NCBI GenBank assembly: GCA_945901225.1
Contig: CAMDKR010000004.1
Span: 1-40,222 of the forward strand
From: Bordetella parapertussis
GTDB taxonomy: Bacteria; Pseudomonadota; Gammaproteobacteria; Burkholderiales; Burkholderiaceae_C
Direction of reading: 5' to 3'
Length of the DNA stretch: 40,222 bases
This document shows positions 1 through 40,222 of the stretch, one piece after another. Each line of letters opens with the position of its first letter. Position 1 is the first letter of the stretch. A program made the position numbers and the translations under genes. Below the pieces are notes generated by a model. It had not been told where the DNA came from. It searched no databases and worked only from the letters and a program-made list of their open reading frames with translations.

Positions 1-64
1 CTCGGGTACAAGCGGCAGAAGCGGGGTTGGCCATGGCCAAAAGCAAGCTGAGCTCGATCAACAT
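1..64 (-). CDS. Possible start of an unrecognised ORF, cut by the window edge
   Basis: An ATG lies 10 bases after the stop codon of the adenosyltransferase gene and opens a frame without stops to the window edge (21 codons visible). The visible peptide begins MLIELSLLLAMANPASA, which could be a short signal peptide with an A-x-A-like cleavage site. There is no strong ribosome-binding site. The piece is too short to assign to a family, and an open frame of this length can occur by chance. Confidence 0.25.
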   Translation of the reverse strand, partial: MLIELSLLLAMANPASAACTR

Positions 65-74
65 GGTTGGGCTT

Positions 75-641
75 TCAGGGCTTTTCAGCCGCGGCCAAGC
101 GCTGGCTTTTCCAATAGACATCGTCACCGCCGTTCATGCGGTTGAGCACGCGTGCCAAGACAAACATCAGGTCAGATAGGCGGTTGAGGTACTGGCGCGG
201 CGTGTCGTTCAAGGCTTCTTCGGCTCCCAAGGCCACCACCGCGCGTTCGGCACGGCGTGCCACGGTGCGGCACACATGGGCCAAAGACGCTGCGCGACTA
301 CCGGCGGGCAAAATGAATTCTTGCAGCTTGGGCAAGGCCTCGTTGTGGTGAGCCAGCGCTTGGTCCAAAGCCAACACCGCTTCAGCTTTGAGCAATTCAA
401 AGCCCGGAATGCTCAGCTCGCCGCCCAAATTGAACAGCTGGTGCTGTACCTCGATCAGCAAGCTACGCAAAGCTTCGGGCATGTCTTCGCAAAGCAACAC
501 CCCGATGTGCGAATTGAGTTCATCCACCTCTCCCATGGCATGGACGCGCAAGCTGTTTTTGCTGACGCGACGGTTGTCGCCCAAGCCGGTGGTGCCATCG
601 TCGCCGGTGCGCGTGGCAATTTGTGTGAGTCGATTCGCCAT
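75..641 (-). CDS. PduO-type cob(I)alamin adenosyltransferase
   Basis: A 188-residue protein of the PduO/EutT-like ATP:cob(I)alamin adenosyltransferase family, which transfers the 5'-deoxyadenosyl group of ATP to reduced cobalamin to make coenzyme B12. The N-terminal ATP-binding motif TRTGDDGTTGLGDNRRVSK is clear (residues about 10-28). The helical-bundle motifs VDELNSHIG (about 39-47) and the C-terminal RRAERAVVAL...YLNRLSDLMFVLAR segment, with the conserved Arg and Asn-Arg-Leu-Ser-Asp residues, are all present. Length is normal for a single-domain enzyme. It diverges from the dehydrogenase at 721, with about 80 bases between them that must hold both promoters. No B12-dependent enzyme or cobalamin riboswitch was seen nearby, so it probably serves the whole cell. 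Confidence 0.93.
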   Translation of the reverse strand: MANRLTQIATRTGDDGTTGLGDNRRVSKNSLRVHAMGEVDELNSHIGVLLCEDMPEALRSLLIEVQHQLFNLGGELSIPGFELLKAEAVLALDQALAHHNEALPKLQEFILPAGSRAASLAHVCRTVARRAERAVVALGAEEALNDTPRQYLNRLSDLMFVLARVLNRMNGGDDVYWKSQRLAAAEKP

Positions 642-720
642 GTTTCATCTTCCTGAGGTTGCTTGCATTGTCTCAGCACTGGCACAACTCGGCTACGCTT
701 GGGGTTTTCAGGAGCGGTAC

Positions 721-1617
721 ATGCAGACGGTGAAACAGGTAGGCGTGGTCGGTTTGGGTGCCATGGGCCAAGGCATGGCGGGCAGTTTGCGCCGCGCTGG
801 CTTCGAGGTTCATGTGTGCGACGCCCGGCCAGGTGTGGCCGAGGCTTTTGCGACCGATGGCGGCGTGGCTTGCGCCTCACCTGCCGAGTTGGCCAAGTCC
901 TGCCAAGTGATTGTCAGCGTGGTGGTGAATGCCGCGCAAACCGAGGAGGTGCTGTTTGGCCCTCAAAGCGCGGCGGCCCATCTGGCCAAAGGCAGCGTTT
1001 TTGTGATGTGCTCGACTGTCGACCCCAACTGGTCAGTGGCACTTGAAACACGCCTTGAAGCCATGGGCTTGCTCTATGTGGACGCACCCATTTCGGGCGG
1101 TGCGGCCAAGGCTGCCAGCGGCCAAATGACCATGATGACTGCCGGCAAACCCGCCGCGTATGCACTGGCCGAACCTTTGTTGAACGCGATGGCCGCCAAG
1201 GTCTATAAACTGGGCGACAGCGCAGGTGCGGGCAGCAAAGTCAAGATCATCAACCAGCTGCTGGCGGGTGTGCACATTGCCGCCGCCGCCGAAGCCATGG
1301 CGCTGGGCTTGCGCGAAGGCGTGGACCCCGCCGCTTTATTTGAGGTCATCACCCACAGCGCAGGCAACAGCTGGATGTTTGAAAACCGCATGGCGCATGT
1401 GCTGGCAGGCGACTACACGCCGCTGTCAGCGGTGGATATTTTTGTGAAAGATTTGGGGCTGGTGTTGGACATGGCACGAGCCAGCAAATTCCCGCTGCCG
1501 CTGTCCAGCACCGCGCATCAGATGTTCATGCAAGCCAGCGCCGCCGGTTTTGCCAAAGAAGACGACAGCGCTGTTATCAAGATATTTCCAGGCATTGAGC
1601 TGCCCATGAAAATGTAG
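721..1617 (+). CDS. ltnD: L-threonate dehydrogenase-like enzyme (3-hydroxyisobutyrate dehydrogenase family)
   Basis: A 298-residue NAD-dependent beta-hydroxyacid dehydrogenase. The N-terminal Rossmann motif GVVGLGAMGQGMA (residues about 8-20) binds the dinucleotide. The substrate signature DAPISGGAAKAASGQMTMM follows, then the catalytic-Lys segment GSKVKIINQLLAGVH. The helical C-terminal half contains AGNSWMFENRM and ends with the DDSAVIKIFPGIELP tail, which I recognise from E. coli YgbJ/LtnD. LtnD oxidises L-threonate to 2-oxo-tetronate. The ATG at 721 is chosen because AGGAG lies at 710-714; the frame is open further upstream but that part overlaps the opposite gene. The usual partners (four-carbon acid kinase LtnK/OtnK, aldolase OtnC, isomerase OtnI) are not adjacent, so the substrate is less certain than the family. 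Confidence 0.85.
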   Translation: MQTVKQVGVVGLGAMGQGMAGSLRRAGFEVHVCDARPGVAEAFATDGGVACASPAELAKSCQVIVSVVVNAAQTEEVLFGPQSAAAHLAKGSVFVMCSTVDPNWSVALETRLEAMGLLYVDAPISGGAAKAASGQMTMMTAGKPAAYALAEPLLNAMAAKVYKLGDSAGAGSKVKIINQLLAGVHIAAAAEAMALGLREGVDPAALFEVITHSAGNSWMFENRMAHVLAGDYTPLSAVDIFVKDLGLVLDMARASKFPLPLSSTAHQMFMQASAAGFAKEDDSAVIKIFPGIELPMKM

Positions 1618-1674
1618 TTCTTTTGTATTGTTTGTGCGCTAATATGGGGTTCTTTGTAATTCTTCATAAACATT

Positions 1675-2364
1675 ATGTGGCGCTTTTTTCGATCCCTGCT
1701 TTGCTTGTCTATGCTTTGGCTCTCGCTGGCCCATGGCGCAGAAGTGCTGACCCAATTCGATACAGATGCCAGCATGGAGGTCGACAACGACGAGATGCTG
1801 GTGATTTTGTCGGTCAGCAAAGACGGCAGCAATGCCACCCAGATCAGCCAAGAGATTTTGGCCAAGTTGACCAGCGCTGTTGAGCGTAGCAAACAGCACA
1901 CGGACATCGAGCGCAAAACGGGGCAAATCAGCACCACGCCAGTATGGGGGCCCAACGGCAAAACCAAGCAGTGGAGCGCCCAAGCAGAACTTCAACTTGT
2001 CTCCACCAATTTAAAGGCCTTGAGCCAACTGGCCTCAGAGCTGACAGACGTGATGCAAATTACCCAAGTGAGCTACAGGCTGTCTGCCCAACAAAGAGCC
2101 TTGACCGAAAAGAAATTGCTCAGCACCTTGGCTGTCAACTTTCAACGTAAAGCGCATGACTTGACAGACGCCTTTGGTTTCAGCCGCCATGAAATCAAAA
2201 GCCTGAATTTCAGCCAGCAGAACCAAAGCATGCCTGTGGCGCGCATGGCCTTGTCCTCACCCCGCGCGATGGCAGACGGCGCAGCGGCCGTGCCCATCCC
2301 TCATGAGGGTGGCAAAACCACCATTTCCTTGCAGATGAGCGCACATATCGGCCTGTGGCCTTGA
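1675..2364 (+). CDS. Exported SIMPL-domain (DUF541) protein
   Basis: A 229-residue protein with an N-terminal signal peptide (MWRFFRSLLCLSMLWLSLAHGA, cleavage probably after AHG-A or nearby) followed by one SIMPL/DUF541 domain. Visible family features are the early strand with VILSVSKDGSNATQISQEI, the WSAQAELQLVSTNL strand, the QVSYRLSAQQRALTEKKLL helix and the late KAHDLTDAFGF helix. SIMPL proteins are periplasmic or membrane-associated, and some protect against oxidative stress or toxic compounds; the molecular role is not settled. It follows ltnD on the same strand after 57 bases with no obvious terminator, so co-transcription is possible. The ATG has no clear ribosome-binding site. Confidence 0.8.
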   Translation: MWRFFRSLLCLSMLWLSLAHGAEVLTQFDTDASMEVDNDEMLVILSVSKDGSNATQISQEILAKLTSAVERSKQHTDIERKTGQISTTPVWGPNGKTKQWSAQAELQLVSTNLKALSQLASELTDVMQITQVSYRLSAQQRALTEKKLLSTLAVNFQRKAHDLTDAFGFSRHEIKSLNFSQQNQSMPVARMALSSPRAMADGAAAVPIPHEGGKTTISLQMSAHIGLWP

Positions 2365-2442
2365 GCACTATCGCTCGCACCTAGAAGACACGCGGGCTTT
2401 AGCTTCTTGCATAGAATGCAAAACGCTCTAGGAGAAGCCGCC

Positions 2443-3870
2443 ATGAATGCACCCACCGCCGTTCAACACCTCATCCCCGAAGTCAATCAGCGACCTGTAC
2501 CGCAAGCCCTGATCGATGCGCTGAAGAGCCACTTTGGGGACCGTTGCTCCACCGCCTTGGTGGTGCGTGAGCAGCATGGGCGCGATGAGTCGGCTTACAC
2601 CACTGTGCCGCCACCGGCCGCCGTGGTGTTTGCTGAATGCACCGACGATGTGGCGCAAACCGTTCGCATGGCCGCGGCCTACGACGTTCCCATCATTCCG
2701 TTTGGCGTGGGTACTTCACTGGAGGGCCACTTGTTGGCAGTGCAAGGCGGTATCAGCATCGACTTGGGTCGTATGAATAAAGTGCTGTCCATCAACCCCG
2801 AAGACCTGACGGTCACGGTGCAAGCCGGCGTCACCCGCAAACAACTGAATGAAGAAATCAAAAGCACAGGCTTGTTTTTCCCCATTGACCCAGGAGCCGA
2901 CGCCACGATTGGCGGCATGAGCGCCACCCGCGCCAGCGGCACGAATGCGGTGCGCTACGGCACCATGCGCGAAAACGTCTTAGGTCTAGAAGTGGTCACC
3001 GCCAGCGGTGAAATCATACGCACCGGAACCCGCGCACGCAAATCGTCTGCCGGCTACGACCTCACCCGTTTGATGGTGGGCAGCGAAGGCACCTTGGGCG
3101 TCATCACCGAAATCACCGTCAAGCTCTACCCCTTGCCCGAAGCGGTGTCGGCGGCCACATGCTCTTTCCCCAGCATTGAGGCGGCGGTGCTCACCACGAT
3201 TCAAATCATCCAAATGGGCATCCCCATCGCGCGGGTGGAGTTGATCGACGCCAATGCTGTACGAATGGTCAACGCCCATTCCAAACTCACTTTGCCCGAG
3301 CAACCCATGTTGTTGATGGAGTTCCACGGCTCACCCGCCAGCGTGAAAGAGCAGGCCGAAACCGTGCAAGAAATCGCCACGGAATTTCAAGGCCATGCGT
3401 TCGAATGGGCCACTACCCCAGAGGAGCGCACCCGCTTGTGGACAGCGCGTCACAACGCCTACTTTGCTGGGATTCAAAGCCGCCCGGGTTGCCGCGCCAT
3501 CAGCACCGACACCTGTGTGCCTATTTCACGCTTGGCCGATTGCTTGCTGGACTCAGTGGCCGAGGTGGATGCCTCAGGCATTCCGTATTTCTTGGTCGGC
3601 CATGTGGGCGACGGCAATTTCCATTTTGGTTATTTGATCGACCCCAACAGCGCCGACGAACGCGCCACCGCCGAAGACCTGAACAACAAGCTTGTTGCCC
3701 GCGCCCTGTCTTTAGAAGGCACGTGTACCGGCGAGCACGGCATTGGTTTGCACAAAATGGATTTTTTGGTGACCGAGGCGGGTGTGGGTGCGGTAGCCAT
3801 GATGCGCACCATCAAACATGCGCTGGACCCGAAAAACATCATGAACCCGGGCAAGGTGTTTTTGTACTAA
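2443..3870 (+). CDS. FAD-linked D-2-hydroxyacid (D-lactate/glycolate-type) dehydrogenase
   Basis: A 475-residue flavoprotein of the FAD_binding_4 / FAD-oxidase C family (GlcD, Dld, mammalian LDHD). The N-terminal PCMH-type FAD domain shows IIPFGVGTSLEGH, DPGADATIGGMSATRASGTNAVRYGTM and VGSEGTLGVIT. The C-terminal cap carries the metal and substrate residues in GHVGDGNFHF and CTGEHGIGLHK, and ends DPKNIMNPGK as usual. It probably oxidises D-lactate or a related D-2-hydroxyacid and passes electrons to a quinone or cytochrome. The ATG at 2443 is chosen over an in-frame TTG at 2407 because AGGAGA lies at 2430-2435. No GlcE or GlcF subunit gene follows, which favours a stand-alone LDHD-like enzyme over glycolate oxidase. 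Its stop codon overlaps that of livF on the other strand. Confidence 0.9.
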   Translation: MNAPTAVQHLIPEVNQRPVPQALIDALKSHFGDRCSTALVVREQHGRDESAYTTVPPPAAVVFAECTDDVAQTVRMAAAYDVPIIPFGVGTSLEGHLLAVQGGISIDLGRMNKVLSINPEDLTVTVQAGVTRKQLNEEIKSTGLFFPIDPGADATIGGMSATRASGTNAVRYGTMRENVLGLEVVTASGEIIRTGTRARKSSAGYDLTRLMVGSEGTLGVITEITVKLYPLPEAVSAATCSFPSIEAAVLTTIQIIQMGIPIARVELIDANAVRMVNAHSKLTLPEQPMLLMEFHGSPASVKEQAETVQEIATEFQGHAFEWATTPEERTRLWTARHNAYFAGIQSRPGCRAISTDTCVPISRLADCLLDSVAEVDASGIPYFLVGHVGDGNFHFGYLIDPNSADERATAEDLNNKLVARALSLEGTCTGEHGIGLHKMDFLVTEAGVGAVAMMRTIKHALDPKNIMNPGKVFLY

Positions 3871-4508
3871 GCCTGGTTCGCACCACGCTCAATCACGACT
3901 TGCGCGTCCAGCAGATCGCTTGCATGGTTGATATCCGATTGGGCAATCAACACCGACAAGTCGGTGGACTTGAGTTGCCTAATCACCTCTGATAAGCGCA
4001 TCGACAAAGCTGGCGCCACGCCTTCAAACGGCTCATCCAGCAGCAGTAGCCTGGTGCCGACAGCCAAGGCACGGGCCAACGCCACCAGTTTTTGTTGGCC
4101 GCCTGACAGCAACAAAGCTCGCCTATCAAACATGGCTTTGAGTTCAGGCAAGACCTCATAGACCCAAGCCAAGCGCTGGTTCAAATCAAGCGTAGGACTG
4201 ACCCACAGCGGCAACACAATGTTTTCTTCGACCGTGAGTTCAGGCACCAAACCACGGTCTTCAGGCATATAGCCTATGCCTAAGCCTGCTCGCACATGGG
4301 CGGGCATTTGCACCAAGTCTTGGCCGTCAAAAAGAATCTGTCCCATGCGTGGCGTCAAATGCCCCATGATGCTTCGCAAGCTGCTGGTTTTGCCCGCACC
4401 ATTGCGGCCCACCAAACCCACCATCTGACCCTTGGCCACTTGCAAGTTCAAACCGCGCAGCACTTGCGCGGATGCAATCTCCACATGCACATCTCGCAAC
4501 TCAAGCAT
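3867..4508 (-). CDS. livF: Branched-chain amino acid-type ABC transporter ATPase LivF
   Basis: A 213-residue ABC ATPase, slightly short for LivF. The Walker A is GRNGAGKT (about residues 34-41), the signature LSGGQQKL and the Walker B RLLLLDEPFEG. The H-loop region reads VLIAQSDINHA, where LivF proteins usually have an Glu-Gln-Asn stretch. The ATG at 4508 overlaps the last 8 bases of livG (ATGCTTGA), a typical coupled junction; the frame extends further upstream but that part is out-of-phase livG sequence. LivF pairs with LivG to power the LivH/LivM permease. The stop codon overlaps that of the dehydrogenase gene by 4 bases, tail to tail. Confidence 0.9.
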   Translation of the reverse strand: MLELRDVHVEIASAQVLRGLNLQVAKGQMVGLVGRNGAGKTSSLRSIMGHLTPRMGQILFDGQDLVQMPAHVRAGLGIGYMPEDRGLVPELTVEENIVLPLWVSPTLDLNQRLAWVYEVLPELKAMFDRRALLLSGGQQKLVALARALAVGTRLLLLDEPFEGVAPALSMRLSEVIRQLKSTDLSVLIAQSDINHASDLLDAQVVIERGANQA

Positions 4509-5274
4509 GGGGCGCGTCCTCTGGCAGTCGCTCGCCAGTGACGTAACGGCGCACATCGGCTTGGGCCAAGGCCACCGAAGGCACATCGTCGGCAATGATG
4601 CGGCCACTGTAAAACGCCACCACCCGGTCGCAGTAGCGGTTGACGATGTCCATATCGTGTTCCACAAACAGCACGGTCAAGGCTTGTCCTTCTAAGGCCT
4701 GCATGATGGTGTCCATCATGGGAAATTTTTCTTCAGCCGCCACACCGCTGGTAGGTTCGTCCAACAGCAACAAGCGAGGTGACCCCGTCATGGCCAAGGC
4801 GATGTCGATGAGTTTACGCAAGCCCCCTGGCAACTCGGAGACCAAGCGCTCACTGTGCTTGAGCAGATCAAAGCGCGACAACACCTCGTCCGCCCGCTGT
4901 ATGCGTTGGCTTGAAGCAGCAGGCAACCATGTGGACAAGCGGTTCTCATGGCAAGCCAAAGCAACCAACATGTTTTCCAATACCGTCATGCTGGGGTAGA
5001 GCTGGGGGATTTGAAACGACCGCGCAACACCCATGCGGGTGATTTGGCGCGGTGTCATGCGGCTGATGTCGGTGCCACCCAGCCATATGCTGCCGCTGTC
5101 CGCACGAACGTAGCCGGTGATCATGTTCACAAAGGTGGTCTTGCCCGCGCCATTGCTGCCAATCAAGCTGACCCGCTCACCGGTCTTGACGCGCACATTC
5201 ACGTCTTGCGCGGCCACCACGGCGCCAAACTGTTTGTTCAAGCCTTGGGCATGCAACAGCAGCGCTTCGTTCAT
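4501..5274 (-). CDS. livG: Branched-chain amino acid-type ABC transporter ATPase LivG
   Basis: A 257-residue ABC ATPase. The Walker A is GSNGAGKTT (about residues 38-46), the Q-loop region SFQIPQLYPSMTVLENML, the Walker B RLLLLDEPTSGV and the H-loop VLFVEHDMDIV. The family signature reads LPGGLRKLIDIA, with Pro in place of the usual Ser of LSGG. That Ser contacts the ATP gamma-phosphate in the dimer, so one of the two composite ATP sites may be weak. The tail ADVRRYVTGE is typical of LivG, where the end is usually Y-L-G-E/G. It overlaps livM by 4 bases (ATGA) and livF by 8, so the genes are translationally coupled. Confidence 0.92.
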   Translation of the reverse strand: MNEALLLHAQGLNKQFGAVVAAQDVNVRVKTGERVSLIGSNGAGKTTFVNMITGYVRADSGSIWLGGTDISRMTPRQITRMGVARSFQIPQLYPSMTVLENMLVALACHENRLSTWLPAASSQRIQRADEVLSRFDLLKHSERLVSELPGGLRKLIDIALAMTGSPRLLLLDEPTSGVAAEEKFPMMDTIMQALEGQALTVLFVEHDMDIVNRYCDRVVAFYSGRIIADDVPSVALAQADVRRYVTGERLPEDAPHA

Positions 5275-6221
5275 GCCTGTTTCTCCGTTGGTTTTTCAGT
5301 CTTGCTCCACAAGGAGCCCAAGCCCAGCGGCATGAAGCGAATAACCAGCAACAGAAAAATACCCAGCGCCAATTGCCAAGTGTTGGGAAAGTAAGCGCTG
5401 GAAAAAGAACGCACCATCTCCAGCACCAAAGACGACAACATCACCGCCACCACGCTTTGGCTGCCCGCCAAGATGGCCACAAACACAAATTCGCCCGAGG
5501 TGGTCCAGTAGCTGAAGTTGGGGTCGATGTGACCCAAGACCATCACCGCCAAGGCGCCACCCATGCCACCCAAAAACGCCGCCAAAACGAAGTTCAAGCT
5601 CATGGTTTGACTGACCGAGCCGCCCAAATACTCCACCCGCAATTCGTTGTCACGCACCGCACGGGTGACCAAGCCTCGGCTGGATAAAAAATAAATTCGC
5701 ACCAACACAGCGCTTATTAAGGTCAAGACCAAGGTGGTGGCATACAAACCAAAACGCACCTGCTCATCTGCCAGCGCCTGACCAAATAGCGTGACGCGGC
5801 CCATGTTGAAACCGTCCGAGCCGCCCAAGGACTCGGTTTTCACCAACAAACCATAGCCGACCATGGACAGGGCCAAAGTCAGCATGGAAAAGAAAATGCC
5901 GCGGTAGCGAGCCAGCAAAGGCGCAAACGGCGCGGTGATGAGCATGGCACTCATGCCGCCAAGCAAGGCAAGCAAGACCGCGTCGGTGACACCCCAATTC
6001 AAAAACACCAAGGCCGCGGCATACCCCCCAATAGCAGACATGAGGCCTTGGCCAAATGCCACCACGCCGCCCCGCATGAGCAACACAATGCCTAAAGACA
6101 CCAAGCCATTGGCCATGGCCATGGTGAGCATGAATTGCATCCACGAGGGCAGGGCATAGCCCACGCCTGCCAACACCAGCAACACCAGCAAAGCTCGCAA
6201 TAACAAGGCACTGAGCGTCAT
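5271..6221 (-). CDS. livM: Branched-chain amino acid-type ABC transporter permease LivM
   Basis: A 316-residue inner-membrane permease with about eight to nine hydrophobic segments. Family motifs are present: GVVAFGQGLMSAIGGYAAA near the N-terminus, RYRGIFFSMLTLALSMVGY, LGGSDGF, the coupling loop RAVRDNELRVEYLG, and LAAFLGGMGGAL. With LivH it forms the translocation channel. It starts 3 bases after the livH stop and overlaps livG by 4 bases, so it sits inside a tight operon. Confidence 0.92.
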   Translation of the reverse strand: MTLSALLLRALLVLLVLAGVGYALPSWMQFMLTMAMANGLVSLGIVLLMRGGVVAFGQGLMSAIGGYAAALVFLNWGVTDAVLLALLGGMSAMLITAPFAPLLARYRGIFFSMLTLALSMVGYGLLVKTESLGGSDGFNMGRVTLFGQALADEQVRFGLYATTLVLTLISAVLVRIYFLSSRGLVTRAVRDNELRVEYLGGSVSQTMSLNFVLAAFLGGMGGALAVMVLGHIDPNFSYWTTSGEFVFVAILAGSQSVVAVMLSSLVLEMVRSFSSAYFPNTWQLALGIFLLLVIRFMPLGLGSLWSKTEKPTEKQA

Positions 6222-6224
6222 GGC

Positions 6225-7121
6225 TTAAATTTTTCGCGCCTGTATGCGCTGAAACAAACCCTGGGGACGAAACATCAATACCAAGGCCATGACCAAATAC
6301 ACCGAGAACAATTCGGCCACCGGCCACATATGCACCGCCAAGGCACGGGCCAAACCGACAATTAACGCGCCAATGGCCGCACCCTCGATGCTGCCCAAGC
6401 CGCCAATGATGACCACTGCAAACGAGATGATGATGACGCCCACCGACAAACCCGGTTGCACCGACAACATGGGCGCGGTGAAGGCGCCGCCCAAGGCGGC
6501 CAAAAAGATGCCCACGGCAAATGCAACCATGTACACACGAGAGACTTGTATGCCCATGCTGGAGGCCACCTCGGCGCTGTGAATCACGGCGGTCACAATC
6601 TTGCCAAAGCGGGTGCGGTTCAAGCCCCACCAAACGCCCAGACCCACCACCACCGCCAAGGCCACCAACATGAAGTCATAGCCCACATAGGTTTGGCTGC
6701 CGATGTCGATGTTGCCAAACATGCCATAGGGCTCGGAGACATAGAAGGGATTGGCACCCCAAATCAATTTGGTGAGGTCTTCCATCATCAAAAACATGGC
6801 GTAGGTGACCAGCACCAACAAGACCTCATCACGGCCATAGAAAAACCGCAACAGGCCGCGCTCGGTCAAGGGGGCGACCAACACAGCCACCAACACCGCC
6901 GCGAGCAACATCGCCACCAAGGACATGGCAGGCGGCAAAGCCCAGGATGCAGCCAAGGACACCAAGGTCGCGGTGACATACGCACCCAAGGCATAGAAAC
7001 TGCCATGGGCGATGTTGAGAATTTTGAGTACGCCAAACACCAGCGTTAGGCCAAGTGCAACGATGAACAGCCATGACGCATAGGTCACGCCGTCAATGAC
7101 GATGGTGAGGGCTAAATTCAC
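6225..7121 (-). CDS. livH: Branched-chain amino acid-type ABC transporter permease LivH
   Basis: A 298-residue permease with about eight membrane segments. The N-terminus GVTYASWLFIVALGLTLVFG...LNIAHGSFYALGAY is the classic LivH opening. FGKIVTAVIHSAEVASSMGI is the coupling helix, followed by LAALGGAFTAP and the GGLGSIEGAAIGALIVG motif near the end. It starts at a GTG 6 bases after the stop of the binding-protein gene, without a strong ribosome-binding site, so translation is probably coupled to the gene before it. Confidence 0.92.
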   Translation of the reverse strand: MNLALTIVIDGVTYASWLFIVALGLTLVFGVLKILNIAHGSFYALGAYVTATLVSLAASWALPPAMSLVAMLLAAVLVAVLVAPLTERGLLRFFYGRDEVLLVLVTYAMFLMMEDLTKLIWGANPFYVSEPYGMFGNIDIGSQTYVGYDFMLVALAVVVGLGVWWGLNRTRFGKIVTAVIHSAEVASSMGIQVSRVYMVAFAVGIFLAALGGAFTAPMLSVQPGLSVGVIIISFAVVIIGGLGSIEGAAIGALIVGLARALAVHMWPVAELFSVYLVMALVLMFRPQGLFQRIQARKI

Positions 7122-7127
7122 AGTGGT

Positions 7128-8474
7128 TTATTTCTTGGCGGGCTTTTTGTCGGCGGCCTTGGCGTCAGACGGTGCCGCTTTGGTATCGCACTTGGCGCCC
7201 GCAAAACCCGATTTCAGCCAGTCTTCCGATTTGACATTCAAAGGCGGGTTCACGCACTCCGCGTCAAAGCGTTGGATGTCGTTGAGCACCACCATTTTTT
7301 TAGTGGCATCCCACTGGGTGCGACCAATGGCAGCGTCTTGTATGGCTTGCTGTCCGTTGGAGAGTGCCATGCGGATCTTGCCGCCGGGTGACATCCACTC
7401 GCTGCCACGCAAAGAAGCGGCCAACACCTCGGTGGAAGGCTTCTTGCCATTGTTGGCGGCCATGGCTTTCTCAGCAGCCAACTTCAAGCCCATGAGGGCT
7501 TGCGCCATGCGGTAAGGCGCTTGCACGGGGTAGACATTGTTGGCCTTGCTGTACAAGTCCCAGAACCAGGTGTTCAGGGGCGAAGGTGGTGCCATCAAGC
7601 CATACGCGCCACGGGCACCCAAGATGGTGCCATCAGGCATTTTTTCGCCAAGCCCTGGCAACACATGGTCGCCTGCGGTCATCACCACTTGCGATTTTTT
7701 AAACAGGCCACGCGGTCCTGCCTGCAACACAAAGGCTTGCAAGTCACCACCCCACAAACTGGTGTGGACCAAGTCGGCGGGTCGCGACATGAGGGCTGAA
7801 ATTTCTGTGCCGTACTGACCGGCACCAAACTTGGGGAGTTGGTCCACGCCAGCTTTGGCCTCGGGGTACAGGTTTGCCATCGACAACATAAAGTCTTTGC
7901 GTGAGTCTTGTCCCCAAGCGTAATCTTGGTTAATCAAATTGAACGACTTCACGGGAATATTGCGCGCCTTCAAATACCGCGCCATAGACACGTTGTCCAT
8001 GGTGGCGTGTGCTGCGGTGCGAAACACATAACGGAAGCTGTTGTCTTCAAAAATGCGGGGCGTGCCGCAGTCGTACAAAATCAAAAACTTCTTCAGCTCT
8101 TCAGCCACAGGGGCAACCGCCAAGCAGTCGCCTGAACCCACGTAACCCACCACCACATCGACTTTGTCACGCTCATAAAGGTTACGCAACTCTTGCACCT
8201 GCTTAGTGGCGCCCCCGGCTTCGTCCACGTATATGACCTCGATGGGCAGGCCGCCAATACCGGGTTTGTTATAGGGTGCGGGCGCTTGGCCCTTGTTGAA
8301 AGCCTCCACCAAGACCTTGGCGCCATTCACCGCAGGTATGCCAAAACTCTCCGCCGCTTGGCCAGACAAAAAGCTGACGATGCCGATTTTGAAAGTTTCT
8401 TGGGCAACAGCGCTGTGGGTCAGCAAAGCCAACACAGAGGCGGTGAGGGCGCGGCGGGCAAAGGTGGTGATCAT
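7128..8474 (-). CDS. Periplasmic substrate-binding protein of the liv-type ABC importer
   Basis: A 448-residue type I periplasmic binding protein (Peripla_BP_6, Leu/Ile/Val-binding-like). It has a signal peptide, MITTFARRALTASVLALLTHSAVA, cut before QETFKIGIVSFLSGQAAESFG. The ligand-domain motifs DEAGGATKQVQELRNL and DVVVGYVGSGDCLAVAPVAEE are clear. The ATG at 8474 is chosen over the TTG at 8498 because GGAGA sits 8-9 bases upstream and the signal peptide starts there. The C-terminus carries an odd Ala/Lys-rich tail (about 20 residues ending KKPAKK) not needed for the fold. As first gene of the operon it defines the substrate, but the sequence does not say which: amino acids, amides and aromatic or short-chain acids are all possible. 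It starts 87 bases from parB. Confidence 0.88.
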   Translation of the reverse strand: MITTFARRALTASVLALLTHSAVAQETFKIGIVSFLSGQAAESFGIPAVNGAKVLVEAFNKGQAPAPYNKPGIGGLPIEVIYVDEAGGATKQVQELRNLYERDKVDVVVGYVGSGDCLAVAPVAEELKKFLILYDCGTPRIFEDNSFRYVFRTAAHATMDNVSMARYLKARNIPVKSFNLINQDYAWGQDSRKDFMLSMANLYPEAKAGVDQLPKFGAGQYGTEISALMSRPADLVHTSLWGGDLQAFVLQAGPRGLFKKSQVVMTAGDHVLPGLGEKMPDGTILGARGAYGLMAPPSPLNTWFWDLYSKANNVYPVQAPYRMAQALMGLKLAAEKAMAANNGKKPSTEVLAASLRGSEWMSPGGKIRMALSNGQQAIQDAAIGRTQWDATKKMVVLNDIQRFDAECVNPPLNVKSEDWLKSGFAGAKCDTKAAPSDAKAADKKPAKK

Positions 8475-8561
8475 GGTTGTCTTCTCCAAGGGGAACAAGG
8501 TTGATTATTCTAGAAATGCCAAGGCATATCTGATGAGGTATAGGCTGAAAACCCTAGTTAC

Positions 8562-9473
8562 TTAGGTGACACGCAATTTGTCGATGATGCCATTGAGCGC
8601 ATCCAAAGAGCCAAAAGAAATAGCGACTTCGCCCATTTCCTCCATGCGCCCGTGACGCTTGACGGTTTTTTTAATTCGGATTTCCACTTGGGCGGTGAGC
8701 AAATCGGCCAACTCTTCTTCCACTCTCTTCAAGTCACGCGACTTTTCTTTTTTAGGTTTTTGCGCCACCAAAGAAAACTCTGCGCTGATTTTTTTTGCCA
8801 AGCTTTCGGCTTCACGCACTGAGAGTTTTTTTGCGCTGATCTGGTTGGCGGCCGTGATTTGGGCGGCTTTGTCGAGGGACAACAAGGCTCTGGCATGACC
8901 CATGTCTAAGTCGCCGGCCATCAACATGGTTTGCACTGGATCGGCCAAGTTAAGCAAGCGCAAGAGGTTGCTGGCTGCACTGCGTGAGCGTCCCACGGCT
9001 TGCGCGGCATCTTCATGCGTCAAACCAAACTCTTTGATGAGGCGTTGCAAACCTTGCGCCTCTTCCAAAGGGTTGAGGTCTTCACGTTGGATGTTCTCTA
9101 TCAAGGCCATGGCCGCCGCGGCTTGGTCGGGCACATCACGTACCAGCACCGGCACCTCGCTCAAACCCGCCAGTTTGGCGGCACGAAAACGTCGCTCACC
9201 AGCGATGATTTCGTATTTACCTGCGTTGGCACCTGCAGCTAAACGGCGCACCAAAATCGGCTGCATGATGCCCTGCGATTTGATGCTCTCGGCCAGCTCG
9301 TACAAGCTGCCTTCGTCCATGCGGGTGCGTGGCTGGTAGACGCCCGCCACCATGACATCGAGTGACAGCTTAGAAGGTGCGCCGTCGTCTGCTTTGCTGG
9401 GCAGGTCACTGGCGGTAGGGCCGAGCAAGGCCTCCAGTCCGCGGCCCAGTCCTTTGATTTTTTTGGTCACCAT
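8562..9473 (-). CDS. parB: Chromosome partitioning protein ParB
   Basis: A 303-residue ParB/Spo0J, a CTP-dependent clamp that loads at parS and spreads along DNA. The N-terminus KKIKGLGRGLEALLG is the ParA-interacting segment. The CTP-binding core shows YQPRTRMDE, EIIAGERRFRAAKLAGL and ALIENIQREDLNPLEEA. The helix-turn-helix that reads parS contains THEDAAQAVGRSRSAASNLLRLLNL. The C-terminal dimerisation domain starts around VEEELADLL. The ATG at 9473 has AGGA just upstream; the in-frame TTG at 9491 overlaps the parA stop and is less likely. It lies 14 bases after parA. Three parS sites lie 1.5-2.7 kb away in the same gene cluster. Confidence 0.97.
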   Translation of the reverse strand: MVTKKIKGLGRGLEALLGPTASDLPSKADDGAPSKLSLDVMVAGVYQPRTRMDEGSLYELAESIKSQGIMQPILVRRLAAGANAGKYEIIAGERRFRAAKLAGLSEVPVLVRDVPDQAAAAMALIENIQREDLNPLEEAQGLQRLIKEFGLTHEDAAQAVGRSRSAASNLLRLLNLADPVQTMLMAGDLDMGHARALLSLDKAAQITAANQISAKKLSVREAESLAKKISAEFSLVAQKPKKEKSRDLKRVEEELADLLTAQVEIRIKKTVKRHGRMEEMGEVAISFGSLDALNGIIDKLRVT

Positions 9474-9487
9474 GCTTGTCCTGTGGG

Positions 9488-10285
9488 TCAAAAAGTTTCG
9501 AATCGCACGACCAGCTCTTTGGCAAAGTCGATGAAGGCGACGCTGCCTTTGGCGCTGGGGTCAAACACCACGCAAGGCAAGCCATAACTGGGCGCTTCGG
9601 CCAAGCGCACATTGCGCGGGATTAATGTGTTGAACACCTTGTCGCCAAAATGCGCCTTGAGCTGATCGCTCACCTGCATTTGCAAGGTGATGCGGGGGTC
9701 GAACATGACACGCAACAGCCCGATGATTTTCAAATCATGGTTGAGGTTGGCGTGTACCTGTTTGATGGTGTTGACCAAGTCGGTCAAGCCTTCCAGGGCA
9801 AAGTATTCGCACTGCATGGGCACGACGACGCCGTGCGCTGAACACAAGCCATTGAGGGTCAGCAAAGACAGCGAGGGCGGGCAGTCGATAAGCACAATAT
9901 CGTACTCTGCATCAACTTCTTGTAACGCAAGTTTGAGTCTCATCTCGCGCTGCTCTAAGCTGACCAACTCCACTTCAGCGCCCGCCAGTTCTCGGTTGGC
10001 ACCTAAGACATGGTATTTGGCTGCATTGGGCTTGGCTGCTGCCTCGCCCCACTGGCTGCTGACACGGGCTTGCGCAATGGTGCTCTCGCCCAATAAAACG
10101 TCATACACGGTGTGTGCCAACTGGCGCTTGTCCACGCCCGAGCCCATGGTGGCATTGCCTTGCGGGTCCAAGTCGACCATCAGTACGCGCTGACCAATGG
10201 CGGCCAACGCGGCTGACAAATTCACCGTGGTGGTGGTCTTACCGACGCCACCTTTTTGGTTGGCAATGCAAAAGATTTTGGCCAT
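9488..10285 (-). CDS. parA: Chromosome partitioning ATPase ParA (Soj-like)
   Basis: A 265-residue small ParA/Soj-type ATPase without the N-terminal DNA-binding domain of plasmid ParAs. The deviant Walker A KGGVGKTTT is at residues 10-18, Walker A' VDLDPQGNAT at about 37-46, and Walker B VLIDCPPSLSLLTLN. It binds DNA non-specifically as an ATP dimer and, with ParB, moves origin-proximal parS DNA apart. It starts 2 bases after the stop of the LysE-family gene and is followed by parB, so rsmG/LysE/parA/parB may share transcripts. Confidence 0.97.
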   Translation of the reverse strand: MAKIFCIANQKGGVGKTTTTVNLSAALAAIGQRVLMVDLDPQGNATMGSGVDKRQLAHTVYDVLLGESTIAQARVSSQWGEAAAKPNAAKYHVLGANRELAGAEVELVSLEQREMRLKLALQEVDAEYDIVLIDCPPSLSLLTLNGLCSAHGVVVPMQCEYFALEGLTDLVNTIKQVHANLNHDLKIIGLLRVMFDPRITLQMQVSDQLKAHFGDKVFNTLIPRNVRLAEAPSYGLPCVVFDPSAKGSVAFIDFAKELVVRFETF

Positions 10286-10287
10286 GT

Positions 10288-10902
10288 TTATTTACTCAAG
10301 ACAAGTTTCAAACCAAAGGCAAGCAACAAACCTGCGCCTAATTTTTGCAAACCACGGCCTAGCCATGGGCGCTGTTGGAGGCGGGTAGACAGCTGTGCTG
10401 CCAACACACACAGCACCAAGCCATAGATGAACGTCAAGGCCGCCACCGTCAAAGCCATCACGCCAAAAGTCCAAAGGCCAGCATGTGCTTGCGGGTCGAT
10501 GAACAAGGGGAAAAAAGCCATGTAGAACATGATGGCCTTGGGGTTGAGCAAGGTAATCCAGATCGATTGTCGAAAATAGTGACCCACTGCGATGTTGATG
10601 ATGGGCTCGTCACCCGCCTTGGCGGTCCACAATTTGTAACCCACATAAGACAAATAGGCCGCACCCAACCATTGCAGTGCCTGGAAAAACTCAGGCTGGG
10701 CAGCCAAGACCGCAGCCACGCCCGCCACCGCGGCCCACATCAACACTTGGTCACCCGCCATCACACCCAAGGTGGCTGCCAAGCCGCCGCGCAAGCCACC
10801 CTTGGCGGTTGACGTCAACAGGGCCAAATTACCTGGGCCGGGAATGGCCAAAAAAACAATGACTGCCAGCACAAAGGCAGGGTAGTCAGCAACTCCAAAC
10901 AT
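10288..10902 (-). CDS. LysE/RhtB-family amino acid exporter
   Basis: A 204-residue inner-membrane protein with six hydrophobic segments, typical in length for LysE/RhtB. The N-terminal motif AIPGPGNLALLTSTAKGGLRGGLAATLGVMAGD and the central TLLNPKAIMFYMAFFPLFIDP are the two family hallmarks. These proteins export amino acids or homoserine lactone-like compounds by proton exchange; the substrate cannot be told. The ATG at 10902 has AGGA just upstream, and the frame further upstream runs through the parS site and is not credible. Its place between rsmG and parA breaks the usual mnmG-rsmG-parA-parB order, though this insertion is not rare in Burkholderiales as far as I recall. Confidence 0.88.
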   Translation of the reverse strand: MFGVADYPAFVLAVIVFLAIPGPGNLALLTSTAKGGLRGGLAATLGVMAGDQVLMWAAVAGVAAVLAAQPEFFQALQWLGAAYLSYVGYKLWTAKAGDEPIINIAVGHYFRQSIWITLLNPKAIMFYMAFFPLFIDPQAHAGLWTFGVMALTVAALTFIYGLVLCVLAAQLSTRLQQRPWLGRGLQKLGAGLLLAFGLKLVLSK

Positions 10903-10968
10903 GGTTAATCCTTTTGCAGGGAGGGCAGAGTGTAAGGCACACCTTGCAGATTTGCGCCGAAATCTGAT

Positions 10969-10984
10969 GGTTTCACGTGAAACA
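10969..10984. promoter_or_regulatory. parS site 1 (one mismatch)
   Basis: GGTTTCACGTGAAACA matches the canonical parS TGTTTCACGTGAAACA at 15 of 16 positions, and the 14-base palindromic core is perfect. It lies between the LysE-family gene and the end of rsmG and is a likely ParB loading site. Confidence 0.9.
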
Positions 10985-10994
10985 ACCGCCACCC

Positions 10995-11651
10995 TTAAGG
11001 TGTTTGGATGGGTTTTAGGGGTCGCATCCAGATCAAGCATCGTTGCGCATCAAGGTCTGGGACAGACAATGGTTGTATTTCTGCCAAGTCGATATCGGGA
11101 GGCAAATGGCTGATCTCATCCTCCGGGATCACGCCCTTCATGGCCATCCACCAACCACCGGGCGCCAAACACGCACGCGAACTGAGCACAAAGTCGGCCA
11201 AAGAGGCATAGGCGCGCGAGCTCACAACATCAAATGTCTGGCTCAATGACTCAACCCTAGCGTGTTGTGCTTGCAGATTTGCCAAGCCCAAAGCATGGGC
11301 TGTGCTTTGAATAAATGCGGTTTTTTTGGCAACGGCGTCAACCGCCAGCACCTTGAGCTCGGAACAAACAATGGCCAAAATCACCGAGGGCAGGCCGCCG
11401 CCCGCGCCCACATCTAAAAGGTTTTTGGCCAAAGGCGCCTTCTCTTTCAAAGGTCGCACCACCGCCAAACAATCCAACACATGCTGCGTCAACATCTGCT
11501 CTGGGTCCTTGACCGCCGTCAGGTTGTAAACCTGATTCCATTTTTGCAAAAGATATATATAGGTCAAGAGCTGCTGCTGCTGGGTGTCCGAGAGGCTCAA
11601 GCCCAGAACCTCAGACCCACGACGAAGACGCTTTTCTAGGCCAAGACTCAA
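10995..11651 (-). CDS. rsmG: 16S rRNA (guanine527-N7)-methyltransferase RsmG (GidB)
   Basis: A 218-residue class I methyltransferase that makes m7G527 in 16S rRNA. The N-terminal helix region [34 protein letters not shown] is highly typical. The SAM-binding loop is [18 protein letters not shown] and the later motif [14 protein letters not shown] carries the conserved Ser-Arg-Ala. The start is a TTG at 11651 overlapping the mnmG stop (TTGA), which implies translational coupling; no other start gives the full N-terminus. Loss of RsmG gives low-level streptomycin resistance in other bacteria. Confidence 0.95.
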
Positions 11652-13603
11652 GCGGCCGCCTTGCCGCTGCCTGAAAATTGGCCCATGCGGGCGCGGCGCA
11701 AATGCACCAACAGCAAAGAAATGGCAGCGGGCGTAACGCCGGAAATGCGCGATGCTTGACCCAAGGTTTCTGGCCGGTGCTTGTCTAATTTTTGTCTGAC
11801 CTCGACGCTCAGCGCCCCAATGGACAAATAGTCGAGGTCGGCAGGCAGCGCCATGTTTTCGTAAAGCGCTGCACGCTCAACCTCGTCGTTCTGGCGGTTG
11901 ATATAGCCAGCGTATTTGGCCGCAATATCGATTTGCTCGATCACTGTTTCACGTGAAACATCATCCAAGGCGAGGATGTCGGCCGACACAAAGCGTCCTC
12001 CATCCAAGCCCATCAGGTCGGCATAGGCCACTTGCGGGCGACGAAGCAAATCGGCCAAACTGTACTCATGGTCAATGGCCTTGCCCAAAACCCGCTCGGA
12101 TTCCGCCGCAGCAAGGTTGGCAGGGCTGACCCACAAAGACCGCAGGCGCTGTGTTTCACGTGAAACAGCATCACGCTTTTGGTTGAATTTATCCCACTGC
12201 TCGTCACCCACCAAGCCCATATTGCGCCCGGCCTCGGTCAGGCGCATGTCTGCGTTGTCTTCCCTTAATTTAAGGCGGTACTCTGCGCGACTGGTGAACA
12301 TGCGGTAAGGCTCGACCACGCCTTGGTTTACCAAGTCATCGACCAATACACCTAAGTAGGCCTCATCACGCCCAGGCGTCCAAGCGGGCAGCCCTTTACA
12401 GAGCAACGCTGCGTTCGCGCCAGCATACAAGCCTTGCGCTGCCGCCTCCTCATAACCCGTGGTCCCATTGATTTGCCCAGCGAAAAACAAGCCCTGGATC
12501 GCCTTGGTTTCAAAGCTGCGCTTGAGTTCACGTGGGTCAAAAAAGTCGTACTCAATCGCATAGCCTGGGCGCAATATGTGGGCGTTTTCAAGACCCGAAA
12601 TCGAACGCACCAGCGAAAGCTGAACATCAAACGGAAGACTGGTAGAAATACCGTTGGGGTAATACTCGTCGGTGGTGAGCCCCTCGGGTTCCAGGAAAAT
12701 TTGGTGACTGGCTTTGTCAGCGAAGCGGTTGACCTTGTCTTCTACGCTCGGGCAATAGCGAGGGCCAACACCATCGATCTTGCCTGTGAACATGGGGCTG
12801 CGGTCAAAGCCGGAGCGAATGATGTCGTGGGTGCGCTCATTGGTGTGGGTGATCCAGCAAGGCCGCTGTTCGGGGTGCATGTCAGCGCGGCCCATGAAAC
12901 TGAAGACGGGCATCAGCGGCGACTCGCCGCCCAGCATGCCGTCACCCGCTTGTTCGCTGCACTTGGAAAAATCGATGCTGCGCCCATCAATGCGTGGCGG
13001 GGTGCCCGTCTTCAAACGCCCTTGCGGCAAGCGAAGTTCTTTCAATCGGGCCGAAAGTCGTCCAGCAGGCGGGTCACCTGCTCGACCCGCAGCATAGTTA
13101 TCCAAGCCCACATGGATTTTTCCATCCAAAAAGGTGCCGGCGGTTAAAACCACGGTTTTGGCGCGAAAGCGTATACCAACTTGCGTGATAGCGCCCACCA
13201 CCCTTGAGCCTTCCAACATCAGGTCATCAACCGCTTGTTGAAAAAGCCACAAATTGGGCTGGGTTTCCAGGCGGCGACGTATCGCAGCTTTGTAAAGAAC
13301 GCGGTCAGCTTGGGCCCGGGTAGCGCGAACCGCTGGGCCTTTGGATCGGTTCAAGATGCGAAATTGAATTCCTGCCACGTCGGTCGCCAAGGCCATGGCG
13401 CCACCCATGGCGTCCAGCTCTTTCACCAAGTGACCCTTACCTATGCCGCCGATGGACGGGTTGCAACTCATTTGACCCAAGGTTTCGATGTTGTGGGTCA
13501 ATAGCAAGGTGCGGCAACCCATGCGAGCTGCAGCCAAGGCCGCCTCGGTACCTGCGTGTCCACCACCCACCACCAACACATCAAAACTGTCTGGGTAAAC
13601 CAT
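11648..13603 (-). CDS. mnmG: tRNA uridine 5-carboxymethylaminomethyl modification enzyme MnmG (GidA)
   Basis: A 651-residue FAD- and NADH-dependent enzyme. With MnmE (encoded at 22490) it modifies U34 of tRNAs that read split codon boxes. The N-terminal dinucleotide motif [19 protein letters not shown] is at residues about 11-29. Family signatures follow: [34 protein letters not shown] and [20 protein letters not shown]. The C-terminal helical domain that binds MnmE and tRNA ends with [18 protein letters not shown]. Two parS sites are embedded in the C-terminal half and both read as Val-Ser-Arg-Glu-Thr. The gene is followed by rsmG with a 4-base overlap and diverges from the gene at 13690. 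Confidence 0.98.
11945..11960. promoter_or_regulatory. parS site 2 (perfect), inside mnmG
   Basis: A perfect TGTTTCACGTGAAACA. In the mnmG frame it encodes Val-Ser-Arg-Glu-Thr (in the segment [11 protein letters not shown]). It is about 7.8 kb from dnaA's start, well within the distance at which parS sites cluster around origins. Confidence 0.96.
12152..12167. promoter_or_regulatory. parS site 3 (perfect), inside mnmG
   Basis: A second perfect TGTTTCACGTGAAACA, 207 bases from site 2. In the mnmG frame it again encodes Val-Ser-Arg-Glu-Thr (segment [11 protein letters not shown]). Confidence 0.96.
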
Positions 13604-13689
13604 AAATCCTTTGGAAGAAAACCGACTATTTTATGCGCCGACCTTCAATGACACAATGCTCATGCAAGAACTTCATTTGACGGCAACTT

Positions 13690-16982
<3,293 letters not shown>

Positions 16983-17020
16983 TCAATTCACTGTGCACAA
17001 AGCACAAAAGGGATAAAGCA

Positions 17021-18127
17021 TTAAATGCGCATGGGCATAACAACGTACTTGAAATTGGGGTTTTCAGCCATGGTGACCAACACCGAGCTGTTGGAATCTG
17101 CCAACTCCATGCGAACCATGTCTTGGGACATATTGGTCAACACATCGATCAGGTAAGTGACATTGAAACCAATCTCGATACTGTCGCCGTTGTAATCCAC
17201 TTCAATTTCATCGACAGCTTCTTCTTGCTCGGCATTGCTGGCTGCCACGCGCAACATACTGGTATCAAGATTGATGCGAACACCCTTGAATTTATCGCTG
17301 GTCAAAATGGCTGTTCGCTGCAGCGTATTGAGCAAAGTCACACGGCCCAAAGTAACTGCATTTTTATGGTTCTTAGGAATGACGCGGTTGTAGTCCGGAA
17401 ACTTGCCCTCCACCAACTTGGTGACAAATTCCTTGCCCTCAAATTTAAACTTTGCCTGGTTATTGGCAAATTGCATGTCGATCATGCCTTCTTTGTCGCT
17501 GAGTAAACGCAGCAACTCCAACACCGTTTTGCGAGGCAAGATTACTTCTTGTTTGGGCACTTCCGACTCAAGAGTCGCCGAGGTGTAAGCCAAGCGGTGG
17601 CCATCGGTTGCGACCAGACTGAGTTGTTTGCCTTCCGCGACAAACAAAATACCGTTGAGGTAGTAGCGTATATCGTGGACTGCCATCGCAAAAGAGACCT
17701 GATGCAGCAACTCTTTCAATGTTTTTTGCGGAATACTGAACATGGGTCCAAAACTTATCGACTCTTGCACCAAAGGGAAGTCTTCTGCTGGCAAGGTTTG
17801 CAAGGTGAAACGGCTCTTGCCACTTTTGAGGATCAATTTTTTTTGTTGCGACTCAAGACTGACGGTTTGATCGCTGGGCATGGAACGCAAAATGTCCATC
17901 AGTTTGCGAGCACCCACCGTGGTGGTGAAGTTTGCGCCGTCGCCACCCAGATCTGCCTCGGTGCGGATTTGAATTTCCAAATCGCTGCTGGTGAGCTGAA
18001 CCGATTGCGGCGTTTTTTGAATCATCACATTGGCCAAAATAGGCAAGGTGTGACGACGCTCAACAATACCCACCACCGATTGCAAAGCAGCAACAATGTT
18101 TTCTTGACTCGCTTTCAAAACAATCAT
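17021..18127 (-). CDS. dnaN: DNA polymerase III sliding clamp (beta subunit)
   Basis: A 368-residue beta clamp, the ring that tethers polymerase III to DNA. The N-terminus MIVLKASQENIVAALQSVVGIVERRHTLPILANV is the canonical opening. The C-terminal NPNFKYVVMPMRI is the conserved end that forms part of the peptide-binding pocket. Length is normal. It lies 244 bases after dnaA, and that gap holds DnaA boxes and a candidate unwinding element. Confidence 0.98.
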   Translation of the reverse strand: MIVLKASQENIVAALQSVVGIVERRHTLPILANVMIQKTPQSVQLTSSDLEIQIRTEADLGGDGANFTTTVGARKLMDILRSMPSDQTVSLESQQKKLILKSGKSRFTLQTLPAEDFPLVQESISFGPMFSIPQKTLKELLHQVSFAMAVHDIRYYLNGILFVAEGKQLSLVATDGHRLAYTSATLESEVPKQEVILPRKTVLELLRLLSDKEGMIDMQFANNQAKFKFEGKEFVTKLVEGKFPDYNRVIPKNHKNAVTLGRVTLLNTLQRTAILTSDKFKGVRINLDTSMLRVAASNAEQEEAVDEIEVDYNGDSIEIGFNVTYLIDVLTNMSQDMVRMELADSNSSVLVTMAENPNFKYVVMPMRI

Positions 18128-18371
18128 GTCATCCTCTTCTTTTAATTTCTTTATATTTCAATAGTGGTAGTAGATAAGGGCCATCAACTTCTGTGGAAAA
18201 GCGTATTTTCCACTTTTATTTCAAGGACTTGATGACCGTTTAACCATGTGTGAAACGGGTAACAAAGCTGCATCACCAAAAGGGATAACTTTTCAAAACG
18301 GCCCCAGCATGTGGATAACTCATGGCTTATGCCAAAACTGTGCACAGGGTTTGCAAGGTAATTCAATGGTT
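18128..18371. other. dnaA-dnaN intergenic region, probable replication origin (oriC)
   Basis: A 244-base non-coding gap between dnaN and dnaA. It contains a perfect DnaA box TGTGGATAA at 18310-18318, a consensus box TGTGGAAAA at 18192-18200, a one-mismatch box TTTTCCACT at 18206-18214 and a weaker TGTGTGAAA at 18247-18255. The boxes at 18192 and 18206 form an inverted pair with 8-base arms around GCGTA. AT-rich sequence lies at 18139-18162. Genes point away from here on both sides. Combined with the boxes upstream of dnaA, this supports an origin, possibly split into two parts around dnaA. Confidence 0.75.
18139..18200 (-). other. Candidate basal unwinding system: DnaA box, GC cluster, DnaA-trio, AT-rich element
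   Basis: Read on the minus strand, the order is DnaA box TTTTCCACA (18200-18192), a GGCCC cluster (18182-18178), CTACTACCACTA (18173-18162; 3'-GAT GAT GGT GAT-5' on the other strand), then an A/T-rich run to about 18139. This is the order described for bacterial basal origin elements in which DnaA filaments form on the trio strand. The 18-base gap between box and first trio may be longer than in characterised origins, so this is a prediction. Confidence 0.5.
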
Positions 18372-19784
18372 TTATCCTTTGAGTGTTTGTTCAAGCACAT
18401 GCAATTGCTGATTGAGATCGCTTAAAGTTTGTCTTTCAGCCGAAATCTTTCGAACTGCGTGCAAAACCGTGGTGTGGTCGCGCCCGCCAAACAATTCACC
18501 AATCTCTGGCAAGCTTTTTTGGGTCAACTCTTTGGCCAAATACATGGCAATTTGGCGCGGTCTTGCAATGGAGGCGGGACGCTTCTTGGAATACATGTCC
18601 GCGACTTTGATTTTGTAATAGTCTGCCACGGTTTTTTGAATGTTTTCAACAGAAATTTGTCGGTTTTGAATCGATAACAAGTCTCGCAGTGCGTCTCTGG
18701 CGAGTTGAATCGAGACATCTTTTTGGTTAAATCGGGAATAGGCCAAGATTTTACGCAAAGCACCTTCTAATTCGCGAACGTTAGAGCGCACATTTTTAGC
18801 CACAAAAAACGCGACTTCCTCCGGCATGTCGGCACCTTCGTTGCGCGCCTTGGCAATCAAAATAGCCACCCGCATCTCGAGTTCAGGTGGCTCAATCGCA
18901 ACGGTTAATCCAGAGTCAAAGCGAGAAACCAACCGTTCGTGGATGTCTGTCAAGCCTTTGGGGTAGGTATCGCTCGTCATCACAATGTGCGATTTTTTGG
19001 TCAGCAGTGCCTCAAAAGCGTTGAAAAACTCTTCTTGTGTACGGTCTTTATTGGCAAAAAACTGCACATCATCAATCAGCAGCAAGTCCAGCGAGTGGTA
19101 ATACTGCTTGAACTCGTCAAAGGTTTTGCGTTGATAGGCCTTGACCACATCAGAAACAAATTGCTCGGCATGGATGTACAACACCTTGGCGTCAGGTCGG
19201 TTGACCAGCAGTTGGTTGCCCACGGCGTGCATCAAATGGGTTTTACCCAAACCCACGCCGCCGTAAATAAATAAGGGGTTGTAAAGCTGGCCGGGCACAT
19301 TGGCCACATGCATCGCCGCGGCACGTGCCATGCGGTTGGCGGTGCCTTCGACCAAGTTATCAAAACACAAGCTGGTATTGATGCGGTTTTTAAAACCTTG
19401 TAAGCCTGTATCGGCTGAAGAGGCCATGGCAGGGGATAAATCTTCCGGCTCAGTCAATATACGCGGCGCAGCAGGGCGCGCAGGGGCTTCTTTGGGCGCC
19501 AATAAAAAATCAATTTGTATCGCCTGCCCATAGAATTGCTGAAGCAAAGTCGCGAGACGGCCCGCGTATTGGGCGCGAATCCAGTCAAGCTTGAATCGGT
19601 TCGCGACCTCGATGTGAATTCGAGAAAAGTCGTCAGACAAAGAGGCGTTGAGTGGTTTTATCCAGGTATTGAACTGCTGTTCTGGCAACTCTTGCGCCAA
19701 TTGGTCTACACAGGCTTGCCACAAAGCCTGACCTGCGTCAGGACTTGGCGGTGTTGAACCATGGATAGGAGGGAGATTATTCAA
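18372..19784 (-). CDS. dnaA: Chromosomal replication initiator DnaA
   Basis: A 470-residue DnaA. Domain I ([25 protein letters not shown]) is at the N-terminus, followed by a linker rich in Pro and Ala. The AAA+ domain has Walker [17 protein letters not shown], Walker [10 protein letters not shown] and sensor regions. Domain IV ends with the box-binding helix signature [37 protein letters not shown]. The only in-frame start before domain I is a TTG at 19784 with poor Shine-Dalgarno sequence, so initiation may be kept low; a nearby ATG at 19789 is out of frame. DnaA boxes within 75 bases upstream suggest autorepression. Confidence 0.97.
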
Positions 19785-19889
19785 AACATGACCATTCTGT
19801 GGATAAGCTCTATTTTAGGGGCCTCTAAGGCTGGTTTATCAAAAATTTATCCACAGACCCTAAAAAAACAGTTCATCAAATAACCCTCA

Positions 19890-19908
19890 CTTCATGCAAT
19901 GCATGAAG
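19890..19908. repeat. Perfect 19-bp palindrome upstream of the rpmH promoter
   Basis: CTTCATGCAATGCATGAAG has two exact 9-base arms around a single A. It is not followed by a T run on either strand, so it does not look like a terminator. It ends 5 bases before the predicted -35 of rpmH, the usual place for an operator. No binding protein is suggested by the sequence. Confidence 0.7.
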
Positions 19909-19913
19909 AAAGC

Positions 19914-19942
19914 TTGGTGACGACCTTTAATTGAGGGATAAT
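19914..19942 (+). promoter_or_regulatory. Probable sigma-70 promoter of rpmH-rnpA
   Basis: TTGGTG (19914-19919), a 17-base spacer and GATAAT (19937-19942, five of six matches to TATAAT) predict transcription from about 19949 and a leader of about 27 bases before rpmH. Confidence 0.5.
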
Positions 19943-19975
19943 CTTTGGTTTCCCCTATGCTTTTGGCTATATCAA

Positions 19976-20110
19976 ATGAAACGTACCTACCAACCCTCTA
20001 AAACCCGACGCGCTCGCACCCATGGCTTTTTGGTGCGTATGAAAACACGCGGAGGACGCGCAGTTATCAATGCCCGCCGAGCCAAAGGCCGCAAACGCTT
20101 GGCGGTTTAA
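19976..20110 (+). CDS. rpmH: 50S ribosomal protein L34
   Basis: A 44-residue highly basic protein, [20 protein letters not shown] followed by [24 protein letters not shown]. This matches L34 along its whole length. It lies in the universal rpmH-rnpA-yidD-yidC-mnmE order and diverges from dnaA. The ATG has only a weak ribosome-binding site. Confidence 0.98.
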
Positions 20111-20137
20111 GCTGTTGCATTCTGGCTTGCGAGCCAC

Positions 20138-20500
20138 TTGCCTTGCCACGTGGACAAACTGACACAGCGCGCAGACTTTGATGCGGTCATGGCCGCGGGC
20201 ATAGTCGCGGTGACTTCGCATTTTGCCTTGCACCAGCAAAACAAGGCAATGAACAGCCGCATTGGCGCAGTCGTGCCCAAGCGCTGGGCGCGAAAAGCGG
20301 TGACGCGAAATTTGATCAAGCGACAAATTTACGCGCTGGGTCGTGAACCCTGGACCGCCGACTTGCCTGAGGCTGACCGCGTCATACGTTTGCGTAAAAC
20401 TTTTGATACCAAGCACTTCATCAGCGCAAGCTCGACCCACTTACGCCTTGCCGTGAGAGCCGAGCTTCACCAGTTGATGCGACCGGGTGTCGTCGCATGA
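20138..20500 (+). CDS. rnpA: Ribonuclease P protein component
   Basis: A basic protein of up to 120 residues that helps the RNase P RNA mature tRNA 5' ends. The RNR signature AVTRNLIKRQIYAL (family form K-R-N-x-x-K-R) is at about residues 54-67, preceded by RIGAVVPKRWARK. The start is uncertain: TTG at 20138 gives the longest form, but GTG at 20150 (VDKLTQRADFDAV) fits the usual family N-terminus better. No ATG is available before the domain. The frame continues from the rpmH stop 27 bases upstream. It overlaps yidD by 4 bases. Confidence 0.93.
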   Translation: MPCHVDKLTQRADFDAVMAAGIVAVTSHFALHQQNKAMNSRIGAVVPKRWARKAVTRNLIKRQIYALGREPWTADLPEADRVIRLRKTFDTKHFISASSTHLRLAVRAELHQLMRPGVVA

Positions 20501-20769
20501 TGCAAAAGCTGTTGACGCTCTTAGTCAAAGGCTACCGCTTGTTCCTCAGCCCCTGGCTTGGCTCATCGTGTCGGTTCACACCCACCTGCTCAGCCTATGC
20601 ATTAGAGGCATTGGACATCCATGGCGCAGCAAAAGGAAGCTACCTCAGCTTGCGCCGCCTAGGCCGTTGCCATCCATGGTGCCCGGGCGGACATGACCCC
20701 GTGCCCAAGCCGCAAAGTAGCACAACAACACTTTCATCCACATCGCCTTCGATTGCAGACACACCATGA
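20497..20769 (+). CDS. yidD: Membrane protein insertion efficiency factor YidD
   Basis: A 90-residue protein whose first 70 residues are the YidD domain: GYRLFLSPWLGSSCRFTPTCSAYALEALDIHGAAKGSYLSLRRLGRCHPWCPGGHDPVP. The conserved Cys residues and the RxxRCHPW/GGxDPVP end are intact. The last 18 residues, rich in Ser and Thr, are an unconserved tail. YidD is an amphipathic inner-membrane protein that assists YidC. It overlaps rnpA by 4 bases (ATGA) and yidC by 4. Confidence 0.94.
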   Translation: MMQKLLTLLVKGYRLFLSPWLGSSCRFTPTCSAYALEALDIHGAAKGSYLSLRRLGRCHPWCPGGHDPVPKPQSSTTTLSSTSPSIADTP

Positions 20770-22457
20770 ACGATATTCGCCGCACCATACTTTGGGTTGT
20801 TTTTGGGTTCTCTTTGGTCATGCTGTGGGATCAATGGCAATTGCATAACGGTAATAAACCTACCTTCTTCCCAACTGCAACGCCGCCTGTCGTTGCCACT
20901 GACGCTTCAAAACCCAATGACGCACCAAGTCCTGCCGCTACGCAAACAGTCGCCGCGTTGCCAACAGACAGTGCGCCAGACGCAAACCAAACCAAAACCG
21001 AAACCATCGAAGTTCAAACCGCTCTTTTGAAGATGCGATTTGATACACAAGGCGCAAGCTTGACCTATGTGGAATTGCTCAAACACAAAGATGTGCATCG
21101 CCCTGGCAGCAACGTCATCTTGATGGACAGTTCCAAAGAGCGTGTTTATTTGGCACAAACAGGTTTGGTGGGAGGACCTGCTGGTGTGAGTTGGCCCACG
21201 CACAAAAGCCCCATGCGCCTGACCAGCCCAAGCAGCTTTAAGGATGGCGAGGACAGCTTGGTTTTGCGATTCGAATCCGAGCCATTGGGCGGCATCAAGC
21301 TCATTAAAACCTACACAGTGAACAAAAACAGCTATGTGCTTGCTGTTCAACATGAAATACATAACCTGTCAGGCGAAACTGTTTCGCCCCAAATCTATGT
21401 GCAGTTGGTCAGAGACGGCAACAAACCAGAAGGCGAGTCGTCTTTTTACTTTACCTTCACTGGCCCTGCCGTCTTTACCAACAGTAAAAAATACCAAAAA
21501 ATTGAGTTCTCTGACATTGAAAAGAACAAAGCTGATTTTGAAAAAAAATCAGACATGGGCTATGTGGCCATGGTTCAACATTATTTTGCGTCCGCGTGGC
21601 TGATGGACGATGCACAAACGCGTGATTTGTATGCGCGAAAAATTGACACGAACCTCTATGCGGTGGGCATGGTGGCGCCTTTACCCGCCTTGGCGAATGA
21701 GAGCAAACAAATCCACCAAACACGATTATTCGTAGGCCCCCAAGAAGAAAAGGTTTTGGAGGGCCTGTACGCAGGCTTGGAGTTGGTGAAAGACTACGGC
21801 TGGCTCACCATACTGGCCAAGCCCCTGTATTGGTTGCTCGACAAACTGCATGGCTTTATTGGTAACTGGGGTTGGTCCATCGTCGCCTTGGTCGTGATCT
21901 TAAAGATCGCCTTTTTTTGGCTGAATTCTCATGCTTACAAAAGCATGGGAAAAATGAAAGCCATCAATCCCAAAATCATGGAAATGCGAGAGCGTTTAAA
22001 AGATAACCCTCAGCAGATGCAAATGGAGATGATGAAGATTTACCGCGAAGAAAAAGTCAACCCCTTGGGTGGCTGTTTGCCCATTGCGGTTCAAATCCCT
22101 TTCTTCATTGCCCTGTATTGGGTTTTATTGTCCTCAGTAGAAATGCGCAATGCCCCATGGGTGGGGTGGGTGCACGACTTGGCCGCACCTGACACAGCAT
22201 TTGGCGTGTGGTTTGGTGTACCTATTGGCCTATTACCCATTTTGATGACCGTCACATCACTGATACAAACTTGGCTCAACCCCACGCCACCTGACCCCAT
22301 TCAAGCCAAACTGATGTGGATCATGCCTTTGGCCTTTAGCGTCATGTTTTTCTTTTTCCCCTCGGGATTGGTGCTGTATTGGTTGACCAACAATATTTTG
22401 TCTATTGCCCAGCAGTGGATGATTAACAAGCAGCTTGGCGTTCTCAATTTAAAATGA
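20766..22457 (+). CDS. yidC: Membrane protein insertase YidC
   Basis: A 563-residue insertase. It has an N-terminal membrane anchor (RRTILWVVFGFSLVMLWDQWQ), a low-complexity Pro/Ala/Thr linker, a large periplasmic domain to about residue 340, then the conserved core with five membrane segments. The core shows LYWLLDKLHGFIGNWGWSIVALVVILK, the cytoplasmic hairpin KMKAINPKIMEMRERLKDNPQQMQMEMMKIYREEKVNPLGGCLP and PFFIALYWVLLSSVEMR. It ends with LTNNILSIAQQWMINKQL. It inserts membrane proteins alone or with SecYEG. Start overlaps the yidD end. Confidence 0.97.
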   Translation: MNDIRRTILWVVFGFSLVMLWDQWQLHNGNKPTFFPTATPPVVATDASKPNDAPSPAATQTVAALPTDSAPDANQTKTETIEVQTALLKMRFDTQGASLTYVELLKHKDVHRPGSNVILMDSSKERVYLAQTGLVGGPAGVSWPTHKSPMRLTSPSSFKDGEDSLVLRFESEPLGGIKLIKTYTVNKNSYVLAVQHEIHNLSGETVSPQIYVQLVRDGNKPEGESSFYFTFTGPAVFTNSKKYQKIEFSDIEKNKADFEKKSDMGYVAMVQHYFASAWLMDDAQTRDLYARKIDTNLYAVGMVAPLPALANESKQIHQTRLFVGPQEEKVLEGLYAGLELVKDYGWLTILAKPLYWLLDKLHGFIGNWGWSIVALVVILKIAFFWLNSHAYKSMGKMKAINPKIMEMRERLKDNPQQMQMEMMKIYREEKVNPLGGCLPIAVQIPFFIALYWVLLSSVEMRNAPWVGWVHDLAAPDTAFGVWFGVPIGLLPILMTVTSLIQTWLNPTPPDPIQAKLMWIMPLAFSVMFFFFPSGLVLYWLTNNILSIAQQWMINKQLGVLNLK

Positions 22458-22489
22458 GTTCACACAAGCGGACTATCTTGACGTAGAGC

Positions 22490-23902
22490 ATGCTTAGCGA
22501 ACGCGATGCCCCCATCATCGCTGTGGCGACACCAGCAGGCAAAGGTGCAGTGGGCATGGTGCGCATCAGCGGGAAAAACTTGCAAGACTTTGCAAATACG
22601 CTGTGTCAACAAGCGCTGACGCCTAGACACGCGCACTTGGTCAACCTTCAAGATGCCCATGGGCAAGCCATAGACCAAGTATTGGCCTTGTTTTTTCCTG
22701 CGCCACACAGCTATACCGGCGAAGATATTTTGGAATTGCAGGGCCACGGCGGGCCAGTTGTTTTGTCTATGCTGGTTGAGCGCTGTTTGGAGTTTGCCCA
22801 AAAGTCAGCCCAGCCATTGCTTGGCTTGCGGCTCGCTCAACCAGGAGAATTTACACAACGCGCCTACTTCAATCAAAAAATGGACTTGGCCCAGGCCGAG
22901 GCGGTGTCCGATCTGATTGATGCCCAAACGCAAGCGGCAGTTCGAGGTGCTGGGCGCTCACTGGTGGGCGCTTTTTCAAAGCAGGTTGAAAAGCTTCAAG
23001 AGCAGTTGTTAAGCGTGCGCATGTTGGTAGAAGCCAGCTTAGATTTTCCGGAAGAAGACATCGACTTTGTGACCCAAGCCGATGTCGCAGGACAGCTGCG
23101 CGCCATGGAGCAACAAACCCACCTGTTGTGCAGCCAAACACGCCAAGGCGCTTTGTTGCGCGACGGCATGAAGCTGGTGATTGCGGGTCAACCCAATGCG
23201 GGTAAAAGCTCTTTGCTCAACGCATTGACCGGGCAAGACACAGCGATTGTGACCCCTGTGGCTGGTACGACGCGTGATGTACTGACACAGATTATTTCGA
23301 TTGAAGGTGTGCCAGTGCATGTGGTGGATACGGCGGGATTGCGCGATACACAACACGTTGACGAGGTAGAAAAAATAGGCATAGAACGGGCATGGACTCA
23401 AGTGACAGATGCCGATGTGGTGTTGCTGCTGCATGATTTAAGTCGATCACACGATGCAGATTACAAAGTCCGTCAAACAGCATTGGCTAACGAAATCGTG
23501 GCGCAAAAACACAGCCACAGCCCTTTGCTGCACGTGTTCAACAAAATCGATTTGCTCACTACACACACTGAACCTGCCACTGAGCAAACAGCGATACGTA
23601 TATCGGCCAAAACAGGGCAAGGTTTGCAAGAACTTCGCACCCATGTATTGCAAAGTGTGGGATGGCAAGCAGAGCACCAAGAGGGGGTGTTTTCTGCTCG
23701 CGAAAGGCATGTCCGCGCCTTAGAACAAGTTCAAAAACACACAGGACAGGCGCTGGGTGTCTTGCAAACAGCGACGCCCGCACTGGACTTGCTGGCGGAG
23801 GAGTTGCGTTGTGCACAGCTTCAACTCTCGTCTCTGACAGGAGAGATGAGTGCCGATGATTTGCTGGGCGAGATTTTCTCGCGGTTTTGTATAGGCAAAT
23901 AA
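22490..23902 (+). CDS. mnmE: tRNA modification GTPase MnmE (TrmE)
   Basis: A 470-residue GTPase that works with MnmG on U34 of tRNA. The N-terminal formyl-THF-binding domain has APIIAVATPAGKGAVGMVRISG and YTGEDILELQGHGG. The G domain shows G1 GQPNAGKSSLLNAL, G2/G3 VAGTTRDVL and VDTAGLRDT, and G4 NKID. The C-terminal tail ends in CIGK, the conserved C-[IV]-G-K motif that holds the catalytic Cys. It follows yidC after 32 bases. Confidence 0.97.
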   Translation: MLSERDAPIIAVATPAGKGAVGMVRISGKNLQDFANTLCQQALTPRHAHLVNLQDAHGQAIDQVLALFFPAPHSYTGEDILELQGHGGPVVLSMLVERCLEFAQKSAQPLLGLRLAQPGEFTQRAYFNQKMDLAQAEAVSDLIDAQTQAAVRGAGRSLVGAFSKQVEKLQEQLLSVRMLVEASLDFPEEDIDFVTQADVAGQLRAMEQQTHLLCSQTRQGALLRDGMKLVIAGQPNAGKSSLLNALTGQDTAIVTPVAGTTRDVLTQIISIEGVPVHVVDTAGLRDTQHVDEVEKIGIERAWTQVTDADVVLLLHDLSRSHDADYKVRQTALANEIVAQKHSHSPLLHVFNKIDLLTTHTEPATEQTAIRISAKTGQGLQELRTHVLQSVGWQAEHQEGVFSARERHVRALEQVQKHTGQALGVLQTATPALDLLAEELRCAQLQLSSLTGEMSADDLLGEIFSRFCIGK

Positions 23903-23922
23903 GCGGCCGCATAATAAACACC

Positions 23923-24912
23923 ATGAACCAAGCCCCTAGCCCACCAACCCAGAAAATGCTGGACCTGGCAGCGCAAGTGCTGACGACAGAAGCCCACGCG
24001 CTGTTGGCTTTGCGCTCTAGGCTGGGCTCAGACTTTATTGCCGCTGTAAACGCTATCTTGGCGGTTAAAGGGCGTGTGGTTGTGATGGGCATGGGCAAAA
24101 GTGGGCATATAGGCAGAAAAATCGCGGCAACTTTGGCCTCCACTGGGACGCCAGCTTTTTTTGTGCATCCCGCAGAAGCCAGCCATGGCGACTTGGGCAT
24201 GGTCACCAAAGAAGATGTGGTGTTAGCCTTGTCCAACAGTGGCGAGAGCCAAGAGTTATCAGCCATATTGCCCATCATCAAGCGCCAAGGCATTGTGCTG
24301 ATTGCGATGACAGGAAACGCTCAATCCACTTTGGCAAAACATGCCTTGATTGTTCTCGACAGTGCGGTGGAAAAAGAAGCCTGTCCCATGAACTTGGCGC
24401 CAACGGCGAGTACCACTGCCCAGTTGGCGCTGGGGGATGCTTTGGCAGTTGCAGTGCTCGATGCCCGCGGCTTTAAGTCCAGCGATTTCGCCTTGTCTCA
24501 CCCAGGCGGCAGTTTGGGCAGAAGGCTTCTCACCCATGTGGCTGATGTGATGCGAAGCGGCAACGATGTTCCCAAAGTTTTGCCGCAAACAGACTTTTCC
24601 GGCTTGATGCGCGAGATGAGCCAAAAGGGTTTAGGGGTATCTGCTGTGGTGGATGAAGCGGGACAGATTTTGGGCATATTCACGGATGGTGATTTGCGCC
24701 GCTTGATTGAAAAGGGTGTCGATGTGCTGCCCCTGAAGGCCAAGGATGTGATGAGACAGCAACCCACCACCATTGACCAAGACGCTTTAGCGGCTGAAGC
24801 CGCGCAGTTGATGGAGAATTTGCGCATTACCTGTTTATTGGTGGTGGACAAAGACCATCGATTGTGTGGCGCCCTCAACAGCAACGACTTGATGCGCGCC
24901 AAGGTGATCTGA
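23923..24912 (+). CDS. kdsD: Arabinose-5-phosphate isomerase (KpsF/GutQ/KdsD)
   Basis: A 329-residue isomerase that turns ribulose-5-phosphate into arabinose-5-phosphate, the first step of Kdo synthesis for lipopolysaccharide. The N-terminal SIS sugar-phosphate domain contains VVVMGMGKSGHIGRKIAATLASTGTPAFFVHPAEASHGDLGM and LSNSGESQEL. Two CBS domains follow from about residue 205, with FTDGDLRRLIEKG. The ATG at 23923 is preferred; the frame is open back into the mnmE end but without a credible start. It overlaps kdsC by one base (TGATG). Confidence 0.95.
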   Translation: MNQAPSPPTQKMLDLAAQVLTTEAHALLALRSRLGSDFIAAVNAILAVKGRVVVMGMGKSGHIGRKIAATLASTGTPAFFVHPAEASHGDLGMVTKEDVVLALSNSGESQELSAILPIIKRQGIVLIAMTGNAQSTLAKHALIVLDSAVEKEACPMNLAPTASTTAQLALGDALAVAVLDARGFKSSDFALSHPGGSLGRRLLTHVADVMRSGNDVPKVLPQTDFSGLMREMSQKGLGVSAVVDEAGQILGIFTDGDLRRLIEKGVDVLPLKAKDVMRQQPTTIDQDALAAEAAQLMENLRITCLLVVDKDHRLCGALNSNDLMRAKVI

Positions 24913-25457
24913 TGTCGCAGCCCCTACAACCCACACCTGATGTTTTGCAAAAAGCGCGAAGCATCAAGTTGCTTTTGCTGGATGTGGATGGTGTTTTGAC
25001 CGAAGGCGGTTTGCATTACACCGACCAAGGTGAGCAAACCAAAACTTTTAACACCCTTGATGGTCACGGCTTGAAACTCTTACAAGCGCACGGCATCCGT
25101 GTGGCCATCATCTCAGGGCGAGACAGTTTGGCGCTTAGGAGGCGTTTGGCAGACTTGGGCATCAACCATGTCTTTGCAGGCGTGCATGACAAGAAAGCCG
25201 CAGCTCAAGAACTGTTGTCCAAGCTGGGGCTGCAATGGTCGCAAGTGGCGGCCATGGGAGACGATTGGCCGGACTTGGCCATATTGCTGCCCGCAGGTCT
25301 TTCAGCTGCCCCTCTCCAAGCCCACGCAGAGATTTTGTCCCGCGTCGATTGGGTTGCTCGCCGAGCCGGCGGTCACGGCGCGGTGCGTGATGTGTGCGAC
25401 CTTTTGTTGCATGCCTGTGGTGCCTATGAGTCTGCTTTGCAAGAAGCGCTGAAATGA
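24912..25457 (+). CDS. kdsC: 3-deoxy-D-manno-octulosonate 8-phosphate phosphatase KdsC
   Basis: A 181-residue HAD-family phosphatase that removes the phosphate from Kdo-8-phosphate. Motif I is LLLDVDGVLTEGGLHY with both catalytic Asp residues, motif II IISGRDS, and motif III/IV AMGDDWPDLAIL. The HGAVRDVCDLLL end is typical of KdsC. It lacks a cap domain, as KdsC tetramers do. It is coupled to kdsD (1-base overlap) and to lptC (4-base overlap). Confidence 0.95.
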   Translation: MSQPLQPTPDVLQKARSIKLLLLDVDGVLTEGGLHYTDQGEQTKTFNTLDGHGLKLLQAHGIRVAIISGRDSLALRRRLADLGINHVFAGVHDKKAAAQELLSKLGLQWSQVAAMGDDWPDLAILLPAGLSAAPLQAHAEILSRVDWVARRAGGHGAVRDVCDLLLHACGAYESALQEALK

Positions 25458-26092
25458 ACAGCCTGCCTCGCCTTCCCTCGCCTGTGTCGACATCCGGCTG
25501 GCGCCGCCGCATAGAAACACTTTTGGCATTTTTGCCCCTGATCTTATTGGCCATCCTTTTGTGGGGCAGTGTCTGGCTTGTGCGCAATGCGCCTAAGGCG
25601 CTCTCGGTGCCCATCTCGGGTAAAACCTCGCATGAGCCTGATTACTTTGCCCGCGACTTCACACTGAAGACGTATTCATTGCAGGGCGAAATGAAGTCTT
25701 TTTTGCAGGGCGTTTCTTCGGTTCACTTTCCCGACACCTTAACCAATTTGATTGAGAAACCGGTGGTGCATTCTGTTTCCCGTTCGGGTCGTTTGACCAC
25801 AGCCGTTGCACAGCGCTCTTTGTCCAATGAAGATGGCTCCGAAATTCAGCTGATGGGTCAAGCCGTGGTGCACAAGCCAGGCGTGGGAACCCAAGAGCCG
25901 GCCATGACGCTGCGAAGCGAGTTCATTCATCTGTTCGCCAACACCGACAGCTTGGTCACTTATGCACCGGTCAAAATTGAGCGAGGGGAAAACCGCTTTC
26001 AAGCCAATAGCTTGAAGGCTGACAACCTTAACCAGCGGTTTTTATTGCAAGGCCAGGTCAAGGTTTTGCTGGTGCCTAGCAAGCGTCAATAA
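25454..26092 (+). CDS. lptC: Lipopolysaccharide export protein LptC
   Basis: A 212-residue bitopic inner-membrane protein. One membrane segment (about residues 24-43, TLLAFLPLILLAILLWGSVWLV) is followed by a periplasmic beta-jellyroll beginning PDYFARDFTLKTYSLQGEMK and including LTTAVAQRSLSNEDGSEIQLMGQAVV. LptC takes lipopolysaccharide from the LptB2FG extractor and hands it to LptA. The usual next genes in related genomes, lptA and lptB, are not here: a terminator and a convergent RRM gene follow. Confidence 0.88.
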   Translation: MNSLPRLPSPVSTSGWRRRIETLLAFLPLILLAILLWGSVWLVRNAPKALSVPISGKTSHEPDYFARDFTLKTYSLQGEMKSFLQGVSSVHFPDTLTNLIEKPVVHSVSRSGRLTTAVAQRSLSNEDGSEIQLMGQAVVHKPGVGTQEPAMTLRSEFIHLFANTDSLVTYAPVKIERGENRFQANSLKADNLNQRFLLQGQVKVLLVPSKRQ

Positions 26093-26118
26093 AAAAGGGC
26101 TTGGAAATATCCAAGCCC
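26093..26118 (-). terminator. Intrinsic terminator of the RRM gene
   Basis: An 8-base stem GGGCTTGG (26097-26104) / CCAAGCCC (26111-26118) with a 6-base loop. On the minus strand it is followed by a T run (A run at 26091-26096), so it ends transcription of the RRM gene. It may also stop lptC transcripts weakly, although the plus side lacks a long T run. Confidence 0.85.
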
Positions 26119-26150
26119 TGAGATTTAGCAAAACGCTTTAGCGTTTGCGA

Positions 26151-26678
26151 TCAATATTCATTGCGACCAGAAGAGCCGCTGCTGTTGCGAGACCCGCCGC
26201 CGCCATAAGGACTGCGGAAGTTGCCGTCGTTGCCACCAGCAGCACCTTCGCGACGACCGCCGCCACCGTAACCACCGCCGCCTTCACGGCGACCACCGCC
26301 ACCACCGTAGCCGCCGCCACCTTCGCGACCGCCGCCACCGTAACCGCCGCCGCCGCCTTCACGACCGCCGCCACCATAACCGCCACCGCCACCACCGTAA
26401 CCACCGCCGCCACTGCGCGGAGGACGTGGTTCCATGGGTCGTGCTTCATTGACCACCAAGCTTCGACCACCAAGAGGTTGGCCATTCATACCGTTAATGG
26501 CTGCTTGGGCTTCGGCATCGCTGCCCATCTCAACAAAGCCAAAGCCTTTGGAGCGACCGGTGTCGCGTTCCATCATGACCTTGGCGCTGGTGACAGTGCC
26601 AAATTGACCAAAAGATTGTTCCAAGTCGCCATCGCGCACGGAATATGGCAGATTGCCGATGTACAGTTTGTTGCCCAT
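26151..26678 (-). CDS. Glycine-rich RRM RNA-binding protein
   Basis: A 175-residue protein with one RNA recognition motif (residues 1-82) and a glycine-rich tail. RNP2 is KLYIGNLPY and RNP1 is KGFGFVEM; aromatic residues at the RNA face are kept. The tail is made of GGGGYGG and GGREGG/RREGG blocks up to about residue 150, then a Ser/Asn/Arg end. Such proteins in cyanobacteria and proteobacteria are often cold-induced RNA chaperones. The DNA of the tail is a GC-rich imperfect repeat that explains long open frames on the other strand. The Shine-Dalgarno GGAG lies inside a predicted hairpin. Confidence 0.93.
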   Translation of the reverse strand: MGNKLYIGNLPYSVRDGDLEQSFGQFGTVTSAKVMMERDTGRSKGFGFVEMGSDAEAQAAINGMNGQPLGGRSLVVNEARPMEPRPPRSGGGGYGGGGGGYGGGGREGGGGGYGGGGREGGGGYGGGGGRREGGGGYGGGGRREGAAGGNDGNFRSPYGGGGSRNSSGSSGRNEY

Positions 26679-26681
26679 TCA

Positions 26682-26720
26682 GGGACTCCATAAAAACAAA
26701 TAAAAAAGCGACGGAGTCCC
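26682..26720 (-). promoter_or_regulatory. Leader hairpin sequestering the RBS of the RRM gene
   Basis: In the mRNA, GGGACTCC (26720-26713) pairs perfectly over 8 bases with GGAGTCCC (26689-26682), leaving a 23-base U-rich loop. The second arm contains the GGAG ribosome-binding site, and the ATG follows 3 bases later. The fold would block initiation unless opened by temperature or by a protein. A possible -10 CATAAT at 26815-26810 (minus strand) would give a leader of about 125 bases, as seen for cold-shock genes. Confidence 0.65.
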
Positions 26721-26887
26721 GATTGCACCTGTCCACGAAAGTCAAGAAGCGAAACTAACCTATCACCACAAGCCGTGCGCACACCCAAGCGCATCACACA
26801 GTCCGGACCATTATGAGACAGATTTGCTGAATAAAACCAAGTGTTTATCCTCAATTTGCTACTTTAAAGGTCAAAAAACCACAAAAA

Positions 26888-28090
26888 CTACCAACTGACC
26901 TCTCGGTCAGGGCTAGAGTTGATTTTGTGAATACTCAAATCGGCACCCTCAAATTCCTCTTCTTGGCTCAAGCGCAAGCCCATGGTCCATTTCAATAGGC
27001 CGTACAAAAAGAAAGAACTCAGAACGGCCCAAGCCACACCCGCCATGGTCCCAATAAGCTGAGCCCACACATTCACGCCCCCTAAGCCGCCCAAGGCCGG
27101 CAGGCCAAAAATGCCAGCTGCAATACCGCCCCATGTGCCGCATAGACCGTGCAAAGGCCAGACACCCAAAACATCGTCAATCTTCCAGCGGTTTTGCGTC
27201 AAAGTGAACATGGCCACAAACAAAGCACCGGCAACGCCACCCACCACCAAAGCACCAAGCGGATGCATTAGGTCAGATCCTGCGCATACAGCCACCAAAC
27301 CGGCCAAGGGTCCATTGTGAACAAACCCTGGGTCATTTTTGCCAAGCCACAAAGCCGCCAACGTGCCGCCCACCATGGCCATGAGACTGTTGACAGCAAC
27401 CAAGCCGGATATTTTGTCTACCGTTTGCGCGCTCATGACATTAAAGCCAAACCAGCCCACGCACAAAACCCAAGCGCCCAAGGCCAAAAAAGGAATGCTT
27501 GAAGGGGGGTGGGCAGAAATGGCCCCATCTTTTTTGTAACGGTTGCTGCGCGCACCAAGCAAGAGTACAGCTGGCAAAGCAATCCAGCCTCCCATGGCAT
27601 GCACCACCACCGAGCCAGCAAAATCATGGAATTCGTCGCCCGTCAGGGCTTTGACCCAAGCTTGAAAGCCGAAATGCTGATTCCAAACAATGCCCTCATA
27701 AAAGGGGTAAATAAACCCCACGATAACAGCAGTTGCAACCAATTGAGGGTAAAAGCGCGCACGTTCTGCAATTCCGCCAGAGACAATCGCGGGAATGGCC
27801 GCGGCAAAGGTGAGCAGAAAGAAAAACTTCACCAATTCATAGCCATTGCGTTGAGCCAATACATCGGCGCCGACGAAAAAAGAGGTGCCGTAGGCAACGC
27901 TATAACCCACCACAAAATAAACCACCGTGGAAATACTGAAGTCCACCAAGATTTTCACCAAGGCATTGACTTGGTTTTTTTTGCGTACGGTGCCAAGTTC
28001 TAAAAAAGCAAAACCAGCGTGCATGGCCAAAACCATGATGGCGCCAAGAAGGATGAACAAAGCATCTATGCCTTGTTTGGGTGCGTCCAT
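26888..28090 (-). CDS. amt: Ammonium transporter (Amt family)
   Basis: A 400-residue membrane protein with about eleven hydrophobic segments. It has the Amt signature DFAGSVVVHAMGGWIALPAVLLLGAR, whose His is the first of the twin pore His residues, and GVWPLHGLCGTWGGIAAGIFG with the second. The N-terminus MDAPKQGIDALFILLGAIMVLAMHAGFAFLELGTVRKKNQ has no cleaved signal peptide, unlike E. coli AmtB. The C-terminal tail is short. The ATG at 28090 has GGAG a few bases upstream. No glnK/PII gene is adjacent. The promoter looks sigma-54-dependent. Confidence 0.93.
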   Translation of the reverse strand: MDAPKQGIDALFILLGAIMVLAMHAGFAFLELGTVRKKNQVNALVKILVDFSISTVVYFVVGYSVAYGTSFFVGADVLAQRNGYELVKFFFLLTFAAAIPAIVSGGIAERARFYPQLVATAVIVGFIYPFYEGIVWNQHFGFQAWVKALTGDEFHDFAGSVVVHAMGGWIALPAVLLLGARSNRYKKDGAISAHPPSSIPFLALGAWVLCVGWFGFNVMSAQTVDKISGLVAVNSLMAMVGGTLAALWLGKNDPGFVHNGPLAGLVAVCAGSDLMHPLGALVVGGVAGALFVAMFTLTQNRWKIDDVLGVWPLHGLCGTWGGIAAGIFGLPALGGLGGVNVWAQLIGTMAGVAWAVLSSFFLYGLLKWTMGLRLSQEEEFEGADLSIHKINSSPDREVSW

Positions 28091-28118
28091 GATGTCTCCA
28101 GGGGATTTATGTTCTAAG

Positions 28119-28157
28119 TTGGTGCAAAAAAGAGCTAAGAAACAGATTTGCACCCAA
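28119..28157. repeat. Inverted repeat near the amt transcription start
   Basis: TTGGTGCAAA (28119-28128) and TTTGCACCCAA (28147-28157) are inverted copies with one extra base. They surround the start site predicted from the sigma-54 element, so the pair is more likely a protein-binding site than an RNA hairpin. The half-site GGTGC/GCACC resembles NtrC half-sites, but the spacing does not fit the NtrC consensus. Confidence 0.45.
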
Positions 28158-28160
28158 ATA

Positions 28161-28178
28161 AAGCAAAACTCGCACCAA
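28161..28178 (-). promoter_or_regulatory. Probable sigma-54 promoter of the ammonium transporter gene
   Basis: On the minus strand TTGGTGCGAGTTTTGCTT places GG and GC exactly 10 bases apart, the invariant -24/-12 arrangement of sigma-54 promoters. Transcription would start near 28151, about 60 bases before the ATG. Nitrogen control through NtrC is the usual logic for amt genes. Confidence 0.65.
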
Positions 28179-28189
28179 GTGACGCTTTT

Positions 28190-29935
28190 TTAAGGCCGGT
28201 TAACAGGGTTGCTCAGAAACTGGTGAATCAAGCCAATCAATTGATCGCGATTGAAGGGCTTTAACAGCAAACCAGACAAGCCCGCTTTGTAAAAAGCGTC
28301 TAGGTCTTGTGGATTGACATTGGCGGTCAGACCAATCAGAGGGGGTTTTGATTTGAAATCAGGATGAGCCAAGCGTTGGGCCGTTTCAATACCGCCAAGA
28401 CCAGGCATCACCATGTCAAGAAAAACCAAATCAAAATCTTGTTCCTGGAGGTAACGCAGTGCAGCAAAACCATCTTCACCTTCGAAAACAAGCGCATCCG
28501 GCCATTGGTTAAGCAAAACTTGTCGCAAAACCAATCGATTGACTGCGTGGTCATCCACAATCAAGAACCGGGGTTTAGACAACTCAGCTAAAACTGCGTC
28601 AGGATCAGCAGGGCTTGCTGGGGTGGGTGGTTCAACCGCAGGCAGGCGTAAGCTGAACCAAAACTCAGAGCCCTTGCCCAATTCGCTTTTGAAATCTAAA
28701 TTTCCACCCAGCAAATGGACCAAACGCTGAGAGATCATCAAGCCCAGTCCGCTGCCCCCAAATCGAGCTTGAATGCTGGGGTTGGCCTGTGTGAAGCTGG
28801 AAAACAAACGCTGTTGTTCATCCTGCGCAATTCCAATACCTGTATCGGTCACTTTGAACTCGTACCAGTCATTGGGCAAAGCGCTCACGGTGAGTTTGAC
28901 ATCGCCTTCGGAGGTGAACTTGATCGCGTTACCCAAAAGATTGACCAAAACCTGGGTCAGACGGTGGCTATCGGTTTCTACCCAAGTCGGTAAATTGGGT
29001 GGTAAATCGCAGCTGTAGCAAACAGAACTCTCTACCCGTGGCGTGAAAAGACCAAATGCAGAACCAATGGTTTGGTACAAATCCGCAGGCTCAATGCGGG
29101 CGCGAAGCTCACCGGATTTGAATTGGGTGTAGTCCAGCACATCATTGATCACCGTCAAAAGATGGTCAGCTGATTGGCGTGTGTGGTCCAACACCATCAA
29201 TGCGCGAGGTTTGTCCCGCACCATGGAAAGCAAAAGACTGTTAAAGCCCATGATGGCATTCATGGGGGTACGAAGCGCATGACTGACAGAGCCAATGAAG
29301 CTTTCTCTTATCTGAAGTGTTTGAGTGAGTTCCTTTTCAGTATTTCGCAAATCTTGCTGTGTACGTTCAAGATCGTTCACAGCGTGTTCATATTGAGTAT
29401 GGTAGAAAACCAATATCGCAATAATGATGGCGAAGCTGAAAGAGTAGTCAATAAGAGATGCAAGGGCGTTTTGTTTATCTAAGCCCAGAACAGGCCCCCA
29501 CCCCCACCAGTCAAAAGCATAAGCTTGGACGCAATGACACAAAATATCTATGAGAAACCAAAAAAACGCTGCTACTCGACCAACGATGAAGTAATTGGCC
29601 ACAATCAACACAGCAAACCACACTAAGCAGCTGGCATAGACACCACCAGAAAACCATGCAATGACAAACAGCTGAACAGCACCCAGTGCGGAAGCAAATT
29701 GACAGGCTAAAGATAAAGATAAGCCTCGCCAAAAAAACCATAGAAGCAATAACCAAAACGAAAATAAAACCAAAGAAAAAACACGCACCGCAGGGAAAGG
29801 CGTTGCCAATGAAATAAACAATGAGGCAATAAAGCCGGAACACAAAACAAGCACCGCGAACAAGCGCTCTTTAGGTAACAGCGCAAAAGCTGGAAAGACT
29901 CGCTTGAAATGAAAAAAGTAGGTATCAGCGTTCAT
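28190..29935 (-). CDS. Hybrid histidine kinase with six membrane segments (second of a pair)
   Basis: A 581-residue sensor kinase. About six membrane segments fill residues 25-178, then a coiled linker, a HisKA domain with the H box FIGSVSHALRTPMNAIMG (His 219), a GHKL ATPase domain (NLLGNAIKFT, VTDTGIGIA, RFGGSGLGLMISQRL) and a C-terminal receiver domain from about 457 with Asp 507 (VFLDMVMP), the acidic pair DD, Thr (IGLTA) and Lys (LLKPF). The Glu that normally follows the phospho-His (HELRTP) is Ala here. No output domain is fused, and no Hpt or stand-alone regulator is near. The ATG at 29935 overlaps the preceding kinase gene by 11 bases. The membrane part is visibly AT-richer than the neighbours. 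Confidence 0.88.
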   Translation of the reverse strand: MNADTYFFHFKRVFPAFALLPKERLFAVLVLCSGFIASLFISLATPFPAVRVFSLVLFSFWLLLLWFFWRGLSLSLACQFASALGAVQLFVIAWFSGGVYASCLVWFAVLIVANYFIVGRVAAFFWFLIDILCHCVQAYAFDWWGWGPVLGLDKQNALASLIDYSFSFAIIIAILVFYHTQYEHAVNDLERTQQDLRNTEKELTQTLQIRESFIGSVSHALRTPMNAIMGFNSLLLSMVRDKPRALMVLDHTRQSADHLLTVINDVLDYTQFKSGELRARIEPADLYQTIGSAFGLFTPRVESSVCYSCDLPPNLPTWVETDSHRLTQVLVNLLGNAIKFTSEGDVKLTVSALPNDWYEFKVTDTGIGIAQDEQQRLFSSFTQANPSIQARFGGSGLGLMISQRLVHLLGGNLDFKSELGKGSEFWFSLRLPAVEPPTPASPADPDAVLAELSKPRFLIVDDHAVNRLVLRQVLLNQWPDALVFEGEDGFAALRYLQEQDFDLVFLDMVMPGLGGIETAQRLAHPDFKSKPPLIGLTANVNPQDLDAFYKAGLSGLLLKPFNRDQLIGLIHQFLSNPVNRP

Positions 29936-31688
29936 TGACGGGCAAACCCAAATATTTTTGCAAGGTCGAAGAAAACACAACAGGGTCGATTGGCTTAGTT
30001 AAAACCGAATCCATTCCAGCATCAAAGCAGGCCTGTGTTTCACCCGACAAACTTTGAGCGGTCAATCCAACCACATAGGGTCGATTTGCAAAAGAAGAAT
30101 AAGAAGGTGAAAGTAATCTGGTGGTCGTCTCTATGCCATCCATGACAGGCATCACCACATCCATCAAGACCAAGGTGAAAACGTTTTTCTGACAGGCTTG
30201 CAAAGCATGGGCACCACTCTCCGCTTTATGAATCACACAATCTGGCCAGAACTTCTTCAAGAGAATTTCAACTACCAGCAAATTAACAGGAGTGTCGTCA
30301 ACTATCAAAATAGAGTGGGGCTCACGAGTGTTCACCATGGAGCTGCCCGGCTCAGGCTTTGGGGGCTGTGCTGCACGCAAAGGCAAATCAAACCAAAACA
30401 AGGCGCCGCCTTGCTCAGGGCTGATCAAACCCATGCGACCACCTAACAAACTGATCAAGCGATCGCTGATAGACAAACCCAAACCAGCCCCACCGTACAT
30501 GCGTTGCACGCCCTCACTGGCCAAGGCAAAGCGGTTAAAGATGGCTTGGTTGATAGAGGGATCAATGCCCATTCCTGTGTCCTGAACCTCGATACGCACC
30601 CTGTCACCCAAAGCCAAGCAGCGCAAAAAAACACCGCCTTGCGGGGAAAATTTCAGCGCGTTGTCTAGCAAATGGTTCAAGACTTGCTCAAAACGCAACC
30701 GGTCCCCCGCAACAAAGTCGGGGGTAGCAGGGTCAATGCTCAAGCTTAAAGACAAGCCCTTTGCCTGAGCGCGTGAATCAAAACCCGCCAGACAGGCGTG
30801 CAAGGATGTGCGCAGAGGAAACGCGGCGGTCTGCATCACCAAACGGCCAGCCTCAAGTTGAGATATATCCAAGATGTCATTGACAACACGCAAAAGCTGC
30901 TCAGTGGCTTGTCGAATATGAACAGCAATAGAGGCTTGATCAGATTGTGCTGAGAGCTCTGACACCAAGACACTGTTCAAACCCAAAATAGCGTTCATGG
31001 GTGTGCGTAACTCATGGCCAACGGCCGCGATGAAATCGTCACGGTGTGCTTGCGCTGCGCGTAAAGCGCCATGGGTTTCAAGCAATTCGGCATTGCGGGC
31101 AGCTAAATCCCGCAGCTTTGCATTTCGCATCCAGTCATACAAAGCAATCGCAACAATTAAAAAAACAATCACATTGAGCTTTGTGAGAATGGTCTGCTCA
31201 AGCGAAAAATTCTCAGGCATCACTTGACCGCTGATAGCGTTGAGCGCAACAGATGCAAAAAGAACTAAATTGAAAATAACGATTAAAAATAGCCAAAACA
31301 AAGACCAGCGCACACCCATCAACATCAAAGCAGCCACAGGGATGACAGGCATCCACGCGATATAGGGAGAGTTAACGCCGCCGGTATTTAGATCAACAAA
31401 ACACAGCAAACCAGCAGAAAAAACCACTAAAACATGGGAGGAAAAGTTGATCGCATCAAAGAAATAAACAACCAGAAAGAGTGCAGAAAAAATAAAAAAA
31501 GCATAAAAATTCAGATTCAGCGCGTCATCATTGTGAGGCACAAGAAACACCAACATGGAGTTGGCCGCGCCAGCGGTACAAGCGAAAAGCAATAAACCCC
31601 GGCGGCTAAAACCGGACCAAGCTTGCAGCCGAATGGCTTGTGCATCTAGCCAATTGCGTACAACGCCAAAGCGGTTAGAGAAATTCAT
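29925..31688 (-). CDS. Hybrid histidine kinase with six membrane segments (first of a pair)
   Basis: A 587-residue sensor kinase with the same plan as the next gene. About six membrane segments lie in residues 31-185, with a periplasmic-side motif NTGGVNSPYIAW between segments three and four. The H box is AAVGHELRTPMNAILG (His 225, Glu present), followed by the ATPase motifs LLDNALKFS, QDTGMGID and GGAGLGLSISDRLI. The receiver domain starts at about 459 with the phospho-accepting Asp 510 (LMDVVMP), Thr in VGLTA and Lys in LTKPID. The ATG at 31688 is chosen because the open frame upstream runs through the metX riboswitch on the other strand. The output is unknown; phosphorelay to an unlinked Hpt protein is likely. 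Confidence 0.88.
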   Translation of the reverse strand: MNFSNRFGVVRNWLDAQAIRLQAWSGFSRRGLLLFACTAGAANSMLVFLVPHNDDALNLNFYAFFIFSALFLVVYFFDAINFSSHVLVVFSAGLLCFVDLNTGGVNSPYIAWMPVIPVAALMLMGVRWSLFWLFLIVIFNLVLFASVALNAISGQVMPENFSLEQTILTKLNVIVFLIVAIALYDWMRNAKLRDLAARNAELLETHGALRAAQAHRDDFIAAVGHELRTPMNAILGLNSVLVSELSAQSDQASIAVHIRQATEQLLRVVNDILDISQLEAGRLVMQTAAFPLRTSLHACLAGFDSRAQAKGLSLSLSIDPATPDFVAGDRLRFEQVLNHLLDNALKFSPQGGVFLRCLALGDRVRIEVQDTGMGIDPSINQAIFNRFALASEGVQRMYGGAGLGLSISDRLISLLGGRMGLISPEQGGALFWFDLPLRAAQPPKPEPGSSMVNTREPHSILIVDDTPVNLLVVEILLKKFWPDCVIHKAESGAHALQACQKNVFTLVLMDVVMPVMDGIETTTRLLSPSYSSFANRPYVVGLTAQSLSGETQACFDAGMDSVLTKPIDPVVFSSTLQKYLGLPVNER

Positions 31689-31750
31689 GTCGCAATAGAG
31701 TTGATGAGGCAGGACAGGACAGGCGTCAATGAAGAAGGGATAAGCTTGGT

Positions 31751-31756
31751 TATACT
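31751..31756 (+). promoter_or_regulatory. -10 element of the metX promoter
   Basis: TATACT matches TATAAT in five positions and lies 6 bases before the first base of the riboswitch, so transcripts would begin right at the aptamer. No good -35 is visible at 16-18 bases upstream, which may point to an activator. Confidence 0.45.
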
Positions 31757-31761
31757 TTATC

Positions 31762-31815
31762 AGCGCCGATTTGCCACTGCTTGCGGGCGCTTTAACAAGT
31801 TCAGCTAAACACGTC
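31762..31815 (+). promoter_or_regulatory. SAM-II riboswitch upstream of metX
   Basis: The conserved SAM-II elements are in order: GCGCC + GATTTG (31763-31773), loop, GCTTGC (31779-31784), GGCGC closing stem P1 (31786-31790), TTTAACAAGTTC, then AGCTAAA (31803-31809) that forms the pseudoknot with the GATTT loop. SAM binding would stabilise the pseudoknot and lower metX expression. SAM-II is mainly known from alpha-proteobacterial methionine genes, with other examples in proteobacteria. Confidence 0.85.
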
Positions 31816-31819
31816 CGCC

Positions 31820-31854
31820 AATCCGGCTTCGTTTTTAGCGTAGCCGGATTTTTT
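31820..31854 (+). terminator. Terminator hairpin in the metX leader
   Basis: A 9-base stem AATCCGGCT (31820-31828) / AGCCGGATT (31842-31850) runs into six T (31849-31854), immediately before the metX start. It looks like a Rho-independent attenuator acting with the SAM-II aptamer. Its 3' arm also holds the only weak ribosome-binding site (CGGA), so it may act on translation too. Confidence 0.75.
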
Positions 31855-31857
31855 GTG

Positions 31858-32988
31858 ATGACGATAGTAGCCACACCTCAGTCTTTGTTGTTTGAACAGC
31901 CTCTGCAATTGCAGGGGGGCGGCGTCTTGCACCAGTACCAGTTGACCTTTGAAACCTATGGCGAACTCAATGCCCAGCGCAGCAACGCGGTTTTAATCTG
32001 CCACGCTTTGAACGCTTCACACCATGTTGCCGGCAGTTACGCGGGACAAGACAAAAGCGAGGGCTGGTGGGCCAATATGGTTGGCCCCGGCAAGCCTGTG
32101 GACACGAATCTGTTTTTTGTGATTGGCGTGAACAATCTAGGCTCTTGCTTTGGCTCCACAGGGCCGATGCACGTCAATCCAGACACGGGGCGCATTTACG
32201 GCGCAGATTTTCCGGTGGTGACGGTTGAAGACTGGGTTGCCTCGCAAGCCAGGTTGCTCGACCATTTAGGTATTGCACAATTGGCGGCGGTCATGGGGGG
32301 CAGCTTGGGCGGCATGCAAGCCTTGAGTTGGAGTTTGCAATACCCCGACCGCGTCAGGCATGCGGTGGTCATTGCCAGTGCGCCCAATTTAAACGCAGAA
32401 AATATTGCCTTTAATGAAGTGGCGCGTCGCGCCATCACCACTGACCCCGATTTTCACGAGGGTCATTTCTTAGCCCATGGGGTGGTGCCTAAGCGGGGCT
32501 TGCGAATAGCGCGCATGCTGGGCCACATCACCTACCTCAGTGATGATGTGATGAACACCAAATTTGGCCGCATGCTTCAATCGGGTGAAGACTTCAAATA
32601 CAGCACACAAGAGATCGAATTTCAAATTGAGAGCTATTTGCGTTACCAAGGCGACAAATTCAGCGAGTACTTTGACGCCAACACCTATTTACTGATCACC
32701 CGCGCTTTGGATTATTTTGACCCCGCGAGCAAGTTCGATGGCCAGCTCACGCAGGCATTGACACGGGCCAGCGCCCAATTTTTATTGGTCAGCTTCACCA
32801 CCGACTGGCGTTTTGCACCCGCAAGAAGCCGTGAAATGGTGCAAGCCTTGGTTGCCAACAAGCGCCAGGTCAGTTACGCCGAAATTGACGCGCCGCACGG
32901 CCACGATACTTTTTTGTTGGACGACCCGCGCTACCTATCGCTGGTACGGGCCTACTTTGACCGTATCCACTTGGTGGCCGACGCATGA
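31858..32988 (+). CDS. metX: Homoserine O-acyltransferase MetX
   Basis: A 376-residue alpha/beta-hydrolase-fold acyltransferase that activates homoserine for methionine synthesis. The opening [30 protein letters not shown] is canonical. The nucleophile elbow is [12 protein letters not shown], and the catalytic Asp and His lie in [10 protein letters not shown] and [11 protein letters not shown]. Both acetyl-CoA- and succinyl-CoA-using MetX enzymes exist, and beta-proteobacterial ones often use succinyl-CoA; the sequence alone does not settle it. The start is ATG 31858 (or the GTG just before). It overlaps metW by 4 bases, the usual pair in this group. Confidence 0.95.
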
Positions 32989-33572
32989 ACTCCATATTGC
33001 GCGAAGCCATACAGCAAATGGTGCCTTATGGCAGCCGCGTGTTGGATCTGGGTTGTGGCGATGGGGCCTTGCTGGCATTTTTACAGCAGCACCATGGTTG
33101 TACGGGTTATGGGGTAGAGATAGATGACGCCAATGTGCTGGCCTGCGTCGACCGAGGCGTCAACGTTATTCAGCTCAATTTGGAACAAGGCTTGGCCATG
33201 TTTGGTGATCAAAGTTTTGATGTGGTGCTGCAAATTGACACCTTGCAACACCTGCGAAACGCGCAAACCATGTTGCAAGAAACCGTGCGTGTGGGTCGCT
33301 TCGGCATCGTCACTTTTCCCAATTTTGCGCATTGGCCCAACCGTTTAAGTGTTTTACAGGGCTATATGCCGGTGACGCGCAAATTGCCCTACCAGTGGTA
33401 TGACACGCCCAATATTCGGGTCGCTACCTTTGCCGACTTTTTAGCGCTGGCCAAAAAAAATCAGCTCCATATCAAAGATGCATTTGGCCTGCAAGACGAG
33501 GGTGTTGTGCGTTGGTGGCCTAATGCCAGAGCAGCAACCGCTGTGTTCAAATTAGCCGCTCCCACTTTTTAA
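32985..33572 (+). CDS. metW: MetW, methionine biosynthesis partner of MetX
   Basis: A 195-residue class I methyltransferase-like protein. The SAM-binding loop is [16 protein letters not shown] (about residues 18-33). The MetW hallmarks [10 protein letters not shown] and [37 protein letters not shown] are clear. MetW is required alongside MetX for homoserine acylation in several proteobacteria, probably by forming a complex, rather than acting as a known methyltransferase. It is coupled to metX by a 4-base overlap. Confidence 0.95.
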
Positions 33573-33578
33573 GACCCC

Positions 33579-34436
33579 ATGTCCTCTATTGCCGACCAAG
33601 CGGCCCAAAAACCCCGTATCACCCAACTCGACCACGGCGAGCAAACGCTGGCTTTTTACGCTTGGCCGCAGCCGCCACAAAACCCACGCGCTGCGGTTTT
33701 GTTGTTGCATGGCTTGGGCGAACATATGGGCCGTTACGGGCACGTTGCCAGCGCTTTGCAGGCGGCGGGTTATGTGGTGTTTGGTTATGACCACCACGGA
33801 CATGGCTTGTCCAGTGGCTTGCGTGGCAACTTGCTCTCCCCCTCCCAGTTGGTAGACGATGTGCACTTTGTGATCGGGCATGTGCGCACCCTCACGCCTG
33901 CGCCTTTGGTGGTTCTGGGCCACAGCATGGGTGGCTTGATTGCAGCGCGTGCGGTGGCGCAGTCACTGCCCCATATCGATGCTTTGGTGATGAGTTCCCC
34001 TGCTTTGGGCGCACAAACGAATTGGATTCAAAAATTTCTGCTCGCGACCTTGCCCAAACTGTTACCCCATGTCCGGGTTGATAACGGTGTGAAATCGGCT
34101 TGGCTTGCACGCGACGCCCAGGTGGTTCGCGCCTACTCAGAAGACCCCTTGGTACATCGACAAATTTCTGCCGGATTGGCTGCTTGGATATTGAGAGAAG
34201 GCGCTCAAACCGTGGCCCAAGCCAGCACTTGGTCCATGCCGACCTTGCTGATGTATGCGGGTCAAGATCAGTTGGTACTGCCGCAAGCGAGTGCAGAGTT
34301 TGCACGCTTAGCACCCTCACAGGTGCTGCAGTCGCACTGTTTCAATGTGATGTACCACGAGATCTTTAACGATCCTGAAAAGGCCATGGTGTTTGCCAAA
34401 CTGCTGTCTTGGTTAGACAACCGCTACGCGCACTAA
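33579..34436 (+). CDS. Alpha/beta hydrolase, monoacylglycerol lipase-like
   Basis: A 285-residue serine hydrolase of the Hydrolase_4 / lysophospholipase group. The oxyanion motif VLLLHGLGEHMGRYGHVA and YDHHGHGLSSG are typical. The nucleophile elbow is VLGHSMGGLIAARA, with the acid in MYAGQDQLVLP and the His in MYHEIFNDPEK, so the triad is complete. It has no signal peptide and probably cleaves monoacylglycerols or short esters in the cytoplasm. It starts 6 bases after metW and is likely in the same transcript, though no link to methionine is obvious. Its stop overlaps that of rsmE. Confidence 0.9.
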   Translation: MSSIADQAAQKPRITQLDHGEQTLAFYAWPQPPQNPRAAVLLLHGLGEHMGRYGHVASALQAAGYVVFGYDHHGHGLSSGLRGNLLSPSQLVDDVHFVIGHVRTLTPAPLVVLGHSMGGLIAARAVAQSLPHIDALVMSSPALGAQTNWIQKFLLATLPKLLPHVRVDNGVKSAWLARDAQVVRAYSEDPLVHRQISAGLAAWILREGAQTVAQASTWSMPTLLMYAGQDQLVLPQASAEFARLAPSQVLQSHCFNVMYHEIFNDPEKAMVFAKLLSWLDNRYAH

Positions 34437-35143
34437 AGCCAGCGAGACAGCACCGCCAGCGGCGCGGTTTCTGCGCGCAATACCCGTGCACCTAGGCGAA
34501 CAGGCAAAAAGCCCCGCTCAAGCGCTTGTGTTTCTTCTTCGCGGCTTAAGCCCCCTTCGGGACCACTGAGCAAAACCACACGTTGGGTTTGTGCAAGTGC
34601 ATTCAAAGGCGTTGACGCTGCAGACAAAGACAGCATCCAGCGGGAACCACTGTCATCTTGGGGCAATGTACTTAACCACGCCGACCAGCTTTGTGGAACG
34701 TCGATCTGCGGCAGCGTGTTACGACCCGATTGCGCGCAAGCGGCTTGTGCAATGCCCAGCCAGTGAAGTTGACGCTTGTGGGCACGTTCGGCATTCAAGC
34801 GCAGCACACCATGCGCCGTCATCAGCGGGGTGATGCGCGCAACACCCAGTTCGGTGGCTTTTTCCACCAACCAATCCATGCGCTCATTGGCGGGCATCCC
34901 TATCACGATATGGCTGTAGACCGCGCTTTCGCGCTCTAATGTCTGGTGGCTGTCTATGCGTGCCGCAACGGTGTGACGCCCCATTTGAAGAATGCAGGCC
35001 TCGTATTCACCACCGCGCCCATCGAACAAGGTGATGGCCGCGCCTGGTTGCAAGCGCAAGACTTGGATGTGGCGGCTGGTGTCAGCAGGTAACTCCAAAG
35101 ACAAGCCTGCTTGCAAGGGGTGTGCGCAGAAAAAACGTGGCAC
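34433..35143 (-). CDS. rsmE: 16S rRNA (uracil1498-N3)-methyltransferase RsmE
   Basis: A 236-residue SPOUT methyltransferase with an N-terminal PUA-like domain (HIQVLRLQPGAAITLFDGRGGEYEA). The family signatures are MDWLVEKATELGVARITPLMT, VVLLSGPEGGLSREEE and LGARVLRAETAPLAVLSRW, the last two forming the SAM-binding knot. It makes m3U1498 in the small ribosomal subunit. It starts at a GTG 6 bases after amgK, so the two genes are probably co-transcribed. Confidence 0.94.
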   Translation of the reverse strand: MPRFFCAHPLQAGLSLELPADTSRHIQVLRLQPGAAITLFDGRGGEYEACILQMGRHTVAARIDSHQTLERESAVYSHIVIGMPANERMDWLVEKATELGVARITPLMTAHGVLRLNAERAHKRQLHWLGIAQAACAQSGRNTLPQIDVPQSWSAWLSTLPQDDSGSRWMLSLSAASTPLNALAQTQRVVLLSGPEGGLSREEETQALERGFLPVRLGARVLRAETAPLAVLSRWL

Positions 35144-35149
35144 CTTAGG

Positions 35150-36271
35150 CTAGACCCGACCGTAAGCAAAACCGCTGACAGCTTGGTGGTCTTCGATGTT
35201 GTCAATCAAGCGCAAGAGCGGAGTCAGTTCCCTGTAGCGACCGCAGGTGGCGCGTATATAGTTGATGAAACGCGGTGTATCGGCCAAGTATTTGGGTTTG
35301 CCGTCTCGCAAACTCAAGCGAGCGAAGATACCCGCAACTTTCAAATGCCTTTGCAAGCCCATCCACTCCACCGCTTTGTAAAAAGCACCAAAGTCGCTGT
35401 GCCAGTCTTCATGGTCGAGCATGCCAAGGGCACGCGCTCTTTCCCAGTAACGCACGGTCACATCGAGGCAAATATCTTCTTCCCAACTGATGAAGGCGTC
35501 GCGCATCAGGCTGGCAATGTCATAGGTAATGGGGCCGTAGACCGCGTCCTGAAAGTCTAGAACGCCCAAGCGCGGCTCGTCCAAATCCCACGGCATCATC
35601 AGGTTACGCGGCATGAAGTCGCGGTGCACAAACACGGTGGGCGCTGCCAAGTTGTGTGCCACCAGCAGGGCGAAGCTGTTTTGAAGAACTTGCGCTTGGT
35701 CCGCGTTCAAGGTCTTGCCACGGTGTTGGCCGACATACCAGTCGGGGAACAATTGCAACTCGCGTTGCAGCAGCGCGGCATCATAGGGGGGCAACACACC
35801 AACACGGGAGGCTTGTTGCCAGCACAGCAAAGCGTCTAGTGAGCGGTCAAACAAACCCTGATTTTTCTCTGGCTTGATGACTTCAAGCGCCTGCATCATG
35901 GTGTCTTGACCAAGGTCATCCAGCAGCATAAAGCCTTGGGCTGGGTCCCAAGCCAGCACCTCGGGCACCAACAAGCCTGCCGTGCGCATCAAAGCAGCAA
36001 TCTCCACAAAGGGCTGGCTGTTTTCCTTGTCGGGGGGCGCGTCCATGATGATCATGCTTTTTGGCCCAGAGGTATCGACCCGAAAGTAACGCCGAAAGCT
36101 CGCATCTGCGCTGGCCGCACGAACGCTATGGGTTTGCAATTGATGGGCCGGGCCAATAAGCGCAAGCCATTGGGCAAACGCGTGGGCGCGGCTGAGGTCT
36201 TGCCAGCCTAGGTGGTGAATGTGCTCGGGCAGGGACACATCGATGGGAAAGTTCAAGGGAGATGGGCTCAT
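35150..36271 (-). CDS. amgK: N-acetylmuramate/N-acetylglucosamine 1-kinase AmgK-like phosphotransferase
   Basis: A 373-residue aminoglycoside phosphotransferase-fold kinase. The N-lobe shows ASADASFRRYFRV and MIIMDAPPDKENSQPFVEIAALM. The Brenner motif with the catalytic Asp is FVHRDFMPRNLM, and the metal-binding segment GVLDFQDAVYGPITYDIASLMRDAFISW is the AmgK type. In Pseudomonas AmgK phosphorylates recycled MurNAc at C1, and MurU then makes UDP-MurNAc, bypassing fosfomycin-sensitive de novo synthesis. murU, often next to amgK, is not on either side here. The ATG at 36271 is preferred over the longer form, which would overlap the lptD leader. Confidence 0.88.
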   Translation of the reverse strand: MSPSPLNFPIDVSLPEHIHHLGWQDLSRAHAFAQWLALIGPAHQLQTHSVRAASADASFRRYFRVDTSGPKSMIIMDAPPDKENSQPFVEIAALMRTAGLLVPEVLAWDPAQGFMLLDDLGQDTMMQALEVIKPEKNQGLFDRSLDALLCWQQASRVGVLPPYDAALLQRELQLFPDWYVGQHRGKTLNADQAQVLQNSFALLVAHNLAAPTVFVHRDFMPRNLMMPWDLDEPRLGVLDFQDAVYGPITYDIASLMRDAFISWEEDICLDVTVRYWERARALGMLDHEDWHSDFGAFYKAVEWMGLQRHLKVAGIFARLSLRDGKPKYLADTPRFINYIRATCGRYRELTPLLRLIDNIEDHQAVSGFAYGRV

Positions 36272-36322
36272 GGATAATCCAAATTCTACAAACAGCGCTC
36301 TCGGGCGGCCCGGTCTTCTTTC

Positions 36323-38731
36323 ATGCGCAAGAATTTTCAATTGTCAGTGTTCGCCAGCGCATGGTTCTGCACTGCTGTGTTGTGCACGCCTGTTTTGGCG
36401 CAAGAAGGGGAGCCCTCACTCAAACTCAAGCCCAGCACCGGTTTGATGGACCGCTTGCCACCACAGATTCGCAGCCAATTGCCCACTTATGTGCAAAGCG
36501 ACTTTATTACGGGCCGAACCGATCTGGACACATCGTTCCAAGGCAACAGCGTGCTGCGCAAAGCCGACACCCTGATTCAGGCTGACAGCATTGACTATTA
36601 CCAGCCTGACGACCGCGCACGCGCCAGTGGCAATGTGTATATGAACCGGGCTGGTAACCGCTACCAGGGAAGTTTGCTCGACTTGCAAGTGGACGCCTTC
36701 AGTGGGTTTTTTCTCAGCCCGTCTTACACGTTTTTGCGCTCAGAGGGCCATGGTCGAGCCGAGCGCATAGACTTTATCGACGACAAGCATGCAGTGGCCA
36801 AAAAAGCCACTTACACCACCTGCACCCGCAAACCCGGCCCCTCTTGGCTGCCCGACTGGATGGTCGAGGCGGAAAAAATTAACTTTGACAATGACTTGAA
36901 TGAGGGCGTGGCCGAAGACGGGGTATTGCGATTCATGAATATTCCTTTTCTGCCCATACCCTCGTTCAGCTTTCCTTTGAGTGCGCAGCGTAAATCAGGC
37001 TTTTTGCCCCCCGCGTTTGCCATTGACAACAAAGGCGGTGTCGAGGCCAGCCTTCCCTACTACGTCAACCTCGCGCCTAACCGTGACTTGACAGTGACCA
37101 CCACCTCCATGGCCAAGCGCGGCACTCGCTTTGACTCGGAGTTTCGCTACCTTGAGCGCAAGATTCCCAACCCTCCCTTTGATGGCGTGGCCAAACTCAA
37201 TGTCATGCCTAATGACGCTTTGCGCGGCAAGTCGCGCTGGGGTTATTCGCACCAACACAATGGCTGGTCAGATGCCAGCCAACCTATAGGGTTTGGGTTC
37301 AACATCAACCGCGTCAGTGACGCTGATTACTGGAAAGACTTTTCTACCGTCGCTGGCGGGCCCTTGACGCAACGTTTATTGCCGTCTTCTGCATCGCTTG
37401 CTTTGGGCCTTGGCAGATTCACCACCTCCACCAGCGTGACCCAATACCAAACATTGCAAGACGTGACCTCACCGATTGCGCCACCCTTTAACCGCTTGCC
37501 CCAGGTCAATGCCAACTATTTGCGTGCCGATGTGGGCGGCCTGGACCTGGCGGTGGGCGGCGAAGCGACCCGCTTCAGCGCCGACAGGACTTGGTACTGC
37601 AGCGTCTATAAAGGCAGCCAGTATTGCAACCAACCCAATGCCCAGCGCCTGGTCTTGCTCACCCAAGTCAGCGCCCCGCAATACTTGCCTTATGGCTACG
37701 TCACACCTAAGCTGATGTTGCAAACCCGCCAATACCAGTATGACGAAACCTACAAAGGCATTTATGGAACCAGCTCGGCCAGCAATAACGCCAGCGTCAC
37801 CGTCCCCACTTTCAGCGTTGACAGCGGCGTGGTGTTTGAGCGGCCCAGCCAATGGTTTGGCACAGATTGGACGCAGACTTTAGAGCCGCGCGCTTATTTT
37901 GTGAACACACCCTTCCGCTCACAAAGTGACCTGCCCAATTACGACACGGGCTTTAATGACTTTAACTTTGCCACGGTGTTCACGGAGAATGGTTTTTCTG
38001 GACAAGACCGCGTATCCGACAGCCGCACCTTGACGGTGGGTGCAACATCCCGCTTGATCAACCCTGAAACGGGTGGTGAGGGCGCCAAGTTTGCTTTGGC
38101 ACAGCGTTTTCGATTCAAGGACCAAAAGGTGTTGCTCACACCCACAGCCACGCCATTGACCGACAGCTACAGCGATATTTTGCTAGGCGCCAGCACCTAT
38201 TTGACACCCCGTTGGGCACTCGACAGCATCGTGCAATACAACCCAGAAACCGCAATCTCCGAGCGCTCTTCGGTGGGTACACGTTACAACCCCAGCAGCT
38301 ACCGTGTGTTGACCGCCTCTTACCGCTACCAGCGCTCCATTTCCACCACCATGGACGTGGCCTGGCAGTGGCCGCTCAATGATTTGTGGGGTGACCGAGG
38401 TGCCGATGATGGACGGGGACGTGGTTTGGGTGAGCAGCGTTGGTTTACCGTGGGGCGTGGCAACTACAGCATGCTGGAGAAGCGTTTCATCGAAACCCTG
38501 ACGGGCTTGGAGTACGACGCGGGATGTTGGGTAGGACGCGTGGTTGTCTCGCGCAGCCAAGTATCCTTGACCGATAGCCCCAACAGTCGCTTGATGTTTC
38601 AATTAGAGTTCAACGACTTTTCGCGCGTAGGCATCAACCCCTTGTCGTCTTTGAAAAACAATATCCCGCGCTACCAAAACTTGCGCGAAACCCAGACCCA
38701 ATCACCCAGCCGATTTGGCCAATATGACTGA
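36323..38731 (+). CDS. lptD: LPS assembly outer-membrane protein LptD (OstA/Imp)
   Basis: An 802-residue protein with a signal peptide ending VLAQ. The N-terminal periplasmic jellyroll (about residues 70-200: TLIQADSIDYYQPDDRARASGNVYMNRAGNRYQG) is followed by the large beta-barrel domain. GRAERIDFIDDKHAVAKKATYTTC and the segment VEASLPYYVNLAPNRDLTVTTTSMAKRGTRFDSEFRY are typical, as is the late LTGLEYDAGCWVGRVVVSR. Cys residues in ATYTTC and DAGCW correspond to the disulfide-forming pairs. With LptE it inserts lipopolysaccharide in the outer leaflet. It diverges from amgK over only 51 bases and overlaps surA. Confidence 0.95.
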   Translation: MRKNFQLSVFASAWFCTAVLCTPVLAQEGEPSLKLKPSTGLMDRLPPQIRSQLPTYVQSDFITGRTDLDTSFQGNSVLRKADTLIQADSIDYYQPDDRARASGNVYMNRAGNRYQGSLLDLQVDAFSGFFLSPSYTFLRSEGHGRAERIDFIDDKHAVAKKATYTTCTRKPGPSWLPDWMVEAEKINFDNDLNEGVAEDGVLRFMNIPFLPIPSFSFPLSAQRKSGFLPPAFAIDNKGGVEASLPYYVNLAPNRDLTVTTTSMAKRGTRFDSEFRYLERKIPNPPFDGVAKLNVMPNDALRGKSRWGYSHQHNGWSDASQPIGFGFNINRVSDADYWKDFSTVAGGPLTQRLLPSSASLALGLGRFTTSTSVTQYQTLQDVTSPIAPPFNRLPQVNANYLRADVGGLDLAVGGEATRFSADRTWYCSVYKGSQYCNQPNAQRLVLLTQVSAPQYLPYGYVTPKLMLQTRQYQYDETYKGIYGTSSASNNASVTVPTFSVDSGVVFERPSQWFGTDWTQTLEPRAYFVNTPFRSQSDLPNYDTGFNDFNFATVFTENGFSGQDRVSDSRTLTVGATSRLINPETGGEGAKFALAQRFRFKDQKVLLTPTATPLTDSYSDILLGASTYLTPRWALDSIVQYNPETAISERSSVGTRYNPSSYRVLTASYRYQRSISTTMDVAWQWPLNDLWGDRGADDGRGRGLGEQRWFTVGRGNYSMLEKRFIETLTGLEYDAGCWVGRVVVSRSQVSLTDSPNSRLMFQLEFNDFSRVGINPLSSLKNNIPRYQNLRETQTQSPSRFGQYD

Positions 38732-40112
38732 TTCTTCCATGACCCGTTACTCGAATTTTTTGCGAAGTATGGCCGTCTGCCTATGCTGTGCTGGCCCTCT
38801 TATGGCCACATCACAAACCCTCAAGCCCTCTTCCGGGGGCGCCGGTGCTGGTTTGAGTGTGCGGACCCCACCCGCCGCCTTGGCCTCTAAGGAGGCCTCA
38901 CGCGCATCAGACTTTATCGTGGCGGTGGTTGATAACGAGCCCATCACCAACCAAGAGGTCACACGCCTTGCCGCCATGGCCGATCCAGCTGCAGCAAAGT
39001 TGGGCCGCAGCAATTTGTTGATGGAGGCCATGGAAACCTTGATTGACGAGTCAGCGCAAATAGGCGTTGCAAAACAATACGGCATGCAAATCAGCACCGA
39101 TGAGCTTGAAAAAGCCATCGAAAAAACGGCGCAGCGCAACCAATTGAACATCGAGCAGTTGCAACAACGTTTGCAAGAGCAAGGCTTGTCTTGGGAGCAA
39201 TACCGCACCCAAGTTCGGCGCCAGATGTTGCTCCAAAGGGTGCGTGAGCGCGAGGTCAATGCGCGCATCAAGATTCAAGATTTTGAAGTTGATGCGTTTT
39301 TACAAGAACGCAACAATGCCGCCAACCCCAACGCCGATATCAATATCGCCCACATCTTGTTTCCCCTTGCCGAAAACGCCAGCGCCGACGAGGTGGCCAA
39401 GCAGTTGACAAAAGCCGACGAGGTGATGCGCAAACTGAAAAATGGTGAAGACTTTTCAAAATTAGCGGCGCAGTTTTCCAGTGCAGCAGACCGCAGCAAT
39501 GGCGGTGCCTTGGGCTTGCGCCCACCAAGCCGCTACCCAAGCTTGTTTGTGGACGCCATCAAAGATGTCGCGGTGGGTCAGTTGGCTGGGCCGCTTCGAT
39601 CGGCTGCAGGCTTTCATTTGTTGAAATTGCTCGACAGGCGCAGTGCAGATGCATTACCAGCCACCGTGATTCAAACCCGTGCAAGGCATATATTGTTGCG
39701 CCCAGGTGGCAATCTCAGCCAGGATGCAGCGCGTGCTCAGTTGGCGGGCTTTAAGCGCAAGATCGAGCTAGGCTTGGCCGACTTTGAGGCGCTCGCCAAG
39801 GAGCACTCCCAAGACGGCAGTGCCAACCAAGGGGGCGATTTAGGTTGGGCCAATCCGGGCATGATGGTGCCTGAATTTGAAGAGGCCATGGCCAAACTGG
39901 CTCCAGGGCAAGTCGGTGACCCCCTTGTTTCGCGTTTTGGTGTGCATCTGATAGAGGTGCTTGAGCGGCGAGAGGCGCCGCTGAGTTTGCGCGAACAACA
40001 AGACTTGGCGCGCAATATCTTGCGCGAGAAAAAGTTTGAGGAAGCCTATAAAAACTGGGAACGCGAGGTGCGTGGGCGCGCCTTTGTCGAATACCGAGAA
40101 ACCCCACAATAA
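38724..40112 (+). CDS. surA: Periplasmic chaperone and peptidyl-prolyl isomerase SurA
   Basis: A protein of about 462 residues. After a signal-like N-terminus (MAVCLCCAGPLMATSQ) and a Gly/Ala/Pro linker comes the SurA N-domain (VAVVDNEPITNQEVTRLAAM...LIDESAQIGVAKQYGM). Two parvulin domains follow, beginning INIAHILFPL and RARHILLRPGG, each with the conserved GGALG/GGDLGWA segment. The C-terminal helix completes the chaperone core. SurA escorts outer-membrane proteins, including LptD, to the Bam complex. The start is ambiguous: ATG 38724 overlaps lptD by 8 bases, while ATG 38739 would shorten it by five residues. Neither has a strong ribosome-binding site. Confidence 0.94.
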   Translation: MTDSSMTRYSNFLRSMAVCLCCAGPLMATSQTLKPSSGGAGAGLSVRTPPAALASKEASRASDFIVAVVDNEPITNQEVTRLAAMADPAAAKLGRSNLLMEAMETLIDESAQIGVAKQYGMQISTDELEKAIEKTAQRNQLNIEQLQQRLQEQGLSWEQYRTQVRRQMLLQRVREREVNARIKIQDFEVDAFLQERNNAANPNADINIAHILFPLAENASADEVAKQLTKADEVMRKLKNGEDFSKLAAQFSSAADRSNGGALGLRPPSRYPSLFVDAIKDVAVGQLAGPLRSAAGFHLLKLLDRRSADALPATVIQTRARHILLRPGGNLSQDAARAQLAGFKRKIELGLADFEALAKEHSQDGSANQGGDLGWANPGMMVPEFEEAMAKLAPGQVGDPLVSRFGVHLIEVLERREAPLSLREQQDLARNILREKKFEEAYKNWEREVRGRAFVEYRETPQ

Positions 40113-40222
40113 GTGAAACACCAAGCTCGCAAGCGCTTTGGTCAGCACTTTCTGACCGATCAGGGTGTGATTGCCGACATAGTTGACGCCATTGACCCGC
40201 AGCCTGGGCAACACATGGTGGA
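40113..40222 (+). CDS. rsmA: 16S rRNA dimethyladenosine transferase RsmA (KsgA), 5' part
   Basis: A GTG directly after the surA stop opens a frame beginning [20 protein letters not shown] and continuing [17 protein letters not shown] to the window edge. The [10 protein letters not shown] start and the following VE of the SAM-binding strand are diagnostic of KsgA, which dimethylates A1518 and A1519 of 16S rRNA. Only about 36 codons are visible. In E. coli pdxA lies between surA and rsmA; it is absent here. Confidence 0.92.

Follow-up and report, generated by a model that had tools for sequence, protein, structure and literature searches.

The RRM gene and the layout of its leader

The window, a 40,222-nt stretch of Bordetella parapertussis DNA (assembly GCA_945901225.1, contig CAMDKR010000004.1), carries on its reverse strand a gene for an RRM glycine-rich RNA-binding protein, whose ATG lies at position 26678. 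Small glycine-rich RRM proteins are present in many bacteria. The gene product matches Pfam RRM_1 (E 8.7e-22), scores 105.7 bits against NCBIfam NF058537 Rbp_regulator (cut-off 100), and carries a glycine-rich tail. One copy of the gene was found in its own genome, which is 77% complete. The 60 best solved structures listed as relatives of the RRM domain include those of the U-binding RRMs HuC/HuD, Sxl, PUF60, and TIA-1; because the top relative is a poly(A)-binding protein and the U-binders are also among these 60, the binding preference of the domain is not firm from sequence.

Upstream of the gene, two segments of the mRNA pair perfectly over a 23-nt loop in which 16 bases are U, forming a hairpin termed P3. 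The Shine-Dalgarno GGAG in its 3′ arm sits 7 nt 5′ of the ATG. The preliminary description had put exactly such an element here: an 8-base perfect stem with GGAG in the 3′ arm and a 23-base loop made mostly of U. The stem in the window is lengthened to 10 pairs by one G-U and one U-A pair. With the 15 nt next to the ATG left unchanged and the 60 nt upstream shuffled at constant dinucleotide composition, 10 of 3000 shuffles equaled or exceeded the observed GGAG stem score. The stretch 26640–26815 as a whole is of ordinary stability (z 0.11), and the case is therefore built on conservation and comparison rather than on energy.

Comparison with related sequences indicates that the hairpin belongs to a larger conserved leader, ∼125 nt long, that extends from the predicted promoter to the ATG. 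Read from the 5′ end, the leaders share a near-constant CATAAT, then the stem-loop P1, which varies in sequence, box 1 with the consensus GGUGAUCGGUCAGUUUCG, a stretch that differs among leaders, and finally P3, whose loop has AUCGC at its 5′ side. P1, box 1, the conserved AUCGC of the loop, and a complementarity between box and loop go beyond the preliminary description. Of 121 non-redundant leaders, 101 have the hexamer [CG]ATAAT 70–150 nt upstream of the loop motif (median 105 nt), versus 1 of 121 letter-shuffled ones, a result that lends good support to the leader of about 125 bases that had been predicted from a possible CATAAT −10 element. A simple sigma-70 scan of the window found no full promoter match.

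Table 1. Coordinates of the RRM gene and of its leader elements in the window
Feature	Position	Strand	Basis
Gene for the RRM glycine-rich RNA-binding protein (175 aa)	26151..26678	-	Pfam RRM_1 and NCBIfam NF058537
P3 3′ arm GGAGTCCC, holding the Shine-Dalgarno GGAG	26682..26689	-	Sequence and alignment
P3 loop, 23 nt, U-rich; begins GTCGC (consensus AUCGC, conserved)	26690..26712	-	Sequence and alignment
P3 5′ arm GGGACTCC	26713..26720	-	Sequence and relatives' alignments
P2, variable stretch from box 1 to P3	26721..26749	-	Leader comparison
Box 1 GGTGATAGGTTAGTTTCG (consensus GGUGAUCGGUCAGUUUCG)	26750..26767	-	Conservation in leaders
P1, 5′ stem-loop, fast sequence change with pairing kept	26771..26804	-	Folding and half-exchange test
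−10 element CATAAT of the predicted promoter	26810..26815	-	Sequence and comparison

P1 folds better than its shuffles, with a mean z of −2.2 and z above 0 in 2% of the 111 leaders (of 155) that have a recognizable −10 element and box. Its half-pair score is 18.2 in native leaders versus 12.4 ± 0.3 when 5′ and 3′ halves are exchanged among 108 leaders. P1 covaries strongly and is therefore an RNA feature; the window's own copy is a weak example (z −0.67).

In box 1, UUUCG is conserved at 86–91% per column among 123 leaders aligned with GUG and a GUCAG-like pentamer as anchors, percentages which, like those for AUCGC, are inflated wherever the pattern served as the anchor and its letters were selected for. 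The pattern GATNGGTYAGTTTCG gave 26 matches in 41 genomes of the genus, 25 at RRM leaders and one at a contig edge; its reversed control gave 5 in the same genomes. The edge match (genome G002, contig C27, 39–53) probably marks a gene cut off by the assembly, and an RRM protein search of G002 gave nothing. P2 is nearly absent in a short-leader group (L097, L098, L100–L109). The P3 loop following AUCGC contains 60% U (113 leaders), compared with 30% at −140 to −60. A conserved upstream reading frame beginning in box 1 was rejected, L001 and L098 having an in-frame TAG.

Downstream of the ATG, codons 2–4 (GGC AAC AAA; 26667–26675) show few synonymous changes among relatives, with GGC kept in 149/153 and AAA in 136/152, and perhaps reflect a constraint on the start region or a piece of the leader. 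The possibility that the loop motif pairs within the coding sequence, with GCGAU at Arg-Asp codons, was also considered and discarded: GAU is used there in 34/155 cases versus 125/346 at other Asp codons and is thus not favored.

Distribution of the leader and conservation of P3

The first comparison set consisted of L001 and 109 related loci, 80 with named records (L002–L081) and 29 from genomes of the same genus (L082–L110). It holds 115 recognized RRM starts, and CC(A/G)TCGC occurs within 85 nt upstream of 85 of them; the 30 starts without it belong mainly to more distant RRM genes, with altered copies in L042 and L099. From 65 of 67 hairpins (set A1; L024 and L043 left out) a covariance model of P3, termed R1, was built. 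In the genome of the window R1 found one real match and one chance match (L112, E 4.97). At E ≤ 0.1 it matched 141 of 250 genomes of the family, representing 84 of 141 sampled genera, a few of the matches being weak. A total of 141 loci were inspected (L111, L113–L192, and L222–L281; the chance match L112 aside, and L155 and L164 being one place), and 139 of them, tandem copies included, lie 5′ of an RRM gene. The remaining two, L191 (E 0.045) and L192 (E 0.080), are weak matches that sit at genes of other kinds and were attributed to chance; one more weak match, in genome G116 (E 0.081), falls outside the inspected loci. In many loci with tandem RRM paralogs (for example L002, L115, and L137) each paralog has its own copy of the leader. 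The P3 arms and AUCGC recur across the family. A sample at the level of the order gave an RRM match in 35 of 150 genomes, and inspection by eye of eight upstream stretches outside the family (L196–L201, L205, L206) revealed no such leader.

Thirty-one loci of more distant RRM genes (Rubrivivax-type and further) were excluded from both larger leader collections. One group (L049, L052, L053, L058–L064, two of them named Rubrivivax) has a different leader with an analogous hairpin near the start, made of other sequence. The 5′ arm there mostly contains AGCUCC, and GAAGCUCC-ACAUGG occurs in several; the start-site arm is GGAGCUUC in L060 (8 bp) and GGGGCU in L049 and L058, and pairing is poor or elsewhere in L052 and L064. 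In genus g113 (L173 and L178) a GGACUCC-GUCGC hairpin is kept ∼60 nt 5′ of the RRM start and, at that distance upstream of the ATG, cannot hide it.

Pairing over the start site was analyzed in 155 leaders. The anchor was found in 148 of these and 7 were dropped; as the collection kept only leaders with a loop-like motif (191/206), AUCGC is partly selected in this analysis and in the others drawn from the same collection (P1, box 1, codons, segment swaps, 87-leader energies, and the earlier register sample); free of such selection, the motif is present at the 85 of 115 RRM starts given above. In 120 of the 148, the arm region forms a contiguous stem of at least 6 bp with the sequence just upstream of the start, and the best stem misses GGAG in a few. 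The score of the stem covering the Shine-Dalgarno averages 18.2 in native leaders versus 13.3 in shuffled ones, and 114 of the 148 exceed their own shuffled mean.

Base-pair covariation was assessed in the closer 65-sequence set (A1) and in a 104-sequence set (A2; 111 leaders chosen, five without the loop motif in range skipped, L024 and the first L032 gene omitted). The arms are near-invariant in A1, where 92.7% of P3 cells are paired versus 92.5% in shuffles (132/500 as high) and no covariation signal was found. In A2, 87.4% of cells are paired versus 86.6 ± 0.3% in shuffles (8/500 as high), and a shift of the partner by 1–3 columns lowers pairing to 36–65%. In A2, the two C-G pairs formed by the leading GG of the Shine-Dalgarno are kept in 96/104 and 93/104 sequences. 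Eight A2 cells are changed on both sides versus 4.1 in shuffles (26/500 as high), a count that is not evidence by itself since both-sided changes are more numerous at the +3 shift than in the true register (12 versus 1 in the 65-sequence set, 20 versus 8 in the 104-sequence set). The A2 covariation score and number of pair types fall inside the shuffled range (93/500 and 154/500, respectively), and exchange among 31 leaders with a non-consensus arm gave p 0.088. One P3 pair is broken in 14/65 and 21/104 sequences, largely of the GGGACCCC type from Polaromonas and relatives.

Both arms are changed with AUCGC kept in several leaders, namely the second copy of L019 (GGGCUCC/GGAGCCC), L184, L185, and L042 (ACGGAC/GUCCGU, shifted), and, as a shorter case, L180; in such lineages the start region is still able to pair. 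P3 is mostly invariant, and covariation within it is weak. The arms are conserved in relatives, and the lack of conservation that the preliminary description named as a refutation is therefore not seen; the compensatory changes that it sought are weak in P3 and absent from the closer set. Conserved pairing over the Shine-Dalgarno, which defines a translational sequestering leader, was found with the exception of L173 and L178 and their displaced hairpin. The comparison of relatives' leaders therefore supports well the earlier proposal that the ribosome-binding site is sequestered.

Complementarity between box 1 and the P3 loop

The loop motif GTCGCT in the window is complementary to GGTGAT of box 1, three of the pairs being G-U. 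Across leaders, the box GUG hexamer and the loop hexamer can be matched in two registers, GGUGAU with AUCGCU or GCGGUG with CAUCGC. Both parts were recognizable in 187 of 233 distinct leaders (the other 46 having no recognized loop motif, 9, or box, 37), and 172 of the 187 form 6/6 pairs, G-U included, in one of the registers. Full complementarity occurs in 77 of 4960 background windows taken 20–60 nt 5′ of the loop, a count that may include the box itself. The registers compensate for each other: when AU finds no partner in the two bases that follow GUG, CGC can usually pair with the three that precede it, and vice versa. Fisher p values are 1e-10 for the 187 leaders, 1.4e-3 for 93, and 0.026 for 52 less redundant ones; a smaller, earlier sample was not significant at its stricter cuts (p 0.11 with 39 leaders, 0.25 with 27). 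The leaders are not independent and support is therefore considered moderate. The complementarity suggests either a pseudoknot or an anti-sequestor that competes with P3. In L186 and L187 (genus g95) a normal box accompanies a loop with GUGGU, which counts against a box–loop helix.

Compared with versions into which the box of a different leader was swapped, native box-to-loop segments have the better fold in 80/123 leaders (p 9.2e-6), and compared with arm-swapped versions, in 76/123 (p 0.0035); RNAfold places at least 8 box–arm pairs in 109 of 123 native segments versus 63% of shuffled boxes; in both tests, as in the 87-leader energy test below, some boxes were anchored on the wrong GUG, the window's own among them in the swap test. 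No covariation was found for the 7-bp inner helix of the box–arm pairing. Two extended helices are complementary and were rejected, a longer anti-sequestor AGUUUCG with CGGGACU (exchange test p 0.997 in 82 odd rows, 0.87 in 131) and GGUC with GAC(U/C), whose signal was gone after redundancy removal.

Candidate mechanisms and related systems

Folding predictions point to the closed form as the default. For the full window leader, the predicted probability that GGAG is unpaired stays at or below 0.005 from 5 to 37°C. When the box–loop pairing with P3 excluded and P3 itself were each forced in 87 leaders, the closed form was better by a median of 5.4–5.6 kcal/mol over 5–37°C; for the window, computed separately from this set, the gap was 8.8–10.0 kcal/mol in favor of the closed form. 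The open form wins in 9/87 leaders at 5°C and 5/87 at 37°C. With a closed default and a near-constant gap, co-transcriptional folding, a protein, or a ligand would have to open the leader or choose its form.

The sequence comparisons are best accommodated, tentatively and with considerable room for the rivals below, by a cis-acting translational switch of the RRM gene family in which the RRM protein, when abundant, favors the closed state and limits its own synthesis. In the P3 state the ribosome-binding site would be shut. AUCGC of the P3 loop may pair with box 1 alongside P3, in an H-type pseudoknot that would hold the leader closed; alternatively, the same pairing may compete with P3 as an anti-sequestor, formed first during transcription, so that the site stays open. 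Abundant RRM protein would bind single-stranded parts of the leader, the U-rich P3 loop and/or box 1, and the bound protein would favor the closed state, thereby limiting its own synthesis. Autoregulation by the RRM protein is a plausible first hypothesis and best fits the near-exclusive linkage to RRM genes; the copy per paralog seen in tandem loci, the conserved boxes, the U-rich loop, and the glycine-rich tail argue for it as well. A more far-reaching version, a new Burkholderiales family of protein-sensing leaders in which a pseudoknot or a bistable box–loop switch lets each RRM protein gauge its own level through a copy per paralog, is possible and on balance unlikely.

Ribosomal proteins S15 and S4 offer a parallel, as these RNA-binding proteins stabilize a start-site pseudoknot in their own mRNA. 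The proposed logic is alike; the pseudoknot in the present leader is deduced from complementarity only. Another parallel is Bacteroides RbpB, a bacterial RRM protein whose own mRNA contains an RbpB site, with possible autoregulation implied (PMC11697453); the available part of that description includes no structured leader of the present type. RbpB prefers AU-rich sequence, often around ribosome-binding sites, and, as the same part of the source reports, its addition without sRNA left translation of the single mRNA tested unchanged, which counts against autoregulation (PMC11697453).

The main rival to autoregulation is a cold-induced kinetic switch of the cspA type, in which box 1 would pair with the P3 5′ arm and loop once these are made, the open form persisting in the cold and refolding into the closed one in the warm. 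The frequent box–arm pairs and the advantage of native over box-swapped and arm-swapped segments accord with it, as does L004, in which the forced open form is modeled as better below ∼15°C (−1.2 kcal/mol at 5°C, +2.5 at 37°C) and the probability that the Shine-Dalgarno arm is unpaired is 0.45 at 5°C and 0.01 at 37°C; among the leaders printed, L004 alone opens on cooling. A switch of this kind nevertheless seems unlikely, since the closed form is favored at all temperatures from 5 to 37°C (by energies, which leave kinetics aside), shuffled boxes often reach 8 pairs too, the inner helix does not covary, and the thermophile Tepidicella keeps the leader with a 10-bp stem. A link to cold does exist for cyanobacterial RRM genes, which are tied to the cold response via the 5′ UTR (PMC9333190; papers cited in PMC6091082). 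The accessible part of PMC9333190 describes conserved 5′-UTR boxes for cold response in the rbp genes (rbpA1, rbp1), a precedent for conserved leader boxes at RRM genes that is likened here by description and not by box sequence.

A different signal, a small molecule, an sRNA, or another protein (Hfq, CsrA, or a ribosome-associated one), would make the RRM gene only the output of the switch. Compact conserved boxes beside a Shine-Dalgarno helix do resemble translational riboswitches, and the constancy of box 1 and AUCGC exceeds what pairing in P3 calls for. We nonetheless judge such a signal improbable: all inspected loci except two weak matches are at RRM genes, which would be unusual for a metabolite switch, and the leader matches no Rfam family. 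It is still less probable that the leader serves mainly mRNA stability or ribosome standby with the Shine-Dalgarno hairpin secondary. P1 at the 5′ end looks like a stabilizing stem-loop and the g113 hairpin persists away from the ATG; against this stand the retention of C-G pairing at the leading GG of the Shine-Dalgarno and the ability of the start region to pair even where both arms have changed.

A simple RNA thermometer, in which warming melts P3 and exposes the site, has the usual layout of a hairpin over the Shine-Dalgarno and an AUCGCU that includes UCGCU and so fits the ROSE motif, and is very improbable, since the isolated window hairpin (−14.7 kcal/mol at 37°C) is predicted to leave GGAG unpaired with a probability of at most 0.0002 up to 42°C, the singly mismatched hairpin of the Polaromonas type stays constant at 0.25 from 4 to 42°C, GGAG is paired with CUCC, and a thermometer would not need the conserved loop. 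The start of the window leader is thus not predicted to open in the physiological range, as an RNA thermometer in general would do; melting as the switch is unlikely according to these models, and the temperature-sensitive switch offered in the preliminary description is not supported in its heat-opened form. In fourU thermometers UUUU pairs with the Shine-Dalgarno, whereas here GGAG pairs with CUCC; in ROSE thermometers UYGCU with a bulged G lies opposite the Shine-Dalgarno, whereas here UCGCU is in the loop and gives no Rfam match. The present leader resembles ROSE, fourU, and the cspA leader in that leader structure governs access to the Shine-Dalgarno, and differs in how the Shine-Dalgarno is paired and in a predicted stability too high for melting. 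P3 stability at 37°C varies among leaders, from −18.1 kcal/mol in that of the thermophile Tepidicella (L030, 10 bp) through −16.1 in the window to −10.6 to −12.4 in mismatched Polaromonas leaders (L012, L013, L026); it is possibly tuned to growth temperature, on anecdotal and modeled grounds.

Among known RNAs, no Rfam 15 family matched in the window at the gathering score. The leader itself, searched against Rfam 15 with E up to 10, gave only two weak matches, DLEU2_5 and mir-1954, far under their cut-offs. Chlorobi-RRM is a conserved candidate cis-regulatory RNA 5′ of RRM genes. Its model (RF01697) found no match in the leader and two chance-level matches elsewhere in the same genome, both with E 9.93 and under the cut-off. 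A table in PMC2864571 enters Chlorobi-RRM as RF01697, with 'y' for RNA, 'y' for cis-reg, and Chlorobi as its source; the two are alike as candidate cis-regulatory RNAs before RRM genes, and unlike in that Chlorobi-RRM comes from another phylum and its model misses the leader. The same 2010 candidate-RNA list includes, without an Rfam accession, Burkholderiales-1, a candidate RNA from the same order as the present leader (PMC2864571), and the table entry, by which alone the two are set side by side, neither shows nor excludes their identity. No description of the leader was found in the open-licence literature, which is weak evidence of absence given partial coverage.

To our knowledge, the RNA targets and regulation of small glycine-rich RRM proteins are little known outside cyanobacteria and Bacteroides. 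Tied to the RRM gene and matched at E ≤ 0.1 in 84 of the 141 genera sampled from one family (a few of the matches weak), the leader provides a concrete candidate RNA ligand, and comes with naturally varying sequences and a mutational scheme for the study of these proteins.

Twelve related loci searched against Rfam 15 at the gathering score gave four matches, all outside the leaders. Manganese and SAM_alpha riboswitches of Rfam lie near the RRM leader on the opposite strand at L002:411-596, L004:1075-1253, L037:1146-1221, and L189:1217-1292, and probably serve the adjacent genes.
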